From Bordetella parapertussis (GTDB taxonomy: Bacteria; Acidobacteriota; Terriglobia; Bryobacterales; Bryobacteraceae), in assembly GCA_943328975.2 (NCBI GenBank), contig CALQCC020000003.1, forward strand, positions 62,001-126,000: DNA of 64,000 nucleotides. Direction: 5' to 3'. Positions 1 through 64,000 of the stretch are shown here, piece by piece (positions within the stretch are counted from its first letter, which is position 1; each line of letters opens with the position of its first letter). The position numbers were made by a program, and so were the translations under genes. A model generated the notes under the pieces. The model worked only from the letters and a program-made list of their open reading frames with translations. It ran no database searches and was not told where the DNA came from.

Positions 1-75
1 TTCGAGATGGTGATGCGCACGCTACTAAAAAGTGTAGTATGTTCGCGGGTGCGAAGCTTTAGCCGGGCGGAAATA

Positions 76-1158
76 TTAGCGTGCCGTTACTTTGAATACC
101 GCTTGGCCTAGTCGCAGGTAGAAAGAGGCCTCCGGGGCATCCTTGGGGCGTTCCACGGCTCGCACGTCAACCTGAACTTGAATATTCGAGGCGGCGCCGT
201 CGTGTTGAATGGAATACGTTCCGCTGAGCGCCGCCTCTGCGGTTGCGGGTGTTGAAGGGGCTCCGGAAAGGGGGAGATTGAAGACGATGGCGAAGGTCTC
301 CTCATTCCATCGGCCCGCCATGCCAATCTCTCCGTTCTTGCCTGAGATAGATTGAAGCCGCCCGGCGAGAGCCCGCAGCAGGCCGGCAGCGACGCGTGGG
401 TCGGAGCGCGCGATCTGAGCAAGGTCGGGCAGCCCCACGAGGAATACACAGAAGCCCTCGTTGAGTAAGATCAGGTCCTTAATACGGCCATCGAGCTTGG
501 CGCGATTCCACACTCCCGTAGTGGGATCGCTGAGAGCCGCGCGATGCTCGTGGTCGACCACTTGGTGCAGGTGACGGATTTCATCTTCGAGCTGTGCAAT
601 GACGACTCCTTGTGAACGTTGGATGTCTTCGCAGCTTTTGATGGCGACCTCGCCAGCGTGGCGGATGGCTGCACGAATCGCGGCAACGTCGCCGGTGAGC
701 GCCTTTGCCTCCAACCCTTCAAATTCCTGGCGTAGCACTTGTTCTTGATTGGTCCCTGAGTCCAGAACCTTTACGATGAACGTCTGCATCGACTCCATCA
801 CGTCGACCGTTTCGGTCCGCATGCGAGTCACTTCCGTCTGGGCGAGTTCGCAGTAGGCCCGCAGTGCGCTGCGAAAATCGTTGGCCAAGCGGTCGGCTTC
901 CGATGGTTCCAATAGCGAATTGGTCTGGTTGGACAGCCGCTCCAAATTATTGCGGAGGTCATTTCTGTCCTCGCTCCTCAACTCGATGGAATACTCAGCG
1001 GTGGAAGCGATGCACCGCGAAAGAATTCGCTGGATCGCGAGTTGCTGCTCATCGGCTTGATCCAGTTGCGCGACGGACTTACGAAAGGAAAGGACTGACA
1101 TAGGAACCGTACCCTTCTTATCGTGATCCTGAGCAGGAATCATAGAGTCAACTTTCAT
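76..1158 (-). CDS. coiled-coil protein with degenerate GGDEF-like domain
   Basis: ORF; 'ALSDPTTGVWNRAKLDGRI' resembles the GGDEF-domain N-terminal motif; the signature loop reads RWNEETF instead of GGDEF. Confidence 0.7.
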   Translation of the reverse strand: MKVDSMIPAQDHDKKGTVPMSVLSFRKSVAQLDQADEQQLAIQRILSRCIASTAEYSIELRSEDRNDLRNNLERLSNQTNSLLEPSEADRLANDFRSALRAYCELAQTEVTRMRTETVDVMESMQTFIVKVLDSGTNQEQVLRQEFEGLEAKALTGDVAAIRAAIRHAGEVAIKSCEDIQRSQGVVIAQLEDEIRHLHQVVDHEHRAALSDPTTGVWNRAKLDGRIKDLILLNEGFCVFLVGLPDLAQIARSDPRVAAGLLRALAGRLQSISGKNGEIGMAGRWNEETFAIVFNLPLSGAPSTPATAEAALSGTYSIQHDGAASNIQVQVDVRAVERPKDAPEASFYLRLGQAVFKVTAR

Positions 1159-2272
1159 GCTGCGGGCCCGTGACCATCTCCACGGCGTGCGACAGGCGCG
1201 AGAAGAACAACGCAGGAGATTCGCCGGGCGTGTGTTGCACCAGTTCCAGCTGAGGCTCGATCTTCAGCGTCCTGGGCAGGCCTTCGTGTTGGAAGATATG
1301 GCACGTTGTGAGTTTCCTGCGCCATTGGTCGGGTTCCAGGTTGCGCGGGGCGGTGACGGCGTACACTCCAGCGCACCATGCAGCGGGACGCCCAGGCTGT
1401 GCGAGCGATGCCAGATTTGTTTCCAACTCCGCGAGGGCCGTATCGACGCGGTCGCGTGGATACTTCCGATAGAAATGTTCCTGCCCCGGGAGGCCCATCA
1501 GCACGACGCCAAACGCGCGGTTCTGCTGCAAGAGATCTTCCACCTGCTTGTCGAATGTTCGCTTCTCGACGAAGCCCTCTTTGAGGACAGGCTTTTGCCG
1601 GCCGCGATGCAATTCGGATTGCAACACGCGGATCTCATCCCGCAATTGTGCGATCACCAGGTTGTGCGCCTGCTTCAGTCCTTCGTAACTTTCGGTCACC
1701 GTGTGCAGCGTCTGACGAACCGCTTCCCGTAGGTGATGGATATCCTCGCTTCCGGTGGCCTGGCGTAACTGCCCGAATTCGCGGCGCAGCACCGTCTCAT
1801 GTTCGCCACTGCTGGTAGAAACGCCTTGTGCGAACGCTTGCATGGCAGTCGCGGCGGCGGCCAATTCTTCGTGCAGCCGCCTCACCTGCTGGCTGGCCTT
1901 CTCTGAATATTGGCGCAGCTCGCCTCGAAAGGCGGTGTGGGCGGCAGACAGATCCTCGGCTCCCGTGCTCTTGCCCAGTCGGCCCGCCAAACCCAAGACC
2001 TGCTCCCGAAACGTCTCCGCTTCGTGCCGGTTCACTTCCACCACGTGCTCAGCCGAGGTCGACACGGCCTCCGCAAACGCTTTGGCTGCGGCGCGGTGTA
2101 GCGCCTCCGCCTCGTCAATATCTTTCATCGATTGGCGCAGTGAGATCAAGAGGCTCCTCTTGATCCGCTTATCGGATGGGAAGGGCCGTCTATGAGGAAA
2201 AACGCATGCCGGCGAAGCTGACCACGCTCGACTCGTCAATGTTCCACTGTTGATAGTGTTTGAGCTGGCCAC
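1148..2272 (-). CDS. paralogous coiled-coil/degenerate GGDEF-like protein (start uncertain; an internal ATG 'MKDIDEAEALH' is likely)
   Basis: ORF; same architecture as the downstream gene; no GGDEF signature left; overlaps the next gene by 11 bp. Confidence 0.6.
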   Translation of the reverse strand: MASSNTINSGTLTSRAWSASPACVFPHRRPFPSDKRIKRSLLISLRQSMKDIDEAEALHRAAAKAFAEAVSTSAEHVVEVNRHEAETFREQVLGLAGRLGKSTGAEDLSAAHTAFRGELRQYSEKASQQVRRLHEELAAAATAMQAFAQGVSTSSGEHETVLRREFGQLRQATGSEDIHHLREAVRQTLHTVTESYEGLKQAHNLVIAQLRDEIRVLQSELHRGRQKPVLKEGFVEKRTFDKQVEDLLQQNRAFGVVLMGLPGQEHFYRKYPRDRVDTALAELETNLASLAQPGRPAAWCAGVYAVTAPRNLEPDQWRRKLTTCHIFQHEGLPRTLKIEPQLELVQHTPGESPALFFSRLSHAVEMVTGPQHES

Positions 2273-3410
2273 GAGCTTGAGGAACCGCGCGTAGGAACGT
2301 ATAAATCGGCGACGAGCCGCACCATTTCAACTCAGCCTGACTCTGGTCTCGATCCTGCTGCACGCGTTCCCAAAACCCGCGCGCGTCTCCCGCTTCCATG
2401 CAAGTGATGCGGTCGCGATCGCGCCGGCCGACCTCCATCATCTCCCCTTGATCCGCTGTGGCCGTGAAACGATCGCCGTAGCGTTGGCCCATGTGCGCCA
2501 TGTCGACGCCCAATACCCAGCAGAGGTTCGAGCCTTCGCGCGCGGCCATTTCCCCCAACGCGCCGAACATGCGCTCGACCTGCGGGCTATCCTCCGGCAG
2601 GCCGCCTTCGTAGAGACTCTTCAAGAAGGACCCACATAAGACGGGCAGCACGCGGATCTCCGGACCGACTAGATGCTGCAGGAAGATGATTTGAAACTCG
2701 ATGGAATGTTCAATGGCGTGGCAGTAGTCTTCCATTCGCACGGCGTCACCGGCAGTACGCGCCAATTCGTCGATCAAGCTGTAAGCGGGCATCGTCGATC
2801 CGAGCGGCGTTTCAAAAGGCTTCCGCGTGAGACCGAAGCGGTCGGGCTCGCCGTAGTGCGATGTGCCGAGCACGACGAACGTGCGGTTGGCATCGGCGGG
2901 CGTCAGCGCCCGATACGCGGCGCGATACGATTCGATGCCGCCGAAAGGACTGACGTGCGGGGCGGCAATGCCCAACGTCGTGCCCGATGACGCCGGCTCC
3001 TGCGGACCCGTGAGGTACTCGCGCATGACGTCGGTCAGTTCCGCGGGCTCTTCCGGATAGCCGCTGCCGGCGTGTTGGGCCAGCCGAGCGGGTGCTGCGG
3101 CGAAGGCCTGCTCCACGTGCTCCTTGCGGTGCAGAAAGTTTTCGTCTTCCAGGAATCCGGCTTCGCTCAGCGTATCGACCAAGTGCTGCTCGATGTCGCT
3201 CACGTCGACGCTGCCGGTCAATCGGACCAAGTGCGCGCGCAGGTCTAGCGAGGACTGCTGGCCATCGAAGAACGTCAGGCATTCCACCATGTGGGGCGGA
3301 ATGATCAGCGTGGCATCCGAGAAATGGAAGGGGTCTCGGATCAACAGGCCGGGCTTCTCGGGCACGGGGGACGGCATGAAATCCAGGTCGGGGCGCAGGC
3401 GAGGCAACAT
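2190..3410 (-). CDS. MEMO1 family protein (AmmeMemoRadiSam system protein B-like) with N-terminal extension
   Basis: 'GIAAPHVSPFGGIESYRAAYRAL...FVVLGTSHYG', 'EHSIEFQIIFLQHL', 'GVDMAHMGQRYGD' motifs; start trimmed to MLPRLRPDLDF. Confidence 0.8.
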   Translation of the reverse strand: MLPRLRPDLDFMPSPVPEKPGLLIRDPFHFSDATLIIPPHMVECLTFFDGQQSSLDLRAHLVRLTGSVDVSDIEQHLVDTLSEAGFLEDENFLHRKEHVEQAFAAAPARLAQHAGSGYPEEPAELTDVMREYLTGPQEPASSGTTLGIAAPHVSPFGGIESYRAAYRALTPADANRTFVVLGTSHYGEPDRFGLTRKPFETPLGSTMPAYSLIDELARTAGDAVRMEDYCHAIEHSIEFQIIFLQHLVGPEIRVLPVLCGSFLKSLYEGGLPEDSPQVERMFGALGEMAAREGSNLCWVLGVDMAHMGQRYGDRFTATADQGEMMEVGRRDRDRITCMEAGDARGFWERVQQDRDQSQAELKWCGSSPIYTFLRAVPQARGQLKHYQQWNIDESSVVSFAGMRFSS

Positions 3411-3451
3411 AGAGTCGTCCTTAGAATAGCGCGGACAGGTAGAATCGGAGT

Positions 3452-5239
3452 TTGCAACCTTTTGATGAATATTCGTCTCGGCTCGCTCGCTGGAGCCAGG
3501 AACTATCGCGGCGGCAGCGCACCCAGGGCCAGCTCGGCAACGCTCGTCTGGCAGCGGGCCTGTTGATCGCGGGTGTAGCAGCGGCTTCGCTGGGTCCAAC
3601 CTGGATTTCGCCATGGTGGCTGGCCCTGCCAGCAGCAGTACTGTTCGTGCTGATTGTGATTCATCCACGCATGGAACGGGCGCTGCAGCGAGCCACGCGG
3701 GCGAAGGCATTCTACGATCGCTGCGTGGCCCGTATGCAGAATCGATGGGCCGGTTCCGGCAGTCAAGGCGACGCGCTGCGCGATCCGAATCACGTCTATG
3801 CGGACGATCTCGACTTGTTCGGGCGCGGGTCATTGTTTGAATTGTTGTCGACCGCTCGCACAGCGACGGGTGAGCGAACGCTGGCGTCTTGGCTGCTCGC
3901 TCCAGGTGAACACTCGACCGTGACCGCGCGCCAAGGGGCGGTAGCGGAGATGAGCTCCCGGCTGGATTTGCGCGAGGACTTGTCGGTCATCGGCGACGAT
4001 ATTCGCGCCGCGTTGGATGACCGGCGTCTGGCCACGTGGGGTGCCCGCCCAGCCGTTCGATTCTTCGCCGGAGCCCGGTGGATCGCTCTTTTGTTGGCTC
4101 TGGCAGCGGCAGCGGCCGCGGGAGCCTGGCTGTTAGGACGCGTCACGCTGCGGCCTTTCTTCTACGTCGCGGTGGTCGAGATCCTTTTCGCCGTGGTGAT
4201 ACGGAAACAAGTCGGCGAAATTACGGACTCGGTAAACACACCTGCACGTGAGTTGCGCTTGATCGCGCTGCTACTGGAACGCTTGGAGCGGGAATCCTTC
4301 ACCTCCCCCGCGCTGGTCGCACTGCGCGCGCGGCTGGTCGCGCAAACCGGAGGTCGCGCGACGGAACATATTCGTCGCTTGGAACGCTTGGTCGAATGGA
4401 AAGAGTGGGCGCACAACCAGATCTTCGCCGTGGTGGCCGCTCCGCTGCTGTGGGTGCCGCAGTTTGCGATGGCGATTGAGAATTGGCGCCAGGAAAACGG
4501 TCCGCATATCGCGGACTGGATTGCGGCGGTGGGGGAATTTGAGGCGTTGGGATCGCTGGCCGCGTTCGCGTATGAGCGGTCAGATGCCGTGTTCCCAACC
4601 TTGCTCGACGTCACAGAGCCGAGCTACGACGCCGTTGGGCTTGCGCACCCCTTGATCGCGGCGAAAGAAGCCGTGGCGAACGACGTCCAGTTAGGCGGCG
4701 AGACACCACTGTGGATCGTCAGCGGCTCGAACATGAGCGGCAAGAGTACGCTGCTGCGCTCAGTTGGGCTGAGCGTGGTGATGGCCTGGGCGGGAGCTCC
4801 GGTGGTGGCTCGCGAACTGCGGCTATCGCGTTTGAAAATCGGTGCGTCGCTGCGGGCGAACGATTCGTTGGCCGATCACCGGTCCCGGTTCTACGCCGAG
4901 ATCCGCAAGTTGAAGGACATCGTGGACGCCGCAGGCGCGAAGCAACAGGTACTCTTCTTGCTGGACGAATTGCTCAGCGGGACCAACTCGCATGACCGCC
5001 GCATCGGGGCCGAAGCGTTGATCAAGGGGCTCCTGGAGCGCGGTGCGATTGGGCTGGCCACCACGCACGATCTTGCTCTGGCGGAGATCGCGGAGAGCTT
5101 GGGCGGGCGTGCGAAGAACGTCCACTTTGAGGATCAGTTTGAATCGGGCAAGATTGCATGGGACTATCATCTGCGGCCCGGCGTAGTGAAGCGCGGCAAC
5201 GCATTGGAGCTGATGCGAGCCGTCGGGCTTGAGGTCTGA
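3452..5239 (+). CDS. MutS-family ATPase with predicted transmembrane segments
   Basis: Walker A 'SGSNMSGKSTLLRSVG', Walker B 'VLFLLDELLSGTNSHDR', 'GLATTHDLALAEIA'; hydrophobic stretches near the N-terminus and mid-protein; TTG start. Confidence 0.8.
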   Translation: MQPFDEYSSRLARWSQELSRRQRTQGQLGNARLAAGLLIAGVAAASLGPTWISPWWLALPAAVLFVLIVIHPRMERALQRATRAKAFYDRCVARMQNRWAGSGSQGDALRDPNHVYADDLDLFGRGSLFELLSTARTATGERTLASWLLAPGEHSTVTARQGAVAEMSSRLDLREDLSVIGDDIRAALDDRRLATWGARPAVRFFAGARWIALLLALAAAAAAGAWLLGRVTLRPFFYVAVVEILFAVVIRKQVGEITDSVNTPARELRLIALLLERLERESFTSPALVALRARLVAQTGGRATEHIRRLERLVEWKEWAHNQIFAVVAAPLLWVPQFAMAIENWRQENGPHIADWIAAVGEFEALGSLAAFAYERSDAVFPTLLDVTEPSYDAVGLAHPLIAAKEAVANDVQLGGETPLWIVSGSNMSGKSTLLRSVGLSVVMAWAGAPVVARELRLSRLKIGASLRANDSLADHRSRFYAEIRKLKDIVDAAGAKQQVLFLLDELLSGTNSHDRRIGAEALIKGLLERGAIGLATTHDLALAEIAESLGGRAKNVHFEDQFESGKIAWDYHLRPGVVKRGNALELMRAVGLEV

Positions 5240-5254
5240 CGTTACAATTTAGGG

Positions 5255-5548
5255 GTGACGCCAAAACTTACCGATGCCGAACTCGCCGCGGGCCTTGCCG
5301 GCTTACCTGGCTGGACCGTGGAGCATGACAAACTGCATCGCTCCTACAAGTTTCCCGATTTCGCCCACGCGATGGGATTCATGGCGACAGCGGCTCCGAT
5401 GATTGAAAAACGCGATCACCATCCGGAGTGGGCCAACGTCTATAACCGCATCACGGTCCATCTGACAACGCACGATTCAGGCGGCATCACCAAGAAGGAC
5501 CTCGACCTAGCTGGCCTGATGGAGGGCATCGCGCAAAAGTTGCTATGA
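5255..5548 (+). CDS. 4a-hydroxytetrahydrobiopterin dehydratase (pterin carbinolamine dehydratase)
   Basis: 'GFMATAAPMIEKRDHHPEWANVYNRITVHLTTHDSGGIT' signature; GTG start. Confidence 0.93.
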   Translation: MTPKLTDAELAAGLAGLPGWTVEHDKLHRSYKFPDFAHAMGFMATAAPMIEKRDHHPEWANVYNRITVHLTTHDSGGITKKDLDLAGLMEGIAQKLL

Positions 5549-7809
5549 AACTGTTCTTGGCGCTGTTCCTCATCACGAGCGCGTGGGCCCAGACGTTTTC
5601 TGGTGCCTCCGCGCTAGACGCGATCACCGAAGAAGCGATCCGCGATGGATATATTCCCGGCGCGGTGGTCCTGGTGGGCCATCAGGGCAAGATCGTGTTC
5701 CGCAAAGCGTATGGCTCGCGCGCATTGGTGCCGCAGAAGGAAGCCGCGACGGTTGACACGATCTACGACGCCGCGTCGTTGACCAAGGTAATCGCGACCA
5801 CGCCCGCCATGATGAAACTGGTGGAGCAAGGCCGGGTGCGCCTGGCCGATCCGGTGACCGCGTATTTGCCGGAGTTCCAAGGCGGCATGAGCGAGATCAC
5901 TGTGCGTGACCTCATGATCCACTTCTCTGGCTTGCGGCCGGATCTGGATCTGGTGCCGGTGTGGTCGGGCTACGAGACGGGCATTCAGAAAGCGCTGATC
6001 GACAAGCCGACCGATCCTCCAGGAGCGAAGTTCGTTTACAGCGATATCAATTTTGAATTGCTGGGCGAGATTATCCGGCGCGTGAGCGGCAAGACTCTGG
6101 ACGAATTTGTGCAGGAGCAGATTTATCGTCCCTTGGGGATGCGTGACACGGGCTATCGCCCCGCTGCGTCGTTGGTCGACCGCATCGCACCGACAGAGAT
6201 CGATGCGACCACTGGTCAGCCGTTGCGTGGTGTGGTTCACGATCCGACAGCGCGCTACATGGGCGGCGTTGCTGGACACGCAGGCGTGTTCACTACGGTT
6301 GACGATCTTGCGATTTATGCGGAGATGATGCTCGGCATGGGACAGCGCGCGGGTGTGCGAATCTTTGCTCCAGCGACGGTGGAGCGCTTCACCGCTCAAG
6401 CGACCGCCGTTGGTCAGCCCGTGATTCGGGGCCTCGGCTGGGATATCGATTCGCCCTATTCGTCCAACCGTGGCGAACTCTGGGTCGGCGGCTACGGACA
6501 CACGGGCTTCACCGGTCCTGCGATCTGGATTCATCCGGCGTCGCAATCCTTCATCGTCATCATGGCGAACCGCAATCATCCACGCGGCGGGAGGAGCATC
6601 AACTCCTGGCGCAGCAAGGTGGCGTCTGTCGTGGCTGCGGCGCTGAGCTTGGAAACTCCTGCGGTAGCGAAGGCGCAGTCAACCTTCACGGGCCTCGACG
6701 TTCTCGCACGCCAGAATTTTGCGCCGCTCGCAGGCAAGCGCGTCGGACTCATCACGAATCAAACGGGCCTCGACCGCCAAGGGCGCCGCAATATCGATCT
6801 GATGCGCGCGGCCAAAGTGAATTTGGTGACCCTGTTTGCACCTGAACACGGGATCGCTGGAGCAGTAGATACAAATGACATCGCCGACGCTGTGGATGTT
6901 TCAACGGGTTTGCCGGTTCGTAGTTTGTATGGCAACGGTCGTACCCAGGTGACCGCAGGAATGTTCAAAGAGCTGGACGCCGTGGTGTTCGATATCCAAG
7001 ACGTTGGTGCCCGCTTCTACACCTACGGCTGCGCGATGCTCTATGGAATAGAGGAAGCCTCCAAGGCGGGAGTGCCGTTCTACGTTCTGGACCGGCCCAA
7101 TCCGATCACAGGCTCGCGCGTCGAAGGTCCGCTGTTGGATGCGAGCTTGAACAGCAACGTCGGCTGCTACGACTTGCCGGTGCGTCACGGGATGACGTTG
7201 GGAGAGATCTCCACGATGGCGAATGCCGAGCGCCACTGGAACGCCAAGCTCCAAGTGATCCGCATGGAGAACTGGCAGCGCGACACGTGGTTCGACGCGA
7301 CCGGGTTGCCGTGGGTGGACCCTTCGCCGAACATGCGCAGCCTGAACGCGGCAACTCTATATCCGGGCATCGCTCTGCTGGAAACACAAAAAGAATACTC
7401 CGTGGGTCGCGGCACTGACGTCCCGTTTGAACACATCGGAGCTGAATGGATCGACGGCGAAAAGCTTGCAGAGTCCCTCAACGCCGTAGCGGTCCCCGGC
7501 ATTCGCGTCTATCCGGTGCGCTTCCAACCGACGTCGTCGGTGGCGACCGGCAAAATGATCGAGGGTGTTCGTTTTGTCGTGACGGATCGCGAGCGCTTCG
7601 ACGCGGTTCGATTCGGGCTGGAAGTCGCGAGTGTTCTCAGAACTCTCTACCCAGGCAAGTTGGACTTTGAAGGGAGCCGCAATTTGATCGGCAATCGCGC
7701 CGTAGTGGATGCGTTGATAGCAGGCGACTCAACCACTGCGATCTTGACTAAAGTGGAGACTGCCTTGCAGTCGTTCCTTGTTCGCCGGGCTGCGTTCCTT
7801 CTGTACTAG
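5545..7809 (+). CDS. secreted beta-lactamase-like serine hydrolase fused to DUF1343 (NamZ-like exo-beta-N-acetylmuramidase) domain
   Basis: N-terminal 'AASLTKVIATTPAMM' (SxxK) and serine-hydrolase motifs; C-terminal 'GKRVGLITNQTGLD...LFAPEHGIAG...DIQDVGARFYTY' DUF1343 motifs; signal peptide. Confidence 0.88.
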   Translation: MKLFLALFLITSAWAQTFSGASALDAITEEAIRDGYIPGAVVLVGHQGKIVFRKAYGSRALVPQKEAATVDTIYDAASLTKVIATTPAMMKLVEQGRVRLADPVTAYLPEFQGGMSEITVRDLMIHFSGLRPDLDLVPVWSGYETGIQKALIDKPTDPPGAKFVYSDINFELLGEIIRRVSGKTLDEFVQEQIYRPLGMRDTGYRPAASLVDRIAPTEIDATTGQPLRGVVHDPTARYMGGVAGHAGVFTTVDDLAIYAEMMLGMGQRAGVRIFAPATVERFTAQATAVGQPVIRGLGWDIDSPYSSNRGELWVGGYGHTGFTGPAIWIHPASQSFIVIMANRNHPRGGRSINSWRSKVASVVAAALSLETPAVAKAQSTFTGLDVLARQNFAPLAGKRVGLITNQTGLDRQGRRNIDLMRAAKVNLVTLFAPEHGIAGAVDTNDIADAVDVSTGLPVRSLYGNGRTQVTAGMFKELDAVVFDIQDVGARFYTYGCAMLYGIEEASKAGVPFYVLDRPNPITGSRVEGPLLDASLNSNVGCYDLPVRHGMTLGEISTMANAERHWNAKLQVIRMENWQRDTWFDATGLPWVDPSPNMRSLNAATLYPGIALLETQKEYSVGRGTDVPFEHIGAEWIDGEKLAESLNAVAVPGIRVYPVRFQPTSSVATGKMIEGVRFVVTDRERFDAVRFGLEVASVLRTLYPGKLDFEGSRNLIGNRAVVDALIAGDSTTAILTKVETALQSFLVRRAAFLLY

Positions 7810-10800
7810 ATCCCGAACAGCACGCCGCGCGCGGGGATCCCGGTGAGTTGCGTCAACGCGTAGGCGTACCACTGCAACTGACGCTCATACTGCCTGCGCC
7901 GATCCGATACGTCCGCATCGGTTTTGAAATCGACCACTACCCAAGCGCCATCTTCCACGAATGCAAGATCGATGACGCCGTCCATCAAGCGGTTACCTTC
8001 CAGGCGCAACGTGATCGGATACTCGCGATGGCAGCGCTCGGCGTTTCGCGCACGTTCCAGTAGCGAGTGACGCAGCGCGGCTGCTACCGCTTCACATGCG
8101 GCAGTGGTTTCGTCCTCAGTCGCTCCAAGGATGCGAGCGTTCATCTCCACCACTTTGCCGATCGCGACTTCGGCGGCTGTGAGTGCCACGTCGCGCAACG
8201 CCGCGTGTGCCAATGCGCCGAAGCGGCGGCCACCAGGACGCGCGGTCTTCATCGTCTCGACGTATTCCAATGGCGGTGGCGCCCCCGGAGGCGCTTGCGA
8301 AGTCTGGCTGGGAAGGAATACTTCAAACTCCGGTTGCGAGCCCGCGTGAATCGTAGCGCGCCGCTCCTCGCGCCACGCCTGATAGGTAGCAGCGCTCTCC
8401 CCTCCGTCATCCTTGAGCAATTCCTCCTGACGAAGCCCGTAATCGGCTTCCGCTCCGAGCCGCAATTGAAATGGATCCCACCAGACAACGTTGTGCGTTC
8501 CCGTTTGTGGCGCGATCAAACCCGGACGGACCGACGCCTCCGGCATTTGATCGTAATCGCGAGGGCGGTCACGCACGCTGACCTGGCCGAACTTAGGACA
8601 GCCTTCCGCCGGTTGTGCCGCGCGCCACTCATCGCGCGCTGGGTAGAGCGCCTTATCGAGCGGACTGAGCCAGCCTTCCAGCGGAAAGGGTTCGTCGCCG
8701 ACGGCAGGCACTACCAACAAGTCCCGAGCCCGTGTGGCCGCCACGTAGGCCACGCGCACGCCCTCGGCGCGTTCCCGGAACGCTTCATCGCTTTCGTGAT
8801 CGAGCAATTCCCAGGGCGCGCAGCGCAACAATCGCGTCGCACAGAGTTTCCGCTCAGCATCCACAAATTGATCCGGATCACGCGCCGAGATGTTCGCGGT
8901 GAGGTCCGCCAGAACCACCACGGGGAACTCAAGCCCCTTGGCCCCATGAACGGTCATGAGCCGCACGCCATCGGAGTCCTCTTCCAGCACCGGCGCTTCC
9001 GCGGCTTCTGCTTTTTCTGCCTGCGTCGTCAGTTCCTCGACGAAGCCACGAAACGAAATGCCCCCGGACATCTCAAATGTGCGGGCGAGGTCGGCTACGC
9101 GAGCCACGTTCGCCAGGATCTGATTGCCCCCAGGACGCAACAGGAATCCGGCATGAGCGCGAGTGGCTTCGAGCAGGGCGTTAACGGTGGCCGCGAAGGG
9201 GCGACTGTTGCGCTCTCGATGCAGTGTTGCGAGGAGTTCCAGCGCATCCGCCACCATCGGTTCAGCCCCTTCGCGATGGAAGAGGTGCAGGCGTCCGAAT
9301 TGTTTCTTGTGGACAAAGAGCACCTCGTCCGGGATCGCGAACAGCGAACCTTTCAACGTTGCAAAGACGCTCAACTCGTCGTCTGGCCACTCGATGGCCG
9401 TGAGCGCGGCACGCAGGGTCTCAACTTCTTCGCGATGGTGGAACGACTTCGAACCAGCCAGCAAGTGCTCCACTCCCCGGGCTTCCAGTGCCCGCGCATA
9501 TTCCCGCGTGAGATCCTGGCCGGCCTGCGTCCGCCGGCGGAACAGCACCGCGATGTCGCGAGCCGCATAACCCCAGCCGCTTTCCTGCACCAGCCATGCG
9601 ATGAAGGCGGCGATCGCATCCGGCAACGACTTATTGACGGCATCTTTCGAGAGCCGCATCTTGTAAGGCTTGGGGACCGGCAGCGCGATCACACTCGGTC
9701 GACCGGGAATCTCTTCGCGATGTTGTTCCAGCGCCGCGTATTCGGCATGACCGTCGCCCGTCATCTCCGTTTCAAACGCCGCGTTCACGAACGCTTGAAT
9801 ATTCGGGACGGACCGGAAACTGCGCGTCAATCGAACGAAACCCACGCCTTTGGACATCAGGTCTTCGCACACCTGCTGGTAGAGGTGAATATCCGCGCGA
9901 CGGAATTTATAGATGGACTGTTTGGGGTCGCCGACTAGAAATAACTTCCCCGGTTCCTCATCCCCTGCCAGCAGCATCAGGATCTCGACTTGCAGTGGAT
10001 CGGTGTCCTGAAACTCATCCACGAACAGTCGCTTGAACCGCCGCTGCAAGTATTCCCGAACCGCGAGGTCGTTCCGCACCAAGTCTCGAGTGCAGATAAG
10101 CAGGTCGACGAAATCAAGTTTCCCCTGACGGCGTTTGCGCTGGTTGTATTCTTCCACCAGCCCGGACATTTCGTCGCGAAGTTCCGCGGCGAGGTCGGCG
10201 TCCGCGCGACGACGGAACTCTTCGATCCAGACCATCAAGCCGTCGCGCGATTGAATCAATTCCTCGCGCAACACGCCGCCGCCGTATTCGCCCGAGCCTT
10301 TCTTGGTATCACGCCGCAAGTCACGGGCCAGCTTGAGTACCTGCGCCTCCAGGACATCGTAGTCCGGCTCTTCGCCCGCGACCTCCGGGCGATCAATCGA
10401 TTGCATCATCAGCCGCACGGGCTGTAGTCCACGATACAAATTATCCGTCACGCGGCGCGGACGCGAACTCGCCTCCGCCAACTCGCGAGCCTTGCGCAAC
10501 AGCGTCCGGATTTCCTCCTCGCGCGCGAACGGTTCACGCCGCCAGGCAGTAGGATAGTCGCGCCACTCGATCAACTTGCGTCCCGCGTATTGCAGTTGCT
10601 CGATCGGCGGTCCGTCGTCCCAAGTGTCGCGCCACGCCAGTCGAGCGAAGGCGCGCTTCAATCCCGGCGACGATTCCCCCAGTTGCTTCTCCAGCCATGT
10701 TCGGAAAGAACTTTGAAACAGGCGGTTCGCTTCTTGTTCGTTGAGTTCCTCAAACGCCGGGTCGATGCCCGCTTCCACTGGCCGCTCACGCAAGATCTGC

Positions 10801-11129
10801 GCGCAGAAAGAATGGATCGTCCCGATGGACGCTTCTTCCAAATGCTCCAGCGCCTGTTCGAGCTCGGCGCGCCCGGTCTCCGATTCCAGACGCGCTTTGT
10901 CCAGCGCCTGCCGCAAGCGAAGTTTCAATTCGCCAGCCGCTTTGTTGGTGAACGTGACCGCCGCGATCTCGCCGATTTTCGCTTTGCCCGCGCGCAATAC
11001 TTCCACGATGCGCCCCACCAACGCGGTTGTCTTGCCGGTGCCTGCGGAGGCTTCGACGATCAGGCTCTCGTCGAGCGACGTTCGAATGCGCTCGCGAGCC
11101 GCCGCATCGGAACTGAATTGCGGCGTCAC
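7806..11129 (-). CDS. UvrD/AddA-like helicase-nuclease
   Basis: 'VEASAGTGKTTALVGRIVEVL', 'LFVDEFQDTDPLQVEILMLL', 'LVGDPKQSIYKFRRADIHLY', C-terminal 'VVDFKTD' nuclease motif. Confidence 0.92.
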   Translation of the reverse strand: MTPQFSSDAAARERIRTSLDESLIVEASAGTGKTTALVGRIVEVLRAGKAKIGEIAAVTFTNKAAGELKLRLRQALDKARLESETGRAELEQALEHLEEASIGTIHSFCAQILRERPVEAGIDPAFEELNEQEANRLFQSSFRTWLEKQLGESSPGLKRAFARLAWRDTWDDGPPIEQLQYAGRKLIEWRDYPTAWRREPFAREEEIRTLLRKARELAEASSRPRRVTDNLYRGLQPVRLMMQSIDRPEVAGEEPDYDVLEAQVLKLARDLRRDTKKGSGEYGGGVLREELIQSRDGLMVWIEEFRRRADADLAAELRDEMSGLVEEYNQRKRRQGKLDFVDLLICTRDLVRNDLAVREYLQRRFKRLFVDEFQDTDPLQVEILMLLAGDEEPGKLFLVGDPKQSIYKFRRADIHLYQQVCEDLMSKGVGFVRLTRSFRSVPNIQAFVNAAFETEMTGDGHAEYAALEQHREEIPGRPSVIALPVPKPYKMRLSKDAVNKSLPDAIAAFIAWLVQESGWGYAARDIAVLFRRRTQAGQDLTREYARALEARGVEHLLAGSKSFHHREEVETLRAALTAIEWPDDELSVFATLKGSLFAIPDEVLFVHKKQFGRLHLFHREGAEPMVADALELLATLHRERNSRPFAATVNALLEATRAHAGFLLRPGGNQILANVARVADLARTFEMSGGISFRGFVEELTTQAEKAEAAEAPVLEEDSDGVRLMTVHGAKGLEFPVVVLADLTANISARDPDQFVDAERKLCATRLLRCAPWELLDHESDEAFRERAEGVRVAYVAATRARDLLVVPAVGDEPFPLEGWLSPLDKALYPARDEWRAAQPAEGCPKFGQVSVRDRPRDYDQMPEASVRPGLIAPQTGTHNVVWWDPFQLRLGAEADYGLRQEELLKDDGGESAATYQAWREERRATIHAGSQPEFEVFLPSQTSQAPPGAPPPLEYVETMKTARPGGRRFGALAHAALRDVALTAAEVAIGKVVEMNARILGATEDETTAACEAVAAALRHSLLERARNAERCHREYPITLRLEGNRLMDGVIDLAFVEDGAWVVVDFKTDADVSDRRRQYERQLQWYAYALTQLTGIPARGVLFGI

Positions 11130-14100
11130 GCCATCCCTCGGATCTCATACAACACGTCCAGCCGCTCATCCTGCCGATCCTTCACCAGCGAGCGGCGCTC
11201 TTCGTAGGGACCGCACACGATGCGGTAGTCGCAGATCACACACGCGTCTTTGTCAGGAACGGGAGGAAGAAATCCCTCCACGATCCGGCCATCGATATTC
11301 CCCAGCAACTTCGCCAGGAACTGGCGCGCTCGATCATCCAAGCGAATCTCGACGGCAGTGTATCCGCCCCGCTGCGTAGCGTAGAGCAGGCGACCGGAAT
11401 CGACCGTCGCAGACAATTGTTGTTCCGCAGCAAGCGCGTAGAGCAGCGGCTGTAGATGCTTCCCACCGCCGACCCAACGTGGAATCGTCTCCGGCGGCTT
11501 GCCTGTCTTATAGTCAGTGACGCGACGCAGATCGCCGCGCGCTTCAACAACGTCAATGCGTCCCCGCAGTTTTAGAAGATCCGGCAGATCGACTTCAAAA
11601 GGCAACTCGAACTCCACCGGAGTCCAGTCACTTTCATTCGTCGCCGTAAAGTGCAGCCAGCCCCGCAGGTCCGTTCGCAGGCTGTCGATCTCCGACTCCC
11701 AAACGCGCGGGATCGCGGGAACCAGTTTCTCCGCGTACTCCTCAGCCACGCGCGCCAGGACGGCTTCCAACAGCCCCAGCGCCTCCGGCAAGGTGTCGAG
11801 AGTGACAGGCAACTTCTTCGCAGTGCGTAGTTCCTGGTAGAGATGAAATTGCACGGCATGAAACAACGACCCGCGCGTGCGGGGATCGAGCTGTTCCAGC
11901 GGTGCGGCTTCCTCTCGCGACCGCAAACCATAGATGCCGTGCAGCGCGAACTTGTAGGGACAAACGGCAAAAGTCTCTAGTGACGACGGAGACCACTTCC
12001 TGGCCGCCAAGCGCTCCGCAGCCAGCGCGGTCAGCGTCGCCTCTTCCGACGCGATCAAACCATCGGAGGGTCGCCACTTCGGCTTCCACCGATACCAGCG
12101 GGCGCGCATCGATCTTGCGGCGTAGGCGCTGGCCTGGATGATGTGTTGCGCCGAGCCTCCGGCAATCGATGTGAGATCGTACTCAGTGTCATCAATCGCG
12201 TCGGCCTGATTTTTCGGCGCGGGCCAATTCAAGCGGGCAGGTGCGGCCTCGCGAGCATCCCGCTCAAACGTGTTGAGTTCGGGGACGGCTCCATAGATGG
12301 CGCGCGGTAATTCCAGAGCATAGAAGCTGGGCACCCGAGGACGAGCCTCCGCCACCTCCATGCGCGGATAAGAAGCGATCAAACGATTGCGCGCCGCTGC
12401 CACCGCCAAATGCAGACGCTGCCGTTCGTCATGCACACGATCCGGGCGCAGAGGAAGATGCGCATCCACGGCGCGACGGAATTCGTCCAGCAGCAGTGGA
12501 TCTTCGCTGAGCCGCTGCGGGAACAAGCCCTCGGCCAGTCCAGGCAGAAACACGATTCCAAACTCGCGACCTCGGGCTTCGTCCACCGACCCCACGAACA
12601 CGCGTCCCCAACGCCGTGCTGGGGGATCGCTGCGCAAAAAACGCAAACGGTCGCTCAGGACTTCAATAACTTCTTCCAGCGTCGCAGGCCCAACGTCGCC
12701 CATCGGCTCAAATTCCGCCAACGCCGCCAGCACGCCATCTGGCCCACGTAGCGCCCGCCGAGCCAGACCGCCCAGCGCCTCCAGCCATTCTTTCCACGTA
12801 GCGGCGCGCGGGAACGCTGACAGCGCATCGATCAACGGCAGCGCAAACTCTCTTAAGTTGCGAAGCTGGGCCAGGCGCTCTACATTCTCCTCGGCGTTGA
12901 GTTCCCATTCTGCTTCTAGCCCCCGCAGCCGACGCTCCCAGCGATCCCAGCCACCGATCACGGCCGCGTCCACCAAGTATTGCTCCCAGCGGCGCGGCGT
13001 CGGTCGATCCGATTCCGGTGCAGGCTCGTTCGCGGGCTGGTCTACACCCGCGTCGTCCGGCGCGACCCATTCCGCAGGCACAGGCGACTGCGGAATTTGC
13101 CCCAGCGACATGTATTCCGCGAATCGCGACGCGGACAAATTCTCCGCCGCGCAGCCGAGCAAAGCCAGGAACGCGCGCCCCGCAGGATCCGGCCGGGCCG
13201 TACCGCGACTGAAGTAGGCGGGGATCTCCGCCCGCCGCAGAGCGTCTTCGATCATCGGCTGGTAGCGCTCCGGATTGCGTAACAGGATCGCGACTTGATC
13301 GAACGTCACGCCCGCGCGCGCCAGCCGCAGGATCCGCCGGGCGATTTCGACCGCCTCCAGGCCCTCGCCAGGCGCGGAGAAGAATTCGAACTTTCCGTCC
13401 GGGGCAGGGAACGCCTCCGATGAGGAAGCGAACAGGTTGCGCCGCAAGTGCGTCAGTGAATCCTCTGGGGCTGAAGCGGCCGAATCGGGGCCCAGCTCCG
13501 TAACCAACGCGCGAGGCGCTCGCCGGATCAAAGCCTCGAACAACTCCCGATGCGCCTGCGATTCCAAGTGGACGTCCAGTGTCGCGATGGGCAGCCCAGC
13601 CCAACGATGCTCGCCGGATTCCGCTGCGTCCCGCGCCAGTCCGATGACGGCGGCCAGATCGGCAAGCTCCCGCTCTTCCAACTCCCGCTCATAGTCCGCG
13701 AGCAGCACGGCCAGATCGCGAGCCGGAGCCGCCCCCGTCGCCAGCTGCGCCGAAGTTGTCCCCGCCAGCCTGAGTTCGCGCAACGTTCTCCCCAGCGCGC
13801 GAGAGAATCCTGGCAGTCCGGCCACTGGCGAGAAATATTCGATCGACTCCTGCTCGCGCGCCCGGAAGATGACCCGCGCAGCCAGCGCTTCGCTGCCCAG
13901 CGTACTTAAAGGTGCCAGTCCAAGCTCCGCCATCCTCGCCTGCGCAAGCTGGCGAGCCAATTGCGGAAACGTCAGCCGGTGTATGCCCACCGCATTCAGC
14001 AGAAACGATTCCCCACCGCTCGGCAATACAAGAAGCGATTCTTGGAATTGCGTAGAGAATGCTTCGATCGCGGAGCTCAGTATGCCGTTGGACCAAGACC

Positions 14101-14134
14101 GAACTACGTCGATATTGGAACTCGAAGCATCCAT
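11126..14134 (-). CDS. AddB-like protein with PD-(D/E)XK nuclease domain and four-Cys (Fe-S type) motif
   Basis: 'FAVCPYKFALHGIYG', 'GRIDVVEARGDLRRVTDYKTGKP', 'DACVICDYRIVCGPYE'; 4-bp overlap with the AddA-like gene. Confidence 0.88.
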   Translation of the reverse strand: MDASSSNIDVVRSWSNGILSSAIEAFSTQFQESLLVLPSGGESFLLNAVGIHRLTFPQLARQLAQARMAELGLAPLSTLGSEALAARVIFRAREQESIEYFSPVAGLPGFSRALGRTLRELRLAGTTSAQLATGAAPARDLAVLLADYERELEERELADLAAVIGLARDAAESGEHRWAGLPIATLDVHLESQAHRELFEALIRRAPRALVTELGPDSAASAPEDSLTHLRRNLFASSSEAFPAPDGKFEFFSAPGEGLEAVEIARRILRLARAGVTFDQVAILLRNPERYQPMIEDALRRAEIPAYFSRGTARPDPAGRAFLALLGCAAENLSASRFAEYMSLGQIPQSPVPAEWVAPDDAGVDQPANEPAPESDRPTPRRWEQYLVDAAVIGGWDRWERRLRGLEAEWELNAEENVERLAQLRNLREFALPLIDALSAFPRAATWKEWLEALGGLARRALRGPDGVLAALAEFEPMGDVGPATLEEVIEVLSDRLRFLRSDPPARRWGRVFVGSVDEARGREFGIVFLPGLAEGLFPQRLSEDPLLLDEFRRAVDAHLPLRPDRVHDERQRLHLAVAAARNRLIASYPRMEVAEARPRVPSFYALELPRAIYGAVPELNTFERDAREAAPARLNWPAPKNQADAIDDTEYDLTSIAGGSAQHIIQASAYAARSMRARWYRWKPKWRPSDGLIASEEATLTALAAERLAARKWSPSSLETFAVCPYKFALHGIYGLRSREEAAPLEQLDPRTRGSLFHAVQFHLYQELRTAKKLPVTLDTLPEALGLLEAVLARVAEEYAEKLVPAIPRVWESEIDSLRTDLRGWLHFTATNESDWTPVEFELPFEVDLPDLLKLRGRIDVVEARGDLRRVTDYKTGKPPETIPRWVGGGKHLQPLLYALAAEQQLSATVDSGRLLYATQRGGYTAVEIRLDDRARQFLAKLLGNIDGRIVEGFLPPVPDKDACVICDYRIVCGPYEERRSLVKDRQDERLDVLYEIRGMA

Positions 14135-14253
14135 GGAATCTTTAGTTTAGACGGACAATGCAGATATGCAAAAAAACTTTAAGAACTTGTGCCTCGACGT
14201 GTAACCAGAGAGCACCCCAGAGCGTTTCTACTGGTAACTAAATCCCCGTTACG

Positions 14254-14299
14254 AAGCGGGCACTCAAACCCCTTTTCACCCAAACCGAGTGCCCGCTTT
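14254..14299. terminator. 12-bp perfect inverted repeat hairpin (AAGCGGGCACTC / GAGTGCCCGCTT) with C-rich 21-nt loop
   Basis: Direct reading of the intergenic sequence. Confidence 0.55.
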
Positions 14300-14360
14300 C
14301 CCTTCTCCTGTTTTTCCAATCCACTGAACTATTGACCGGCGAGATCTAGTTTTCGACAGC

Positions 14361-14389
14361 ATCGGGCAACGGCTAAACCGCCGCCCGAT
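14361..14389 (-). terminator. hairpin downstream of acs (ATCGGGC ... GCCCGAT)
   Basis: Inverted repeat with internal CGG/CCG just 3' of the acs stop codon. Confidence 0.5.
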
Positions 14390-14401
14390 ACCGTATTCAG
14401 A

Positions 14402-16333
14402 CTAGTCTTCGTCTTGTTGCGCGGCCAGAGTGGAGATCACGCTCATGTCTTCGAGCGTGGTTACGTCGCCGACTACGGTCTTGTTGGTGACCAACTCCCG
14501 CAGTAACCGGCGCATGATTTTCCCGGAACGTGTCTTAGGCAACGCGTCCGTGAAACGGATTTCTTCCGGCCTGGCAAACGCGCCGATTTCGTGCGCCACC
14601 CACTGGCGCAGTTCCTTGCCCAGCGCGTCATGGTCGTGCGCGCCCTTCTTCAAGGTCACAAAGCAGCACACGGCTTGCCCCGTAATCTCATGCGGCTTCC
14701 CGACCACTGCGGCTTCCGCCACAGCCGGATGTTTCACCAGGGCCGATTCCACTTCCATGGTGCTCAACCGATGACCGCTGACGTTCATCACGTCGTCCAC
14801 GCGGCCCAGCACCCAGTAGTAACCGTCTTCGTCGCAGCGCGCCGCATCGCCGGTGAAATAGGCTCCGGGAACTTTGCTCCAGTATTGTTCTTTATAACGT
14901 TCCGGATCGCCCCAGATGCTGCGGATCATGCTGGGCCACGGTCGCCGCAGAATGAGGTAGCCTTCTTTGCCCGGTTCTACTTCGAAGCCGTTCAGGTCCA
15001 CGATGTCCGGCACCAAGCCCGGCATCGGTAGCGTGCCCGAACCCGGTTTCAGCGGCACCGCTCCCGGCATGGGCGCGATCAGGATACCGCCCGTTTCCGT
15101 CTGCCACCAGGTATCGACGATGGGGCAGAGGCCTTTGCCGATCACGCGGTGATACCACTCCCACGCCGTCGGATTGATCGGTTCGCCGACGGACCCCAGC
15201 AAGCGCAGGCTCGAAAGATCATGTCCGTTGGGCCAATGATCGCCTTGGCGGATCAACGCGCGAATCGCGGTGGGCGAAGTGTACAGAATGTTGACGCGAT
15301 ACTTCTCAATGATGCGCCACCAGCGGTCAAACGCCGGATAGTCCGGAGCGCCTTCGTAGAGCACGCCGGTCGCGCCAGCCGAGAGCGGTCCATAGACTAC
15401 GTAGCTGTGGCCCGTGACCCAGCCGATGTCGGCATTGCACCAGTAGGTGTCTTCCTCGCGCAGATCGAACACCCACTTCATGGATGCGGTGATGTAAGTG
15501 AGATAGCCGCCGGTGGTGTGCAGAATGCCCTTGGGTTTGCCCGTGGTGCCGGAGGTGTAAAGGACGTAGAGAGGATGCTCGCTATCCAGCGGAACCGCAG
15601 GGCAATCCTCGGTGGCTGTTTCGTCAAGATCGTGCCACCACAGGTCGCGGCCTTCTTGCATGGGAGTATCCGAACCAGTGCGGCGATACACGATGCAATC
15701 GCGCACGTCCGGACATTCGGTGAGCGCTTCATCCACCGCCGGCTTGAGCTTGATCTCTTTGCCGCGCCGATAGCCGCCGTCGGCCGTGATGGCGACCACT
15801 GCACCCAGATCCTGAATGCGAGCCTTTAGCGCTTCCGCCGAGAAGCCTCCGAACACGACACTATGAATGATCCCCAGTCGCGTACATGCCAACATCGCGA
15901 TGATGGCTTCGGGAATCATTGGCATGTAAATGATGGCCCGGTCGCCCGCTTTGTAGCCGCGCGCTTTCAGGACGCTGGCGAAGCGGACCACCAGCCGGTG
16001 CAATTCCAAGTACGTAATCGCGCGCTGATCGCCCGGTTCACCTTCCCAGAGGATCGCGACCTTGTTCTTGCGCGGCCCATCCAAGTGACGGTCCAGGCAG
16101 TTGTAGGAGACGTTCGTCTTCGCACCCACGAACCACTGCGCCGCCGGCGGATTCCAATCGAGCACCTTCGACCACTTCTCAAACCAGTAGACCTCGCGCT
16201 CGGCGACCCCGGCCCAGAAGGCATCGGGATCTTGCAGCGCCTGGTCGTAAAGGGCGCGATAGCCCTCCATGCCCTGCACGTGGGCTTTGCGGACAAATTC
16301 TTCTGAGGGAGGGTACACCGCTTGCAGACTCAT
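14402..16333 (-). CDS. acs: acetyl-CoA synthetase
   Basis: '[20 protein letters not shown]', '[21 protein letters not shown]', 'WWQTETGG', '[17 protein letters not shown]'; start trimmed to MSLQAVYPP. Confidence 0.95.
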
Positions 16334-16461
16334 CTCAGAGGATTTTAACAGGAATGGCGGCGTGTCGACTCTATCGCTAGTTATGTAACAAACAGGTTTC
16401 AATAGCGCCGCCTGTTCATCGAACATTCACATCCCACTCATGGTCCAGTCACGAGCCCTCT

Positions 16462-16480
16462 GTAACATCGCAATTGTTAC
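16462..16480. promoter_or_regulatory. inverted repeat GTAACA-N7-TGTTAC immediately upstream of the ATG at 16483
   Basis: Direct reading: ctctGTAACAtcgcaatTGTTACtcATG. Confidence 0.4.
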
Positions 16481-16482
16481 TC

Positions 16483-17229
16483 ATGAAACTCAGAACTTTA
16501 CTACCACTCCTGATCCTGTGCGGAACTTTCTGTGGCACGATGAACGCGCAGATCACCGCTGTACAGAACGGGGCCAGCTTCGGGACGGCTATCGCCGCCG
16601 GCTCTTGGGCCACGCTCTTCGGCACGTTTGCCGGAGTCACTCAGACCATCGGCCAGACACCTGTTGGTACCAATCTGGCAGGCGTGACCGTGACGGTCGC
16701 CGGCCTGCCTGCGCCGGTCTATTTTGTGTCCACCACGCAGATCAACTTTATCGTTCCCGCCGCCACTGCTGCTGGCTTGCAGCCGCTGCAAGTCAAGACC
16801 GGTACCGCGACGTTCGATAGCACCATCCGCGTTTTGACAGCCGCCCCTGGGCTGTTTACGCAAGACGCCGCGACGCCTCCTAAGGGCGCGGTGCTGAACC
16901 AAAACTTCAGCCTCAATACGTCCACCAACGTCGCCTTGCGCGGCGATATCGTTCAGATCTATGGCAGCGGTCCGGGAGCTTTCAATAACGCTGTCACCGA
17001 CGGCGCCGGCGCGCCCTCTAGCCCGCTGAATCAGACCAAATCGACCCCGCAAGTCTTCGTCGGCGGCATTCCGGCCGAGGTCCAGTTTAGCGGTCTTGCC
17101 CCCAATTTTGCTGCGCTCTGGCAGCTCAACATCAAAGTACCCACGCAGTCCTTCATCACCGGCCGGGTGCCCGTGATGGTGTTTGTCGACGGCGTGAATT
17201 CCAACGAGGTAACGATTTTTGTCCAATAA
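16483..17229 (+). CDS. secreted TIGR03437-like ('Solibacter uncharacterized C-terminal domain') protein
   Basis: 'VQNGASFGTAIAAGSWATLFGTFAG...VTVAGLPAPVYFVSTTQINFIVP' pattern; signal peptide. Confidence 0.8.
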   Translation: MKLRTLLPLLILCGTFCGTMNAQITAVQNGASFGTAIAAGSWATLFGTFAGVTQTIGQTPVGTNLAGVTVTVAGLPAPVYFVSTTQINFIVPAATAAGLQPLQVKTGTATFDSTIRVLTAAPGLFTQDAATPPKGAVLNQNFSLNTSTNVALRGDIVQIYGSGPGAFNNAVTDGAGAPSSPLNQTKSTPQVFVGGIPAEVQFSGLAPNFAALWQLNIKVPTQSFITGRVPVMVFVDGVNSNEVTIFVQ

Positions 17230-19975
17230 GAATTTCTTTCTTTCCTTCCTGCTAGCCTCCGCGAGCCTTACGTTCGCGCAGGAAACAGGGACCCTGACCG
17301 GCTCCGTCTACGATGGACAGACCGGTCGCCCCATCTTGGGAGTCTCGATCGCCGTTGACGGCGTGGTCGACTCCAAGAATGTAACCAACTCCGACGGCCT
17401 GTTTAAATTCTCCGTTCCGGTCGGAAAACACGCCCTGAAATTCACCGCCGGCACCTACCAGCCCGTCGACATCCGCGAAGTTACCATCACCGCGGGAGCC
17501 GTCACCGAAGCCAGCACCTTGATGTCCAACGAACGCCTGGTAACGTCCATTGACGTTGTTGAAAAACTGGACGCTGTAACATCCACTTCAGAAGTCATGC
17601 TGATGGAGCGCAAGCTCTCCGCCGTCGTGAGCGACAGCATCGGCCACCAGGAACTAGCAGAGAGCGCCGCTGGCGATGCCGCTGGAGCTTTGGAAAAAGT
17701 CACCGGCGTCAGCGTGGTGGGCGACGGATTCGTCTACGTCCGCGGCCTGGGCGAACGTTATAGCGCCACCCAACTCAACGGTGCCGTCATCCCGACCACC
17801 GAACCTGAAAAACGCGTTGTGCCGTTGGACTTGTTTCCTTCCGGCATGATCGACAACATCAAGATTGCAAAAACCTACTCTCCCGATCTGCCGGGCGAGT
17901 TTTCCGGCGGTCTGGTCCAGATCACGTCGATGGAGTTTCCTTCCAAGGCCCACCTCAGTGTGTCGGTCAAAGGCGGCTTCAACTCGCAGACCACCAGTAG
18001 CCCGTTCCTAACCTATCCGGGATCCGGCGGTGGAGCGGATTTCTGGGGCTTTGGCTCCGGTTCGCGCAACCTGCCCAGCAGCATCGGCCCGGACCAACGT
18101 CTCTTCCAGGGCAGCGTCCCCTCCGATCAACTACAGGCCTTCGGCCAAGCGTTCGCGAATAACTGGGAGCCCACCAAAATCGGTTCGCAGCGACCCGCGG
18201 CCGATTGGTCTGTCAATGGCGGCAATACGTGGGGCAAGCTCGGCTTGGTCAGCGCGCTGACCTTTTCGAACAAGCCTTCCTATCACAAGGAAGTCCAACG
18301 CTACATCCGCCAGGACGGCAATACCCCCTACATCTTCACCGAATACCCGGACTTCCGGGAGTACACCGAAAACGCCCGCCTCGGAGCGGTGTTAAACGGC
18401 GCCTACCGCCTCACGCCGAACCACAAAATCCTGTTCAAGAACATGTTCACGCATGACACCGACAAGAACGCTCGCGAATTTTCGGGCGCCGACGGTGGCA
18501 CGGGTAGCAATCTGGAATCGCAGCGCTTGCGCTACGTTGAACGTTCGCTGTATTCGAGTGGCGTGGAAGGCGATCACTCTTTCGTCAACTTGCACAACAG
18601 CGTGATCCACTGGCAATTCACGTATTCCAACTCTAAGCGCAACGAGCCCGACCTGCGCGAAGTCTTCCGCGGCCAACTGCAAAATGGCGACTATCAATTC
18701 GCAGCCCTGGGCAGTTCCGCAGTCCGGTTCTTCTCGAATCTCAACGACCATATTTACGAGCCCCAGACCGATTACAGTGTTCCCTTCTTCAAGGGATCGG
18801 TCACCGGCCTGTTCAAGATTGGCGCGCGTGCCACGATTCGGCGCCGCGATTTCCAGGCCCGGCGCTTCCGCTACATTCCGCAGCGCCTCAGCACACTGAA
18901 TCTTCTGCTACCCAGCAACCAATTGTTCGCGCCGGAAAACATTCGGCCCGACGGATTCCAATTGGTGGAATTCACGCGCGGCACCGATAGCTACACCGCA
19001 TCCGGGGACATCTACGCTGGCTACGCCATGGTAGACCTCAACTTCGGAGCGAAGTGGCGCCTTTCCGGCGGTCTCCGCATCGAAGACGCCAACCAGAACG
19101 TGCTGACGGTGGACAACCGCATCCCGGGATCGGTTCCTGTCCGCGCGGCGCTCCAAAATCGGGACCCGGTTCCCGCCGTCAACCTCATCTACGCGTTCTC
19201 GCAGAAGCAAAACTTCCGCGCTTCCTATAGCCGCACTCTGTCGCGCCCCGACTTCCGCGAACTTTCGCCCTTCGACTTCAACAACGTTCTGGGCGGCTTC
19301 GTCACCGTCGGCAACGCGAACCTCCAGCGAGCCTCCATCAACAACTACGACTTCCGCTGGGAGATGTTCCCCGGCGGCAACCAACTTATCGCGGCCAGCT
19401 TCTTCCTCAAGAACTTCAACAGCCCGATCGAATCGACCATCCTTCCCTCCAACGACCTGCGGCAGAGTTTCATCAACGCCAAGGGCGCGCGGAATCTAGG
19501 CATCGAGCTGGAAGTGCGGCAAGATTTAGCGCCGTTGTGGAGCGCCCTGAAGGAATTTTCACTCTCCAGTAACTTCACCTTCGTAGACTCGAATATCAAG
19601 ATCAAGCCCGAAGATGCCGCGATTCTTACGTCTCAGAGCCGCCCGCTGCTGGGGCAATCGCGAATCGTCTATAACGGAGCCATCCAGTGGGCCCGTCCCC
19701 GCTGGCACAGCGATGCCCGGTTGTTCGCGGGTTACGTTTCACGCCGCATCACCGATGTGGGGACGTTCAACCTTCCTGACATCTACCAGGAAGCGACGCC
19801 CAACATTGACTTCGTCTACCAATACACGCGTGGGGAACGCGGACAGTGGGTCTACCGCGTGGAAGGTGAAAACCTCACCAACACCGACTTCCGCTGGACG
19901 CAAGGGCAGTTCACGCAACGGCAATACGTTCTCGGCCGGACCTTCCAGGTCGGCCTGACCTATACATTTTTCTAG
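17219..19975 (+). CDS. TonB-dependent receptor with carboxypeptidase-regulatory-like N-terminal domain
   Basis: 'TGTLTGSVYDGQTGRPILGVSIAVDG', plug 'YVRGLGERYSATQLNGAVIPTTEPEKRVVPLDLFPSGMIDNI', C-terminal beta-signal 'FQVGLTYTFF'; TTG start overlapping the upstream stop. Confidence 0.92.
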   Translation: MSNKNFFLSFLLASASLTFAQETGTLTGSVYDGQTGRPILGVSIAVDGVVDSKNVTNSDGLFKFSVPVGKHALKFTAGTYQPVDIREVTITAGAVTEASTLMSNERLVTSIDVVEKLDAVTSTSEVMLMERKLSAVVSDSIGHQELAESAAGDAAGALEKVTGVSVVGDGFVYVRGLGERYSATQLNGAVIPTTEPEKRVVPLDLFPSGMIDNIKIAKTYSPDLPGEFSGGLVQITSMEFPSKAHLSVSVKGGFNSQTTSSPFLTYPGSGGGADFWGFGSGSRNLPSSIGPDQRLFQGSVPSDQLQAFGQAFANNWEPTKIGSQRPAADWSVNGGNTWGKLGLVSALTFSNKPSYHKEVQRYIRQDGNTPYIFTEYPDFREYTENARLGAVLNGAYRLTPNHKILFKNMFTHDTDKNAREFSGADGGTGSNLESQRLRYVERSLYSSGVEGDHSFVNLHNSVIHWQFTYSNSKRNEPDLREVFRGQLQNGDYQFAALGSSAVRFFSNLNDHIYEPQTDYSVPFFKGSVTGLFKIGARATIRRRDFQARRFRYIPQRLSTLNLLLPSNQLFAPENIRPDGFQLVEFTRGTDSYTASGDIYAGYAMVDLNFGAKWRLSGGLRIEDANQNVLTVDNRIPGSVPVRAALQNRDPVPAVNLIYAFSQKQNFRASYSRTLSRPDFRELSPFDFNNVLGGFVTVGNANLQRASINNYDFRWEMFPGGNQLIAASFFLKNFNSPIESTILPSNDLRQSFINAKGARNLGIELEVRQDLAPLWSALKEFSLSSNFTFVDSNIKIKPEDAAILTSQSRPLLGQSRIVYNGAIQWARPRWHSDARLFAGYVSRRITDVGTFNLPDIYQEATPNIDFVYQYTRGERGQWVYRVEGENLTNTDFRWTQGQFTQRQYVLGRTFQVGLTYTFF

Positions 19976-19996
19976 ATCGAATTTTTAGGAGACAAA

Positions 19997-21778
19997 ATGC
20001 GAGTAACTTCCATACTTACGCTCGGAGTGTGTCTGGCCGCCCTGCTGCCAGCACAAGACAAAGTTTCGGCATCGCGCGAGGCCGCTGTTTACAACGGACC
20101 GCGCGTGACCACCTCCATGTATATTTGGAGCGACAAATATACCTACAATCCCGGCCAGGCGCTGACGCTGAAGTGGACGGTGAAGACCAACAACGACCTG
20201 TATCCGTACACGATGTTCGTCTATCGCCAGAACAACCAGACGGGCGCGAAGACCTATTACCCGGCGGGAACCTCCGCTGTGACCGATATCAACGGCAGCA
20301 CGCTGGCCCAGGGTTTCCAGGCCGCGCGTTTGACGGATAAGTCCAAGGCGATCCTACTGGGCGCCGGCGGCATTGCGGCCTCGGTAGTCATGCCGAACGA
20401 ACTGGGCATGCACACTTTCGTCGTGGAACTGCGCGACTATACAGGCACGCATCCGCTGAAGACGGCCTACATGAAGGTCGGCGTGGTCTCCTCCACCGTG
20501 ACCCTGACGGGCGACATCACGTCCAGCCGCACACTGACCAACGACACACTCTGGCAGATCTCCGGTCTCACCACCGTCAAGAACGGTGCAGTCCTTACCG
20601 TTCAGCCTGGCACCTTCGTCGTCGGTTTGCCGGGTTCGCAACCTGCATCCGTCCTGCTGGTTTCTCGCGAAGGCCGCATCGACGCGGCTGGTACGGAAGC
20701 CCGGCCCATCGTCTTCACCAGCTCGCGTCCCTTCGGACAGCGGCAGCGTGGGGATTGGGGCGGCGTTCTGATGTTGGGCAAAGCTCCGGTCAATACCGCT
20801 GCCAACATCGGTACCGTGGGCAACACGGCTGGCTCCTTCTATATCGAGGGCTTGACCACGAATCCCGATGGACTGTACGGCGGCACGGATCCGACCCACA
20901 ATTGCGGCACGATGACCTACGTGCGCGTCGAATACTCCGGCGTGACGTTGTCTCCCAACAACGAAACCAACTCCTTCACCTGGGCTGGCTGCGGCACTGG
21001 GACCACGGCGCATCACTTGCAGGCGATCTTTGGCGGCGATGATAATTTTGAGTGGTTCGGTGGGACGATGAACACCAAGTACGTGGTGGGCGGTTTGAAT
21101 GCGGACGACAGCGCCGACTTCCAACTCGGCACCACCGGCAAACTTCAGTTCGGCATGTTCTATCAGAGCCCCGACTCGCGCGGCAATCGTGGCATCGAAG
21201 GCGACAACAGCGAATACAACGCGGCAGCGACCCCCGTCTCTGATCCCACTTTCTACAACCTGACGTTCTTCGGCAGCGGCAATCCGGGTTTCGACGAAGC
21301 GGCCGCACCCGGCATCTTCCTGCGCCGCGGCGCTCGCGGAACGTTCAACAACATTGTCGTCTCCAACTTCTCCAGCCCGTGCATGGACATTAGCGACGCC
21401 ACCACGCAGACGCAGGCCGATGCAGGCAACGTCAAGATGGACGGCATCCTCTGCTGGAAGAATAATCGCGGCACCGCGAACGCCGCGGACACTCTGGCGG
21501 GACAGATCACCTCCGCCTATTCGTCCTCCTATGCCAACGGCGGCAAGGGCAACGGAGCCGGCCAGAACTTCCTGGTGGCCGACCCCCTGATCCAGCGGCC
21601 CTTTGAATACAGCGATCCGGACTTCTTCAGCCTCTTCAGCAGCCCGGTGTTCCGCGCCGGCTGGGTGAACGCTCCGGACGATGGCTTCTTCGACCAGGTC
21701 CGCTTCATCGGTGCCTTTGGCGATACCGACTGGACGCAGGGCTGGACAAGCTGGCTGGTCGATAGCGACATCCAGTAA
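19997..21778 (+). CDS. secreted protein, beta-helix/parallel-repeat-like, partner of TonB receptor
   Basis: Signal peptide; 'TLTGDITSSRTLTNDTLWQISGLTTVKNGAVLTVQPGTFVVG...ARPIVFTSSRPFGQRQRGDWGGVLMLG' pattern. Confidence 0.65.
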   Translation: MRVTSILTLGVCLAALLPAQDKVSASREAAVYNGPRVTTSMYIWSDKYTYNPGQALTLKWTVKTNNDLYPYTMFVYRQNNQTGAKTYYPAGTSAVTDINGSTLAQGFQAARLTDKSKAILLGAGGIAASVVMPNELGMHTFVVELRDYTGTHPLKTAYMKVGVVSSTVTLTGDITSSRTLTNDTLWQISGLTTVKNGAVLTVQPGTFVVGLPGSQPASVLLVSREGRIDAAGTEARPIVFTSSRPFGQRQRGDWGGVLMLGKAPVNTAANIGTVGNTAGSFYIEGLTTNPDGLYGGTDPTHNCGTMTYVRVEYSGVTLSPNNETNSFTWAGCGTGTTAHHLQAIFGGDDNFEWFGGTMNTKYVVGGLNADDSADFQLGTTGKLQFGMFYQSPDSRGNRGIEGDNSEYNAAATPVSDPTFYNLTFFGSGNPGFDEAAAPGIFLRRGARGTFNNIVVSNFSSPCMDISDATTQTQADAGNVKMDGILCWKNNRGTANAADTLAGQITSAYSSSYANGGKGNGAGQNFLVADPLIQRPFEYSDPDFFSLFSSPVFRAGWVNAPDDGFFDQVRFIGAFGDTDWTQGWTSWLVDSDIQ

Positions 21779-21798
21779 ACGCAGTATTCCTCTTGCTT

Positions 21799-21835
21799 AA
21801 GGCGCTGGGCCCTCACGGGTCCGGCGCCTTTTTGC
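21799..21835 (+). terminator. Rho-independent terminator of the TonB receptor block
   Basis: AAGGCGCTGGGCCC-tcac-GGGTCCGGCGCCTTTTTG. Confidence 0.9.
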
Positions 21836-21852
21836 GTCCTAAGGGTGACCAC

Positions 21853-21884
21853 CTATGGTCAAGCCCCGTTTATGGGGCGCATAG
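21853..21884. other. possible structured RNA/leader hairpin (CTATG-GCCCC...GGGGC-CATAG)
   Basis: Nested inverted repeats CTATG/CATAG and GCCCC/GGGGC about 160 nt upstream of the GTG at 22041. Confidence 0.35.
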
Positions 21885-22040
21885 AAACTTTCTTCTTCCC
21901 AACTTCACAGGCCGAGACTATACTCGGTTTGTAGCTGGGGGAACTTGTCAGCCGCCCACTCGCTGCTCCCATTCGTCGAGCAGCCTCCGCACCCCGTTGT
22001 GCTCCTATGCGTGCTTTTCCCCAAAACCAAGGAGTGTTCA

Positions 22041-22478
22041 GTGGTAGATACGGCCAAAGTGTACCTAGTGGGTGCGGGTCTGGGTGACCCCGACTTGTTG
22101 ACTCGAAAAGCGGAGCGGATGCTCCGGTCGGCGGATGCGGTGATCTACGATCGTAAGGTCAGTCCACAGATCCTCGGCCTGGCCGGTGCGGCCACTCGTT
22201 GTGTTGCCGTGGGTTCCGAGCCGTCAGATGAAGAACACCGTGCCGAGGTCTGCGGCTGGTATCTACGACTGCGAGAAACCTGTGCTTCGATGGTTCGGCT
22301 GACTTTCACAGACCCGCTCATCGAAGGCGAAGCCAACGAAGAAATGGAGTTCCTTTTGCGCCACGGCTTTGAGGTGGAGGTGCTCCCCGGGATTCTAGCT
22401 GAGACCGTTTACGAGTGTCGCGCCGCGGTGCGTGAAGCCAATATGGCCGCTCATGAAACCAGTAAAACCACCCGCTGA
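22041..22478 (+). CDS. short (145 aa) divergent tetrapyrrole methylase-like N-terminal domain (CobA/SUMT-like)
   Basis: 'KVYLVGAGLGDPDLLTRKAERMLRSADAVIYDRKVSPQIL' matches the SUMT N-terminus; 'MVRLTFTDPLIEGEANEEMEFLLRHGFEVEVLPGI' aligns to the RLKGGDPFIFGRGGEE region but is degenerate; stops before the second domain. Confidence 0.65.
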   Translation: MVDTAKVYLVGAGLGDPDLLTRKAERMLRSADAVIYDRKVSPQILGLAGAATRCVAVGSEPSDEEHRAEVCGWYLRLRETCASMVRLTFTDPLIEGEANEEMEFLLRHGFEVEVLPGILAETVYECRAAVREANMAAHETSKTTR

Positions 22479-22483
22479 CGAAC

Positions 22484-23263
22484 CTACCCCTGTGACAGCA
22501 AGCGTCCATAGCCAGGAGCGCGTCCGCTAAGCCCCACCAGCCGGACCCCTGCACGCAGAGCGTGCGGCGTGCTGGACACAGCCGGCACTTTCGTCTGCGC
22601 CTCCAGCGGAGCCAGGATTTCCAGTGTGCGCAATCCACCGCAGGACACCAACATGCCGTCCGCCTTCGGAGCCATCTTGAACACACTCACGCAGAACTTG
22701 AGTAAATCGTCCTGCCTCACGTCGTTCACGCCGGCCACGGCTTCGATGCCTAGACCCTTCATCGCGAGGACTTCAAATCCAGACTCGGCGAGAAACGCGC
22801 GCAAGCGGGAATTCACTTCCTCGTTGTAAGCCGTCGCCACCGCGAGCCGCTTGGTCTTCATCGCACGCAGGCCTTCGATCACGCCCGTGCTCATCGTAGT
22901 GGTCGGGAGTCCGGTGGCCTGCTTGATCGTGTCGGTCAATTTTTGGTTGAACGCAGCGCCCTTGTAGAAACTCAACGAAGTTCCCATCAGCGTGATGGCT
23001 TTCACCCCAGCGGCCTTCAACTTGCGCGCCGCTGCCGGGATATCGTCCAGCACCGCGTCATAGCCTTCGGGTGTTAACGTTTTCAGATCCAAGTTCGCCG
23101 TGACAAAGCGCACGCCCTTGGGATACATCGCGAGCCCTTCTTCGGGGATGGGACGATCCACAGGGAAAATCAATCCGAGCAGTGGATCGGCCGCGGACAC
23201 CATTTGTGCGCTCGCAATCGCGGCCGCGCTGGTTCCAATAAATTGACGACGGGATAGATGCAC
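22484..23263 (-). CDS. arylmalonate decarboxylase / Asp-Glu racemase superfamily protein with twin-arginine-like signal
   Basis: 'LKTLTPEGYDAVLDDI', 'MGTSLSFYKGAAFNQKLTDTIKQATGLPTTTMSTGVIEGLRAM', 'SCGGLRTLEILAPLEAQTKVPAVSSTPHALRAGVRLVGL', 'PGYGRLL' closely follow the AMDase pattern; N-terminal 'SRRQFIGTSAAAIASA'; GTG start with SD GGAGAG. Confidence 0.85.
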   Translation of the reverse strand: MHLSRRQFIGTSAAAIASAQMVSAADPLLGLIFPVDRPIPEEGLAMYPKGVRFVTANLDLKTLTPEGYDAVLDDIPAAARKLKAAGVKAITLMGTSLSFYKGAAFNQKLTDTIKQATGLPTTTMSTGVIEGLRAMKTKRLAVATAYNEEVNSRLRAFLAESGFEVLAMKGLGIEAVAGVNDVRQDDLLKFCVSVFKMAPKADGMLVSCGGLRTLEILAPLEAQTKVPAVSSTPHALRAGVRLVGLSGRAPGYGRLLSQG

Positions 23264-23279
23264 GTTTACTCTCCTATTT

Positions 23280-24914
23280 ATGCGCTTCACCATCCTATCA
23301 GCCGTGACCTTCGCGTTGGCGGCCCTCGCCCAAGCGCAGCCGGACCGTTGTGCCAGCTCCGGAGACCTTCGCCTCATCAACGGACGCATCCACACGATGA
23401 ACGCCCAGGACACAGTGGTTACGGAGGTCACCATTCAAAGCGGCCGCATCACATCCGTGGGCGCAGCCACTCCGAATCCCGACCCGTGTACGCGCACCAT
23501 TGACCTGCAAGGCCGCACCGCAGTGCCCGGCCTCATCGACAATCACAACCACATCGTGCTCCTCGGCCTGCGTCCCGGCTATGACACGCGACTCGAAACG
23601 GCTGGTTCCATCGCCGACGTCCAAGCCGCGATCCGCACGCGCGCCGCCGGTGTTCCGCGAGGCGCCTTCATCACAGCCATGGGCGGTTGGAACCAAGTGC
23701 AGTTTACTGAGAAGCGCTTGCCCACCCTGGCGGAACTCGACGCCGCCGCGCCGAACCATCCAGTCATCGTGTATCAAGCCTTCACCGGACCCGCCGCTAC
23801 CAACAGTCTCGGTCGTGCGTTCTTTGCGCAAAAAGGCGTGACCGTCAGCGCCACGGGAGCCATCGCGGCGAACGCACCATCCGTCGCCGCGCTGAACGCT
23901 CTGCGCGCGGTGCAAACCTTCGAAGACAAGAAGCGCGGCACGCTCGACGCCATGAATTACGCAGCCAGTGTCGGCCTCACCACGAACGTCGACATGGGAG
24001 CCTTCCTCCCGCCCGGCCTCGAAAACATCCAGGAGTCCTTCACCTTCGATGGCCTTGCGACGGAGAGTCCCTTCACGATGTACGATGCGTTCAACACGCT
24101 CCATCGCGAAGGCAAGATGTCCACCCGCCTGCGCGTCTTCTTCCTCAGCATGGATACGCGCCCCGACGTCCCCATGTTGGGCGACCGGCTGCGCAACACG
24201 TTCGAGGGCTTCGGCGACGATATGCTGCGGTTGTCCGGTATCGGCGAGTTTGCGTCGAGTTGGCCGCTGTTCGGGCAAGTGACCACCCCTCCAAACTATG
24301 AAACGGCTTTGCAGCTCATCGCCAAACAGGGCTGGGCCTTCCAGCAACACAGTCTCTCGCTGGTAGAAGATCAACTTACGGCCACGACGTTCGAAAAGGT
24401 CAACGCCACTACGCCAATCAAGGATCTCCGTTGGTCCGTTGCTCACGTGCCGCGTATCAATCTCGAAACCATCAATCGCTTCAAAGCCATCGGCGCGGCC
24501 ATCGCGGTGCATCCTTTCGAGTACCTTGCGGGCGGTCCGAACGCTGGCCCGCCGTTGCGCACGATTCTCGATAGCGGCATCCGCGTCGGAGCCGGTTCCG
24601 ACGCCGCGCAGATCTCGACCCTCAATCCCTGGCTGATCCTCTACTACATGGTCACCGGCAAGAACTCCTCCGGAGTCTTGATCAATGACGGCCAGCAAGT
24701 AACGCGCACCGAAGCGCTGCGTCTCTACACCTCCGCGAATGGTTGGTTCTTGAAAGAAGAATCCACGCTCGGGAGCATTGAACCCGGCAAGCTCGGCGAC
24801 GTCGTTGTCTTGAACGAAGACTATTTCAACCCGACCGCCGTCCCCGATGAGCGGCTCAAGTCCATCAAGCCCGCCATGACGATCGTCGGCGGAAAAATCG
24901 TCTACGGCCAGTAG
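23280..24914 (+). CDS. secreted amidohydrolase family protein (YtcJ-like)
   Basis: Signal peptide; 'TAVPGLIDNHNHIVLLGLRPGYD', 'GIRVGAGSDAAQISTLNPWLILYYMVTGKN', 'GSIEPGKLGDVVVLNEDYF'. Confidence 0.88.
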   Translation: MRFTILSAVTFALAALAQAQPDRCASSGDLRLINGRIHTMNAQDTVVTEVTIQSGRITSVGAATPNPDPCTRTIDLQGRTAVPGLIDNHNHIVLLGLRPGYDTRLETAGSIADVQAAIRTRAAGVPRGAFITAMGGWNQVQFTEKRLPTLAELDAAAPNHPVIVYQAFTGPAATNSLGRAFFAQKGVTVSATGAIAANAPSVAALNALRAVQTFEDKKRGTLDAMNYAASVGLTTNVDMGAFLPPGLENIQESFTFDGLATESPFTMYDAFNTLHREGKMSTRLRVFFLSMDTRPDVPMLGDRLRNTFEGFGDDMLRLSGIGEFASSWPLFGQVTTPPNYETALQLIAKQGWAFQQHSLSLVEDQLTATTFEKVNATTPIKDLRWSVAHVPRINLETINRFKAIGAAIAVHPFEYLAGGPNAGPPLRTILDSGIRVGAGSDAAQISTLNPWLILYYMVTGKNSSGVLINDGQQVTRTEALRLYTSANGWFLKEESTLGSIEPGKLGDVVVLNEDYFNPTAVPDERLKSIKPAMTIVGGKIVYGQ

Positions 24915-25940
24915 TTACTTGCGCACCACGTACCAATTGTTCTGGATGTCGTGTGGAAGTTCGTTCTTCTGGATGAACGTGAAGCCGGCGCGCGTCAGAT
25001 ACTCGCGCGTCTTCTCTTCGCCCCACATCGCACCAAGCCCTTCGCCGCCCTGCGCCAGCGACACGGTCATGCAGTGCATGCATGAAATTGTGTAAAGCAG
25101 CGTGCCCAGCGGATGCCCGATGTCGCCATGGTGATGGCTGGAGCCCTTGATCTCCTGCATGAGGTACACGCCGTCCGTCTTCAGCGCGCGATGGATGTTC
25201 TTCAGTACGGCGAGCGGCTTGGCTTGATCGTGGATCGAATCGAAGGTGGTCACAAAATCGTATCTGCCAGCCGCTAGCGCCACCGTGGCGTCTTCAGCGC
25301 GGAAACTCACATTGGGCCTCGTGGCATGGGCTTTCGCGAAGGCAATGGCTTCGGTCGAAAAGTCCACTCCCTCGAAGACGCTGTTTGGAAACAACTCCGC
25401 CAAGCGAGTCATTGTCATGCCACGCCCGCAGCCTACATCCACCACACGAATCCCAGCGCGCAGTTTGTCGACGAGTCCCGGCACCAACGGCAGAATGTTC
25501 GCCTCAAGCGCCGCAGCCACGAAGTGCGCGCTGTCTTCCGCCATGATGTCGTGAAAGCGTGGATATTTTTCGTACGGAACGCCCCCGCCGTGGCGGAAAC
25601 AATTTACCACGAAATGTTCTACGCGGCCCAATTCAGCGATGTATTGCGAAGGTCCCGCCATGCTGTCCGGACCCGTCAAGGAAGCAGCGTGTTCGTCCGG
25701 TAGGGTGTAAAGCTCCGCGGCATCCACCGTGACCACGCCGCCGGTCACCATCGCACCGAGCCATTCCCGCACGTATCGTTCTTGCAGCTTTGCCGCCGTC
25801 GCAATTTCCGCAATGGTCGAAGGCCGTAGCCCCCGCATCGTGGAGAACAACCCCACCTGATGGCCGACGGAAATCATCAGCGTGAGCGCGGCATCGTTGT
25901 AGGCCCGCAGCAGCCGCTCTGAGAACTGCTCGCGCGTCAC
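24915..25940 (-). CDS. class I SAM-dependent methyltransferase with winged-helix N-terminal domain
   Basis: 'IRVVDVGCGRGMTMTRLAELFP', 'FVTTFDSIHDQAKPLAVLKNIHRALKTDGVYLMQEI'; GTG start overlapping the upstream stop. Confidence 0.85.
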   Translation of the reverse strand: MTREQFSERLLRAYNDAALTLMISVGHQVGLFSTMRGLRPSTIAEIATAAKLQERYVREWLGAMVTGGVVTVDAAELYTLPDEHAASLTGPDSMAGPSQYIAELGRVEHFVVNCFRHGGGVPYEKYPRFHDIMAEDSAHFVAAALEANILPLVPGLVDKLRAGIRVVDVGCGRGMTMTRLAELFPNSVFEGVDFSTEAIAFAKAHATRPNVSFRAEDATVALAAGRYDFVTTFDSIHDQAKPLAVLKNIHRALKTDGVYLMQEIKGSSHHHGDIGHPLGTLLYTISCMHCMTVSLAQGGEGLGAMWGEEKTREYLTRAGFTFIQKNELPHDIQNNWYVVRK

Positions 25941-27391
25941 TAGACCTCCGCGACGAACTTCGTCACCAGGCACGCTTCCAAACCCTCGATGCCTTCTTCG
26001 CTTCCGTAACCGCTATCCTTCACGCCGCCGAAAGGCGATTCCGGCACGCTCACCAGGAAGCTGTTGATCCCAACCATGCCTGCTTCAATCTCCGCCGCAA
26101 CACGGTTCGACGTGCGGGCAGAATTGGTGAACGCGTAGGCGGCCAACCCGTACTGCAACCGATTCGCCTGCGCGATCGCATCGTCGACCGTAGAGAACGG
26201 ATTGATCATTGCGATGGGGCCGAATGGTTCTTCGTTCATGATGCGCGCTTCCTTCGGCACATCGGAGATTACAGTGGGATCGAAGAAATATCCCGGACCT
26301 GCCCAGCGCGTTCCACCTGCGTGGAACTTGGCTCCGCAGCGGCGCGCGTCATCGAGCAGAGGCTCAATGTACGGTGCCCGACCCGCGTGCGCCAGCGGAC
26401 CCATTTGGGTTGTATCGACCATCCCATCGCCCACCGACAGAGCCTTGGCCCGTGCTGCGAACCCTGCGACGAATCGTGCATAGAGCGATTCATGCACGTA
26501 AAACCGCGTGGGAGAAACGCACACCTGGCCTGCGTTGCGATACTTCGACGCCACCGACAGATCCAGAACGTGATCCAGATCCACGTCGTCGAACACCAGC
26601 ACGGGACCGTGCCCGCCTAGCTCCATCGTGGTGCGAATCATGTTCTCTGCTGCGAGCTTCGCCAAATGCTTGCCCACGCGCGTCGAGCCAGTGAAGGACA
26701 TCTTGCGAATCACGCGCGAACGCAACAAGTGCGTGGACACTTCCGCAGGCACGCCGAAGACAACGGAGCACACCCCCTTGGGCAGGCCCGCGTCCACTAA
26801 ACATCGCGCGATCTCCGACGCGGTGACAGGCGCCTCTTCCGCGGGCTTGGTGATGACGGTGCATCCAGCCGCGATCGCCGCACCCAACTTGCGCGCGGGA
26901 TTCCCGGTAGGGAAATTCCACGGCCCGAATGCGGCCACGGGACCGATTGGCTCCTTGGTCACTGTGAGCCGTTGCCCCGGTGCGCGCGGCGCAAGCGCGC
27001 GACCGTACGTTCGCCGAGCCTCTTCCCCGTACCACTCGAAAATATCGGCAGCCCGTTGCAGCTCGATCCTCGCTTCGCTGAGGGGCTTGCCCATCTCCAG
27101 TGTTGCCAGACGAGAGATCATCTCCGAGCGTTCCCGCATCAAATCCGCCGCGCGTTTCATCAACCGCCCGCGCTCAAACGCCGGTACGGCTCTCCACTTT
27201 GGGAACGCCTCTGCCGCGGCATCCAGCGCGCGATCCAGATCCGCAGTGGTCGCATGGGGCAGGTGACCGAGTGTTTCGCCGGTGGCGGGATTGATCACAG
27301 GCTGCGTCTGCCGGTTGCCCGCTGAGACCCATTCGCCCGCGATCAACAATTTCGGTTCCGGATACTGCGTCGAAGTTTGCGCTGCCAACAT
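25940..27391 (-). CDS. NAD(P)-dependent succinate-semialdehyde dehydrogenase-like aldehyde dehydrogenase
   Basis: 'FGPWNFPTGNPARKLGAAIAAGCTVITKPAEEAP', 'MELGGHGPVLVFDDVDLD', 'NAGQVCVSPTRFYV', 'EEPFGPIAMINPF'. Confidence 0.9.
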   Translation of the reverse strand: MLAAQTSTQYPEPKLLIAGEWVSAGNRQTQPVINPATGETLGHLPHATTADLDRALDAAAEAFPKWRAVPAFERGRLMKRAADLMRERSEMISRLATLEMGKPLSEARIELQRAADIFEWYGEEARRTYGRALAPRAPGQRLTVTKEPIGPVAAFGPWNFPTGNPARKLGAAIAAGCTVITKPAEEAPVTASEIARCLVDAGLPKGVCSVVFGVPAEVSTHLLRSRVIRKMSFTGSTRVGKHLAKLAAENMIRTTMELGGHGPVLVFDDVDLDHVLDLSVASKYRNAGQVCVSPTRFYVHESLYARFVAGFAARAKALSVGDGMVDTTQMGPLAHAGRAPYIEPLLDDARRCGAKFHAGGTRWAGPGYFFDPTVISDVPKEARIMNEEPFGPIAMINPFSTVDDAIAQANRLQYGLAAYAFTNSARTSNRVAAEIEAGMVGINSFLVSVPESPFGGVKDSGYGSEEGIEGLEACLVTKFVAEV

Positions 27392-27392
27392 G

Positions 27393-28356
27393 TTATTGCC
27401 TCCCAAATCCAAAGTGTACGTCCCGAACGCGTCCGTCTGGTTCCACCATCGCGGTGGCGGTGAAGCCTGAGCGCGTGAGCGATCCAAAGCGCAAGTCGAG
27501 CAAGTCTACCTGCGTTACATCCACCAACGGAGAAATGCGCCAGAAGGGCACTTGGTTGAACGATTCAAATACTTGAAACGTATGTGTCTCTTTCGCTGCA
27601 TCCACGGTGGGCGCGTGGCCGATCTTGTAGTCCAGCTTGGCTCCGCGCAGGGTGAAGTTGCCCGAAAAATCCACAGGCATTTCGTAGAAGAATGTATCGC
27701 CCTCCACCAGCCCGCGCCAATTCATAGTGCCGAAAGTGTCAGGGAACGCGTACACTGCGGTGGCAGGCTGATCCATATAGAGCAGGGCATTGAGGCCACC
27801 GATCGCCTTCTCATGCGAGTTCCACCGGACAGCCTCGTAGGCGGATAACAGTAAGAGAGCGATCCACGCCCAGGCTCGCTTCACGCCCGAAGTCTTGCGC
27901 GCCCCAATGGTCGAACTGACAAGCCCGAGCAGCGAAGGAATCGCCAGGGCGACGACTAAGATCAGCCAGATTACAGGGTCAACCACATTTGTGATGTCGA
28001 GCCGCAGCCATCGGTCCGAGAAGGGCAACAACATGCGGATCCCGTAAACATTGGTCCAGTCGAGCAGTAGATGACTGAGCACCACCAGGATGCATGACAG
28101 CCAAGCGACCAGCGTGGGCCGCGTGCGCGTTACGCCCTTCACAATCGCTAGCGGTAGCAGCGCGACTAACGGCGCGAACACCAGAGCGTGCGTGTAGCCG
28201 CGATGGATTTCCAGGTAGTCCAGCGAGTTGGTGAAAAACGGATACGCGTCGATGTCCGGCGCGTTCGCCGCCAGCATCAACATGACGGCGGTGCCCTTTT
28301 CGCCGCGATCCAGCCCGCAGCGCGACATCATCAGCCCAACGAGGGTGTGTGTAAGA

Positions 28357-28364
<8 letters not shown>
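27393..28364 (-). CDS. membrane-bound metal-dependent hydrolase (YdjM/DUF457-like)
   Basis: 'MDNLTHTLVGLMMSRCGL...LAANAPDIDAYPFFTNSLDYLEIHRGYTHALVF' plus multiple TM segments. Confidence 0.75.
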
Positions 28365-31274
<2,910 letters not shown>

Positions 31275-31862
31275 ATGGGTCAGCTCCGAACCATGCTGGT
31301 CGCTTGGGGACCCCTGGGCATCTTCGCCGCCGCGCTCATCGAATCCGCCGGCGTGCCCAGCCCCAGCGGGACCGACGCTTTGATCCTGCTGGTGACTATC
31401 TCCCGCCCCGATTCCGCGCTGCTCTGCGCCGTGCTCGCCATCCTGGGATCGCTCATCGGCAGCGCCATCTTCCACCAAATCGTCAGCAAGGGCGGGGAAA
31501 AGCTGTTGAACCAGCAGACGGCCTCCCCTCGGAAGGCCAAGTTACGAGCCTGGTTCCTTCGCTACGGCCTCGCTAGCGTCTTCGTCTGCGCGCTTGTCCC
31601 GATCCCAGTTATGCCGTTGAAAGTAATGGCATTATCTGCCTGCGCGCTCGGCGTCAGCCGGACCCGCTACCTGGCCGTCATGGCCGCCGCCCGCATCCCG
31701 CGCTACGGAGCTATGGCCTACTTGGGCGCGCAACTTGGTGAAAACTCAAATGCTTGGCTCGAGAGCCACCTGTGGCACATGGGCGGCGTGGCGTTGGCCC
31801 TCTTCGTCGGCCTTTACGCGCTGCTCAAGTTCTCCGAAAAGCGCCAGCCCACCGCTGGGTGA
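31275..31862 (+). CDS. VTT-domain/DedA-like membrane protein
   Basis: 'LGIFAAALIESAGVPSPSGTDALILL', 'LRAWFLRYGLASVFVCALVPIPVMPLKVMALSACALGVSRTRYL'. Confidence 0.75.
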   Translation: MGQLRTMLVAWGPLGIFAAALIESAGVPSPSGTDALILLVTISRPDSALLCAVLAILGSLIGSAIFHQIVSKGGEKLLNQQTASPRKAKLRAWFLRYGLASVFVCALVPIPVMPLKVMALSACALGVSRTRYLAVMAAARIPRYGAMAYLGAQLGENSNAWLESHLWHMGGVALALFVGLYALLKFSEKRQPTAG

Positions 31863-31879
31863 TTCAAATTCATCGCAAA

Positions 31880-31907
31880 GTAACATTCCGACGCTATCCT
31901 TGTAACA
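31880..31907 (+). promoter_or_regulatory. candidate Pho box: GTAACA direct repeats spaced 22 bp (two 11-bp units)
   Basis: aaGTAACAttccgacgctatccttGTAACAg just upstream of the pstS ATG (31916). Confidence 0.45.
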
Positions 31908-31915
31908 GAACATTT

Positions 31916-32944
31916 ATGACGAACAAAAGACTGTCCGCCGCTGTAGCGGCCCTCGTGCTCCTTTCTTCCTGCGGGAGCTCCGAACAGCCCCAGAACCTGA
32001 CAGGTGCGGGAGCCACGTTCCCCAACCCGATTTATTCCAAGTGGTTCAGCGAATATCAGAAGCTGCACCAATTGATCCAGATCAACTATCAGTCGCAGGG
32101 CTCCGGCGCAGGCATCAGCCAGGTTACGGAAGGAACCGTCGATTTCGGCGCATCCGACCAGCCGATGAAGCCTGAGCAGATCGAAAAATTCAAGACCACG
32201 CGGAACACCGGCGTGCTCCACTTCCCGACGGTGATGGGAGCGGTGGTACCCACCTACAACCTCGCGGAAGTCACCACCGAACTTAACTTCACGCCTGCCG
32301 CGCTCGCCGGAATCTTCCTCGGCAAGGTCAAGAAATGGAATGACCCGGCCATCGCCTCCGCCAATAAGGACGTGAAATTGCCCGCCTCCGACATCGTCGT
32401 GGTGCATCGCTCGGATGGCAGCGGCACCAGCTTCGTCTTCACCGACTATCTTTCCAAGGTCAGCCCCGAATGGGCCGCTGGACCCGGAGCCGCTGCCGCT
32501 GTCAGCTGGCCGGTCGGCTTGGGTGGCAAGGGCAACGAAGGCGTGATCGGCTTGATCAAGCAGACCCCGAACTCCATCGGCTACACCGAAATGATTTACG
32601 CCCTGCAGAACAAGCTGCCCATGGGCACTGTGCAGAACGCAGCCGGCAAGTTCGTGAAGGCCTCGCCCGCGTCGGTGACCGAAGCCGCCGCCAGCGTGCC
32701 GATGCCAGATGACTTCCGCGTCTCCATCACCAACCCGGCAGGCGATGGCGCCTACCCGATCTCCTCCTTCACCTGGCTGCTGATCCCGGAAACGATCAAG
32801 GACGCCGCCAAGAAGGAAGTCATCGTCGACTTCCTGAAATGGATGCTGGGACCCGGTCAAGCCATGGCCCCCGCACTTGAATACGCGCCGCTTCCCGCCG
32901 CCGTTGTCACTAAAGAGCTAGCTGCGATCGCTACCATTAAGTAA
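31916..32944 (+). CDS. pstS: phosphate ABC transporter substrate-binding lipoprotein
   Basis: Lipobox 'LLSSCGSS'; 'LTGAGATFPNPIYSKWFSEYQ', 'INYQSQGSGAGISQVTEGTVDFGASD', 'VVHRSDGSGTSFVFTDYLS'. Confidence 0.96.
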   Translation: MTNKRLSAAVAALVLLSSCGSSEQPQNLTGAGATFPNPIYSKWFSEYQKLHQLIQINYQSQGSGAGISQVTEGTVDFGASDQPMKPEQIEKFKTTRNTGVLHFPTVMGAVVPTYNLAEVTTELNFTPAALAGIFLGKVKKWNDPAIASANKDVKLPASDIVVVHRSDGSGTSFVFTDYLSKVSPEWAAGPGAAAAVSWPVGLGGKGNEGVIGLIKQTPNSIGYTEMIYALQNKLPMGTVQNAAGKFVKASPASVTEAAASVPMPDDFRVSITNPAGDGAYPISSFTWLLIPETIKDAAKKEVIVDFLKWMLGPGQAMAPALEYAPLPAAVVTKELAAIATIK

Positions 32945-32950
32945 GCACCG

Positions 32951-32988
32951 CTTCGGGGGACTGCGCTAAACTAGCAGTTCCCCCGAAG
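32951..32988 (+). other. strong stem-loop between pstS and pstC
   Basis: CTTCGGGGGACTGC-gctaaacta-GCAGTTCCCCCGAAG; no following T-run. Confidence 0.75.
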
Positions 32989-32997
32989 AAACACCGA

Positions 32998-33963
32998 ATG
33001 GCAACATCACCGGCCACAGTTCCTCAATCCTCGGAGGGCTCTCTCTTCAAGCGGCTCCGCGCGGGCGATCCTATCGCGCACACGCTGACGGGGATGGCCG
33101 CCTCCACCATCCTGGCGATTACGATTCTGTTGGTCTATAACCTCTGGATCGGTTCGGACCTTCCTCGCGACATGTTCGGCTGGGGTTTTGTGACCGGATC
33201 CTCTTGGGACCCCGTCGCCGAAAAGTTCGGAGCGCTGCCGTTCATCTACGGCACGCTGATGACCTCCCTCCTAGCTCTGGTCGTTGCCGTGCCGGTCGGT
33301 CTGGGTGCCGCGATCTTCCTGGCGGAACTCGCTCCGCGCGGTGCATCCGACGCGCTTACGTTCATGATCGAACTGCTGGCCGCTGTTCCCAGCGTCATCT
33401 ACGGCTTGCTCGGCATCTTCCTTCTGGTTCCGTTCCTGCAGACCGTCGTCGTCCCCGTCTTGGTCGCCACCCTCGGATTCCTGCCCATCTTCCAAGGCCA
33501 GTTCTACGGAGTCAGCGTCTTCTCCGCCGGCATCATCCTCGCGATCATGATCGTGCCTTTCATCGTCTCGGTCTCGCGTGAAGTGCTGCTTGCTGTTCCT
33601 CAAGATCAGCGCGAAGCAGCCTTGGCTCTGGGATCGACGCGCTGGGAATCGACTTGGAAAGTTGTCGTCCCCTACGCGATGAGCGGCATCTTTGGTTCGG
33701 TATTCCTCGCGCTTGCCCGAGCCCTGGGTGAAACCATGGCCGTGACTATGGTGATCGGAAACAAACCGGAGATCGCGGCATCGTTGCTCGCACCCGGTTA
33801 TTCCATCGCGGCTGTCATCGCCAACGAATTTGCCGAGACCACCAGCCGCAGCATGCACCAACAGGTGCTCTTCGAACTCGGCTTGGTCCTGTTCGCGCTC
33901 ACAGTGATTATCAACGGCGTGGCGCGGCTGCTCATCCTCTCAATGAAGGGTGGCTCCAAGTGA
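32998..33963 (+). CDS. pstC: phosphate ABC transporter permease
   Basis: Position in pst operon; 'GSSWDPVAEKFGALPFIYGTLMTSLLALVVAVPVGLGAAIFLAELAP', 'RWESTWKVVVPYAMSGIFGSVFLALARALGETMAVTMVIGN'. Confidence 0.96.
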   Translation: MATSPATVPQSSEGSLFKRLRAGDPIAHTLTGMAASTILAITILLVYNLWIGSDLPRDMFGWGFVTGSSWDPVAEKFGALPFIYGTLMTSLLALVVAVPVGLGAAIFLAELAPRGASDALTFMIELLAAVPSVIYGLLGIFLLVPFLQTVVVPVLVATLGFLPIFQGQFYGVSVFSAGIILAIMIVPFIVSVSREVLLAVPQDQREAALALGSTRWESTWKVVVPYAMSGIFGSVFLALARALGETMAVTMVIGNKPEIAASLLAPGYSIAAVIANEFAETTSRSMHQQVLFELGLVLFALTVIINGVARLLILSMKGGSK

Positions 33964-34808
33964 CGCTTTCCTTCCGCCGCAGAGCGGTTAACGCGTTTAT
34001 GCTGGCGCTGACCGGTGTCTGCACGTTCCTGGTCGCCGGAGTGCTGCTGGTCATCCTCGGCTACCTCGCCTGGAACGGAGCATCCAGCCTTAGCGTGGAC
34101 TTCTTCACCAAGCTTCCCGTACCCGTCGGCGAAACCGGCGGCGGCATGGCCCCGGCTATCCTGGGCAGCGCTAAAGTACTTCTCGTAGCGATGCTCATCG
34201 GTGTACCCATCGGATTCTTCGCTGGCGTCTACCTGGCTGAATTCGGCGGCGGAGCGCTCTCCGGCGTTATCCGTTACTCCACAGACTTGCTCAACGGAGT
34301 GCCGTCTATCGTCATCGGCATCTTCGCCTACGCCATCGTCGTCAAACCCATGGGCCACTTCTCCACGCTTGCGGGCGGTGTCGCGCTGGGTATCATGATG
34401 ATCCCGATCTCGCTGCGTACCACCGAAGAGTTCCTGCGCGCGGTCCCTGTCAGTCTTCGTGAAGGAGCCATGGCACTGGGCGCCAGCCGGTCGCGGACGA
34501 TTTTTACTGTCGTTATTCCTGCCGCGAAAAGCGGCATCCTCTCAGGTTTGATGCTGAACCTGGCCCGCGTTGCAGGTGAGACTGCGCCGCTCCTATTTAC
34601 CGCTCTTGGAAGTACGTTTTGGAGTCCAGGCTGGATGCTTGCCACCGCCACTTTACCCCAAATGATTTACGCCTACGCTATCTCTCCTTACGAAGACTGG
34701 CACCGCCAAGCATGGGCCGCCGGCTTCGTGTTATTGGTGTTAGTACTCACTGTGAATGCTGTTGCTCGATTCGCGATTGGCCGCACTAGCGCCCGGGGCC
34801 GTTCATGA
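33960..34808 (+). CDS. pstA: phosphate ABC transporter permease
   Basis: '[37 protein letters not shown]', '[15 protein letters not shown]'. Confidence 0.96.
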
Positions 34809-35656
34809 CCCAGAACATTGATACCATGAGCCCTAGACAAGCCCGTGAACCTGAGGCGCAAGACAACGTGAATCCCGATCCCCGCGGCGAGACGCCCTTC
34901 GCCAAGTCGACCATCAAGCTTCAGGCCGAGCATCTGAATTTCTATTACGGTCAGTTCCAGGCGCTGCACGACGTGAACCTAACCGTTCACGAACGGCAGA
35001 TCACTGCACTGATCGGCCCCTCCGGCTGCGGCAAATCGACTTTTCTGCGGACCATCAACCGCATCTCCGAAACCATCCGCCACACACGCGTCGAAGGCCG
35101 CATCACGCTGGAAGGTGCCGACGTCCTGAAAATGGATGTCACCAGCCTGCGTCGCCGCGTCGGCATGGTGTTTCAGCGCCCCAATCCGTTCCCTAAGTCC
35201 ATCTTTGAAAACGTCGCCTACGGTGTGCGGGTAAACGGTCTGGATAAGGGCCGGTCGCTCAGCGAAATCGTCGAGCAGAGTTTGAAGCGCGCCGCGTTGT
35301 GGGAAGAAGTAAAAGATAAGCTACATGGTTCCGCGCTGTCCCTCTCCGGAGGACAACAGCAACGCCTGTGTATCGCTCGTGCTCTTGCCGTCGATCCCGA
35401 AGTGCTGCTCCTCGACGAACCCTGCTCCGCTCTCGATCCCATCGCCACTGCGAAGATCGAAGACTTGCTGTTCGCCCTGAAGAGTCAGTGCACCATCGTC
35501 ATCGTCACGCACAATATGCAACAGGCCGCGCGTACGGCGGACGACACAGGCTTCTTCCTGCTGGGGAAACTGATCGAGTTCGATCGCACCGAGGTCATGT
35601 TTAGAAAGCCGTCTCAAAAGCAGACCGAAGACTATATTACGGGCCGGTTCGGCTAA
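34805..35656 (+). CDS. pstB: phosphate ABC transporter ATP-binding protein
   Basis: Walker A '[17 protein letters not shown]', '[40 protein letters not shown]'. Confidence 0.97.
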
Positions 35657-35664
35657 AGGAACGC

Positions 35665-36330
35665 ATGCGCCATTTTGCCGAAGAACTCGAAGAATTAAAT
35701 CAGGCGCTGCTTGAAATGGGCGGCTTGGTCGAATCGTCCATTCACACCAGCGTCCAAGCCCTGGTCGAGAATGATGACCGCTTGGCCCGTCGCGTCGTCG
35801 AAGACGAGCAACTCATCAACAAGATGGAGCTGGATATCGATGCGCGCGTCACGCGCTTGCTGGCTCTGAATCAACCGGTTGCCGGAGATCTTCGCTTGCT
35901 GGTGATGTGCCTCAAGATCAATACCGATCTCGAACGCATGGGCGACCTCGCGGTCAGCGTCGCCCAACGCGCGATGTCGCTCAACAAGCTGGCGGCCCCT
36001 CTGGGCCAACCCCTGAACGACATGCCTCGCATGGCGTCGATGGTCGAGGACATGCTGCATCGCACGCTGGATGCCTTTGTTCATCGCGATGCGGAGCAGG
36101 CGAGTGCCATTCTGCCGGCCGACGACGACGTGGATCGCCTTCGGGATGGTGTCTACAAGGAACTCATCCACACCATGCGTCGGGAGCCCGACTTGGTGGA
36201 TGCCGCCGTCCACCTCATGTTCGTTGCGCGCAGCCTGGAACGCATCGCCGACCACGCTACCAACATCGCTGAAGATGTGATCTACCTGGTGCGTGGCGTG
36301 GATGTCCGTCACCATCACGTCGAAGGATAA
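35665..36330 (+). CDS. phoU: phosphate signaling complex protein PhoU
   Basis: 'MRHFAEELEELNQALLEMGGLVESSI', 'INTDLERMGDLAVSVAQRA', 'RSLERIADHATNIAEDVIYLVRG'. Confidence 0.96.
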   Translation: MRHFAEELEELNQALLEMGGLVESSIHTSVQALVENDDRLARRVVEDEQLINKMELDIDARVTRLLALNQPVAGDLRLLVMCLKINTDLERMGDLAVSVAQRAMSLNKLAAPLGQPLNDMPRMASMVEDMLHRTLDAFVHRDAEQASAILPADDDVDRLRDGVYKELIHTMRREPDLVDAAVHLMFVARSLERIADHATNIAEDVIYLVRGVDVRHHHVEG

Positions 36331-36364
36331 GCCGCCTACCGTTTGGACGTGAGGCCGTATCACC

Positions 36365-37828
36365 ATGACCGCCCGCATTTTTATCAAACTTTTTCTCGCC
36401 GTCACCGGAGTCCTCGCCGTGGCGCTGACGTCGGTCAACCTCATTGCTACTCCTCGGGTCCGAGCCAGCTTCATTGAATCTCTCGAACGGGAACTGGCTG
36501 AAAAAGCCCACACACTTGAGTTGGTCTTGCCGCGCACTCAAGGGGAGTTTTCCAAACTGGAAGCCGCGGTCGGTGGCCGCGTCACATGGATCGCTCCTGA
36601 TGGCCGCGTACTGGGGGATTCAGAAGCCAACGCTGAGACCATGGAAAATCACGCCAAGCGTCCCGAAGTTGCCGCCGCGCTCGCCGGTAAGTTGGGTTCC
36701 AGTCTGCGGATGAGTTCCACGGTCGGAATTGAGTTCCTTTACGTTGCAATCCCCGTGGACGTGCCTTCAGCGGGCAGCGTTCTTCGCGTCGCCGTACCTT
36801 CTTCCGAGGTGGACAGGCGCGTGCGCGAATTGCGCAACGCCGTCCTCCTCGCCACGACGATCGCGTTTCTTCCCGCAGTTTTACTGGCTGCCTACTTCGC
36901 TCGCTACGCATCTAATCGACTGGGAGCGATCATCGATTTCACTCGGAGCCTCACGCAGGGAAATTTCCACGCCCGCCTGAAGGGGAGCGGCGGCGAACTC
37001 GGAATGCTCTCGTCCAATCTCAATGAGACCAGCGAAAAGCTGCAGTTCATGATGGCCCGTCTAGAATCCGAGCATGCTGAGCTGGAAAAAGTGGAGCGGG
37101 TCCGCAAAGATTTCGTCATTAACGTCTCGCACGAGCTTCGCACGCCACTCGCCTCGATCCAGGGCTATACGGAAACCTTGCTCGACGGAGCCCTGAATGA
37201 GCCGGCGAACGCCACCAAGTTCCTGAACATCATCCGTCAGAATACAGAGCGCCTCACCCGCCTCACGGCTGACCTATTGGTGCTCTCCCGCATCGAACTC
37301 GGTCAGCAGAAATTTAAGTTCGCTTCGCACTCCGTGAATCGGTTGTTGACCGATAACGTCGATTCCATGCTGCCACTGGCGCAGCGCAAACGAATCACGC
37401 TGAGCCTTGAACCCGCACCCGCCGAAGCTGAAGTCTTCGCCGACGCGGAAGCCGTCCATCAAATTCTTACGAACCTGTTGGAGAACGCCATCAAATACAC
37501 CCCCGATGGTGGAGCAGTTACCGTTGGCGCGCGTCTGTCCACCGATGACCGCGTGGAATTCTTTGTTCAAGATACCGGCATGGGAATCCCCGAGGAGGAC
37601 CTTTCCCGCCTCTTTGAACGCTTCTACCGCGTCGACAAGGCCCGTTCGAAGGCGCTGGGCGGGACTGGACTGGGGCTCGCGATTGTGAAACATCTGACGC
37701 AGGTCCAAGGCGGGGTTGTGCGCGTGGAAAGTAAAGTGGACAAAGGGTCAACCTTCTATTTCACCCTTCCCATCCACGACCTAGGTCTGGACGAAACAGG
37801 CGCCAGTCAACAGGACTTAACAGTGTAG
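36365..37828 (+). CDS. phoR: phosphate regulon-type sensor histidine kinase
   Basis: HAMP; 'FVINVSHELRTPLASIQGYTETLLDGA', 'DTGMGIPEEDLSRLFERFYRVDKARSKALGGTGLGLAIVKH'; genomic context. Confidence 0.9.
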   Translation: MTARIFIKLFLAVTGVLAVALTSVNLIATPRVRASFIESLERELAEKAHTLELVLPRTQGEFSKLEAAVGGRVTWIAPDGRVLGDSEANAETMENHAKRPEVAAALAGKLGSSLRMSSTVGIEFLYVAIPVDVPSAGSVLRVAVPSSEVDRRVRELRNAVLLATTIAFLPAVLLAAYFARYASNRLGAIIDFTRSLTQGNFHARLKGSGGELGMLSSNLNETSEKLQFMMARLESEHAELEKVERVRKDFVINVSHELRTPLASIQGYTETLLDGALNEPANATKFLNIIRQNTERLTRLTADLLVLSRIELGQQKFKFASHSVNRLLTDNVDSMLPLAQRKRITLSLEPAPAEAEVFADAEAVHQILTNLLENAIKYTPDGGAVTVGARLSTDDRVEFFVQDTGMGIPEEDLSRLFERFYRVDKARSKALGGTGLGLAIVKHLTQVQGGVVRVESKVDKGSTFYFTLPIHDLGLDETGASQQDLTV

Positions 37829-37871
37829 TAATGATGCTGTAATCATTCCTCGGTTACTATGGCTGTGTAAG

Positions 37872-38570
37872 ATGAAAAAGATCCTGTTGATTGAGGACGA
37901 CGCTGATCTCTACTCTCTGATCCAATACAACTTGGAAAAGGAAGGGTTTCAGTTCGCCGGTTCGCAAACCGGCAAGGGCGCAATCGATTTGTGCCGTCGC
38001 GAGAAACCAGACCTAGTGATTCTCGATATCATGCTGCCGGATTCCGACGGCTTGGATATCTGCAAGCGAATCCGCGCCCATCCGGAACTCTCGCATTTGC
38101 CCATCATCTTCCTGACCGCCCGAGCCGCCGAAACAGACCGCATTGTCGGTTTGGAGCTGGGCGCCAACGACTATATCGTAAAGCCGTTCTTCGTTCGCGA
38201 ATTGATCGCCCGCATCAAGATCCACTTCCGTGGTCAAACGCAGGCGCCCAAGTTGCTCAAGGCCGGCGTGCTCGAAGTGGACGGCGAACGCTGCCAGGTC
38301 CACATCGCAGGAAAAGAAATTTCGCTCACGGCCACCGAATTCCGCTTATTGGAATTTCTGATGAGCCGCCCCGGCATCGTGTTCAGCCGGGAACAACTGC
38401 TGGACGCCGTCTGGGGCCACGACCGCGCGGTTACCGATCGCACGGTCGATGTCTACGTCCTGCGACTTCGCCAGAAGATCGAAGCCGAAGGCGGGCTCCC
38501 CTATATCCGCAGCGTGCGCGGTTTTGGCTACAGCTTCAACGCCGACGCCGTGGAGTTGGCTCGGACGTAG
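37872..38570 (+). CDS. phoB: OmpR/PhoB-family response regulator
   Basis: 'KKILLIEDDADLYSLIQYNLEKEGF', 'DLVILDIMLPDSDGLDICKRIR', winged-helix C-terminus; downstream of phoR. Confidence 0.88.
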   Translation: MKKILLIEDDADLYSLIQYNLEKEGFQFAGSQTGKGAIDLCRREKPDLVILDIMLPDSDGLDICKRIRAHPELSHLPIIFLTARAAETDRIVGLELGANDYIVKPFFVRELIARIKIHFRGQTQAPKLLKAGVLEVDGERCQVHIAGKEISLTATEFRLLEFLMSRPGIVFSREQLLDAVWGHDRAVTDRTVDVYVLRLRQKIEAEGGLPYIRSVRGFGYSFNADAVELART

Positions 38571-38859
38571 GCACTAGACCGGCTTCTTTCTCGACCACAA
38601 CCACCGCCGCTCCCGACCGCCGCATCCGCTCGTTCCGAGCCTGCTTAAGCGTACGGGCATCCTTCGTGTGATGCGCTTCGACTTCGTCATCCGCGGCCAG
38701 CCGATGCGACTTCGCATGGAGCAACTTTGCCGCCGCCCCTGCCGCCACTTGCGTCACGAAAGGTGGAACCCCCGCTGCGGTCGCCACCAGCCATACGAAC
38801 TCCGGCAAGGTCACTTCCAGTGCCCGGACTTCCTTCCAGTACTGCTGGATGTTGCTCAT
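38536..38859 (-). CDS. hypothetical protein (107 aa), third gene of small operon
   Basis: ORF; ATG overlaps the upstream TGA (ATGA); 35-bp convergent overlap with phoB. Confidence 0.55.
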
Positions 38860-39017
38860 TCCTCACCTCTCAACACACGCACAATCTCGTCCAGCGCCCT
38901 TTGCCGGTCGACCTCGGTCATCGTCGGTCCGATGTCTTCCATCCTCACGATAGGCAGGGTGTCCCCATCGCGCCGCAATTCATTCGTTAACAGTTCCAGC
39001 TCTTCTTCGTGACTCAT
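38856..39017 (-). CDS. hypothetical small protein (53 aa) [53 protein letters not shown]
   Basis: Absent from the ORF track (<60 aa); manually translated; bracketed by ATGA overlaps with both neighbours. Confidence 0.65.
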
Positions 39018-39673
39018 ACTCGATCCTGATATTTCCGTTCCAACCCGTCCGCTTCCGTCGACAGCTGTACCGCCCGCCCCTTGAGCTCCTTCGCCCTCGT
39101 GAGCAACGCTCCAGCGACGCCCTTCGACATGTCTACCGGCAGCACCATCTCATCGCTGACCGCCGCGCGAATCTGCCCCAGGACCTTCTCGGCGCGCTCT
39201 TGCGCGATTGCCTCAAAGGCTCGGGACTGTGCCGCCAACGAGTGTGCTTCTTCACGCAAGCTGGAGATGTGCGCCAACGGAATCGTATGCTCCGCCAGCC
39301 GCTCAATCGCGCGCCCCGCGTAGCGAATCTGATCCTCGATGGTCGCGGCCTCGTCGGCCATCTTCCAATCAGGTTTGGCCCCGGAGGCAGCCATCTCCAC
39401 CAGAGCGTCCAGCGCCGATTGTCCGGCCTGCTCCAATTTCTCGCGAGCTTCTTTCGCAATCTGATGCAGCGCCCGTTCGGCGGTGCGCAGCCTAGCCAGT
39501 TCAGCGGCAGCGGCGCGCGATCCCGCCATTGCCGAAGCAACGTCCGGATGCGCCTCGGCTTGCGCAGCAGCTTCCGCCACGCGAGCCTGCATATCTTGTG
39601 CGAGTGTTTGTTCGTCGTCGGTTGCGACGGCTTCTAAGGTAGGTGTTTGGGAGAGTTCAAAACTCATCGGCAT
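39014..39673 (-). CDS. hypothetical Ala-rich, probably coiled-coil protein
   Basis: ORF from [14 protein letters not shown] overlaps the downstream ATG. Confidence 0.6.
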
Positions 39674-39766
39674 GTGTTCTCTGCCGACAGTGTGCGCTGC
39701 ACGAACGGACGAGAACTTATCTCCCGTCTGCCGAGCGCACTCCAAACTAGATTGTGCTGCTGTAAC

Positions 39767-40846
39767 TTAGCGCTTCAGCCGAGCTTTCGCCTGCGCGTGA
39801 CCTTGTTTCGCAGCCTTCGTGAACCACGCTGCCGCCTCGGTGTCGCTCTGCGGAACGCCCTTGCCTTCGGCGTACATGCGCCCGTAGTTGTACTGCCCCG
39901 CGGCATTGTTCTGCATCGCCGCCTCGCGATACCAGGAGACAGCCTCGGTCACCAGCTTCGGCACGCCCCGGCCATTCTCGAACGCCAGCCCGACCTCGAC
40001 CTGCGCGGGAGCATATCCCTCTTCCGCCATGGCCCGGATCGCCCCCATCGCGTCGGGATTCTTCTGCGCCTTACGGAACCATCCCAGTGCCTGGCTCTTA
40101 TCCTTCGGAACGCCGATCCCGTTGATGTAGATGAGACCCATGTTCATGATCGCCTGGGCATGCCCTTTGTCCGCAGCCTTGCGCGTCCAGTTCAGCGCTT
40201 CGGTGGGGTTTTTCTCCACGCCCTGTCCGCCCAAATACATCGCGCCCAAATTGAACTGTGCTTCCACGGATCCAGCGTCCGCTGCCTTGCGAAACCACGT
40301 TACAGCTTCGCCGTAATCCTGCTTGGTCCCCTGACCCGACGCGTACATCGTACCCACCGCATACTGCGCCTCGACCATATTCTTCTGCGCGGCCCGGCGA
40401 AAATAATCCAAGGCAAGCGCATAATCCCGTTTCATCCCTTGCCCGCCGTAGAACATCTGCGCGATATCCCGCTGCGCTTCCGGAATGTTTTGATCTGCCG
40501 CAAGCCGAATCCACTTTGCGCCCTCGACGAGGTCGCGCTTTACGCCTTCGCCCGAGGCATACATCAAGCCCAAGCTATACTGCGCCGGAGCATAGTTCTT
40601 ATTCGCAGCCTTGCGCCACAACGCCAGCGCTTCGGGAATATTCTTTTTTGTCCCCTGGCCCGACGCGGTCAGTTCTGCCAACAGGGACTGCGCCTGCGCA
40701 TCCCCGCCATCGGCCAAAGGCCGCAACAGCGTGATCGCCGTAGCGTAGTCTTTCTTGTCCATCGCCGCCTGAATCGGATCGACCTGTGCGAAAACAGAGG
40801 TGCCCAGCACCAATAAAATCAAGCTTCGGGACAACAGTTGCGCCAT
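39767..40846 (-). CDS. secreted Sel1-like repeat (SLR) protein
   Basis: Signal peptide; about 8 tandem 36-aa repeats of the type 'AQYSLGLMYASGEGVKRDLVEGAKWIRLAADQN'. Confidence 0.92.
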   Translation of the reverse strand: MAQLLSRSLILLVLGTSVFAQVDPIQAAMDKKDYATAITLLRPLADGGDAQAQSLLAELTASGQGTKKNIPEALALWRKAANKNYAPAQYSLGLMYASGEGVKRDLVEGAKWIRLAADQNIPEAQRDIAQMFYGGQGMKRDYALALDYFRRAAQKNMVEAQYAVGTMYASGQGTKQDYGEAVTWFRKAADAGSVEAQFNLGAMYLGGQGVEKNPTEALNWTRKAADKGHAQAIMNMGLIYINGIGVPKDKSQALGWFRKAQKNPDAMGAIRAMAEEGYAPAQVEVGLAFENGRGVPKLVTEAVSWYREAAMQNNAAGQYNYGRMYAEGKGVPQSDTEAAAWFTKAAKQGHAQAKARLKR

Positions 40847-40921
40847 AAATCTATTCTAGCCGCCCATGGGAAGACGGGTGCGGCCCTAATTGAGCGGTGC
40901 TTTCCCGCCGAACATCCCTAT

Positions 40922-41935
40922 ATGGCGACCCAATCCACACTGCCGCTCTATTCCGAAGGGGCCAAACGCAAGCGCAAAATCCTTACGAGCGAGTTCCTCA
41001 GCATTGGAGGTACATTCCTGCGCGTGCTGGTGGGTTACCTGGTGCTGGTCCTGATCACCGCCGCCACGTCGTTCCCCTATCGCACCGACGCAGTGACGGA
41101 GCGGGGCATTCCGCAGCCCAAGGATTACAACGAATTCTACAAGCGCATCTACGCGCCTCCGCCTCAAAACGGGGCCTCCGCGGCCAATCCCGCCGAAGAT
41201 CCTGCCGACGAGGCGTACGTGAGAATGGCCCGCGAAGCCATCGAAGATAACCACGTGGTGGATAGCGTGAAGAATTTCGTCCAGCAGTATCACATGCAGA
41301 ACGCGCGCGTTCTCGACGTCGGCGCCGGCACAGGCTACCTGCAGGATGTGGTGCCGAACTACGTTGGACTCGACATCTCCCCCACCGCGGCCCGTTACTA
41401 TCACAAGCCTTTCATCGAAGCTTCGGCCACCGACATGCCGATCCCGGATGGCGACTTCGACCTGGTCTGGAGCGTGTGGGTTCTGGAGCACGTCCCCAAT
41501 CCCGAACAAGCCCTCTCAGAAATGCGCCGCGTTGTGAAGAATGGCGGCACCTTGTTCCTGGTCCCAGCGTGGGATTGCAGTCCCTACCTGGCCCAAGGCT
41601 ACCCCGTGCGCCCCTTCAGCGACTTCGATCTCAGCGGAAAACTGACCAAGGCAGGCATGTTCTTCCGCTTGTATCTGCCCTTCTACCGCGCCGTACAAAC
41701 CACTCAGCGACTGGCGCTGAGCACGCTCCAATGGTCCGGCCCGACCAAGTTTCACTACGCGCCACTCCAGGCTAACTACGATCACTACTGGATGCCCGAC
41801 AGCGACGCCATCAACAGCCTCGACCGCTACGAGATGTCCCAGTGGTTCACATCCCGCGGCGACGAATGCCTGAACTGCGAGAGCCGCTTGTTCGACCAGG
41901 GTGGGGCGCTGATTATCAAGGTCCACAAGAACTAG
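40922..41935 (+). CDS. class I SAM-dependent methyltransferase, membrane-associated N-terminus
   Basis: 'ARVLDVGAGTGYLQDVVPNYVGLDIS', 'DFDLVWSVWVLEHVPNPEQALSEMRRVVKNGGTLFLV'. Confidence 0.85.
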   Translation: MATQSTLPLYSEGAKRKRKILTSEFLSIGGTFLRVLVGYLVLVLITAATSFPYRTDAVTERGIPQPKDYNEFYKRIYAPPPQNGASAANPAEDPADEAYVRMAREAIEDNHVVDSVKNFVQQYHMQNARVLDVGAGTGYLQDVVPNYVGLDISPTAARYYHKPFIEASATDMPIPDGDFDLVWSVWVLEHVPNPEQALSEMRRVVKNGGTLFLVPAWDCSPYLAQGYPVRPFSDFDLSGKLTKAGMFFRLYLPFYRAVQTTQRLALSTLQWSGPTKFHYAPLQANYDHYWMPDSDAINSLDRYEMSQWFTSRGDECLNCESRLFDQGGALIIKVHKN

Positions 41936-42231
41936 GGGACGGGTCCCAACAGCGGACCGATGTCGCGGGCGCCGTGTAACACCCGTACGATCTTCACGGG
42001 CGCGGGTGTCTCTCGATAGTAGATGACGTACGTTCCCACGGGGAGACTGCGGAGCCCGCGGTCCAGGTCTAGTCGCTCCCGTCCAATGCCGGGTTGTTCA
42101 GCGATGGTTGCAAACGTTGCGATGAGCATGGCGTTCGTCCGCCTTGCTGCATCTAGGTTGTCCCTCGCAATATAGACAAAGATCTCAACCAGATCCCGCC
42201 CCGCCTTGCGTGAGACGCGAAGGCGCGCCAC
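41932..42231 (-). CDS. RelE/ParE superfamily toxin
   Basis: 'RVSRKAGRDLVEIFVYIARDNLDAARR...PGIGRERLDLDRGLRSLPVGTYVIYYRETPAPVKIVRVLHGARDI'. Confidence 0.88.
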   Translation of the reverse strand: MARLRVSRKAGRDLVEIFVYIARDNLDAARRTNAMLIATFATIAEQPGIGRERLDLDRGLRSLPVGTYVIYYRETPAPVKIVRVLHGARDIGPLLGPVP

Positions 42232-42531
42232 TTATGTTTTCGACGAGCCTCGCTGCAGTAGTTTCAGGGCTTCCCGTTCCGTAGCCTCGGCTAGTGCGGG
42301 CAGGTCTTCTACTCCGTACTCTGCGTACTCCCCCGCGTCGATCTGCGCATCGGCCTGTCGGAGTTCCTCCCGCAGGACCGCGAGCTTGTTGGCTTGCGCT
42401 TCGCCATATTTGCGAGCAATGAGGAAGTGCCGGACAGCGCTACTTAATAATGCCTCGGGACTTGCAAAGTTCCCGTCTCGGACCTCGTTAGCAACGAGTT
42501 CCTCGACTTCGTGGTCCAAAGTGAGTTGCAT
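42232..42531 (-). CDS. ParD-like antitoxin
   Basis: Directly upstream of and abutting the ParE-like gene; 'DHEVEELVANEVRDGNFASPEALLSSAVRHFL'. Confidence 0.78.
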   Translation of the reverse strand: MQLTLDHEVEELVANEVRDGNFASPEALLSSAVRHFLIARKYGEAQANKLAVLREELRQADAQIDAGEYAEYGVEDLPALAEATEREALKLLQRGSSKT

Positions 42532-42577
42532 GATGTGCCTAGTTCATATTGTAGGCCTGATATGACGTGGCGCGCGA

Positions 42578-42790
42578 TCAGAGTTTGCCGATCAAGTCGT
42601 GAATCTTGACTCCGAGCGTGTCGGCGACAATCTTCAATGTTTGGATCGTAACATTGCTCTCGCCGCGTTCGATTTCGCCAACGTGTGCCCGATTCAACCC
42701 AGATCGGTCGGCAAATACGTCTTGCGACCATCCGTGTTTTCGTCGCAAAACTCGGATAGTCGCTCCGATTTGCGTCTGGATATCTTGCAC
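42578..42790 (-). CDS. XRE-family HTH regulator (controller-protein-like)
   Basis: 'IGATIRVLRRKHGWSQDVFADRSGLNRAHVGEIERGESNVTIQTLKIVADTLGVKIHDLI'. Confidence 0.92.
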   Translation of the reverse strand: MQDIQTQIGATIRVLRRKHGWSQDVFADRSGLNRAHVGEIERGESNVTIQTLKIVADTLGVKIHDLIGKL

Positions 42791-42824
42791 CTATGAGCAG
42801 TTTCTGGCTACTCTGGTTAAATCC

Positions 42825-42844
42825 ATACAGGTTATAACCTGTAT
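42825..42844. promoter_or_regulatory. perfect 20-bp palindrome ATACAGGTTATAACCTGTAT, candidate XRE operator
   Basis: Exact self-reverse-complement in the divergent promoter region between the XRE gene and the membrane-protein gene. Confidence 0.7.
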
Positions 42845-42857
42845 TTAAGCCCGCGCC

Positions 42858-42874
42858 TTGAGGCGAGGCCTCAA
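42858..42874 (+). promoter_or_regulatory. hairpin TTGAGGC-GAG-GCCTCAA overlapping SD of the membrane-protein gene
   Basis: Perfect 7-bp inverted repeat 2 nt before the proposed TTG start; includes the GAGG SD-like sequence. Confidence 0.5.
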
Positions 42875-42876
42875 AC

Positions 42877-43389
42877 TTGTTCAATCAAAACCACCGACGA
42901 ATCGCTGAGGTTGGCACGGGGCACCTCGTCTACGCGACTTTTAGTTGGTTCTTCGACAACATTCTTTACGTTTTCGTCGTTTTCCGCATGGGCCTGCTTG
43001 TCGGAGGCACGATCATGACCGCACTCTCGCTGGCGTTGTGCGCCGCGACACTTCTGCTCTACGAGCGAATGCAAATCGATTGGGTCGGAGCCGGCAGCTT
43101 ATCTCGCCTGTCTTACAATCCGAACCCGTCTAGGTGGCAGCGCATCATCTTTGGTGCGACTCGTCGCAGTGACGCCCTTGTCTTTCTCGTCCTCTGTATT
43201 TTCCAAGACCCGTTCATTACAACCGCATATTTCCGGCGGGGCCGTTTCGACGGTCTCACGTCGCGCGATTGGCGCATATTCTTCAGCAGCGTCTTCGTCA
43301 GTAACTTCTACTGGACGCTTCGCTCGGGTGCCGTCGGGGTTATCTTGTTCAGCGCTTGGCGATGGCTTATTCATTCGCGATTCCAATGA
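42877..43389 (+). CDS. multi-pass membrane protein of unknown function
   Basis: 'FSWFFDNILYVFVVFRMGLLVGGTIMTALSLALCAATLLLYERM', 'FQDPFITTAYFRRGRFDGLTSRDWRIFFSSVFVSNFYW'; TTG start proposed. Confidence 0.7.
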   Translation: MFNQNHRRIAEVGTGHLVYATFSWFFDNILYVFVVFRMGLLVGGTIMTALSLALCAATLLLYERMQIDWVGAGSLSRLSYNPNPSRWQRIIFGATRRSDALVFLVLCIFQDPFITTAYFRRGRFDGLTSRDWRIFFSSVFVSNFYWTLRSGAVGVILFSAWRWLIHSRFQ

Positions 43390-44186
43390 TAGAAGACCGA
43401 CTAGCTGCGCTCTACACGCCTCTGGATGAGGCGGTCGCGGTACTTCGCTCCCGTCGTGCCGCGTCCATATTAAGTATCGATTCGGCGCTTGAGCGGCATC
43501 TCTCCGCTCGGCCCTACGCGGTGCTCTTTCGGCAAGTAGCCACGCCCAATTTTGAGTTGGAGCGATTTGTGTCTCTGGCTTCTTCTGGTGGGCTCACGCC
43601 GCTGGTTGTCGAGTTCACCGCAGACCGATTTTCTAGTTCCAATGAACTGAAACGCGCGCTCGCGTGCTTAAGCTTTCCCGACGGTCCACAGAGCGCTGTG
43701 GATTCTACCGTTTCTGCATTGACCATTATTCGCATCGCGGCATCGAATGGAATTGCGTTTCGGGATGTGGCCACACTTTGGCTACAGCCTCTTGTCGAAT
43801 TTCACCATGAACTCCTTTTCGCAAGGAGTGACCTTCGCGCTGTCGAGCTTTTTGAAGGTTCAGGGTGGTTCTCGAGCCACGGCAAGAAGGCGCTTCACTA
43901 CTACGCGCCGCTGTTCTCCTTGTTTCTTGACCACGCCATACTGTTTGAAGACTTTCTTCTGACCTCCTCGGAACTAAAGTTCACGTCAGACCTCGTGGTT
44001 CCGGCATTTGAATTGGTGTGTTCTCTTCAGGGTCGCAAACCGCTCATTTGTCGCATTGGGTCTTGCGATGTTGCTGAAAGCCCCGCTTGGTTTCATTACC
44101 CTCGCGACTATGCGGAGACAGTCCGGATGCGACTAGCCCAGGTTAGGCAAAGCTCAGCTGCCAAGCGCCGAACTGAGTTAGGCTAG
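43386..44186 (+). CDS. hypothetical protein, coupled to the upstream membrane protein
   Basis: ATG of MIEDRLAALYTPL overlaps the upstream TGA (ATGA); no family recognised. Confidence 0.7.
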   Translation: MIEDRLAALYTPLDEAVAVLRSRRAASILSIDSALERHLSARPYAVLFRQVATPNFELERFVSLASSGGLTPLVVEFTADRFSSSNELKRALACLSFPDGPQSAVDSTVSALTIIRIAASNGIAFRDVATLWLQPLVEFHHELLFARSDLRAVELFEGSGWFSSHGKKALHYYAPLFSLFLDHAILFEDFLLTSSELKFTSDLVVPAFELVCSLQGRKPLICRIGSCDVAESPAWFHYPRDYAETVRMRLAQVRQSSAAKRRTELG

Positions 44187-44200
44187 CCACGCCTCAAACA

Positions 44201-44226
44201 AAAAGGCCACCCGTTTCCAGGCGGCC
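44201..44226 (-). terminator. Rho-independent terminator of groESL
   Basis: Minus strand: GAGGCCGCCTGGAAACGGGTGGCCTTTTT. Confidence 0.85.
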
Positions 44227-44288
44227 TCTCCGTACTACTGTGTGCACAACAGCCTCTGCGCCGAGGCGCCCAGGCCGTCGCGCAGCGA

Positions 44289-45947
<1,659 letters not shown>

Positions 45948-46262
45948 TTACGCCTTCGCCTTTTTGCCCGCGTTGTCGATCACGCCGAGCACTTCGTCTT
46001 CGCGCATGATCAAGTATTCGTTGCCGTCCATCTTGATGTCCGAACCGGAATACTTGCCGAACAGGATGCGATCGCCAACTTTCACGTCGAGCGGCATCAA
46101 CTTGCCGTCATCGCTGCGCTTGCCCTGGCCAACGGCCACGACTTCGCCTTCCTGCGGCTTTTCCTTGGCGGAATCCGGAATAAACAGCCCACCGGCCGTC
46201 TTCTCCGCGTCGTTATCGAGCCGTTTGACCACGATGCGGTCATAGAGCGGTCTAATATTCAT
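45948..46262 (-). CDS. groES: co-chaperonin GroES
   Basis: '[45 protein letters not shown]'. Confidence 0.98.
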
Positions 46263-46356
46263 GGTTTGTACCTCCTAGGGGATTTGTTGCTTGGGTTACG
46301 TTGAAAAATCTTGGAAGAGGAGCCCGGCAGAACGGCCGCGACTCACAGTCCTATTA

Positions 46357-46383
46357 TTAGCACACTCCGCCTAGGAGTGACAA
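46357..46383. promoter_or_regulatory. degenerate CIRCE element (HrcA operator) upstream of groES
   Basis: TTAGCACAC-N9-GAGTGACAA versus consensus TTAGCACTC-N9-GAGTGCTAA. Confidence 0.7.
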
Positions 46384-46538
46384 TACTTAGATGTAAGTGA
46401 TTGATAGTAAATGGTCTTATTCTGAATTCTTAGTGGGCTTCGCATGAAGCTTGAGCCCCCTCTTGTCAAGTCTGCGTCCAGGGGGAAGTCTCCATCCACG
46501 TTTTAGAGGGACGAGGCGTCTACCTAGCGGAGGTTCCC

Positions 46539-46931
46539 ATGCTAAGAACTGTCGCCGTACTTTTCCTGCTCTCCGCTGCCGTGTTCGCGCAGACAACCGA
46601 GCAGCAACAATTTACTACCCAGGCGCCCATCAACGCGCGCTATGAGATCAAGCAGATCCGAATCAATTGGACCTTGCGTCTGGACCGTTACACGGGAATG
46701 ATCGACCGCTTGACCCGAACCAGCAACGGGTCAGCTTGGGAAGAGATGCCGGTGGCCGACCTACAGCCGACTGATTCGAGTGGGCCGCGATTCCAATTGA
46801 GCGCCTTGGCGGGTGTTCCAGACCTTCTATTCTTACTCGACACGCTTACAGGACAAACGTGGAAGCTGAGCTACGCCGTCGGCAAGAATGGCGTGAACGA
46901 ACTCAACGTGTGGCGCCCGATCGCAAAATAG
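46539..46931 (+). CDS. hypothetical secreted protein
   Basis: Signal peptide MLRTVAVLFLLSAAVFAQ; ORF 130 aa. Confidence 0.6.
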   Translation: MLRTVAVLFLLSAAVFAQTTEQQQFTTQAPINARYEIKQIRINWTLRLDRYTGMIDRLTRTSNGSAWEEMPVADLQPTDSSGPRFQLSALAGVPDLLFLLDTLTGQTWKLSYAVGKNGVNELNVWRPIAK

Positions 46932-46934
46932 GTT

Positions 46935-47205
46935 TCACTTGCGGCGGCGAACACGGCTTTTTGCCGCCTTGGCCTCGCCGCCCGTTCCACCGAATGCAAC
47001 GGCCCAGGCAATGATCACCAGGACCGGATTTGTATCCCAATACATTCCAGTCGCGATGATGGCGACTAATTAGGTGGGGTGCGAAGATCCAGCCTAGAAT
47101 GTGCCAGAACCCGAACGACACAGCGGAAAAGAAGAGTGTCGTAATGCGCGGGAAGAAAGTGCATCCGAACAGAAAGAGCCAACCGTGTTGTTGCCAAAAA
47201 TCCAA
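46935..47205 (-). pseudogene. small membrane protein gene with single frameshift
   Basis: Frame 1 'LDFWQQHGWLFLFGCTFFPRITTLFFSAVSFGFWHILGWIFAPHLI' continues in another frame as 'VAIIATGMYWDTNPVLVIIAWAVAFGGTGGEAKAAKSRVRRRK*'; switch within about 47063-47070. Confidence 0.75.
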
Positions 47206-47248
47206 GTTGTCCGGCTCCAGTGAGAGTATTATGGCAGAAGTCAGGCTA

Positions 47249-47744
47249 TCACTTGGGCGGTTGTTCCACTGGCGGAAGGTCGTTCAGGACGACTCTCTTC
47301 TCGAACTTCCAGTGGCCGTCTTCGCGAACGAGCGTGTCCTCGTAGCGGCCGCTGTGTTCTAGCACCGGCTTCTTCTCCGGCGTCCCGACCACATAGGACC
47401 AGCGTGAGGTTGCGGTAGCCGTGTTCCCCTTCACTTGAATGTCGAAGTTCGTCAGCAGGTGATACGTCTTGCCGGTGTTCGGAGCCGTGCCCACGTTCTT
47501 CTGCATGAAGGTTAGCAACTCGGCTCGGCCCTTTACGCTGCCGAAGCCGCCGATCCACTCTCCGTCCTTGGTGAATAGCTCCGAGTATGCGCGCAGGTCG
47601 CGGGCGTCTAGCGTGCGGCCGTAGTCGAGCAGCAGCGTGCGGATCTCTTCCGTATCTTCGAGTTTTTGCAGGCGGGCTTCGATCGAGGGCTTCTGTCCAA
47701 AGACTAGTCCACTGAGCAACAAGAACGAACAGAGAAGCTTCATA
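47249..47744 (-). CDS. secreted SnoaL/NTF2-like protein
   Basis: Signal peptide; 'LEDTEEIRTLLLDYGRTLDARDLRAYSELFTKDGEWIGGFGSVKGRAELLTFM'. Confidence 0.8.
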
Positions 47745-47747
47745 GCC

Positions 47748-48986
47748 TCAGAGTGTATCACTCAGAACCGAGCGAATCTGCTCTAGCGCCCATTCCGTTT
47801 CCGACTCTGAAATCACGTAGGGCGGCATGAAGTAAACGACGTTGCCGAGCGGGCGTAGCAGTAGGTCGCGCTTCAGAAACTCCGCGGCGAGGCGCGGGCC
47901 CATGCGGTCGAGATAGCCGCCTTCGGAGCGAAGCTCGACGACTCCGACTCCCCCGAGGACGCGAACGTCCGCGACGTGTTCGAGGGTACGTAACGTCTCG
48001 AGCCCAGCGCTTAGTTGTCGTTCCAGGCGGGCTACGTTTTCGAGGACCGGCTCTTCTTCAAATAGCTTCAGGCTGGCCACTCCGACGGCGCAGGCGAGCG
48101 GGTTTGCGGTGTAGGAGTGTCCGTGGAAGAAGGTCTTGGCTCGGTCGTCGCTTAAGAAGGCCTCGTAGATCGCTGCGGTAGTGGCGGTGACTCCCAGCGG
48201 CATGTATCCGGCGGTGAGTCCTTTGGAGAGACACACGATGTCGGGCGTGATGCCGGCATGCTCGCACGCGAACATCTTGCCGGTGCGGCCGAAGCCGGTG
48301 AGAACTTCATCCGCGATCAGCAGTGTTCCAAACCGATCGCACAGTTCGCGCACACCGCGTACGAATTCGGCGGGCCACATGATCATCCCACCGGCGCCTT
48401 GCAACATCGGTTCCAACAGCACTGCGGCGGTGTCGTCGCCGAGCATCTGCTCCAACTCTGCGAGGTCGCGGAACTGGTCCACCTGGAACATCATTGGCTC
48501 GAATGCGGCGGTGAAAACGGAGCGAGCGCTGGCCGACATGGCACCGGTGGTGTCGCCATGATACGCATTCACCAGAGAAAGAAACTTGTTTCGTTTGTGA
48601 CCGCGGTTGCTCCAATATTGCAGCGCCATTTTGATCGCGGCTTCAATCGCCGTCGATCCATTGTCGGAATAGAAGACGCGCGACAGGCCAGATGGCAGAA
48701 CCTGCAACAAGCGCTCGGCTAGTTCCACTGCAGGGCGATGCGTGCAGCCGGCGAAGATCACATGCTCGAGTTCTCGGGCTTGTTGCGCCAGCGCCTCGTT
48801 CAACTTCGGATGTGAGTGGCCGTGGATGTTGACCCACCACGAAGAGACACCGTCGAGAATGCGGCGACCGTCTTCGGTATAAAGATAGACGCCTTCACCC
48901 CGCACGACTTCGAGCGGCGGCGGAGCCGTCTTCATCTGCGTGTAGGGGTGCCACAGCACCGCTCGGTCGCGATCGGCGAGGCTCAT
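47748..48986 (-). CDS. bioA: adenosylmethionine-8-amino-7-oxononanoate aminotransferase
   Basis: 'LWHPYTQMK', 'DGVSSWWVNIHGHSHPKLNEA', 'LIADEVLTGFGRTGKMFACEHAGITPDIVCLSKGLTAGYMPL'. Confidence 0.96.
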   Translation of the reverse strand: MSLADRDRAVLWHPYTQMKTAPPPLEVVRGEGVYLYTEDGRRILDGVSSWWVNIHGHSHPKLNEALAQQARELEHVIFAGCTHRPAVELAERLLQVLPSGLSRVFYSDNGSTAIEAAIKMALQYWSNRGHKRNKFLSLVNAYHGDTTGAMSASARSVFTAAFEPMMFQVDQFRDLAELEQMLGDDTAAVLLEPMLQGAGGMIMWPAEFVRGVRELCDRFGTLLIADEVLTGFGRTGKMFACEHAGITPDIVCLSKGLTAGYMPLGVTATTAAIYEAFLSDDRAKTFFHGHSYTANPLACAVGVASLKLFEEEPVLENVARLERQLSAGLETLRTLEHVADVRVLGGVGVVELRSEGGYLDRMGPRLAAEFLKRDLLLRPLGNVVYFMPPYVISESETEWALEQIRSVLSDTL

Positions 48987-49564
48987 AGTTTGTGGAAGCT
49001 CAACGTGTAAGGTGTGAGCGGCTCAAGCCACGGCATCTCGTCCACTTTTATCTGGCCGTAGAATTCGATCGCGGCACGGTTGTCGGCGTTTCGATCACCC
49101 ACCATGACCACTCGCTCCACCTTCAGATTGCGCGAGCGCAACGCGTTCAGCGTCAGCAGGGTGTGATTAATCGTTCCAAGCGTGCTGCGCGCGGCGACGA
49201 TCACGGGAAGAGCCAGTTGCTCCATTAAGTCGAGCATCGTGTCTTTCTCGTTCAACGGTACCAGTACGCCGCCGGCACCTTCGACGATCCAGTCGCCGTC
49301 TTGCGGAGCGAAGCCGAGCACGTCCTCCAAGTCGATGCGCATTCCAACACGTTGCGCCGCCAAGTAAGGCGCGACGGGATCTGGAAGGCGAATGCCGCGA
49401 TCGTGAATCTTGCAGCTTGCGAGTTTCTCCACCTCAGCAGTGTCGCTTTCCGAACCGGTTTGGATCGGCTTCCAATATCCGGCTCCACGGCTCAGTGTAA
49501 GCGCGGCGGAAACCACCGTCTTGCCGACGCCTGTACCTGTGCCTGTTACGAAGACGCCGCGCAT
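48983..49564 (-). CDS. bioD: dethiobiotin synthetase
   Basis: '[20 protein letters not shown]', 'WIVEGAGGVLVPLNE'; in bio operon. Confidence 0.95.
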   Translation of the reverse strand: MRGVFVTGTGTGVGKTVVSAALTLSRGAGYWKPIQTGSESDTAEVEKLASCKIHDRGIRLPDPVAPYLAAQRVGMRIDLEDVLGFAPQDGDWIVEGAGGVLVPLNEKDTMLDLMEQLALPVIVAARSTLGTINHTLLTLNALRSRNLKVERVVMVGDRNADNRAAIEFYGQIKVDEMPWLEPLTPYTLSFHKL

Positions 49565-50634
49565 TGTGCGTGCTCCAGTGCCGTAGCGAAGCGATCCAGA
49601 ATCGCTTCAGTCAGGTTGCAGTTTATCGAAATTCGCAGACGCGCGGTACCTGCTGGGACTGTAGGTGGACGGATCGCGCGGACGTCGAACCCGTCATGCT
49701 GAAGCGCCTCCGCCAAGGCGACGGCGCGATCGTTGTCGCCCACCATAATCGAAACGATAGGCGCGTCGCGTTCGGGCAGCGCGAGACGTTGGCGAAGGTA
49801 TCGCCCCAGTTTACGCAGGCGTGTACGCCGCTCGGGTTCGCCAGCGATGACATCGAGACTCGCATCCAGCGCGGCGGCGATTGAGGGCGGGGGAGCGGTG
49901 GAGAAGATGAACGGGCGCGCGCGCTGCACCATGTATTCGATGGCCCACGCCGGGCCGCAGACGAAGGCTCCGGAAACGCCGAGGGCTTTGCCTGCGGTGT
50001 TCACCGAGAGAAAGACGCTGGAGCCGATCCCGGTTTCTTCGATGAGGCCGGAACCGGTCGGGCCGTAGATGCCGACGGCGTGGGCCTCGTCGACGATGAG
50101 ATTCGCGCCGAGCGCTGCAAGTTCACGCAAGGGCGCGATGTCGCCATCCATACTGAATAAGGATTCGGTTACTAAGAACTGCCCGCGCGCCTTGGGGACT
50201 GTGGCGTGGGGATAGATATCACGTTGCGCGCGCGAGAGGCGGACGCCGTCGATCAGGCTAGCGTGATTTAGGGAATCTGAGAAGACGGTGTCGCTCTCTT
50301 CCGGGAAGGTAGTGAGTACGGCCAGGTTGGCGAGGTATCCACTGGAAAAGTAGAGTGCTCGCTCGGTGCCCTTGAAGCGAGCAAACTTTTCTTCGACGGC
50401 TTCGAAGCACTCTCGATTTCCGCGAAGCAAGCGCGATCCCGTGCTGCCTGCACCAAGTTCCTTCACTGCTTCGGACATGCGTTCTTTGATAAGAGGATGG
50501 GCCGCGAGGCCGAGGTAGTCGTTCGAAGAAAGATCGACGCCCGATGGCGGACGCATGACTCGGCGAAGGCCGACGCGGTCGATCTCGGCTAGGTGTGCAC
50601 GGACGCGTTGTTCAAGATCGCTAGTCGCCTGCAT
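49546..50634 (-). CDS. bioF: 8-amino-7-oxononanoate synthase
   Basis: '[14 protein letters not shown]', '[13 protein letters not shown]', '[22 protein letters not shown]'. Confidence 0.95.
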
Positions 50635-51586
50635 GGGCAGCCTGCAGCGTTACGCCGAGTTTTGCGAAGAGGGCCTGATCGGTGTCGGCTTCGGGATTCG
50701 CCGTCGTAAGAAGTTTGTCGCCGAGGAATACGGAATTGGCGCCGGCCAGGAAGCAGAGGGCTTGGGCTTCGTCGCTCAATGAAAGCCGACCGGCGCTCAA
50801 GCGCACCATCGACTTCGGCATGAGGATGCGCGCGGTGGCGATCATGCGCACCAGTTCAAGCGGGTCTTCCGTGGGGCGATCGCCCAGCGGCGTGCCTTCC
50901 ACCGGCACCAGCATGTTCACGGGAACGCTCTCCGGATGCGGGTTCAAGCTCGAAAGCTCGCGCAACAAGCCGTAGCGCTGTTTGCGATTTTCGCCCAACC
51001 CGATGATGCCACCGGAACATATCGTGATGCCGGCCTGGCGCACATGCCCCAGCGTTTTAAGACGATCTTCATACGTCCGGGTGGTGATGATTTCTCCGTA
51101 AAACTCGGGCGACGTGTCGAGGTTGTGGTTGTAGGCGCTCAAACCCGCATCGGCAAGCTTGGCCGCTTGATCCCCGTTCAGCATGCCGAGTGTACAGCAG
51201 GCTTCCATGCCGAGCGCTCGCACGCCGCGCACCATGTCGAGCACTTGATCGAAGCGCGCATCTTTCGGCACATCGCGCCAAGCGGCACCCATGCAGAAGC
51301 GCGTGGCCCCTTGCGCCTTCGCCGCGCGCGCGGATTCCAGCGTATCCTCCACCGACATCAACGGTTGATGCTCGACGTCTGTGTGATAGCGCGCAGCTTG
51401 CGGACAATAGCCGCAGTCTTCCGGACAGCCCCCGGTCTTAATCGAGAGCAGCATGCAGCCTTGCACCTGATTGGGCGCGTGGTGTTCCCGATGCACAGTC
51501 GCAGCACGGAAAACGAGCGAAGTGAGTGGTTCAGTATAGATGGCTTCGATCTCGGGCAGAGTCCAATCGTGGCGAAGAGACGGCAT
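50621..51586 (-). CDS. bioB: biotin synthase
   Basis: '[31 protein letters not shown]', '[29 protein letters not shown]'; start trimmed to [13 protein letters not shown]. Confidence 0.97.
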
Positions 51587-51738
51587 TGATCTTATTTTAG
51601 CTGGGAATCCGTCGGATCCCCCAGGCTTGTGGGTGACGCAAGTGCGTTTTCTTCGGCTGGGCACAGATAGGCCCTTGATTCTATTGCTTTTAGGGGGAGA
51701 TGCGCAACGCCTGTGACCAATGGCGTCAAAAATGCATC

Positions 51739-53082
51739 ATGCTTTGTAAGATGATTCGCAAACGACGGAGCCTTTTGATTTGGGGCATGGCGTGTGTCCC
51801 CGCGTGGGCGCAGTCCCCGCTCAGCTTGAACGAAGCGGTGGAGCGGGCGCTCAGTAAGCACCCATCGATCGCCGCAGCGCAGAGCGGAATCGATGCATCC
51901 GATGCTCGCGTTCGCCAAGCGCAAAGCGGTCGCCTGCCGAAAGTGAACTACAGTGAATCGTGGCAGCGCAGTAACAACCCGGTCTTCGTGTTCAGTTCGC
52001 TGCTGTCGCAGCGGCAGTTTTCGGAAAGCAACTTCGCCATCGGGTCGCTCAATAATCCATCGGCGCTGAATAATTTTCAATCGGTGGTGAGCATAGACCA
52101 ACCGATCTACGATGCCGGGCTCACCAAGCAGGCTACCGCTGGTGCTCAGTTGGGTCGCGAACTCGCTACGGAAGACAAACGCAAGGCGGAGCAACAATCC
52201 ATCGGCCGGGTGGCAGCCGCCTATTACGGAGTCCTGCTCGCCGCCGACATGGGACAGGTTGCGGACGCGGCGGTACTCTCTGCCGAATCGGATTTGCAGC
52301 GAGCCACGAACGTGCGGGACGCGGGCATGTCGACCGACGCCGACGTCCTTTCCATTCGCGTCCACTTAGCCGCCATGCGGGAGCAACAGATTCGCCGACG
52401 CGCGGATCTCAGCGTCGCCGAAGCGGCATTGAATGAAGCGATGGGCGAGCCGCTGGACAACCACTTTGTTTTGACAACGCGGCTGACTATGCCAGCGCCT
52501 GCGCCTAACGCGGCGAGTGGCGTGATCACGCGACCGGAAATTCGTCAGGCCCAACTCGCAGGGCAGATTGCCGAGAACCAAGCCACGACAGCGCGCTCGG
52601 CTTACCTGCCGCAGGTATTCGCACGCGCCGCGTTCGAGGCCGATCGGCAACGCTTCGTCACTCGCGCTGGAGCGAATTGGTTCACCGGCGTTACCTTGCG
52701 CTGGAACCTGTTCAACGGTTTCGCCGACCGCGCGCGGATCGAAGAAGCGAGTTCCGCCGTGACGCGAGCCCATGCGCAGGAGAGGCAGGCGACCGAGGGC
52801 GTTAAGTTGGAAATCCGGCGCGCGCAGGCGGACATGGACGCAGCCGGTCAACGGATCGCAGTTGCGGAATCTGCAGTCGCGCAAGCGGAAGAAAGTTTGC
52901 GCATCACCAAGAATCGTTATGAAGCAGGTCTCACCACGGTGACGGAGTTGCTGCGCAATGAGTCTGCGCTGGCAGAGGTTCAGTTCCGGCGCTTCGCTGC
53001 AATCCACGACCAACGCTTGGCCGGTGTCGCGCTGGAATTCGCGATGGGTACGTTGAATCAGAACTCTGAGGTATTGAAATGA
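51739..53082 (+). CDS. TolC-family outer membrane efflux protein
   Basis: 'LSLNEAVERALSKHPSIAAAQSGIDASDARVRQAQSGRLPKVNYSES', 'RYEAGLTTVTELLRNESALAE'. Confidence 0.92.
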   Translation: MLCKMIRKRRSLLIWGMACVPAWAQSPLSLNEAVERALSKHPSIAAAQSGIDASDARVRQAQSGRLPKVNYSESWQRSNNPVFVFSSLLSQRQFSESNFAIGSLNNPSALNNFQSVVSIDQPIYDAGLTKQATAGAQLGRELATEDKRKAEQQSIGRVAAAYYGVLLAADMGQVADAAVLSAESDLQRATNVRDAGMSTDADVLSIRVHLAAMREQQIRRRADLSVAEAALNEAMGEPLDNHFVLTTRLTMPAPAPNAASGVITRPEIRQAQLAGQIAENQATTARSAYLPQVFARAAFEADRQRFVTRAGANWFTGVTLRWNLFNGFADRARIEEASSAVTRAHAQERQATEGVKLEIRRAQADMDAAGQRIAVAESAVAQAEESLRITKNRYEAGLTTVTELLRNESALAEVQFRRFAAIHDQRLAGVALEFAMGTLNQNSEVLK

Positions 53083-53951
53083 ATCGCGCGTGGATGGCAG
53101 TGGCGGCGGCAGCGTTGGTCGCCAGTTGTGGGAAGACAGAGCCGGAGCAAGTGAAATCGGCAGCATCGGCGGCTCCCGTGGCGGTGACTGTTACGCAGGC
53201 AGCTTCGCGAGAGTGGCCCAACGTGTATGAAGCGGTGGGCACCGTTCGAGCGCGAACGTCCTCCACGATTTCGAGCCGCATGATGGGCTACGTCCGCGAG
53301 GTCCGCGTTCGCTTGGGCGACCAAGTGACGGCCGGGCAAGTATTGGTGACGCTCGATTCGCAGGATCTTGATGCTCAGATCCGGCAGGCGGAAGCGGGGT
53401 TGGCCGAGGCTCGCAGTGTGCAACCGGAGATCGAGAGCGGAGTCGCGGCGGCCAAGGCGCAACTCGACTTGGCCCAGACCACCTTCGCCCGGATGCAGGA
53501 TTTGTTCAACAAGAAGTCGATCTCAAATCAGGAGTTCGACGAGGCCTCCGGTCGGTTGCGCGTGGCAGAAGCGAATCACAACATGGCACAGGCCAAGCGT
53601 GCGCAACTCACTGCAAAGGTGCAGCAGGCGGAGCAGGCGGTCCGCTCGACCCAGATCACGCAGAGTTACAACACGGTCGTCGCGCCGTTCGCGGGGACGG
53701 TTACCGAGAAGTCCGTCGAGCCGGGGATTCTCGCCACGCCGGGAGCTCCGCTCATGACCATCGAACAGGCTGGGGCATTGCGGTTAGAGGCGGCTGTGGA
53801 AGAGTCGAGGCTCTCTGTTGTCCGGCTGGGCCAGACCGTGGAAGTGGCGGTGGACGCGGTGGATGGCACGCTGAGTGGACGGGTGTCTGAGATCGTGCCG
53901 TCGGTGGATGCTGCCTCACGAACATTTATCGCCAAGATTGATTTACCGTAG
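53079..53951 (+). CDS. RND-type efflux periplasmic adaptor (MFP), interrupted by in-frame TAG
   Basis: 'TSSTISSRMMGYVREVRVRLGDQVTAGQVLVTLDSQDLDAQIRQAEAGLAEA'; TAG at 53949-53951 followed in the same frame by adaptor-like sequence. Confidence 0.82.
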   Translation: MNRAWMAVAAAALVASCGKTEPEQVKSAASAAPVAVTVTQAASREWPNVYEAVGTVRARTSSTISSRMMGYVREVRVRLGDQVTAGQVLVTLDSQDLDAQIRQAEAGLAEARSVQPEIESGVAAAKAQLDLAQTTFARMQDLFNKKSISNQEFDEASGRLRVAEANHNMAQAKRAQLTAKVQQAEQAVRSTQITQSYNTVVAPFAGTVTEKSVEPGILATPGAPLMTIEQAGALRLEAAVEESRLSVVRLGQTVEVAVDAVDGTLSGRVSEIVPSVDAASRTFIAKIDLP

Positions 53952-54755
53952 CGCCCGCAGCTGCGCGTCGGGGAATTCGGCCGCGCTCGCTTCGCTTTGG
54001 GCCGTCGGCCCGTACTCACGATTCCCCCTGCGGCTGTTACGAGCCGGGGCCAGTTGCAGATGGTCTTCACGGTGGATGCAGGGGTCGCTCATACGCGCAT
54101 GATCACCACGGGAACAACTTCCGGCGACGAAATCGAAGTTCTGTCCGGGCTCTCTGGCGGTGAAACCGTTGTGAGTCCCGCGCCTTCATCGCTTACCGAT
54201 GCGCTGAAGATGGTCGAACCGGTGCATCTGATCTGCCGCGAGGACTCGCAAGAGATTCTACTGGGAGAACTGGCCAATCACCAACTAGACTTGGTGTTGA
54301 TGGATAGCCCCGTTCCCTCGACGATCCGCGTGAAAGCCTACAGCCATTTGTTGGGGTCCTGTGGCGTAACGTTTTTTGCGGCTGCGGAGCTAGCAGACCG
54401 GTACCGCCGGGGATTTCCCAAATCACTGGATGGCGCACCATTTCTATTGCCGACGGAAGGCTCGCTATTGCGCCGGTCCATGGAGCAATGGTTCGAGGCG
54501 CATGGGATCCGCCCGCGCATCCTAGGCGAATTCGAAGACAGCGCCTTGATGAAGACCTTCGGAGAAGCCGGCGTCGGCGTATTTCCCTCACCGGCGGCGA
54601 TCGAGAAGGAGGTGCGGCGCCACTTCGGCGTATCTGTGGTCGGACGCGCCGTCGACCTGATGGAGCGTTTCTACGCGGTCTCAGTCGAGCGCAAACTCAA
54701 GCACCCAGCTGTAGTTTCGATCACGGAAGCGGCCCGTGAAACGCTGTTCGCTTGA
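53952..54755 (+). pseudogene. chimera: C-terminal part of MFP adaptor fused in frame to the C-terminal domain of an NhaR-like LysR regulator
   Basis: 'RPQLRVGEFGRARFALGRRPVLTIPPAAVTSRGQLQMVFTV...VLSGLSGGETVV' (adaptor) then 'LICREDSQEILLGELANHQLDLVLMDSPVPST...ILGEFEDSALMKTFGEAGVGVFPSPAAI...ERKLKHPAVVSI' (NhaR-like). Confidence 0.8.
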
Positions 54756-54911
54756 ACCTATTTGAAGTTAGGACCAAGGCTGGGCATCCGACCATCCACG
54801 TGCCATTTGCGGCTGATCGTCGCTGAGGTCCTGATAGGAACTGTGGCTGCGGGAGTGAAGCCGTCCGCCTTCACTAGAACTTTTCCTTGATTCGTAGCTA
54901 CTGACCCTAGT

Positions 54912-54978
<67 letters not shown>

Positions 54979-54988
<10 letters not shown>

Positions 54989-55536
54989 GCATCTTCGATG
55001 GTAGCATCCGGGGTTTGGATGGGCTCAAAAAAACTGAGGCAGTTGTCGCCCTGCCGGAGCGTGCGGGTGTGGTGCAGCGTTCCATAGGACTCGGCCAGCT
55101 TGAGGCGGATGTCGTGCTGCACGATGACTAGCTTGGGATGGGGCAGCGTGCTGAGGATGAGGCTGTAGTCGCGGTCCAATTTGTACGGCGGATCGAGGAA
55201 GACGATGTCGGCTTCGAGTTTCGGGGCGATCGCGGTTGCCTTGGCTTGGCGAACCTCGGCTCGGGATTCGGCCTTGAGGGTTTTTAGATTTTCGCGGATG
55301 ACGTTCACCGCAGGGCGGCTCAATTCGACGAAGATCGCGTGGCGTGCGCCGCGGCTGAGGGCTTCGATGCCGATTGCTCCGGTGCCGGCATAGAGGTCGG
55401 CGAAGGTGGCTCCTTCGATGCGCGGAGATAGGATGCTGAATAGGGCCTCGCGCATACGGTCGGGCGTGGGGCGCGTGTCCAGTCCGGGCACGCTCTTCAG
55501 AACTCTGCTACGAAACTCGCCGCCGATGACTCGCAT
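54979..55536 (-). CDS. rsmD: 16S rRNA (guanine(966)-N(2))-methyltransferase RsmD
   Basis: 'MRVIGGEFRSRVLKSVPGLDTRPTPDRMREALFSIL', 'FADLYAGTGAIGIEALSRGA', 'IVFLDPPYKLD'. Confidence 0.95.
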
Positions 55537-55592
55537 GGGTATCCATCCAGTGTAGCGGTGAGAGTTAGGGTGTCTGACACCTAATTACGGAA

Positions 55593-57695
55593 TTAGCCGA
55601 CCTGGACTAGGCCGTAACGGCGCTGCCAATGGCTTCGGATATAGAGCACCGCTTTGCGGAACTCTGGTTCCGAGGGTGGGTGCGAGACAAACGCCGCCGC
55701 TTCGTTGCGGGCGATCTCTAATATGTCCGCGTCACGGATGATGTTGCCGATTTGCAGTGCGGGCAGGCCGGATTGTTTGGTGCCGAAGAATTCACCCGGG
55801 CCCCGGATCTTCATGTCGACTTCGGCGATGTGGAAGCCGTCGTTCGATTCCACCATGGTGCGGATGCGTTCGGTGGCGATCGGGTTGAGCTTTTCGGTGA
55901 CCAGGATGCAGTAGCTTTGCTCGCCGCCACGGCCGACGCGCCCCCGCAGTTGGTGCAACTGAGAAAGGCCGAAGCGTTCCGCTTGTTCGATCACCATAAC
56001 GGTGGCGTTGGGGACGTCGACGCCGACTTCGATGACCGTGGTCGCGACCAGAATCTGGGTTTCGCCACGCGCGAATTTATCCATCGCGGATTCTTTTTCG
56101 GCCGCAGGTAGTTTGCCGTGCAGCAACCCGACCGCGAGGTCCGGGTAAACCACCTTCGACAGTTGCTCATGCATCGCCTGCGCGGCTTTCATCGCCTTGG
56201 TCTCGGATTCTTCAATGACGGGGTAGACGATATAAGCCTGACGGCCAGCATCGATTTGTTGCCGCATGAAGCTGTAGACCTGTTCGACGCGGACCTGGTC
56301 CATGCGTTTGGTGATGATCGGCTTGCGACCCGGCGGCATCTCGTCGATGACGCTGACGTCGAGGTCGCCGTAGATGGTCAGCGCGAGCGTGCGGGGGATC
56401 GGCGTCGCGGTCATCACCAGAACGTCGGGATGTTTGCCGGAGCCTTTTTCGAGCAGCTTCTGGCGCTGTTCGACGCCGAAGCGGTGTTGCTCGTCCACGA
56501 CCGCAAGTCCCAGCTTCGCGAATTTGACGTCCTCTTCCAGCAACGCATGCGTGCCAACGATGATCTGCACCAAACCCGCCCCGATCAGTTTCTTGAGGCC
56601 GAGCTTCTCCTTGACGGTGTTCGATCCCGTGAGCAGGATCGGCACGTACCCCAGCTTGTGGAACAGACGCTTGAAGTAGAAGAAGTGCTGTGTCGCCAGG
56701 ATTTCCGTAGGTGCCAGGATCGCGACTTGATAGCCGTTCTCGATAGCGATGATCGCGGCCTCGGCGGCGACCAGCGTCTTGCCGCTGCCGACGTCGCCCT
56801 GCAATAAACGATACATCGGATGCGGCGCGGCCATATCCTGCGCAATCTCTCCCAGCACGCGTTTCTGCGCGCCGGTCGGCTTGAACGGCAGCATCTGTTT
56901 GATGCGCTCGCGTACACGATCCGTGAGTTCGAAGCCCACGCCGGGATCCAGGCGGGCTCGGGCGCGCTTCAGTTCCAGTCCGCATTCCAGCCAGAAGAAC
57001 TCTTCAAAGATGAGGCGGTACTGTCCAGGGCTGCGGAACGCGTTGAGCAAGCGCAGGTCAGAATCCTGTGGCGGGAAGTGGAGCTGCCGGATCGCATCCC
57101 AGCGCTTCGGTAACTTCAATTGCTGGGCGATGTGCGGGGGCAGGGGATCATCCACCGGCGCCAGGTTTTCCAGAATGCGATAAATCAGAGCCCGCAATAC
57201 GCGCGTGCTGACTTTGCCGGCGGCTTCGTAGATCGGCACGACGCGTCCGGTGTGCAGCGCGGCGTCACCATCGTCATCGCCGGAGAGAATTTCGAACTCC
57301 GGATGCATCATTGAGAGGCCGCGCGAGTAGGAATCGAACTCGACTTTTCCGAATAATGCGATCTTCTGGCCGGGAGCTAGAACGTCGTTGAGATACGCCC
57401 CGTGGAACCATTTGCCCGCCAGGATGGAGCCCGAAGGATCCGTGAACGTAGCCTCAAACAAACCGAGTTTTTGCCGTTGGAACCCCGCCACTTTGGTGGA
57501 ACGCACAGTACAAAGCACGGTTGCCATCTCTCCCGGAGCCAAGGCGCGGATCGGCTTAACGTTACTCCGGTCCTCGTAACGGAACGGGGCATAGTACAAA
57601 AGGTCCTCTACGGTTTTGAGGCCTTTTGCTTCCAAAAACGCTGCCCGCGCGGGGCCGACGCCTTTTACGTAGGTAAGTGGGGTGGAGAGATCCAA
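55593..57695 (-). CDS. recG: ATP-dependent DNA helicase RecG
   Basis: 'LTYVKGVGPARAAFLEAKGLKTVEDLLYYAPFRYEDRS', 'LLQGDVGSGKTLVA', 'VVDEQHRFGVEQR', 'QLRGRVGRGGEQSYC'. Confidence 0.97.
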   Translation of the reverse strand: MDLSTPLTYVKGVGPARAAFLEAKGLKTVEDLLYYAPFRYEDRSNVKPIRALAPGEMATVLCTVRSTKVAGFQRQKLGLFEATFTDPSGSILAGKWFHGAYLNDVLAPGQKIALFGKVEFDSYSRGLSMMHPEFEILSGDDDGDAALHTGRVVPIYEAAGKVSTRVLRALIYRILENLAPVDDPLPPHIAQQLKLPKRWDAIRQLHFPPQDSDLRLLNAFRSPGQYRLIFEEFFWLECGLELKRARARLDPGVGFELTDRVRERIKQMLPFKPTGAQKRVLGEIAQDMAAPHPMYRLLQGDVGSGKTLVAAEAAIIAIENGYQVAILAPTEILATQHFFYFKRLFHKLGYVPILLTGSNTVKEKLGLKKLIGAGLVQIIVGTHALLEEDVKFAKLGLAVVDEQHRFGVEQRQKLLEKGSGKHPDVLVMTATPIPRTLALTIYGDLDVSVIDEMPPGRKPIITKRMDQVRVEQVYSFMRQQIDAGRQAYIVYPVIEESETKAMKAAQAMHEQLSKVVYPDLAVGLLHGKLPAAEKESAMDKFARGETQILVATTVIEVGVDVPNATVMVIEQAERFGLSQLHQLRGRVGRGGEQSYCILVTEKLNPIATERIRTMVESNDGFHIAEVDMKIRGPGEFFGTKQSGLPALQIGNIIRDADILEIARNEAAAFVSHPPSEPEFRKAVLYIRSHWQRRYGLVQVG

Positions 57696-57843
57696 ACTTC
57701 AGTACCTCCAGTTTACGGCATTGGGGTCCAACCACAGTTCTGGTTCGTGGGAGCTAGTCCTTTGAACCGAATTGGTGGATGGCACATACACGGTTCAACG
57801 GCACACTGGGTCTGCAAGCAAGAACGGCCCAGGAGACTAGAAA

Positions 57844-58020
57844 ATGATTCGCAAGTTTTGGCAAGATCAACGTGGACAAGACACCGTGGAATACGCCATG
57901 ATCGTGGCGTTCATCGCAACAGCGGCGACTGCTATCTCGCCCGCTGTGGCATCCGTGGCTGTGCACTTCGGTCAATCCGTGGGCATCCTGCATGTTGCGC
58001 TTGCGGCGACCGCCCAATAG
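57844..58020 (+). CDS. Flp/Fap-type pilin-like peptide (58 aa)
   Basis: Manual translation MIRKFWQDQRGQDTVEYAMIVAFIATAATAISPAVASVAVHFGQSVGILHVALAATAQ; SD AGGAG upstream. Confidence 0.85.
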   Translation: MIRKFWQDQRGQDTVEYAMIVAFIATAATAISPAVASVAVHFGQSVGILHVALAATAQ

Positions 58021-58053
58021 CCTAGCCCGTCCGACGCGCTAAAATAGCGGTTC

Positions 58054-58821
58054 ATGCCGCATTTAATGGATGGGAAGACCGCGCTGATTCTGGGCGTCGC
58101 GAATCGATGGAGTTTGGCCTACGCAATCGCGCAGGCGTTCCGGCGCGAAGGCGCCAAACTGCTGCTGACGTATCAAGGCGAGCGGCAGAAGGAAACGGTC
58201 GACGAACTAGGCGGAGAACTGGGAGCCGCTGCGATCTTCGATTGCGACGTCACCCAGGACGCCGACTTGGTCCGCCTCACCGAAACCCTGAAAGAACACG
58301 GCAGGTTGGACGCAGTAGTCCACAGCATCGCGTTCGCGAATCGCGAAGACCTGAGCCGGCCGTTCCTCGAAACCTCGCGTGAGGGATTCTCCCTCGCCAA
58401 CGATGTCAGCGCCTATTCGCTAGTGGCCGTGGCCCGCGCGACCGCTCCGCTGATGACCGACGGTGGATCGCTCACCACGCTGTCTTACCTGGGTTCGACG
58501 CGTGTCGCGACCAACTACAACGTGATGGGTGTGGCGAAGGCCGCGCTTGAAGCTTCCACTCGGTATCTCGCCAGCGAGCTAGGCGCGCAGAACATTCGCG
58601 TCAACGCAATTTCCGCGGGTCCGGTGAAGACCACCTCCGCGCGCGGCGTCAAAGACTTCGGCAAGATGCTGGAAGCGGTGGCCTCGAAGTCTCCGCTGAA
58701 GCGCAACTGCGAACCCGCCGAAGTGGGCGACACCGCAGTATTCCTGGCCAGCGATCTGGGCCGAGGCGTGACGGGCAACATCATCTTCGTCGACGCGGGC
58801 TACCAGATTATGGCGCTTTAG
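58054..58821 (+). CDS. fabI: enoyl-[acyl-carrier-protein] reductase
   Basis: 'MDGKTALILGVANRWSLAYAIAQAF', 'YNVMGVAKAALEASTRYLASELG', 'INAISAGPVKT'-type motif. Confidence 0.96.
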   Translation: MPHLMDGKTALILGVANRWSLAYAIAQAFRREGAKLLLTYQGERQKETVDELGGELGAAAIFDCDVTQDADLVRLTETLKEHGRLDAVVHSIAFANREDLSRPFLETSREGFSLANDVSAYSLVAVARATAPLMTDGGSLTTLSYLGSTRVATNYNVMGVAKAALEASTRYLASELGAQNIRVNAISAGPVKTTSARGVKDFGKMLEAVASKSPLKRNCEPAEVGDTAVFLASDLGRGVTGNIIFVDAGYQIMAL

Positions 58822-59299
58822 CCAGTTCCCGCAAATAGAAGATGAAATCCGTGGCCGGGGGCTGAACGCCCAGCTGCCGGATCATTCCCACAACCTGGCC
58901 TCGGTGCAGCGTCGCGTGATTGACCACGTGCGTGACGATCTCGCCCGCTGTGTTAGCTGCTGGGTTGCCGTTGATCGATTTGTAGGGGACGCTGCGTTCT
59001 AGGTGCCCATCCGTGAGCCCGTCGGCCCAGGCTTCCCAGGCTTGCTGGGTCTGCGGCCACGCCGCTTCGGCCTCAGCCAGCGATGCGTCCCACACCAGCG
59101 GGGCGTTCGAGCCCGACATGCGTTCCTGCCAGACGCGGTCAGCGAGATAGATGTGGGCCACCGTCCCGGCGATGCTGCCGTGCGAGACACCGTTGGGTCG
59201 CTCCAGTTCCTCCATCGTCAATTGCAGTGCAGCGGAAAGGACCTTGCGCGAGGCCCAGCCGGAATAGCGAATCAGGGTGCGTGCTTCGTTGGCGGTCAT
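58808..59299 (-). CDS. DinB-family protein
   Basis: 'SHGSIAGTVAHIYLADRVWQERM', 'EIVTHVVNHATLHRGQVVGMIRQLG'. Confidence 0.9.
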   Translation of the reverse strand: MTANEARTLIRYSGWASRKVLSAALQLTMEELERPNGVSHGSIAGTVAHIYLADRVWQERMSGSNAPLVWDASLAEAEAAWPQTQQAWEAWADGLTDGHLERSVPYKSINGNPAANTAGEIVTHVVNHATLHRGQVVGMIRQLGVQPPATDFIFYLRELAKAP

Positions 59300-59393
59300 A
59301 TCTACATTTTCGTCTAATGAGAACCACGATTGTCTGGACTCCGATATAGGCACAGCGCCCCGAGGCTGGTATGATGGTTGAGCACTGCCCCGT

Positions 59394-59482
59394 GGCCGAA
59401 TGGCGGAATTGGCAGACGCACCAGACTCAAAATCTGGCGTCGTTCACTCGACGTGTCGGTTCGACCCCGACTTCGGCCACCA
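59394..59482 (+). tRNA. tRNA-Leu (anticodon CAA)
   Basis: GGCCGAA...TTCGGCC acceptor stem, AATTGGCAGACGC D-arm, CTCAAAA anticodon loop, variable arm, T-loop GGTTCGACCCC, CCA encoded. Confidence 0.95.
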
Positions 59483-59550
59483 CTTCTCTTGCTTCCCCAC
59501 TCATCTTCGAGTAGCGGGCAAGCGAGGGCCTGCCCGCCGACTCTGCGCCG

Positions 59551-60021
59551 TTACTTCGGAAGTATCACTGCATCCACCACATGGATCACGCCGTTTGAGG
59601 CCGCAACATCTGCCTTGGTAACGTGCGCGTTGTCCACCATAACGCCACTGGTGTGGGTGATCTTGACGTTTTGACCCTGCGCGGTGGGCGCCGAATCAAT
59701 CTTCATGACGTCGGCCGCCGTGAACTTGCCGGGTACCACGTGATACTTCAGGATGGCCTGCAGTTTGGCGCGATTCTCGGGCTTGAGTAGATCTTCCAGA
59801 GTCCCCGCCGGGAGCTTTGCGAAGGCCGCGTCGGTCGGGGCGAATACGGTGAAGGGCCCGGGTCCTTTCAGCGTGTCTACTAAGCCAGCCGCCTTGACTG
59901 CGGCGACCAGAGTGGTGAATCCACCGGCGACGGCGGTGTCCACAATGTCAGCGGCGGAGGATACTCCGGTGAAGGTGAGCGCGAGTGCGCACACCGATAG
60001 TAATAGGGATTTGCGTTGCAT
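59551..60021 (-). CDS. secreted fasciclin-domain protein
   Basis: '[75 protein letters not shown]'. Confidence 0.95.
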
Positions 60022-60117
60022 GGGTTTCGTACTCCTTGAGATGAATCCGACGCGGGTGTTGGGTTTTTCGCGCCTGGTTGTGTGATGCGCGCAAAAACGA
60101 AGGAGTCGGTTTTTCTT

Positions 60118-60795
60118 TTAGGAATGAATCCAGAATCCGTAGGCTTGAAATTGCGCGCCTTCCCACCACTTGCCGGGCACACACGAGAAACAGAAATTGC
60201 GAGCGCCAGCCTGACTCTGTAGCGGCAAGCGGATCTGCGTCCCGTTGCGTTCGGCGACGTGCGAAGGGTCGGACTCCGGCACCACTGTCGTGATGTGGCC
60301 GGGCTTGTCCAGTTGCTTACGTTGCGCGCAGATCACGCTCACTTGCCCAGCGTTAGCGGCCGCCTGCAGTTGGTCGGGCGACGTGGCCCGGATCCACCCG
60401 AACGCTGGGCCGAAGTCGCGCAACCAGGAGTAGAGCGAGTTCGCGTTCAATTCGGCCACGGTTTCCGCGTACTTCACAGGCACTGCGCTTCCCGCTGCGA
60501 TCTGCTTGAGCGCTCGCTCGGTCCACCATACGCGCGGTAAGTACACGCCCGCGAGGTAGCAATAATCGCACGCGTAGATGTTGCAGAACGTGGTGACCGG
60601 TGTTCGCGTATAGCGGGCACTGAGCTCGACATTGAGATAGCGGACGATGCGGGCCAGTTCCTCCGCAGTGCCGGCGGTGCGAACCGGGCGACCGAGTTCG
60701 GCTAACGGGTAGGCTCGCCCAGTGGCGAGCGAACGTTTTGCGATGGACGAGTTTTCAGGCAAGTGGACGGAGGGGATGGGAATGATCGCTGGCAT
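60118..60795 (-). CDS. hypothetical protein, possible papain-like/NlpC-type amidase fold
   Basis: 'TTFCNIYACDYCYLAGVYLPRVWW' (Cys) and 'PGHITTVVPE' (His) arranged like a Cys-His hydrolase; family not identified with certainty. Confidence 0.5.
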   Translation of the reverse strand: MPAIIPIPSVHLPENSSIAKRSLATGRAYPLAELGRPVRTAGTAEELARIVRYLNVELSARYTRTPVTTFCNIYACDYCYLAGVYLPRVWWTERALKQIAAGSAVPVKYAETVAELNANSLYSWLRDFGPAFGWIRATSPDQLQAAANAGQVSVICAQRKQLDKPGHITTVVPESDPSHVAERNGTQIRLPLQSQAGARNFCFSCVPGKWWEGAQFQAYGFWIHS

Positions 60796-60924
60796 AACGC
60801 CCTAGAAATAACAGCAACGATCGTGTGCCCATGGGCTTGCAACGGCAACTAGATCAATCCTGTGGATTTATCCTGGCTCAAACGAAGGTCACGTGGTCCG
60901 ATATGCGTCTTGGGAGATAGAGAC

Positions 60925-61416
60925 ATGGCTGGAATTGCGGGATCATTTCAGGCAAGGCCGTGCGGCGGGCCGCAGCAATACGCGGGCTCGGGGAGGGCGC
61001 AGGGCGCTCGCGCTCAACGGGGCGATAGTTCCAGCCCAGTCGCGCGCGCGACTACCCGGTCGGTCAAAGATTCGTCTTCGCTCAAAATAACGTTGCAGAC
61101 GGCAGAGGGAGACACCGTCGAGATTTCGTTAGACGCGCAGAGCCTCACGCAGAGGGAGCGCGCCAGCGCGCGCGGACCGGACGGTCACATCTCGCAGAAG
61201 ACCGACACGCAATCCGACAACTTCTCGGCATCGGTGAATGTCACCGGTAATCTGAGCGACACGGAACTGAAGGACATCCAGGGACTGCTGCAGAAGCTCA
61301 GCGGAGGCGGAGATGCGCCCGCAACGAAAAGCGATCTTGGCACCATCTCGGCGTATCAATATTCCTTCCAACGCACTCGCGAGGTGAGTCAGTCGAAGGT
61401 CGAACTCTACGGCTAA
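60925..61416 (+). CDS. hypothetical protein
   Basis: ORF with SD GGGAGA; 'KITLQTAEGDTVEISLDAQSL...FSASVNVTGNLSDTELKDIQGLLQKLSGG'. Confidence 0.6.
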   Translation: MAGIAGSFQARPCGGPQQYAGSGRAQGARAQRGDSSSPVARATTRSVKDSSSLKITLQTAEGDTVEISLDAQSLTQRERASARGPDGHISQKTDTQSDNFSASVNVTGNLSDTELKDIQGLLQKLSGGGDAPATKSDLGTISAYQYSFQRTREVSQSKVELYG

Positions 61417-61419
61417 CGT

Positions 61420-62349
61420 CTATTTCGCCGGCGGCAGGATCGGCCAGTTGCCGTCGAAGGGCGGCCAGTTCGGCGCGAGCGCTTCCTGCTCGGGGTAATA
61501 CATGGACGCGAAGATCGTGCGGATCTTGCCCTGCTCAATCAAGAACCACTCGCTGAGTAGATTGCGCCGAATCGCCACGCCCGGTTTCCGCTGGAACAGC
61601 ACCAAGCCCAGCACGGCTCCTGCTTCCTCATCCACCAGCGGGTAACGCCGCGCGGTCACTGCGAAGATGTTCGCCATGGCGCCTTCGCCGGTGCAATCGG
61701 TAAGGCCGCCCGCGCCGGGCTGGCCCGCGGGAATCGTACGCTGCGTCGTCAACACGCCGTTTTCCAGCCGTGTGCATCCGGGATGCGCGATGATCATTTT
61801 GCCATCGTGCGCGGAAAGTCCATCGAAGTAGCTGTTGGTGATGGAGATCAAATCGGTGCGCGAGAGGCGTTCTGCCTTGGGCACTACGCGTTCGGTCGGG
61901 GGATGGGCCAGTAAATATTCGGGATCGTAGTAGGCCGCGTTGGCCTGCGCTCCGCCGCCTTGGCCCAGGCCCGGATCGCCCTTGCGGTTGATCACCCACT
62001 CGGCTTCCGTCATTTTGCGGTCTTCCACTTTCAGGCGCAGCGTGACGATGGCCGGTCCAGCGGCTTCGTCGATGATGCCGAAAAAGCCCGCCTGTTCGGT
62101 GACGGCGTCGTAGTATTTGCGCTGCAGTTTGCCCATCGCCTTGGCCGATTGCCACAGCCCCACGCCGTTGCGGATCACCATCGCGTTTTCGGTCTGCCGG
62201 AACCCTGCGGAGAGAGGCGCTGTCTTGGGGTCGTGTTTCACCAGAGCGTTCAAATACTGGTCGAGCGTGGTCTTTAGACAGGCGCGGTCACAAGCGGCGC
62301 CAAAGGCGGTCCCCATCGTCAGGACGGCAACGAGAATAAAGCGGATCAT
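61420..62349 (-). CDS. hypothetical secreted protein
   Basis: Signal peptide MIRFILVAVLTMGTAFGAA; ORF 309 aa. Confidence 0.7.
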   Translation of the reverse strand: MIRFILVAVLTMGTAFGAACDRACLKTTLDQYLNALVKHDPKTAPLSAGFRQTENAMVIRNGVGLWQSAKAMGKLQRKYYDAVTEQAGFFGIIDEAAGPAIVTLRLKVEDRKMTEAEWVINRKGDPGLGQGGGAQANAAYYDPEYLLAHPPTERVVPKAERLSRTDLISITNSYFDGLSAHDGKMIIAHPGCTRLENGVLTTQRTIPAGQPGAGGLTDCTGEGAMANIFAVTARRYPLVDEEAGAVLGLVLFQRKPGVAIRRNLLSEWFLIEQGKIRTIFASMYYPEQEALAPNWPPFDGNWPILPPAK

Positions 62350-62394
62350 GGCGGCTATTGTAACGCGAAGGCAGCGAGTTATAATCCCTACACC

Positions 62395-63246
62395 ATGTCG
62401 GCCAGACTCCTGTTGCTATTGTTTCTTCCCTGCGCATTCGCGCAGACGCATTTCCATCATGTGCACCTGAACTCGACCGATCCGAAGTCGGCCATCGAGT
62501 TCTACACCGGGCATCTTTCCGGGGAGAAATCCACGTTCGCCGGAGCCGATGCTGTGTGGACCCAAAGCTCCTGGTTGTTGTTCAACAAAGTGAAGCAACC
62601 TCCTCCGCACGAGGTTGTTTCTCCGCTGTTTCACATCGGCTGGGGCGCCGAGGACATGAAGGCGGAATTCGAGCGGCAGATGAAGCTGGGAACTACGTTC
62701 CAAACCGTGCTCACCGATGGCGTGGAGCTGTTCGGCACCGGCACACGCGATCGAAATTTCTTCATGTATCTAGACGGCCCGGACCACGCGACCATCGAAG
62801 TGCAGAGCGCCATGCACCACAACTTCATGCACGTCCATATGTTGAGCGACGATCCTGTGGCCGCCGCCGCATGGTATGAAAAACATCTCGGCCTGACGCC
62901 GCGCAATCAGACGAAGACCGAACGCGCCTTCCGAGGGATCCCCACCGGCCCTTCGGCGTCGTCGCAACTGGATGCCGTCACGTTCATCTGGTATCCCACC
63001 GCCCACGCCAAGGCGCTTTACGGAGGCGAATGGAAGGGGCGCACCCAGTACGCCTCGAACCGCGGTCGCGTCATCGACCACGTGTCACTAAGTGTGGATA
63101 ATTTGGATCAAACGCTCGCCCGGCTGCGCGCCGAGGGCGTGAAGATTCTGAGCGGACCTAGCAAGACGAGCGGATTGCGCTCGGCATTCGTGCAGGCTCC
63201 GGACAACATGGAACTCGAGATCGTCGAAGGGCATCCTAAGAAGTAG
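62395..63246 (+). CDS. secreted VOC-superfamily (glyoxalase/dioxygenase-like) protein
   Basis: 'THFHHVHLNSTDPKSAIEFYTGHL', 'FMHVHMLSDDPVAAAAWYEKHLGL', 'VIDHVSLSVDNLDQTLARLRAEGVKIL'; signal peptide. Confidence 0.85.
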   Translation: MSARLLLLLFLPCAFAQTHFHHVHLNSTDPKSAIEFYTGHLSGEKSTFAGADAVWTQSSWLLFNKVKQPPPHEVVSPLFHIGWGAEDMKAEFERQMKLGTTFQTVLTDGVELFGTGTRDRNFFMYLDGPDHATIEVQSAMHHNFMHVHMLSDDPVAAAAWYEKHLGLTPRNQTKTERAFRGIPTGPSASSQLDAVTFIWYPTAHAKALYGGEWKGRTQYASNRGRVIDHVSLSVDNLDQTLARLRAEGVKILSGPSKTSGLRSAFVQAPDNMELEIVEGHPKK

Positions 63247-63259
63247 CCCCTCGATTGAT

Positions 63260-63973
63260 TCAGGCGAGATCGAACAGTAGAATCTCGCTCGGCTCGGAAC
63301 GGACGCCGGTAATCGTCAGCGCGGTCTCGTCGTTCACAGCCGCGGCGTCACCGGTCTGCAGGGAGTGCCCGTTGACGGTAACCTCTCCCCGAACCACGTG
63401 CACCCACGCGCCGCGCTTCGCGCCCATGGAGTACGGGATTTCCACGCCTCCATCCAGTTCGGCCACGAACACGCGAGCGTCCTGGTTGATCCACGCGGCG
63501 GGCTCTTCTGTTGTCCCGCCTTCTGGACCCGCCAGCAGCCGTAACCGATTCCGCTTCTCAGCCGGGTCAAATCCGATTTGTTCGTAGCTCGGCTGCGTCC
63601 CTGCCTTCCGGGGCTGAATCCAGATCTGGAAAAAGTGGAGCGGCTCCGTTTCGGATGGATTGAATTCACTGTGCTTGACGCCCGTTCCGGCCGACATCCT
63701 TTGGATTTCGTTTGGCCCCAGCACCTTCTGGTGCCCCATGCTATCGCGATGGGCGATGGAACCCTGCAGCACGTAGCTGAGGATCTCCATGTCGCGGTGC
63801 CCGTGCATTCCGAATCCCTGGCCGGGGGCCACGCGATCTTCGTTGATCACCCGCAAGCTGCGAAATCCCATGAATGCTGGATCAAAATAGTCGGCGAAAG
63901 AAAACGTGTGGTATGAATTCAGCCAGCCGTGCTCCGCGTGGCCCCGTTCTGCACTCTTTCGAATCTGGATCAT
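63260..63973 (-). CDS. pirin-family protein (YhaK-like)
   Basis: 'RGHAEHGWLNSYHTFSFADYFDPAFMGFRSLRVINEDRVAPGQGFGMHGHRDMEILSYVLQGSIAHRDSMG'. Confidence 0.94.
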   Translation of the reverse strand: MIQIRKSAERGHAEHGWLNSYHTFSFADYFDPAFMGFRSLRVINEDRVAPGQGFGMHGHRDMEILSYVLQGSIAHRDSMGHQKVLGPNEIQRMSAGTGVKHSEFNPSETEPLHFFQIWIQPRKAGTQPSYEQIGFDPAEKRNRLRLLAGPEGGTTEEPAAWINQDARVFVAELDGGVEIPYSMGAKRGAWVHVVRGEVTVNGHSLQTGDAAAVNDETALTITGVRSEPSEILLFDLA

Positions 63974-64000
63974 CGTTTCGTTCTCCTTCTTCTTGGTAAT

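Follow-up and report, generated by a model that had tools for sequence, protein, structure and literature searches.

What might an arylmalonate decarboxylase (AMDase) homologue with an apparent export signal do in an acidobacterium? AMDase is a much-engineered, cofactor-free biocatalyst, and its physiological role is poorly known. The window, that is, the whole stretch of 64,000 nucleotides analysed here, carries on its minus strand a gene for an apparently exported AMDase-like protein at 22484-23263, identified by Pfam, NCBIfam and AlphaFold evidence, which encodes 259 amino acids from a GTG start at 23263. The earlier note had placed the open reading frame exactly there, leaving the strand unstated, and the motifs it quoted were all found in the protein (GTSLSFYKGAAFN, TGLPTTTMST, SCGGLRTL, PAVSS, PGYGRL and the N-terminal VHLSRRQFIGTSAAAIASAQMVSA). 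The frame is also open from an upstream start at 23434, which would give 316 amino acids. Because a Shine-Dalgarno-like AGGAG (23271-23275, minus strand) lies 7 nt before the GTG, and because the longer form would overlap the divergent amidohydrolase gene (ATG at 23280), the 259-residue form is likely the AMDase protein.

We then asked whether the protein belongs to the AMDases proper. Membership was judged by the 12 criteria of Maimanakos et al. 2016 (PMC4996985) together with Pfam and NCBIfam. The Pfam model Amdase (PF17645) was covered in full (E=2.2e-78, 263.5 bits, cut-off 25.9), and the arylmalonate decarboxylase equivalog NF052327 of NCBIfam gave 273.2 bits against a cut-off of 225; the similarity to the EutA model TIGR02990 was weak (70 bits against a cut-off of 318). 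The best solved structures in a PDB search were all Bordetella AMDase (E 2.6e-60). An AlphaFold model, for which the window and the locus homologues served as input (pLDDT 92.1, pTM 0.87), matched the Bordetella structure 3DG9 with TM scores of 0.86/0.95, an rmsd of 1.4 and 46% identity in the structural match, and maleate isomerases came behind 3DG9 (4fq5 and 2xed, ~20% identity). Judged by these comparisons, the similarity to AMDase is far beyond chance, and the homology announced in the earlier note holds for profiles and structures alike.

The active site points the same way. On the alignment, the proton donor Cys188 of the Bordetella enzyme corresponds to Cys208, within SCGGL (codon 22640-22642, minus strand), which is invariant in the AMDase-type rows. 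The second-Cys position, 74, is Gly (G94), and the codons of G94-T95-S96 occupy 22976-22984 (minus strand), T95 and S96 being the equivalents of the dioxyanion-hole residues T75 and S76. The whole dioxyanion hole (T75, S76, Y126, G189) is kept as T95, S96, Y146 and G209. The motif at 72-79, LMGTSLSF, is identical, and that at 184-191 is similar (ILLSCGGL, here MLVSCGGL). The hydrophobic pocket L40, V43, Y48, V156, M159 becomes L60, L63, Y68, V176, V179, with L40, Y48 and V156 identical and the two remaining changes, V43L and M159V, conservative.

In the prototype AMDase, the dioxyanion hole holds one carboxylate, the other is lost from the hydrophobic pocket, and Cys188 protonates the resulting enediolate from one side (PMC4517146, PMC12576825). 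Every element of this mechanism is present in the sequence of the window protein. By analogy, the window enzyme would be a decarboxylase. We consider it rather probable that it works in the periplasm after export by the Tat system, that it decarboxylates aryl malonates or other substituted malonates with a single Cys and no cofactor, and that it belongs to one exported clade. The AMDase-like protein would be folded and then exported to the periplasm by the Tat system, where T95, S96, Y146 and G209 would hold one carboxylate of a substituted malonate; the other, destabilised in the pocket formed by L60, L63, Y68, V176 and V179, would leave as CO2, and Cys208 would protonate the enediolate from one face, giving a chiral monoacid available for uptake. 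With export, the substrate would be met in the periplasm, and the enzyme would therefore work ahead of uptake.

How widespread is such an enzyme? Homologues were sampled by family-, phylum- and relative-wide searches, a scan of genome contigs, the gamma- and alpha-proteobacterial groups, and plasmids. In a tree of the mature domains, all signal-bearing proteins formed one clade (ultrafast bootstrap 99, SH-aLRT 97) with one change of state, and its support was 100/96 when long branches were left out. This clade stands apart from the cytosolic-type AMDases sampled, the canonical comparison set being small (n=8), and joins Acidobacteria, one gamma-proteobacterial family and two more MAGs titled proteobacteria. 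The gamma-proteobacterial family has an exported AMDase in 12 of 99 genomes. In the family of the window it was found in 15 of 237 genomes, from 4 of 76 genera, and in the phylum-wide sample in 1 of 396 genomes; the exported AMDase is therefore an accessory gene. One record in the sample, L021, has a title (Klebsiella pneumoniae isolate MoH-23oct19-118) at odds with its sequence: its AMDase groups with proteins of gamma-proteobacterial MAGs, and the genome is ~2.9 Mb.

The natural substrate is a more delicate matter. The sole departure of the window protein among the residue and motif criteria of Maimanakos et al. 2016 (PMC4996985) concerns the P14-P15 pair of the large binding pocket. The sequence here is F-P-V-D-R, in a loop one residue shorter, so that one Pro is kept and the second is replaced or deleted, according to the alignment; most other clade members have PP. 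In engineered Bordetella AMDase, changes of P14/P15 widen the aromatic channel (PMC4517146). Given the altered pair (P-V, one residue shorter) and M159V, aryl malonates may not be the substrate of the window enzyme. Other members of the clade differ further, with an F40 and T159 pocket in L002, L009, L012, L028, L029, L031 and L032, and an F156, R159 and A190 pocket in L007, L008, L015, L018, L023 and L053. Since the pockets diverge, the natural substrate probably differs between subclades. The window genome itself carries two members, the window type and a paralogue on contig 21 (L002, 51% identity), and their different pockets suggest that the two act on different substrates.

A second feature sets the exported clade apart. 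His234 (codon 22562-22564, minus strand) is invariant in it: in the column comparison, all 39 exported members had His, and all 8 cytosolic-type AMDases sampled had Ala. In the secondary structure of the model, this residue stands at the N-terminus of the helix after the strand that succeeds the Cys208 strand. From the fold topology, His234 would face the edge of the active site, where it may alter substrate binding or proton delivery. One could imagine that the fold of the exported enzyme has been turned to a different reaction altogether, in which His234 would serve as a second acid/base across from Cys208; examples would be the deprotonation and protonation of a C-H group in a carboxylic acid, or the decarboxylation of an acid other than a malonate. 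The invariance of this His, replaced by Ala elsewhere, would suit such an enzyme, as would the strong divergence of the acidobacterial subclade pockets (F40/T159 or F156/R159/A190 against L40/M159/V156/G190) and the presence of two catalytic residues in members of the Asp/Glu racemase superfamily (PMC4996985). However, the enzyme keeps the G74-T75-S76 dioxyanion motif as well as Y126, C188 and G189, and it exceeds the NCBIfam equivalog cut-off; we hold a different reaction to be unlikely. Decarboxylation of a substituted malonate is the activity that we think most likely for the window enzyme.

The other part of our proposal is its location. Tat features were judged by sequence layout, conservation in homologues and frequency in background ORFs. 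A Tat signal peptide is predicted at residues 1-24 (VHLSRRQFIGTSAAAIASAQMVSA; 23192-23263, minus strand), with the twin Arg at residues 5-6 (SRRQFI at 4-9) and an AxA-like site, VSA, after which the protein is likely cut so that the mature part begins with AD. AlphaFold modelled residues 1-20 with low confidence, as one would expect of a signal peptide, and a single tatC is present in the genome (TatC E=1e-57). The same RR-x-[FLIM] layout recurs in about 38 distinct homologous proteins, which come from Acidobacteria and from MAGs of gamma-proteobacteria. Indeed, among the 39 distinct clade members every intact N-terminus has RR followed by a weakly hydrophobic stretch (that of L023, cut by a contig end, being outside the count), and the RR mostly comes 3-5 residues into the protein, some 24 residues ahead of the mature domain. 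None of the 8 canonical-type AMDases has the signal (Bordetella, Roseomonas, two Rhizobiales, Aminobacter, Ponticoccus and two others). Among 430 background ORFs of at least 220 aa, 4.7% have a comparable N-terminus, a figure that includes true Tat substrates. The Tat-like export signal put forward in the earlier note is thus borne out by the twin Arg, the AxA-like site, their conservation across the whole clade and the tatC gene. A periplasmic location of the homologue is well supported by this sequence evidence, and the window protein itself would be exported.

It could be argued that the enzyme is a cytoplasmic AMDase whose N-terminal extension is a non-functional signal, as the signal is read from sequence features and its 12-residue hydropathy, 1.51, is modest. 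However, such an N-terminus is kept in about 38 proteins from two phyla and lacking in all eight AMDases outside the clade, tatC is present, and the background frequency is 4.7%; we consider a cytoplasmic enzyme very improbable. As for a two-Cys maleate isomerase or Asp/Glu-type racemase, of which distant superfamily kinship is the one sign (4fq5, 2xed), we regard it as extremely improbable: position 74 is Gly, the one further Cys of the protein, C191, falls outside both SCGGL and GTS, and the structural match to AMDase has 46% identity. The earlier note had asked whether one or two catalytic Cys are present, and the alignment with AMDase shows one; the grouping with two-Cys isomerases or racemases that it named as a refutation did not occur.

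We also examined the surroundings of the gene. A divergent gene for an exported amidohydrolase (Amidohydro_3 by Pfam; 23280-24914, plus strand) adjoins the AMDase gene, with 16 bp between the start codons. The earlier note had envisaged a fixed neighbour, and none was found: neighbours vary, the amidohydrolase is unlinked elsewhere, and the recurrent types are little above background density. The amidohydrolase was rejected as a fixed partner because its orthologues lie elsewhere in the genomes G007, G014, G020 and G022, and because orthologues occur in G004, G008, G018 and G019 as well, four genomes in which the searches found no AMDase. In G007, a 60% amidohydrolase paralogue adjoins the AMDase, on the other side than in the window. 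G008, a genome of the same genus, has an amidohydrolase 83% identical to that of the window and flanks syntenic on both sides (ligA, DGK, MTase, amidohydrolase, short TP_methylase, acs, addB-like). There, the slot beside the amidohydrolase holds a gene of the GH88 family, and the amidohydrolase therefore stands without the AMDase.

This slot shows a gene swap, with the AMDase gene at 22484-23280 of the window and the GH88-family gene in G008 (L145 5525-6951). Each is transcribed divergently from the same amidohydrolase gene, the start codons being about 13-16 bp apart, and TAGGAGA occurs at both junctions. On the other side of the window AMDase, a gene at 21945-22478 (plus strand) encodes a half-length tetrapyrrole-methylase-like protein that matches positions 1-119 of the 212 of TP_methylase. 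As a copy with 61% identity is kept next to acs in the same-genus relative (L145 6885-7322, minus strand), it seems to have been maintained as a short protein rather than to be simply decaying. Between acs and this gene, the window has three genes at 16474-21778 (plus strand), for a TIG-domain protein, a TonB-dependent receptor and a 593-aa secreted protein without Pfam match; they are absent from the syntenic G008, which has a metallo-beta-lactamase-like gene instead.

Over the 39 loci with exported AMDases, which include related, non-independent loci, the recurrent neighbours were a PQQ dehydrogenase (9/39), DUF6152 (7/39) and a secreted family without Pfam match (7/39). Their densities per kb in control regions of the same or related genomes were 0.009, 0.015 and 0.022, respectively, and their recurrence is close to background. 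For the PQQ dehydrogenase, ~2 adjacent loci were estimated by chance and 5 were seen; with a high background and kin loci this is too little, and we claim no link. In five loci of gamma-proteobacteria and two of Acidobacteria, a member of the secreted family lies at a distance of 14-42 bp from the exported AMDase, in differing orientations (for example L093 8003-8791 and L042 7193-8011, both minus strand), and is also common in control regions. Three close relatives have a carbonyl-reducing gene directly upstream, in an apparent operon with the AMDase: an aldo/keto reductase beside sister AMDases in L038 (7 bp apart) and L040 (4-bp overlap), and an iron alcohol dehydrogenase in L013 (4 bp apart). 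These genes give a weak hint that an alcohol or an aldehyde is connected with the substrate or the product. One canonical AMDase, on a Ponticoccus plasmid, stands in a different setting, among genes for a TTT transporter, mandelate racemase, alpha-hydroxy acid oxidase, aldehyde dehydrogenase and a ThDP enzyme. Beside the window AMDase we found neither a TTT/TRAP transporter gene nor one for mandelate racemase, and the lack of such transporter genes there fits, weakly, with action in the periplasm.

Altogether, the window protein shares with the AMDase of Bordetella bronchiseptica KU1201 (EC 4.1.1.76; 3DG9, 2VLB, 3IP8) the fold, 46% identity, the dioxyanion hole, the equivalent of Cys188, Gly74 and the LMGTSLSF and SCGGL motifs, but differs from it by the predicted Tat signal, the altered P14-P15, M159V and V43L, the invariant His in place of Ala and the acidobacterial host. 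It has the same motif set and belongs to the same NCBIfam/Pfam family as the 58 candidate AMDases of Maimanakos et al. 2016 (PMC4996985), who described AMDases only in Alpha-, Beta- and Gamma-proteobacteria, where transporters and mandelate racemases were among the neighbours; signal peptides and Tat did not turn up in a text search of that paper. With maleate cis-trans isomerase and EutA it shares the fold of the Asp/Glu racemase superfamily, whereas the second active-site Cys of the related racemases (PMC4996985) is Gly here. A literature search, which covered few subscription papers, found no paper that treats arylmalonate together with Acidobacteria, and none that treats malonate decarboxylase together with twin-arginine export. 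The AMDase family itself is known; its exported branch appears to have gone unnoticed.

We speculate, and tentatively so, that the exported His234 clade is a distinct type of periplasmic enzyme of soil Acidobacteria and gamma-proteobacteria, which would combine the AMDase dioxyanion hole with a new histidine, act on a natural malonate-type compound that known cytosolic AMDases refuse, and divide its substrates further among paralogues of the same cell, such as the window protein and its paralogue on contig 21. A monophyletic exported branch in another phylum, with His234 and diverging pockets, would mean that the substrate is met there outside the cytoplasm, and the clade offers ready natural variants with which the substrate and the role of His234 may be tested.
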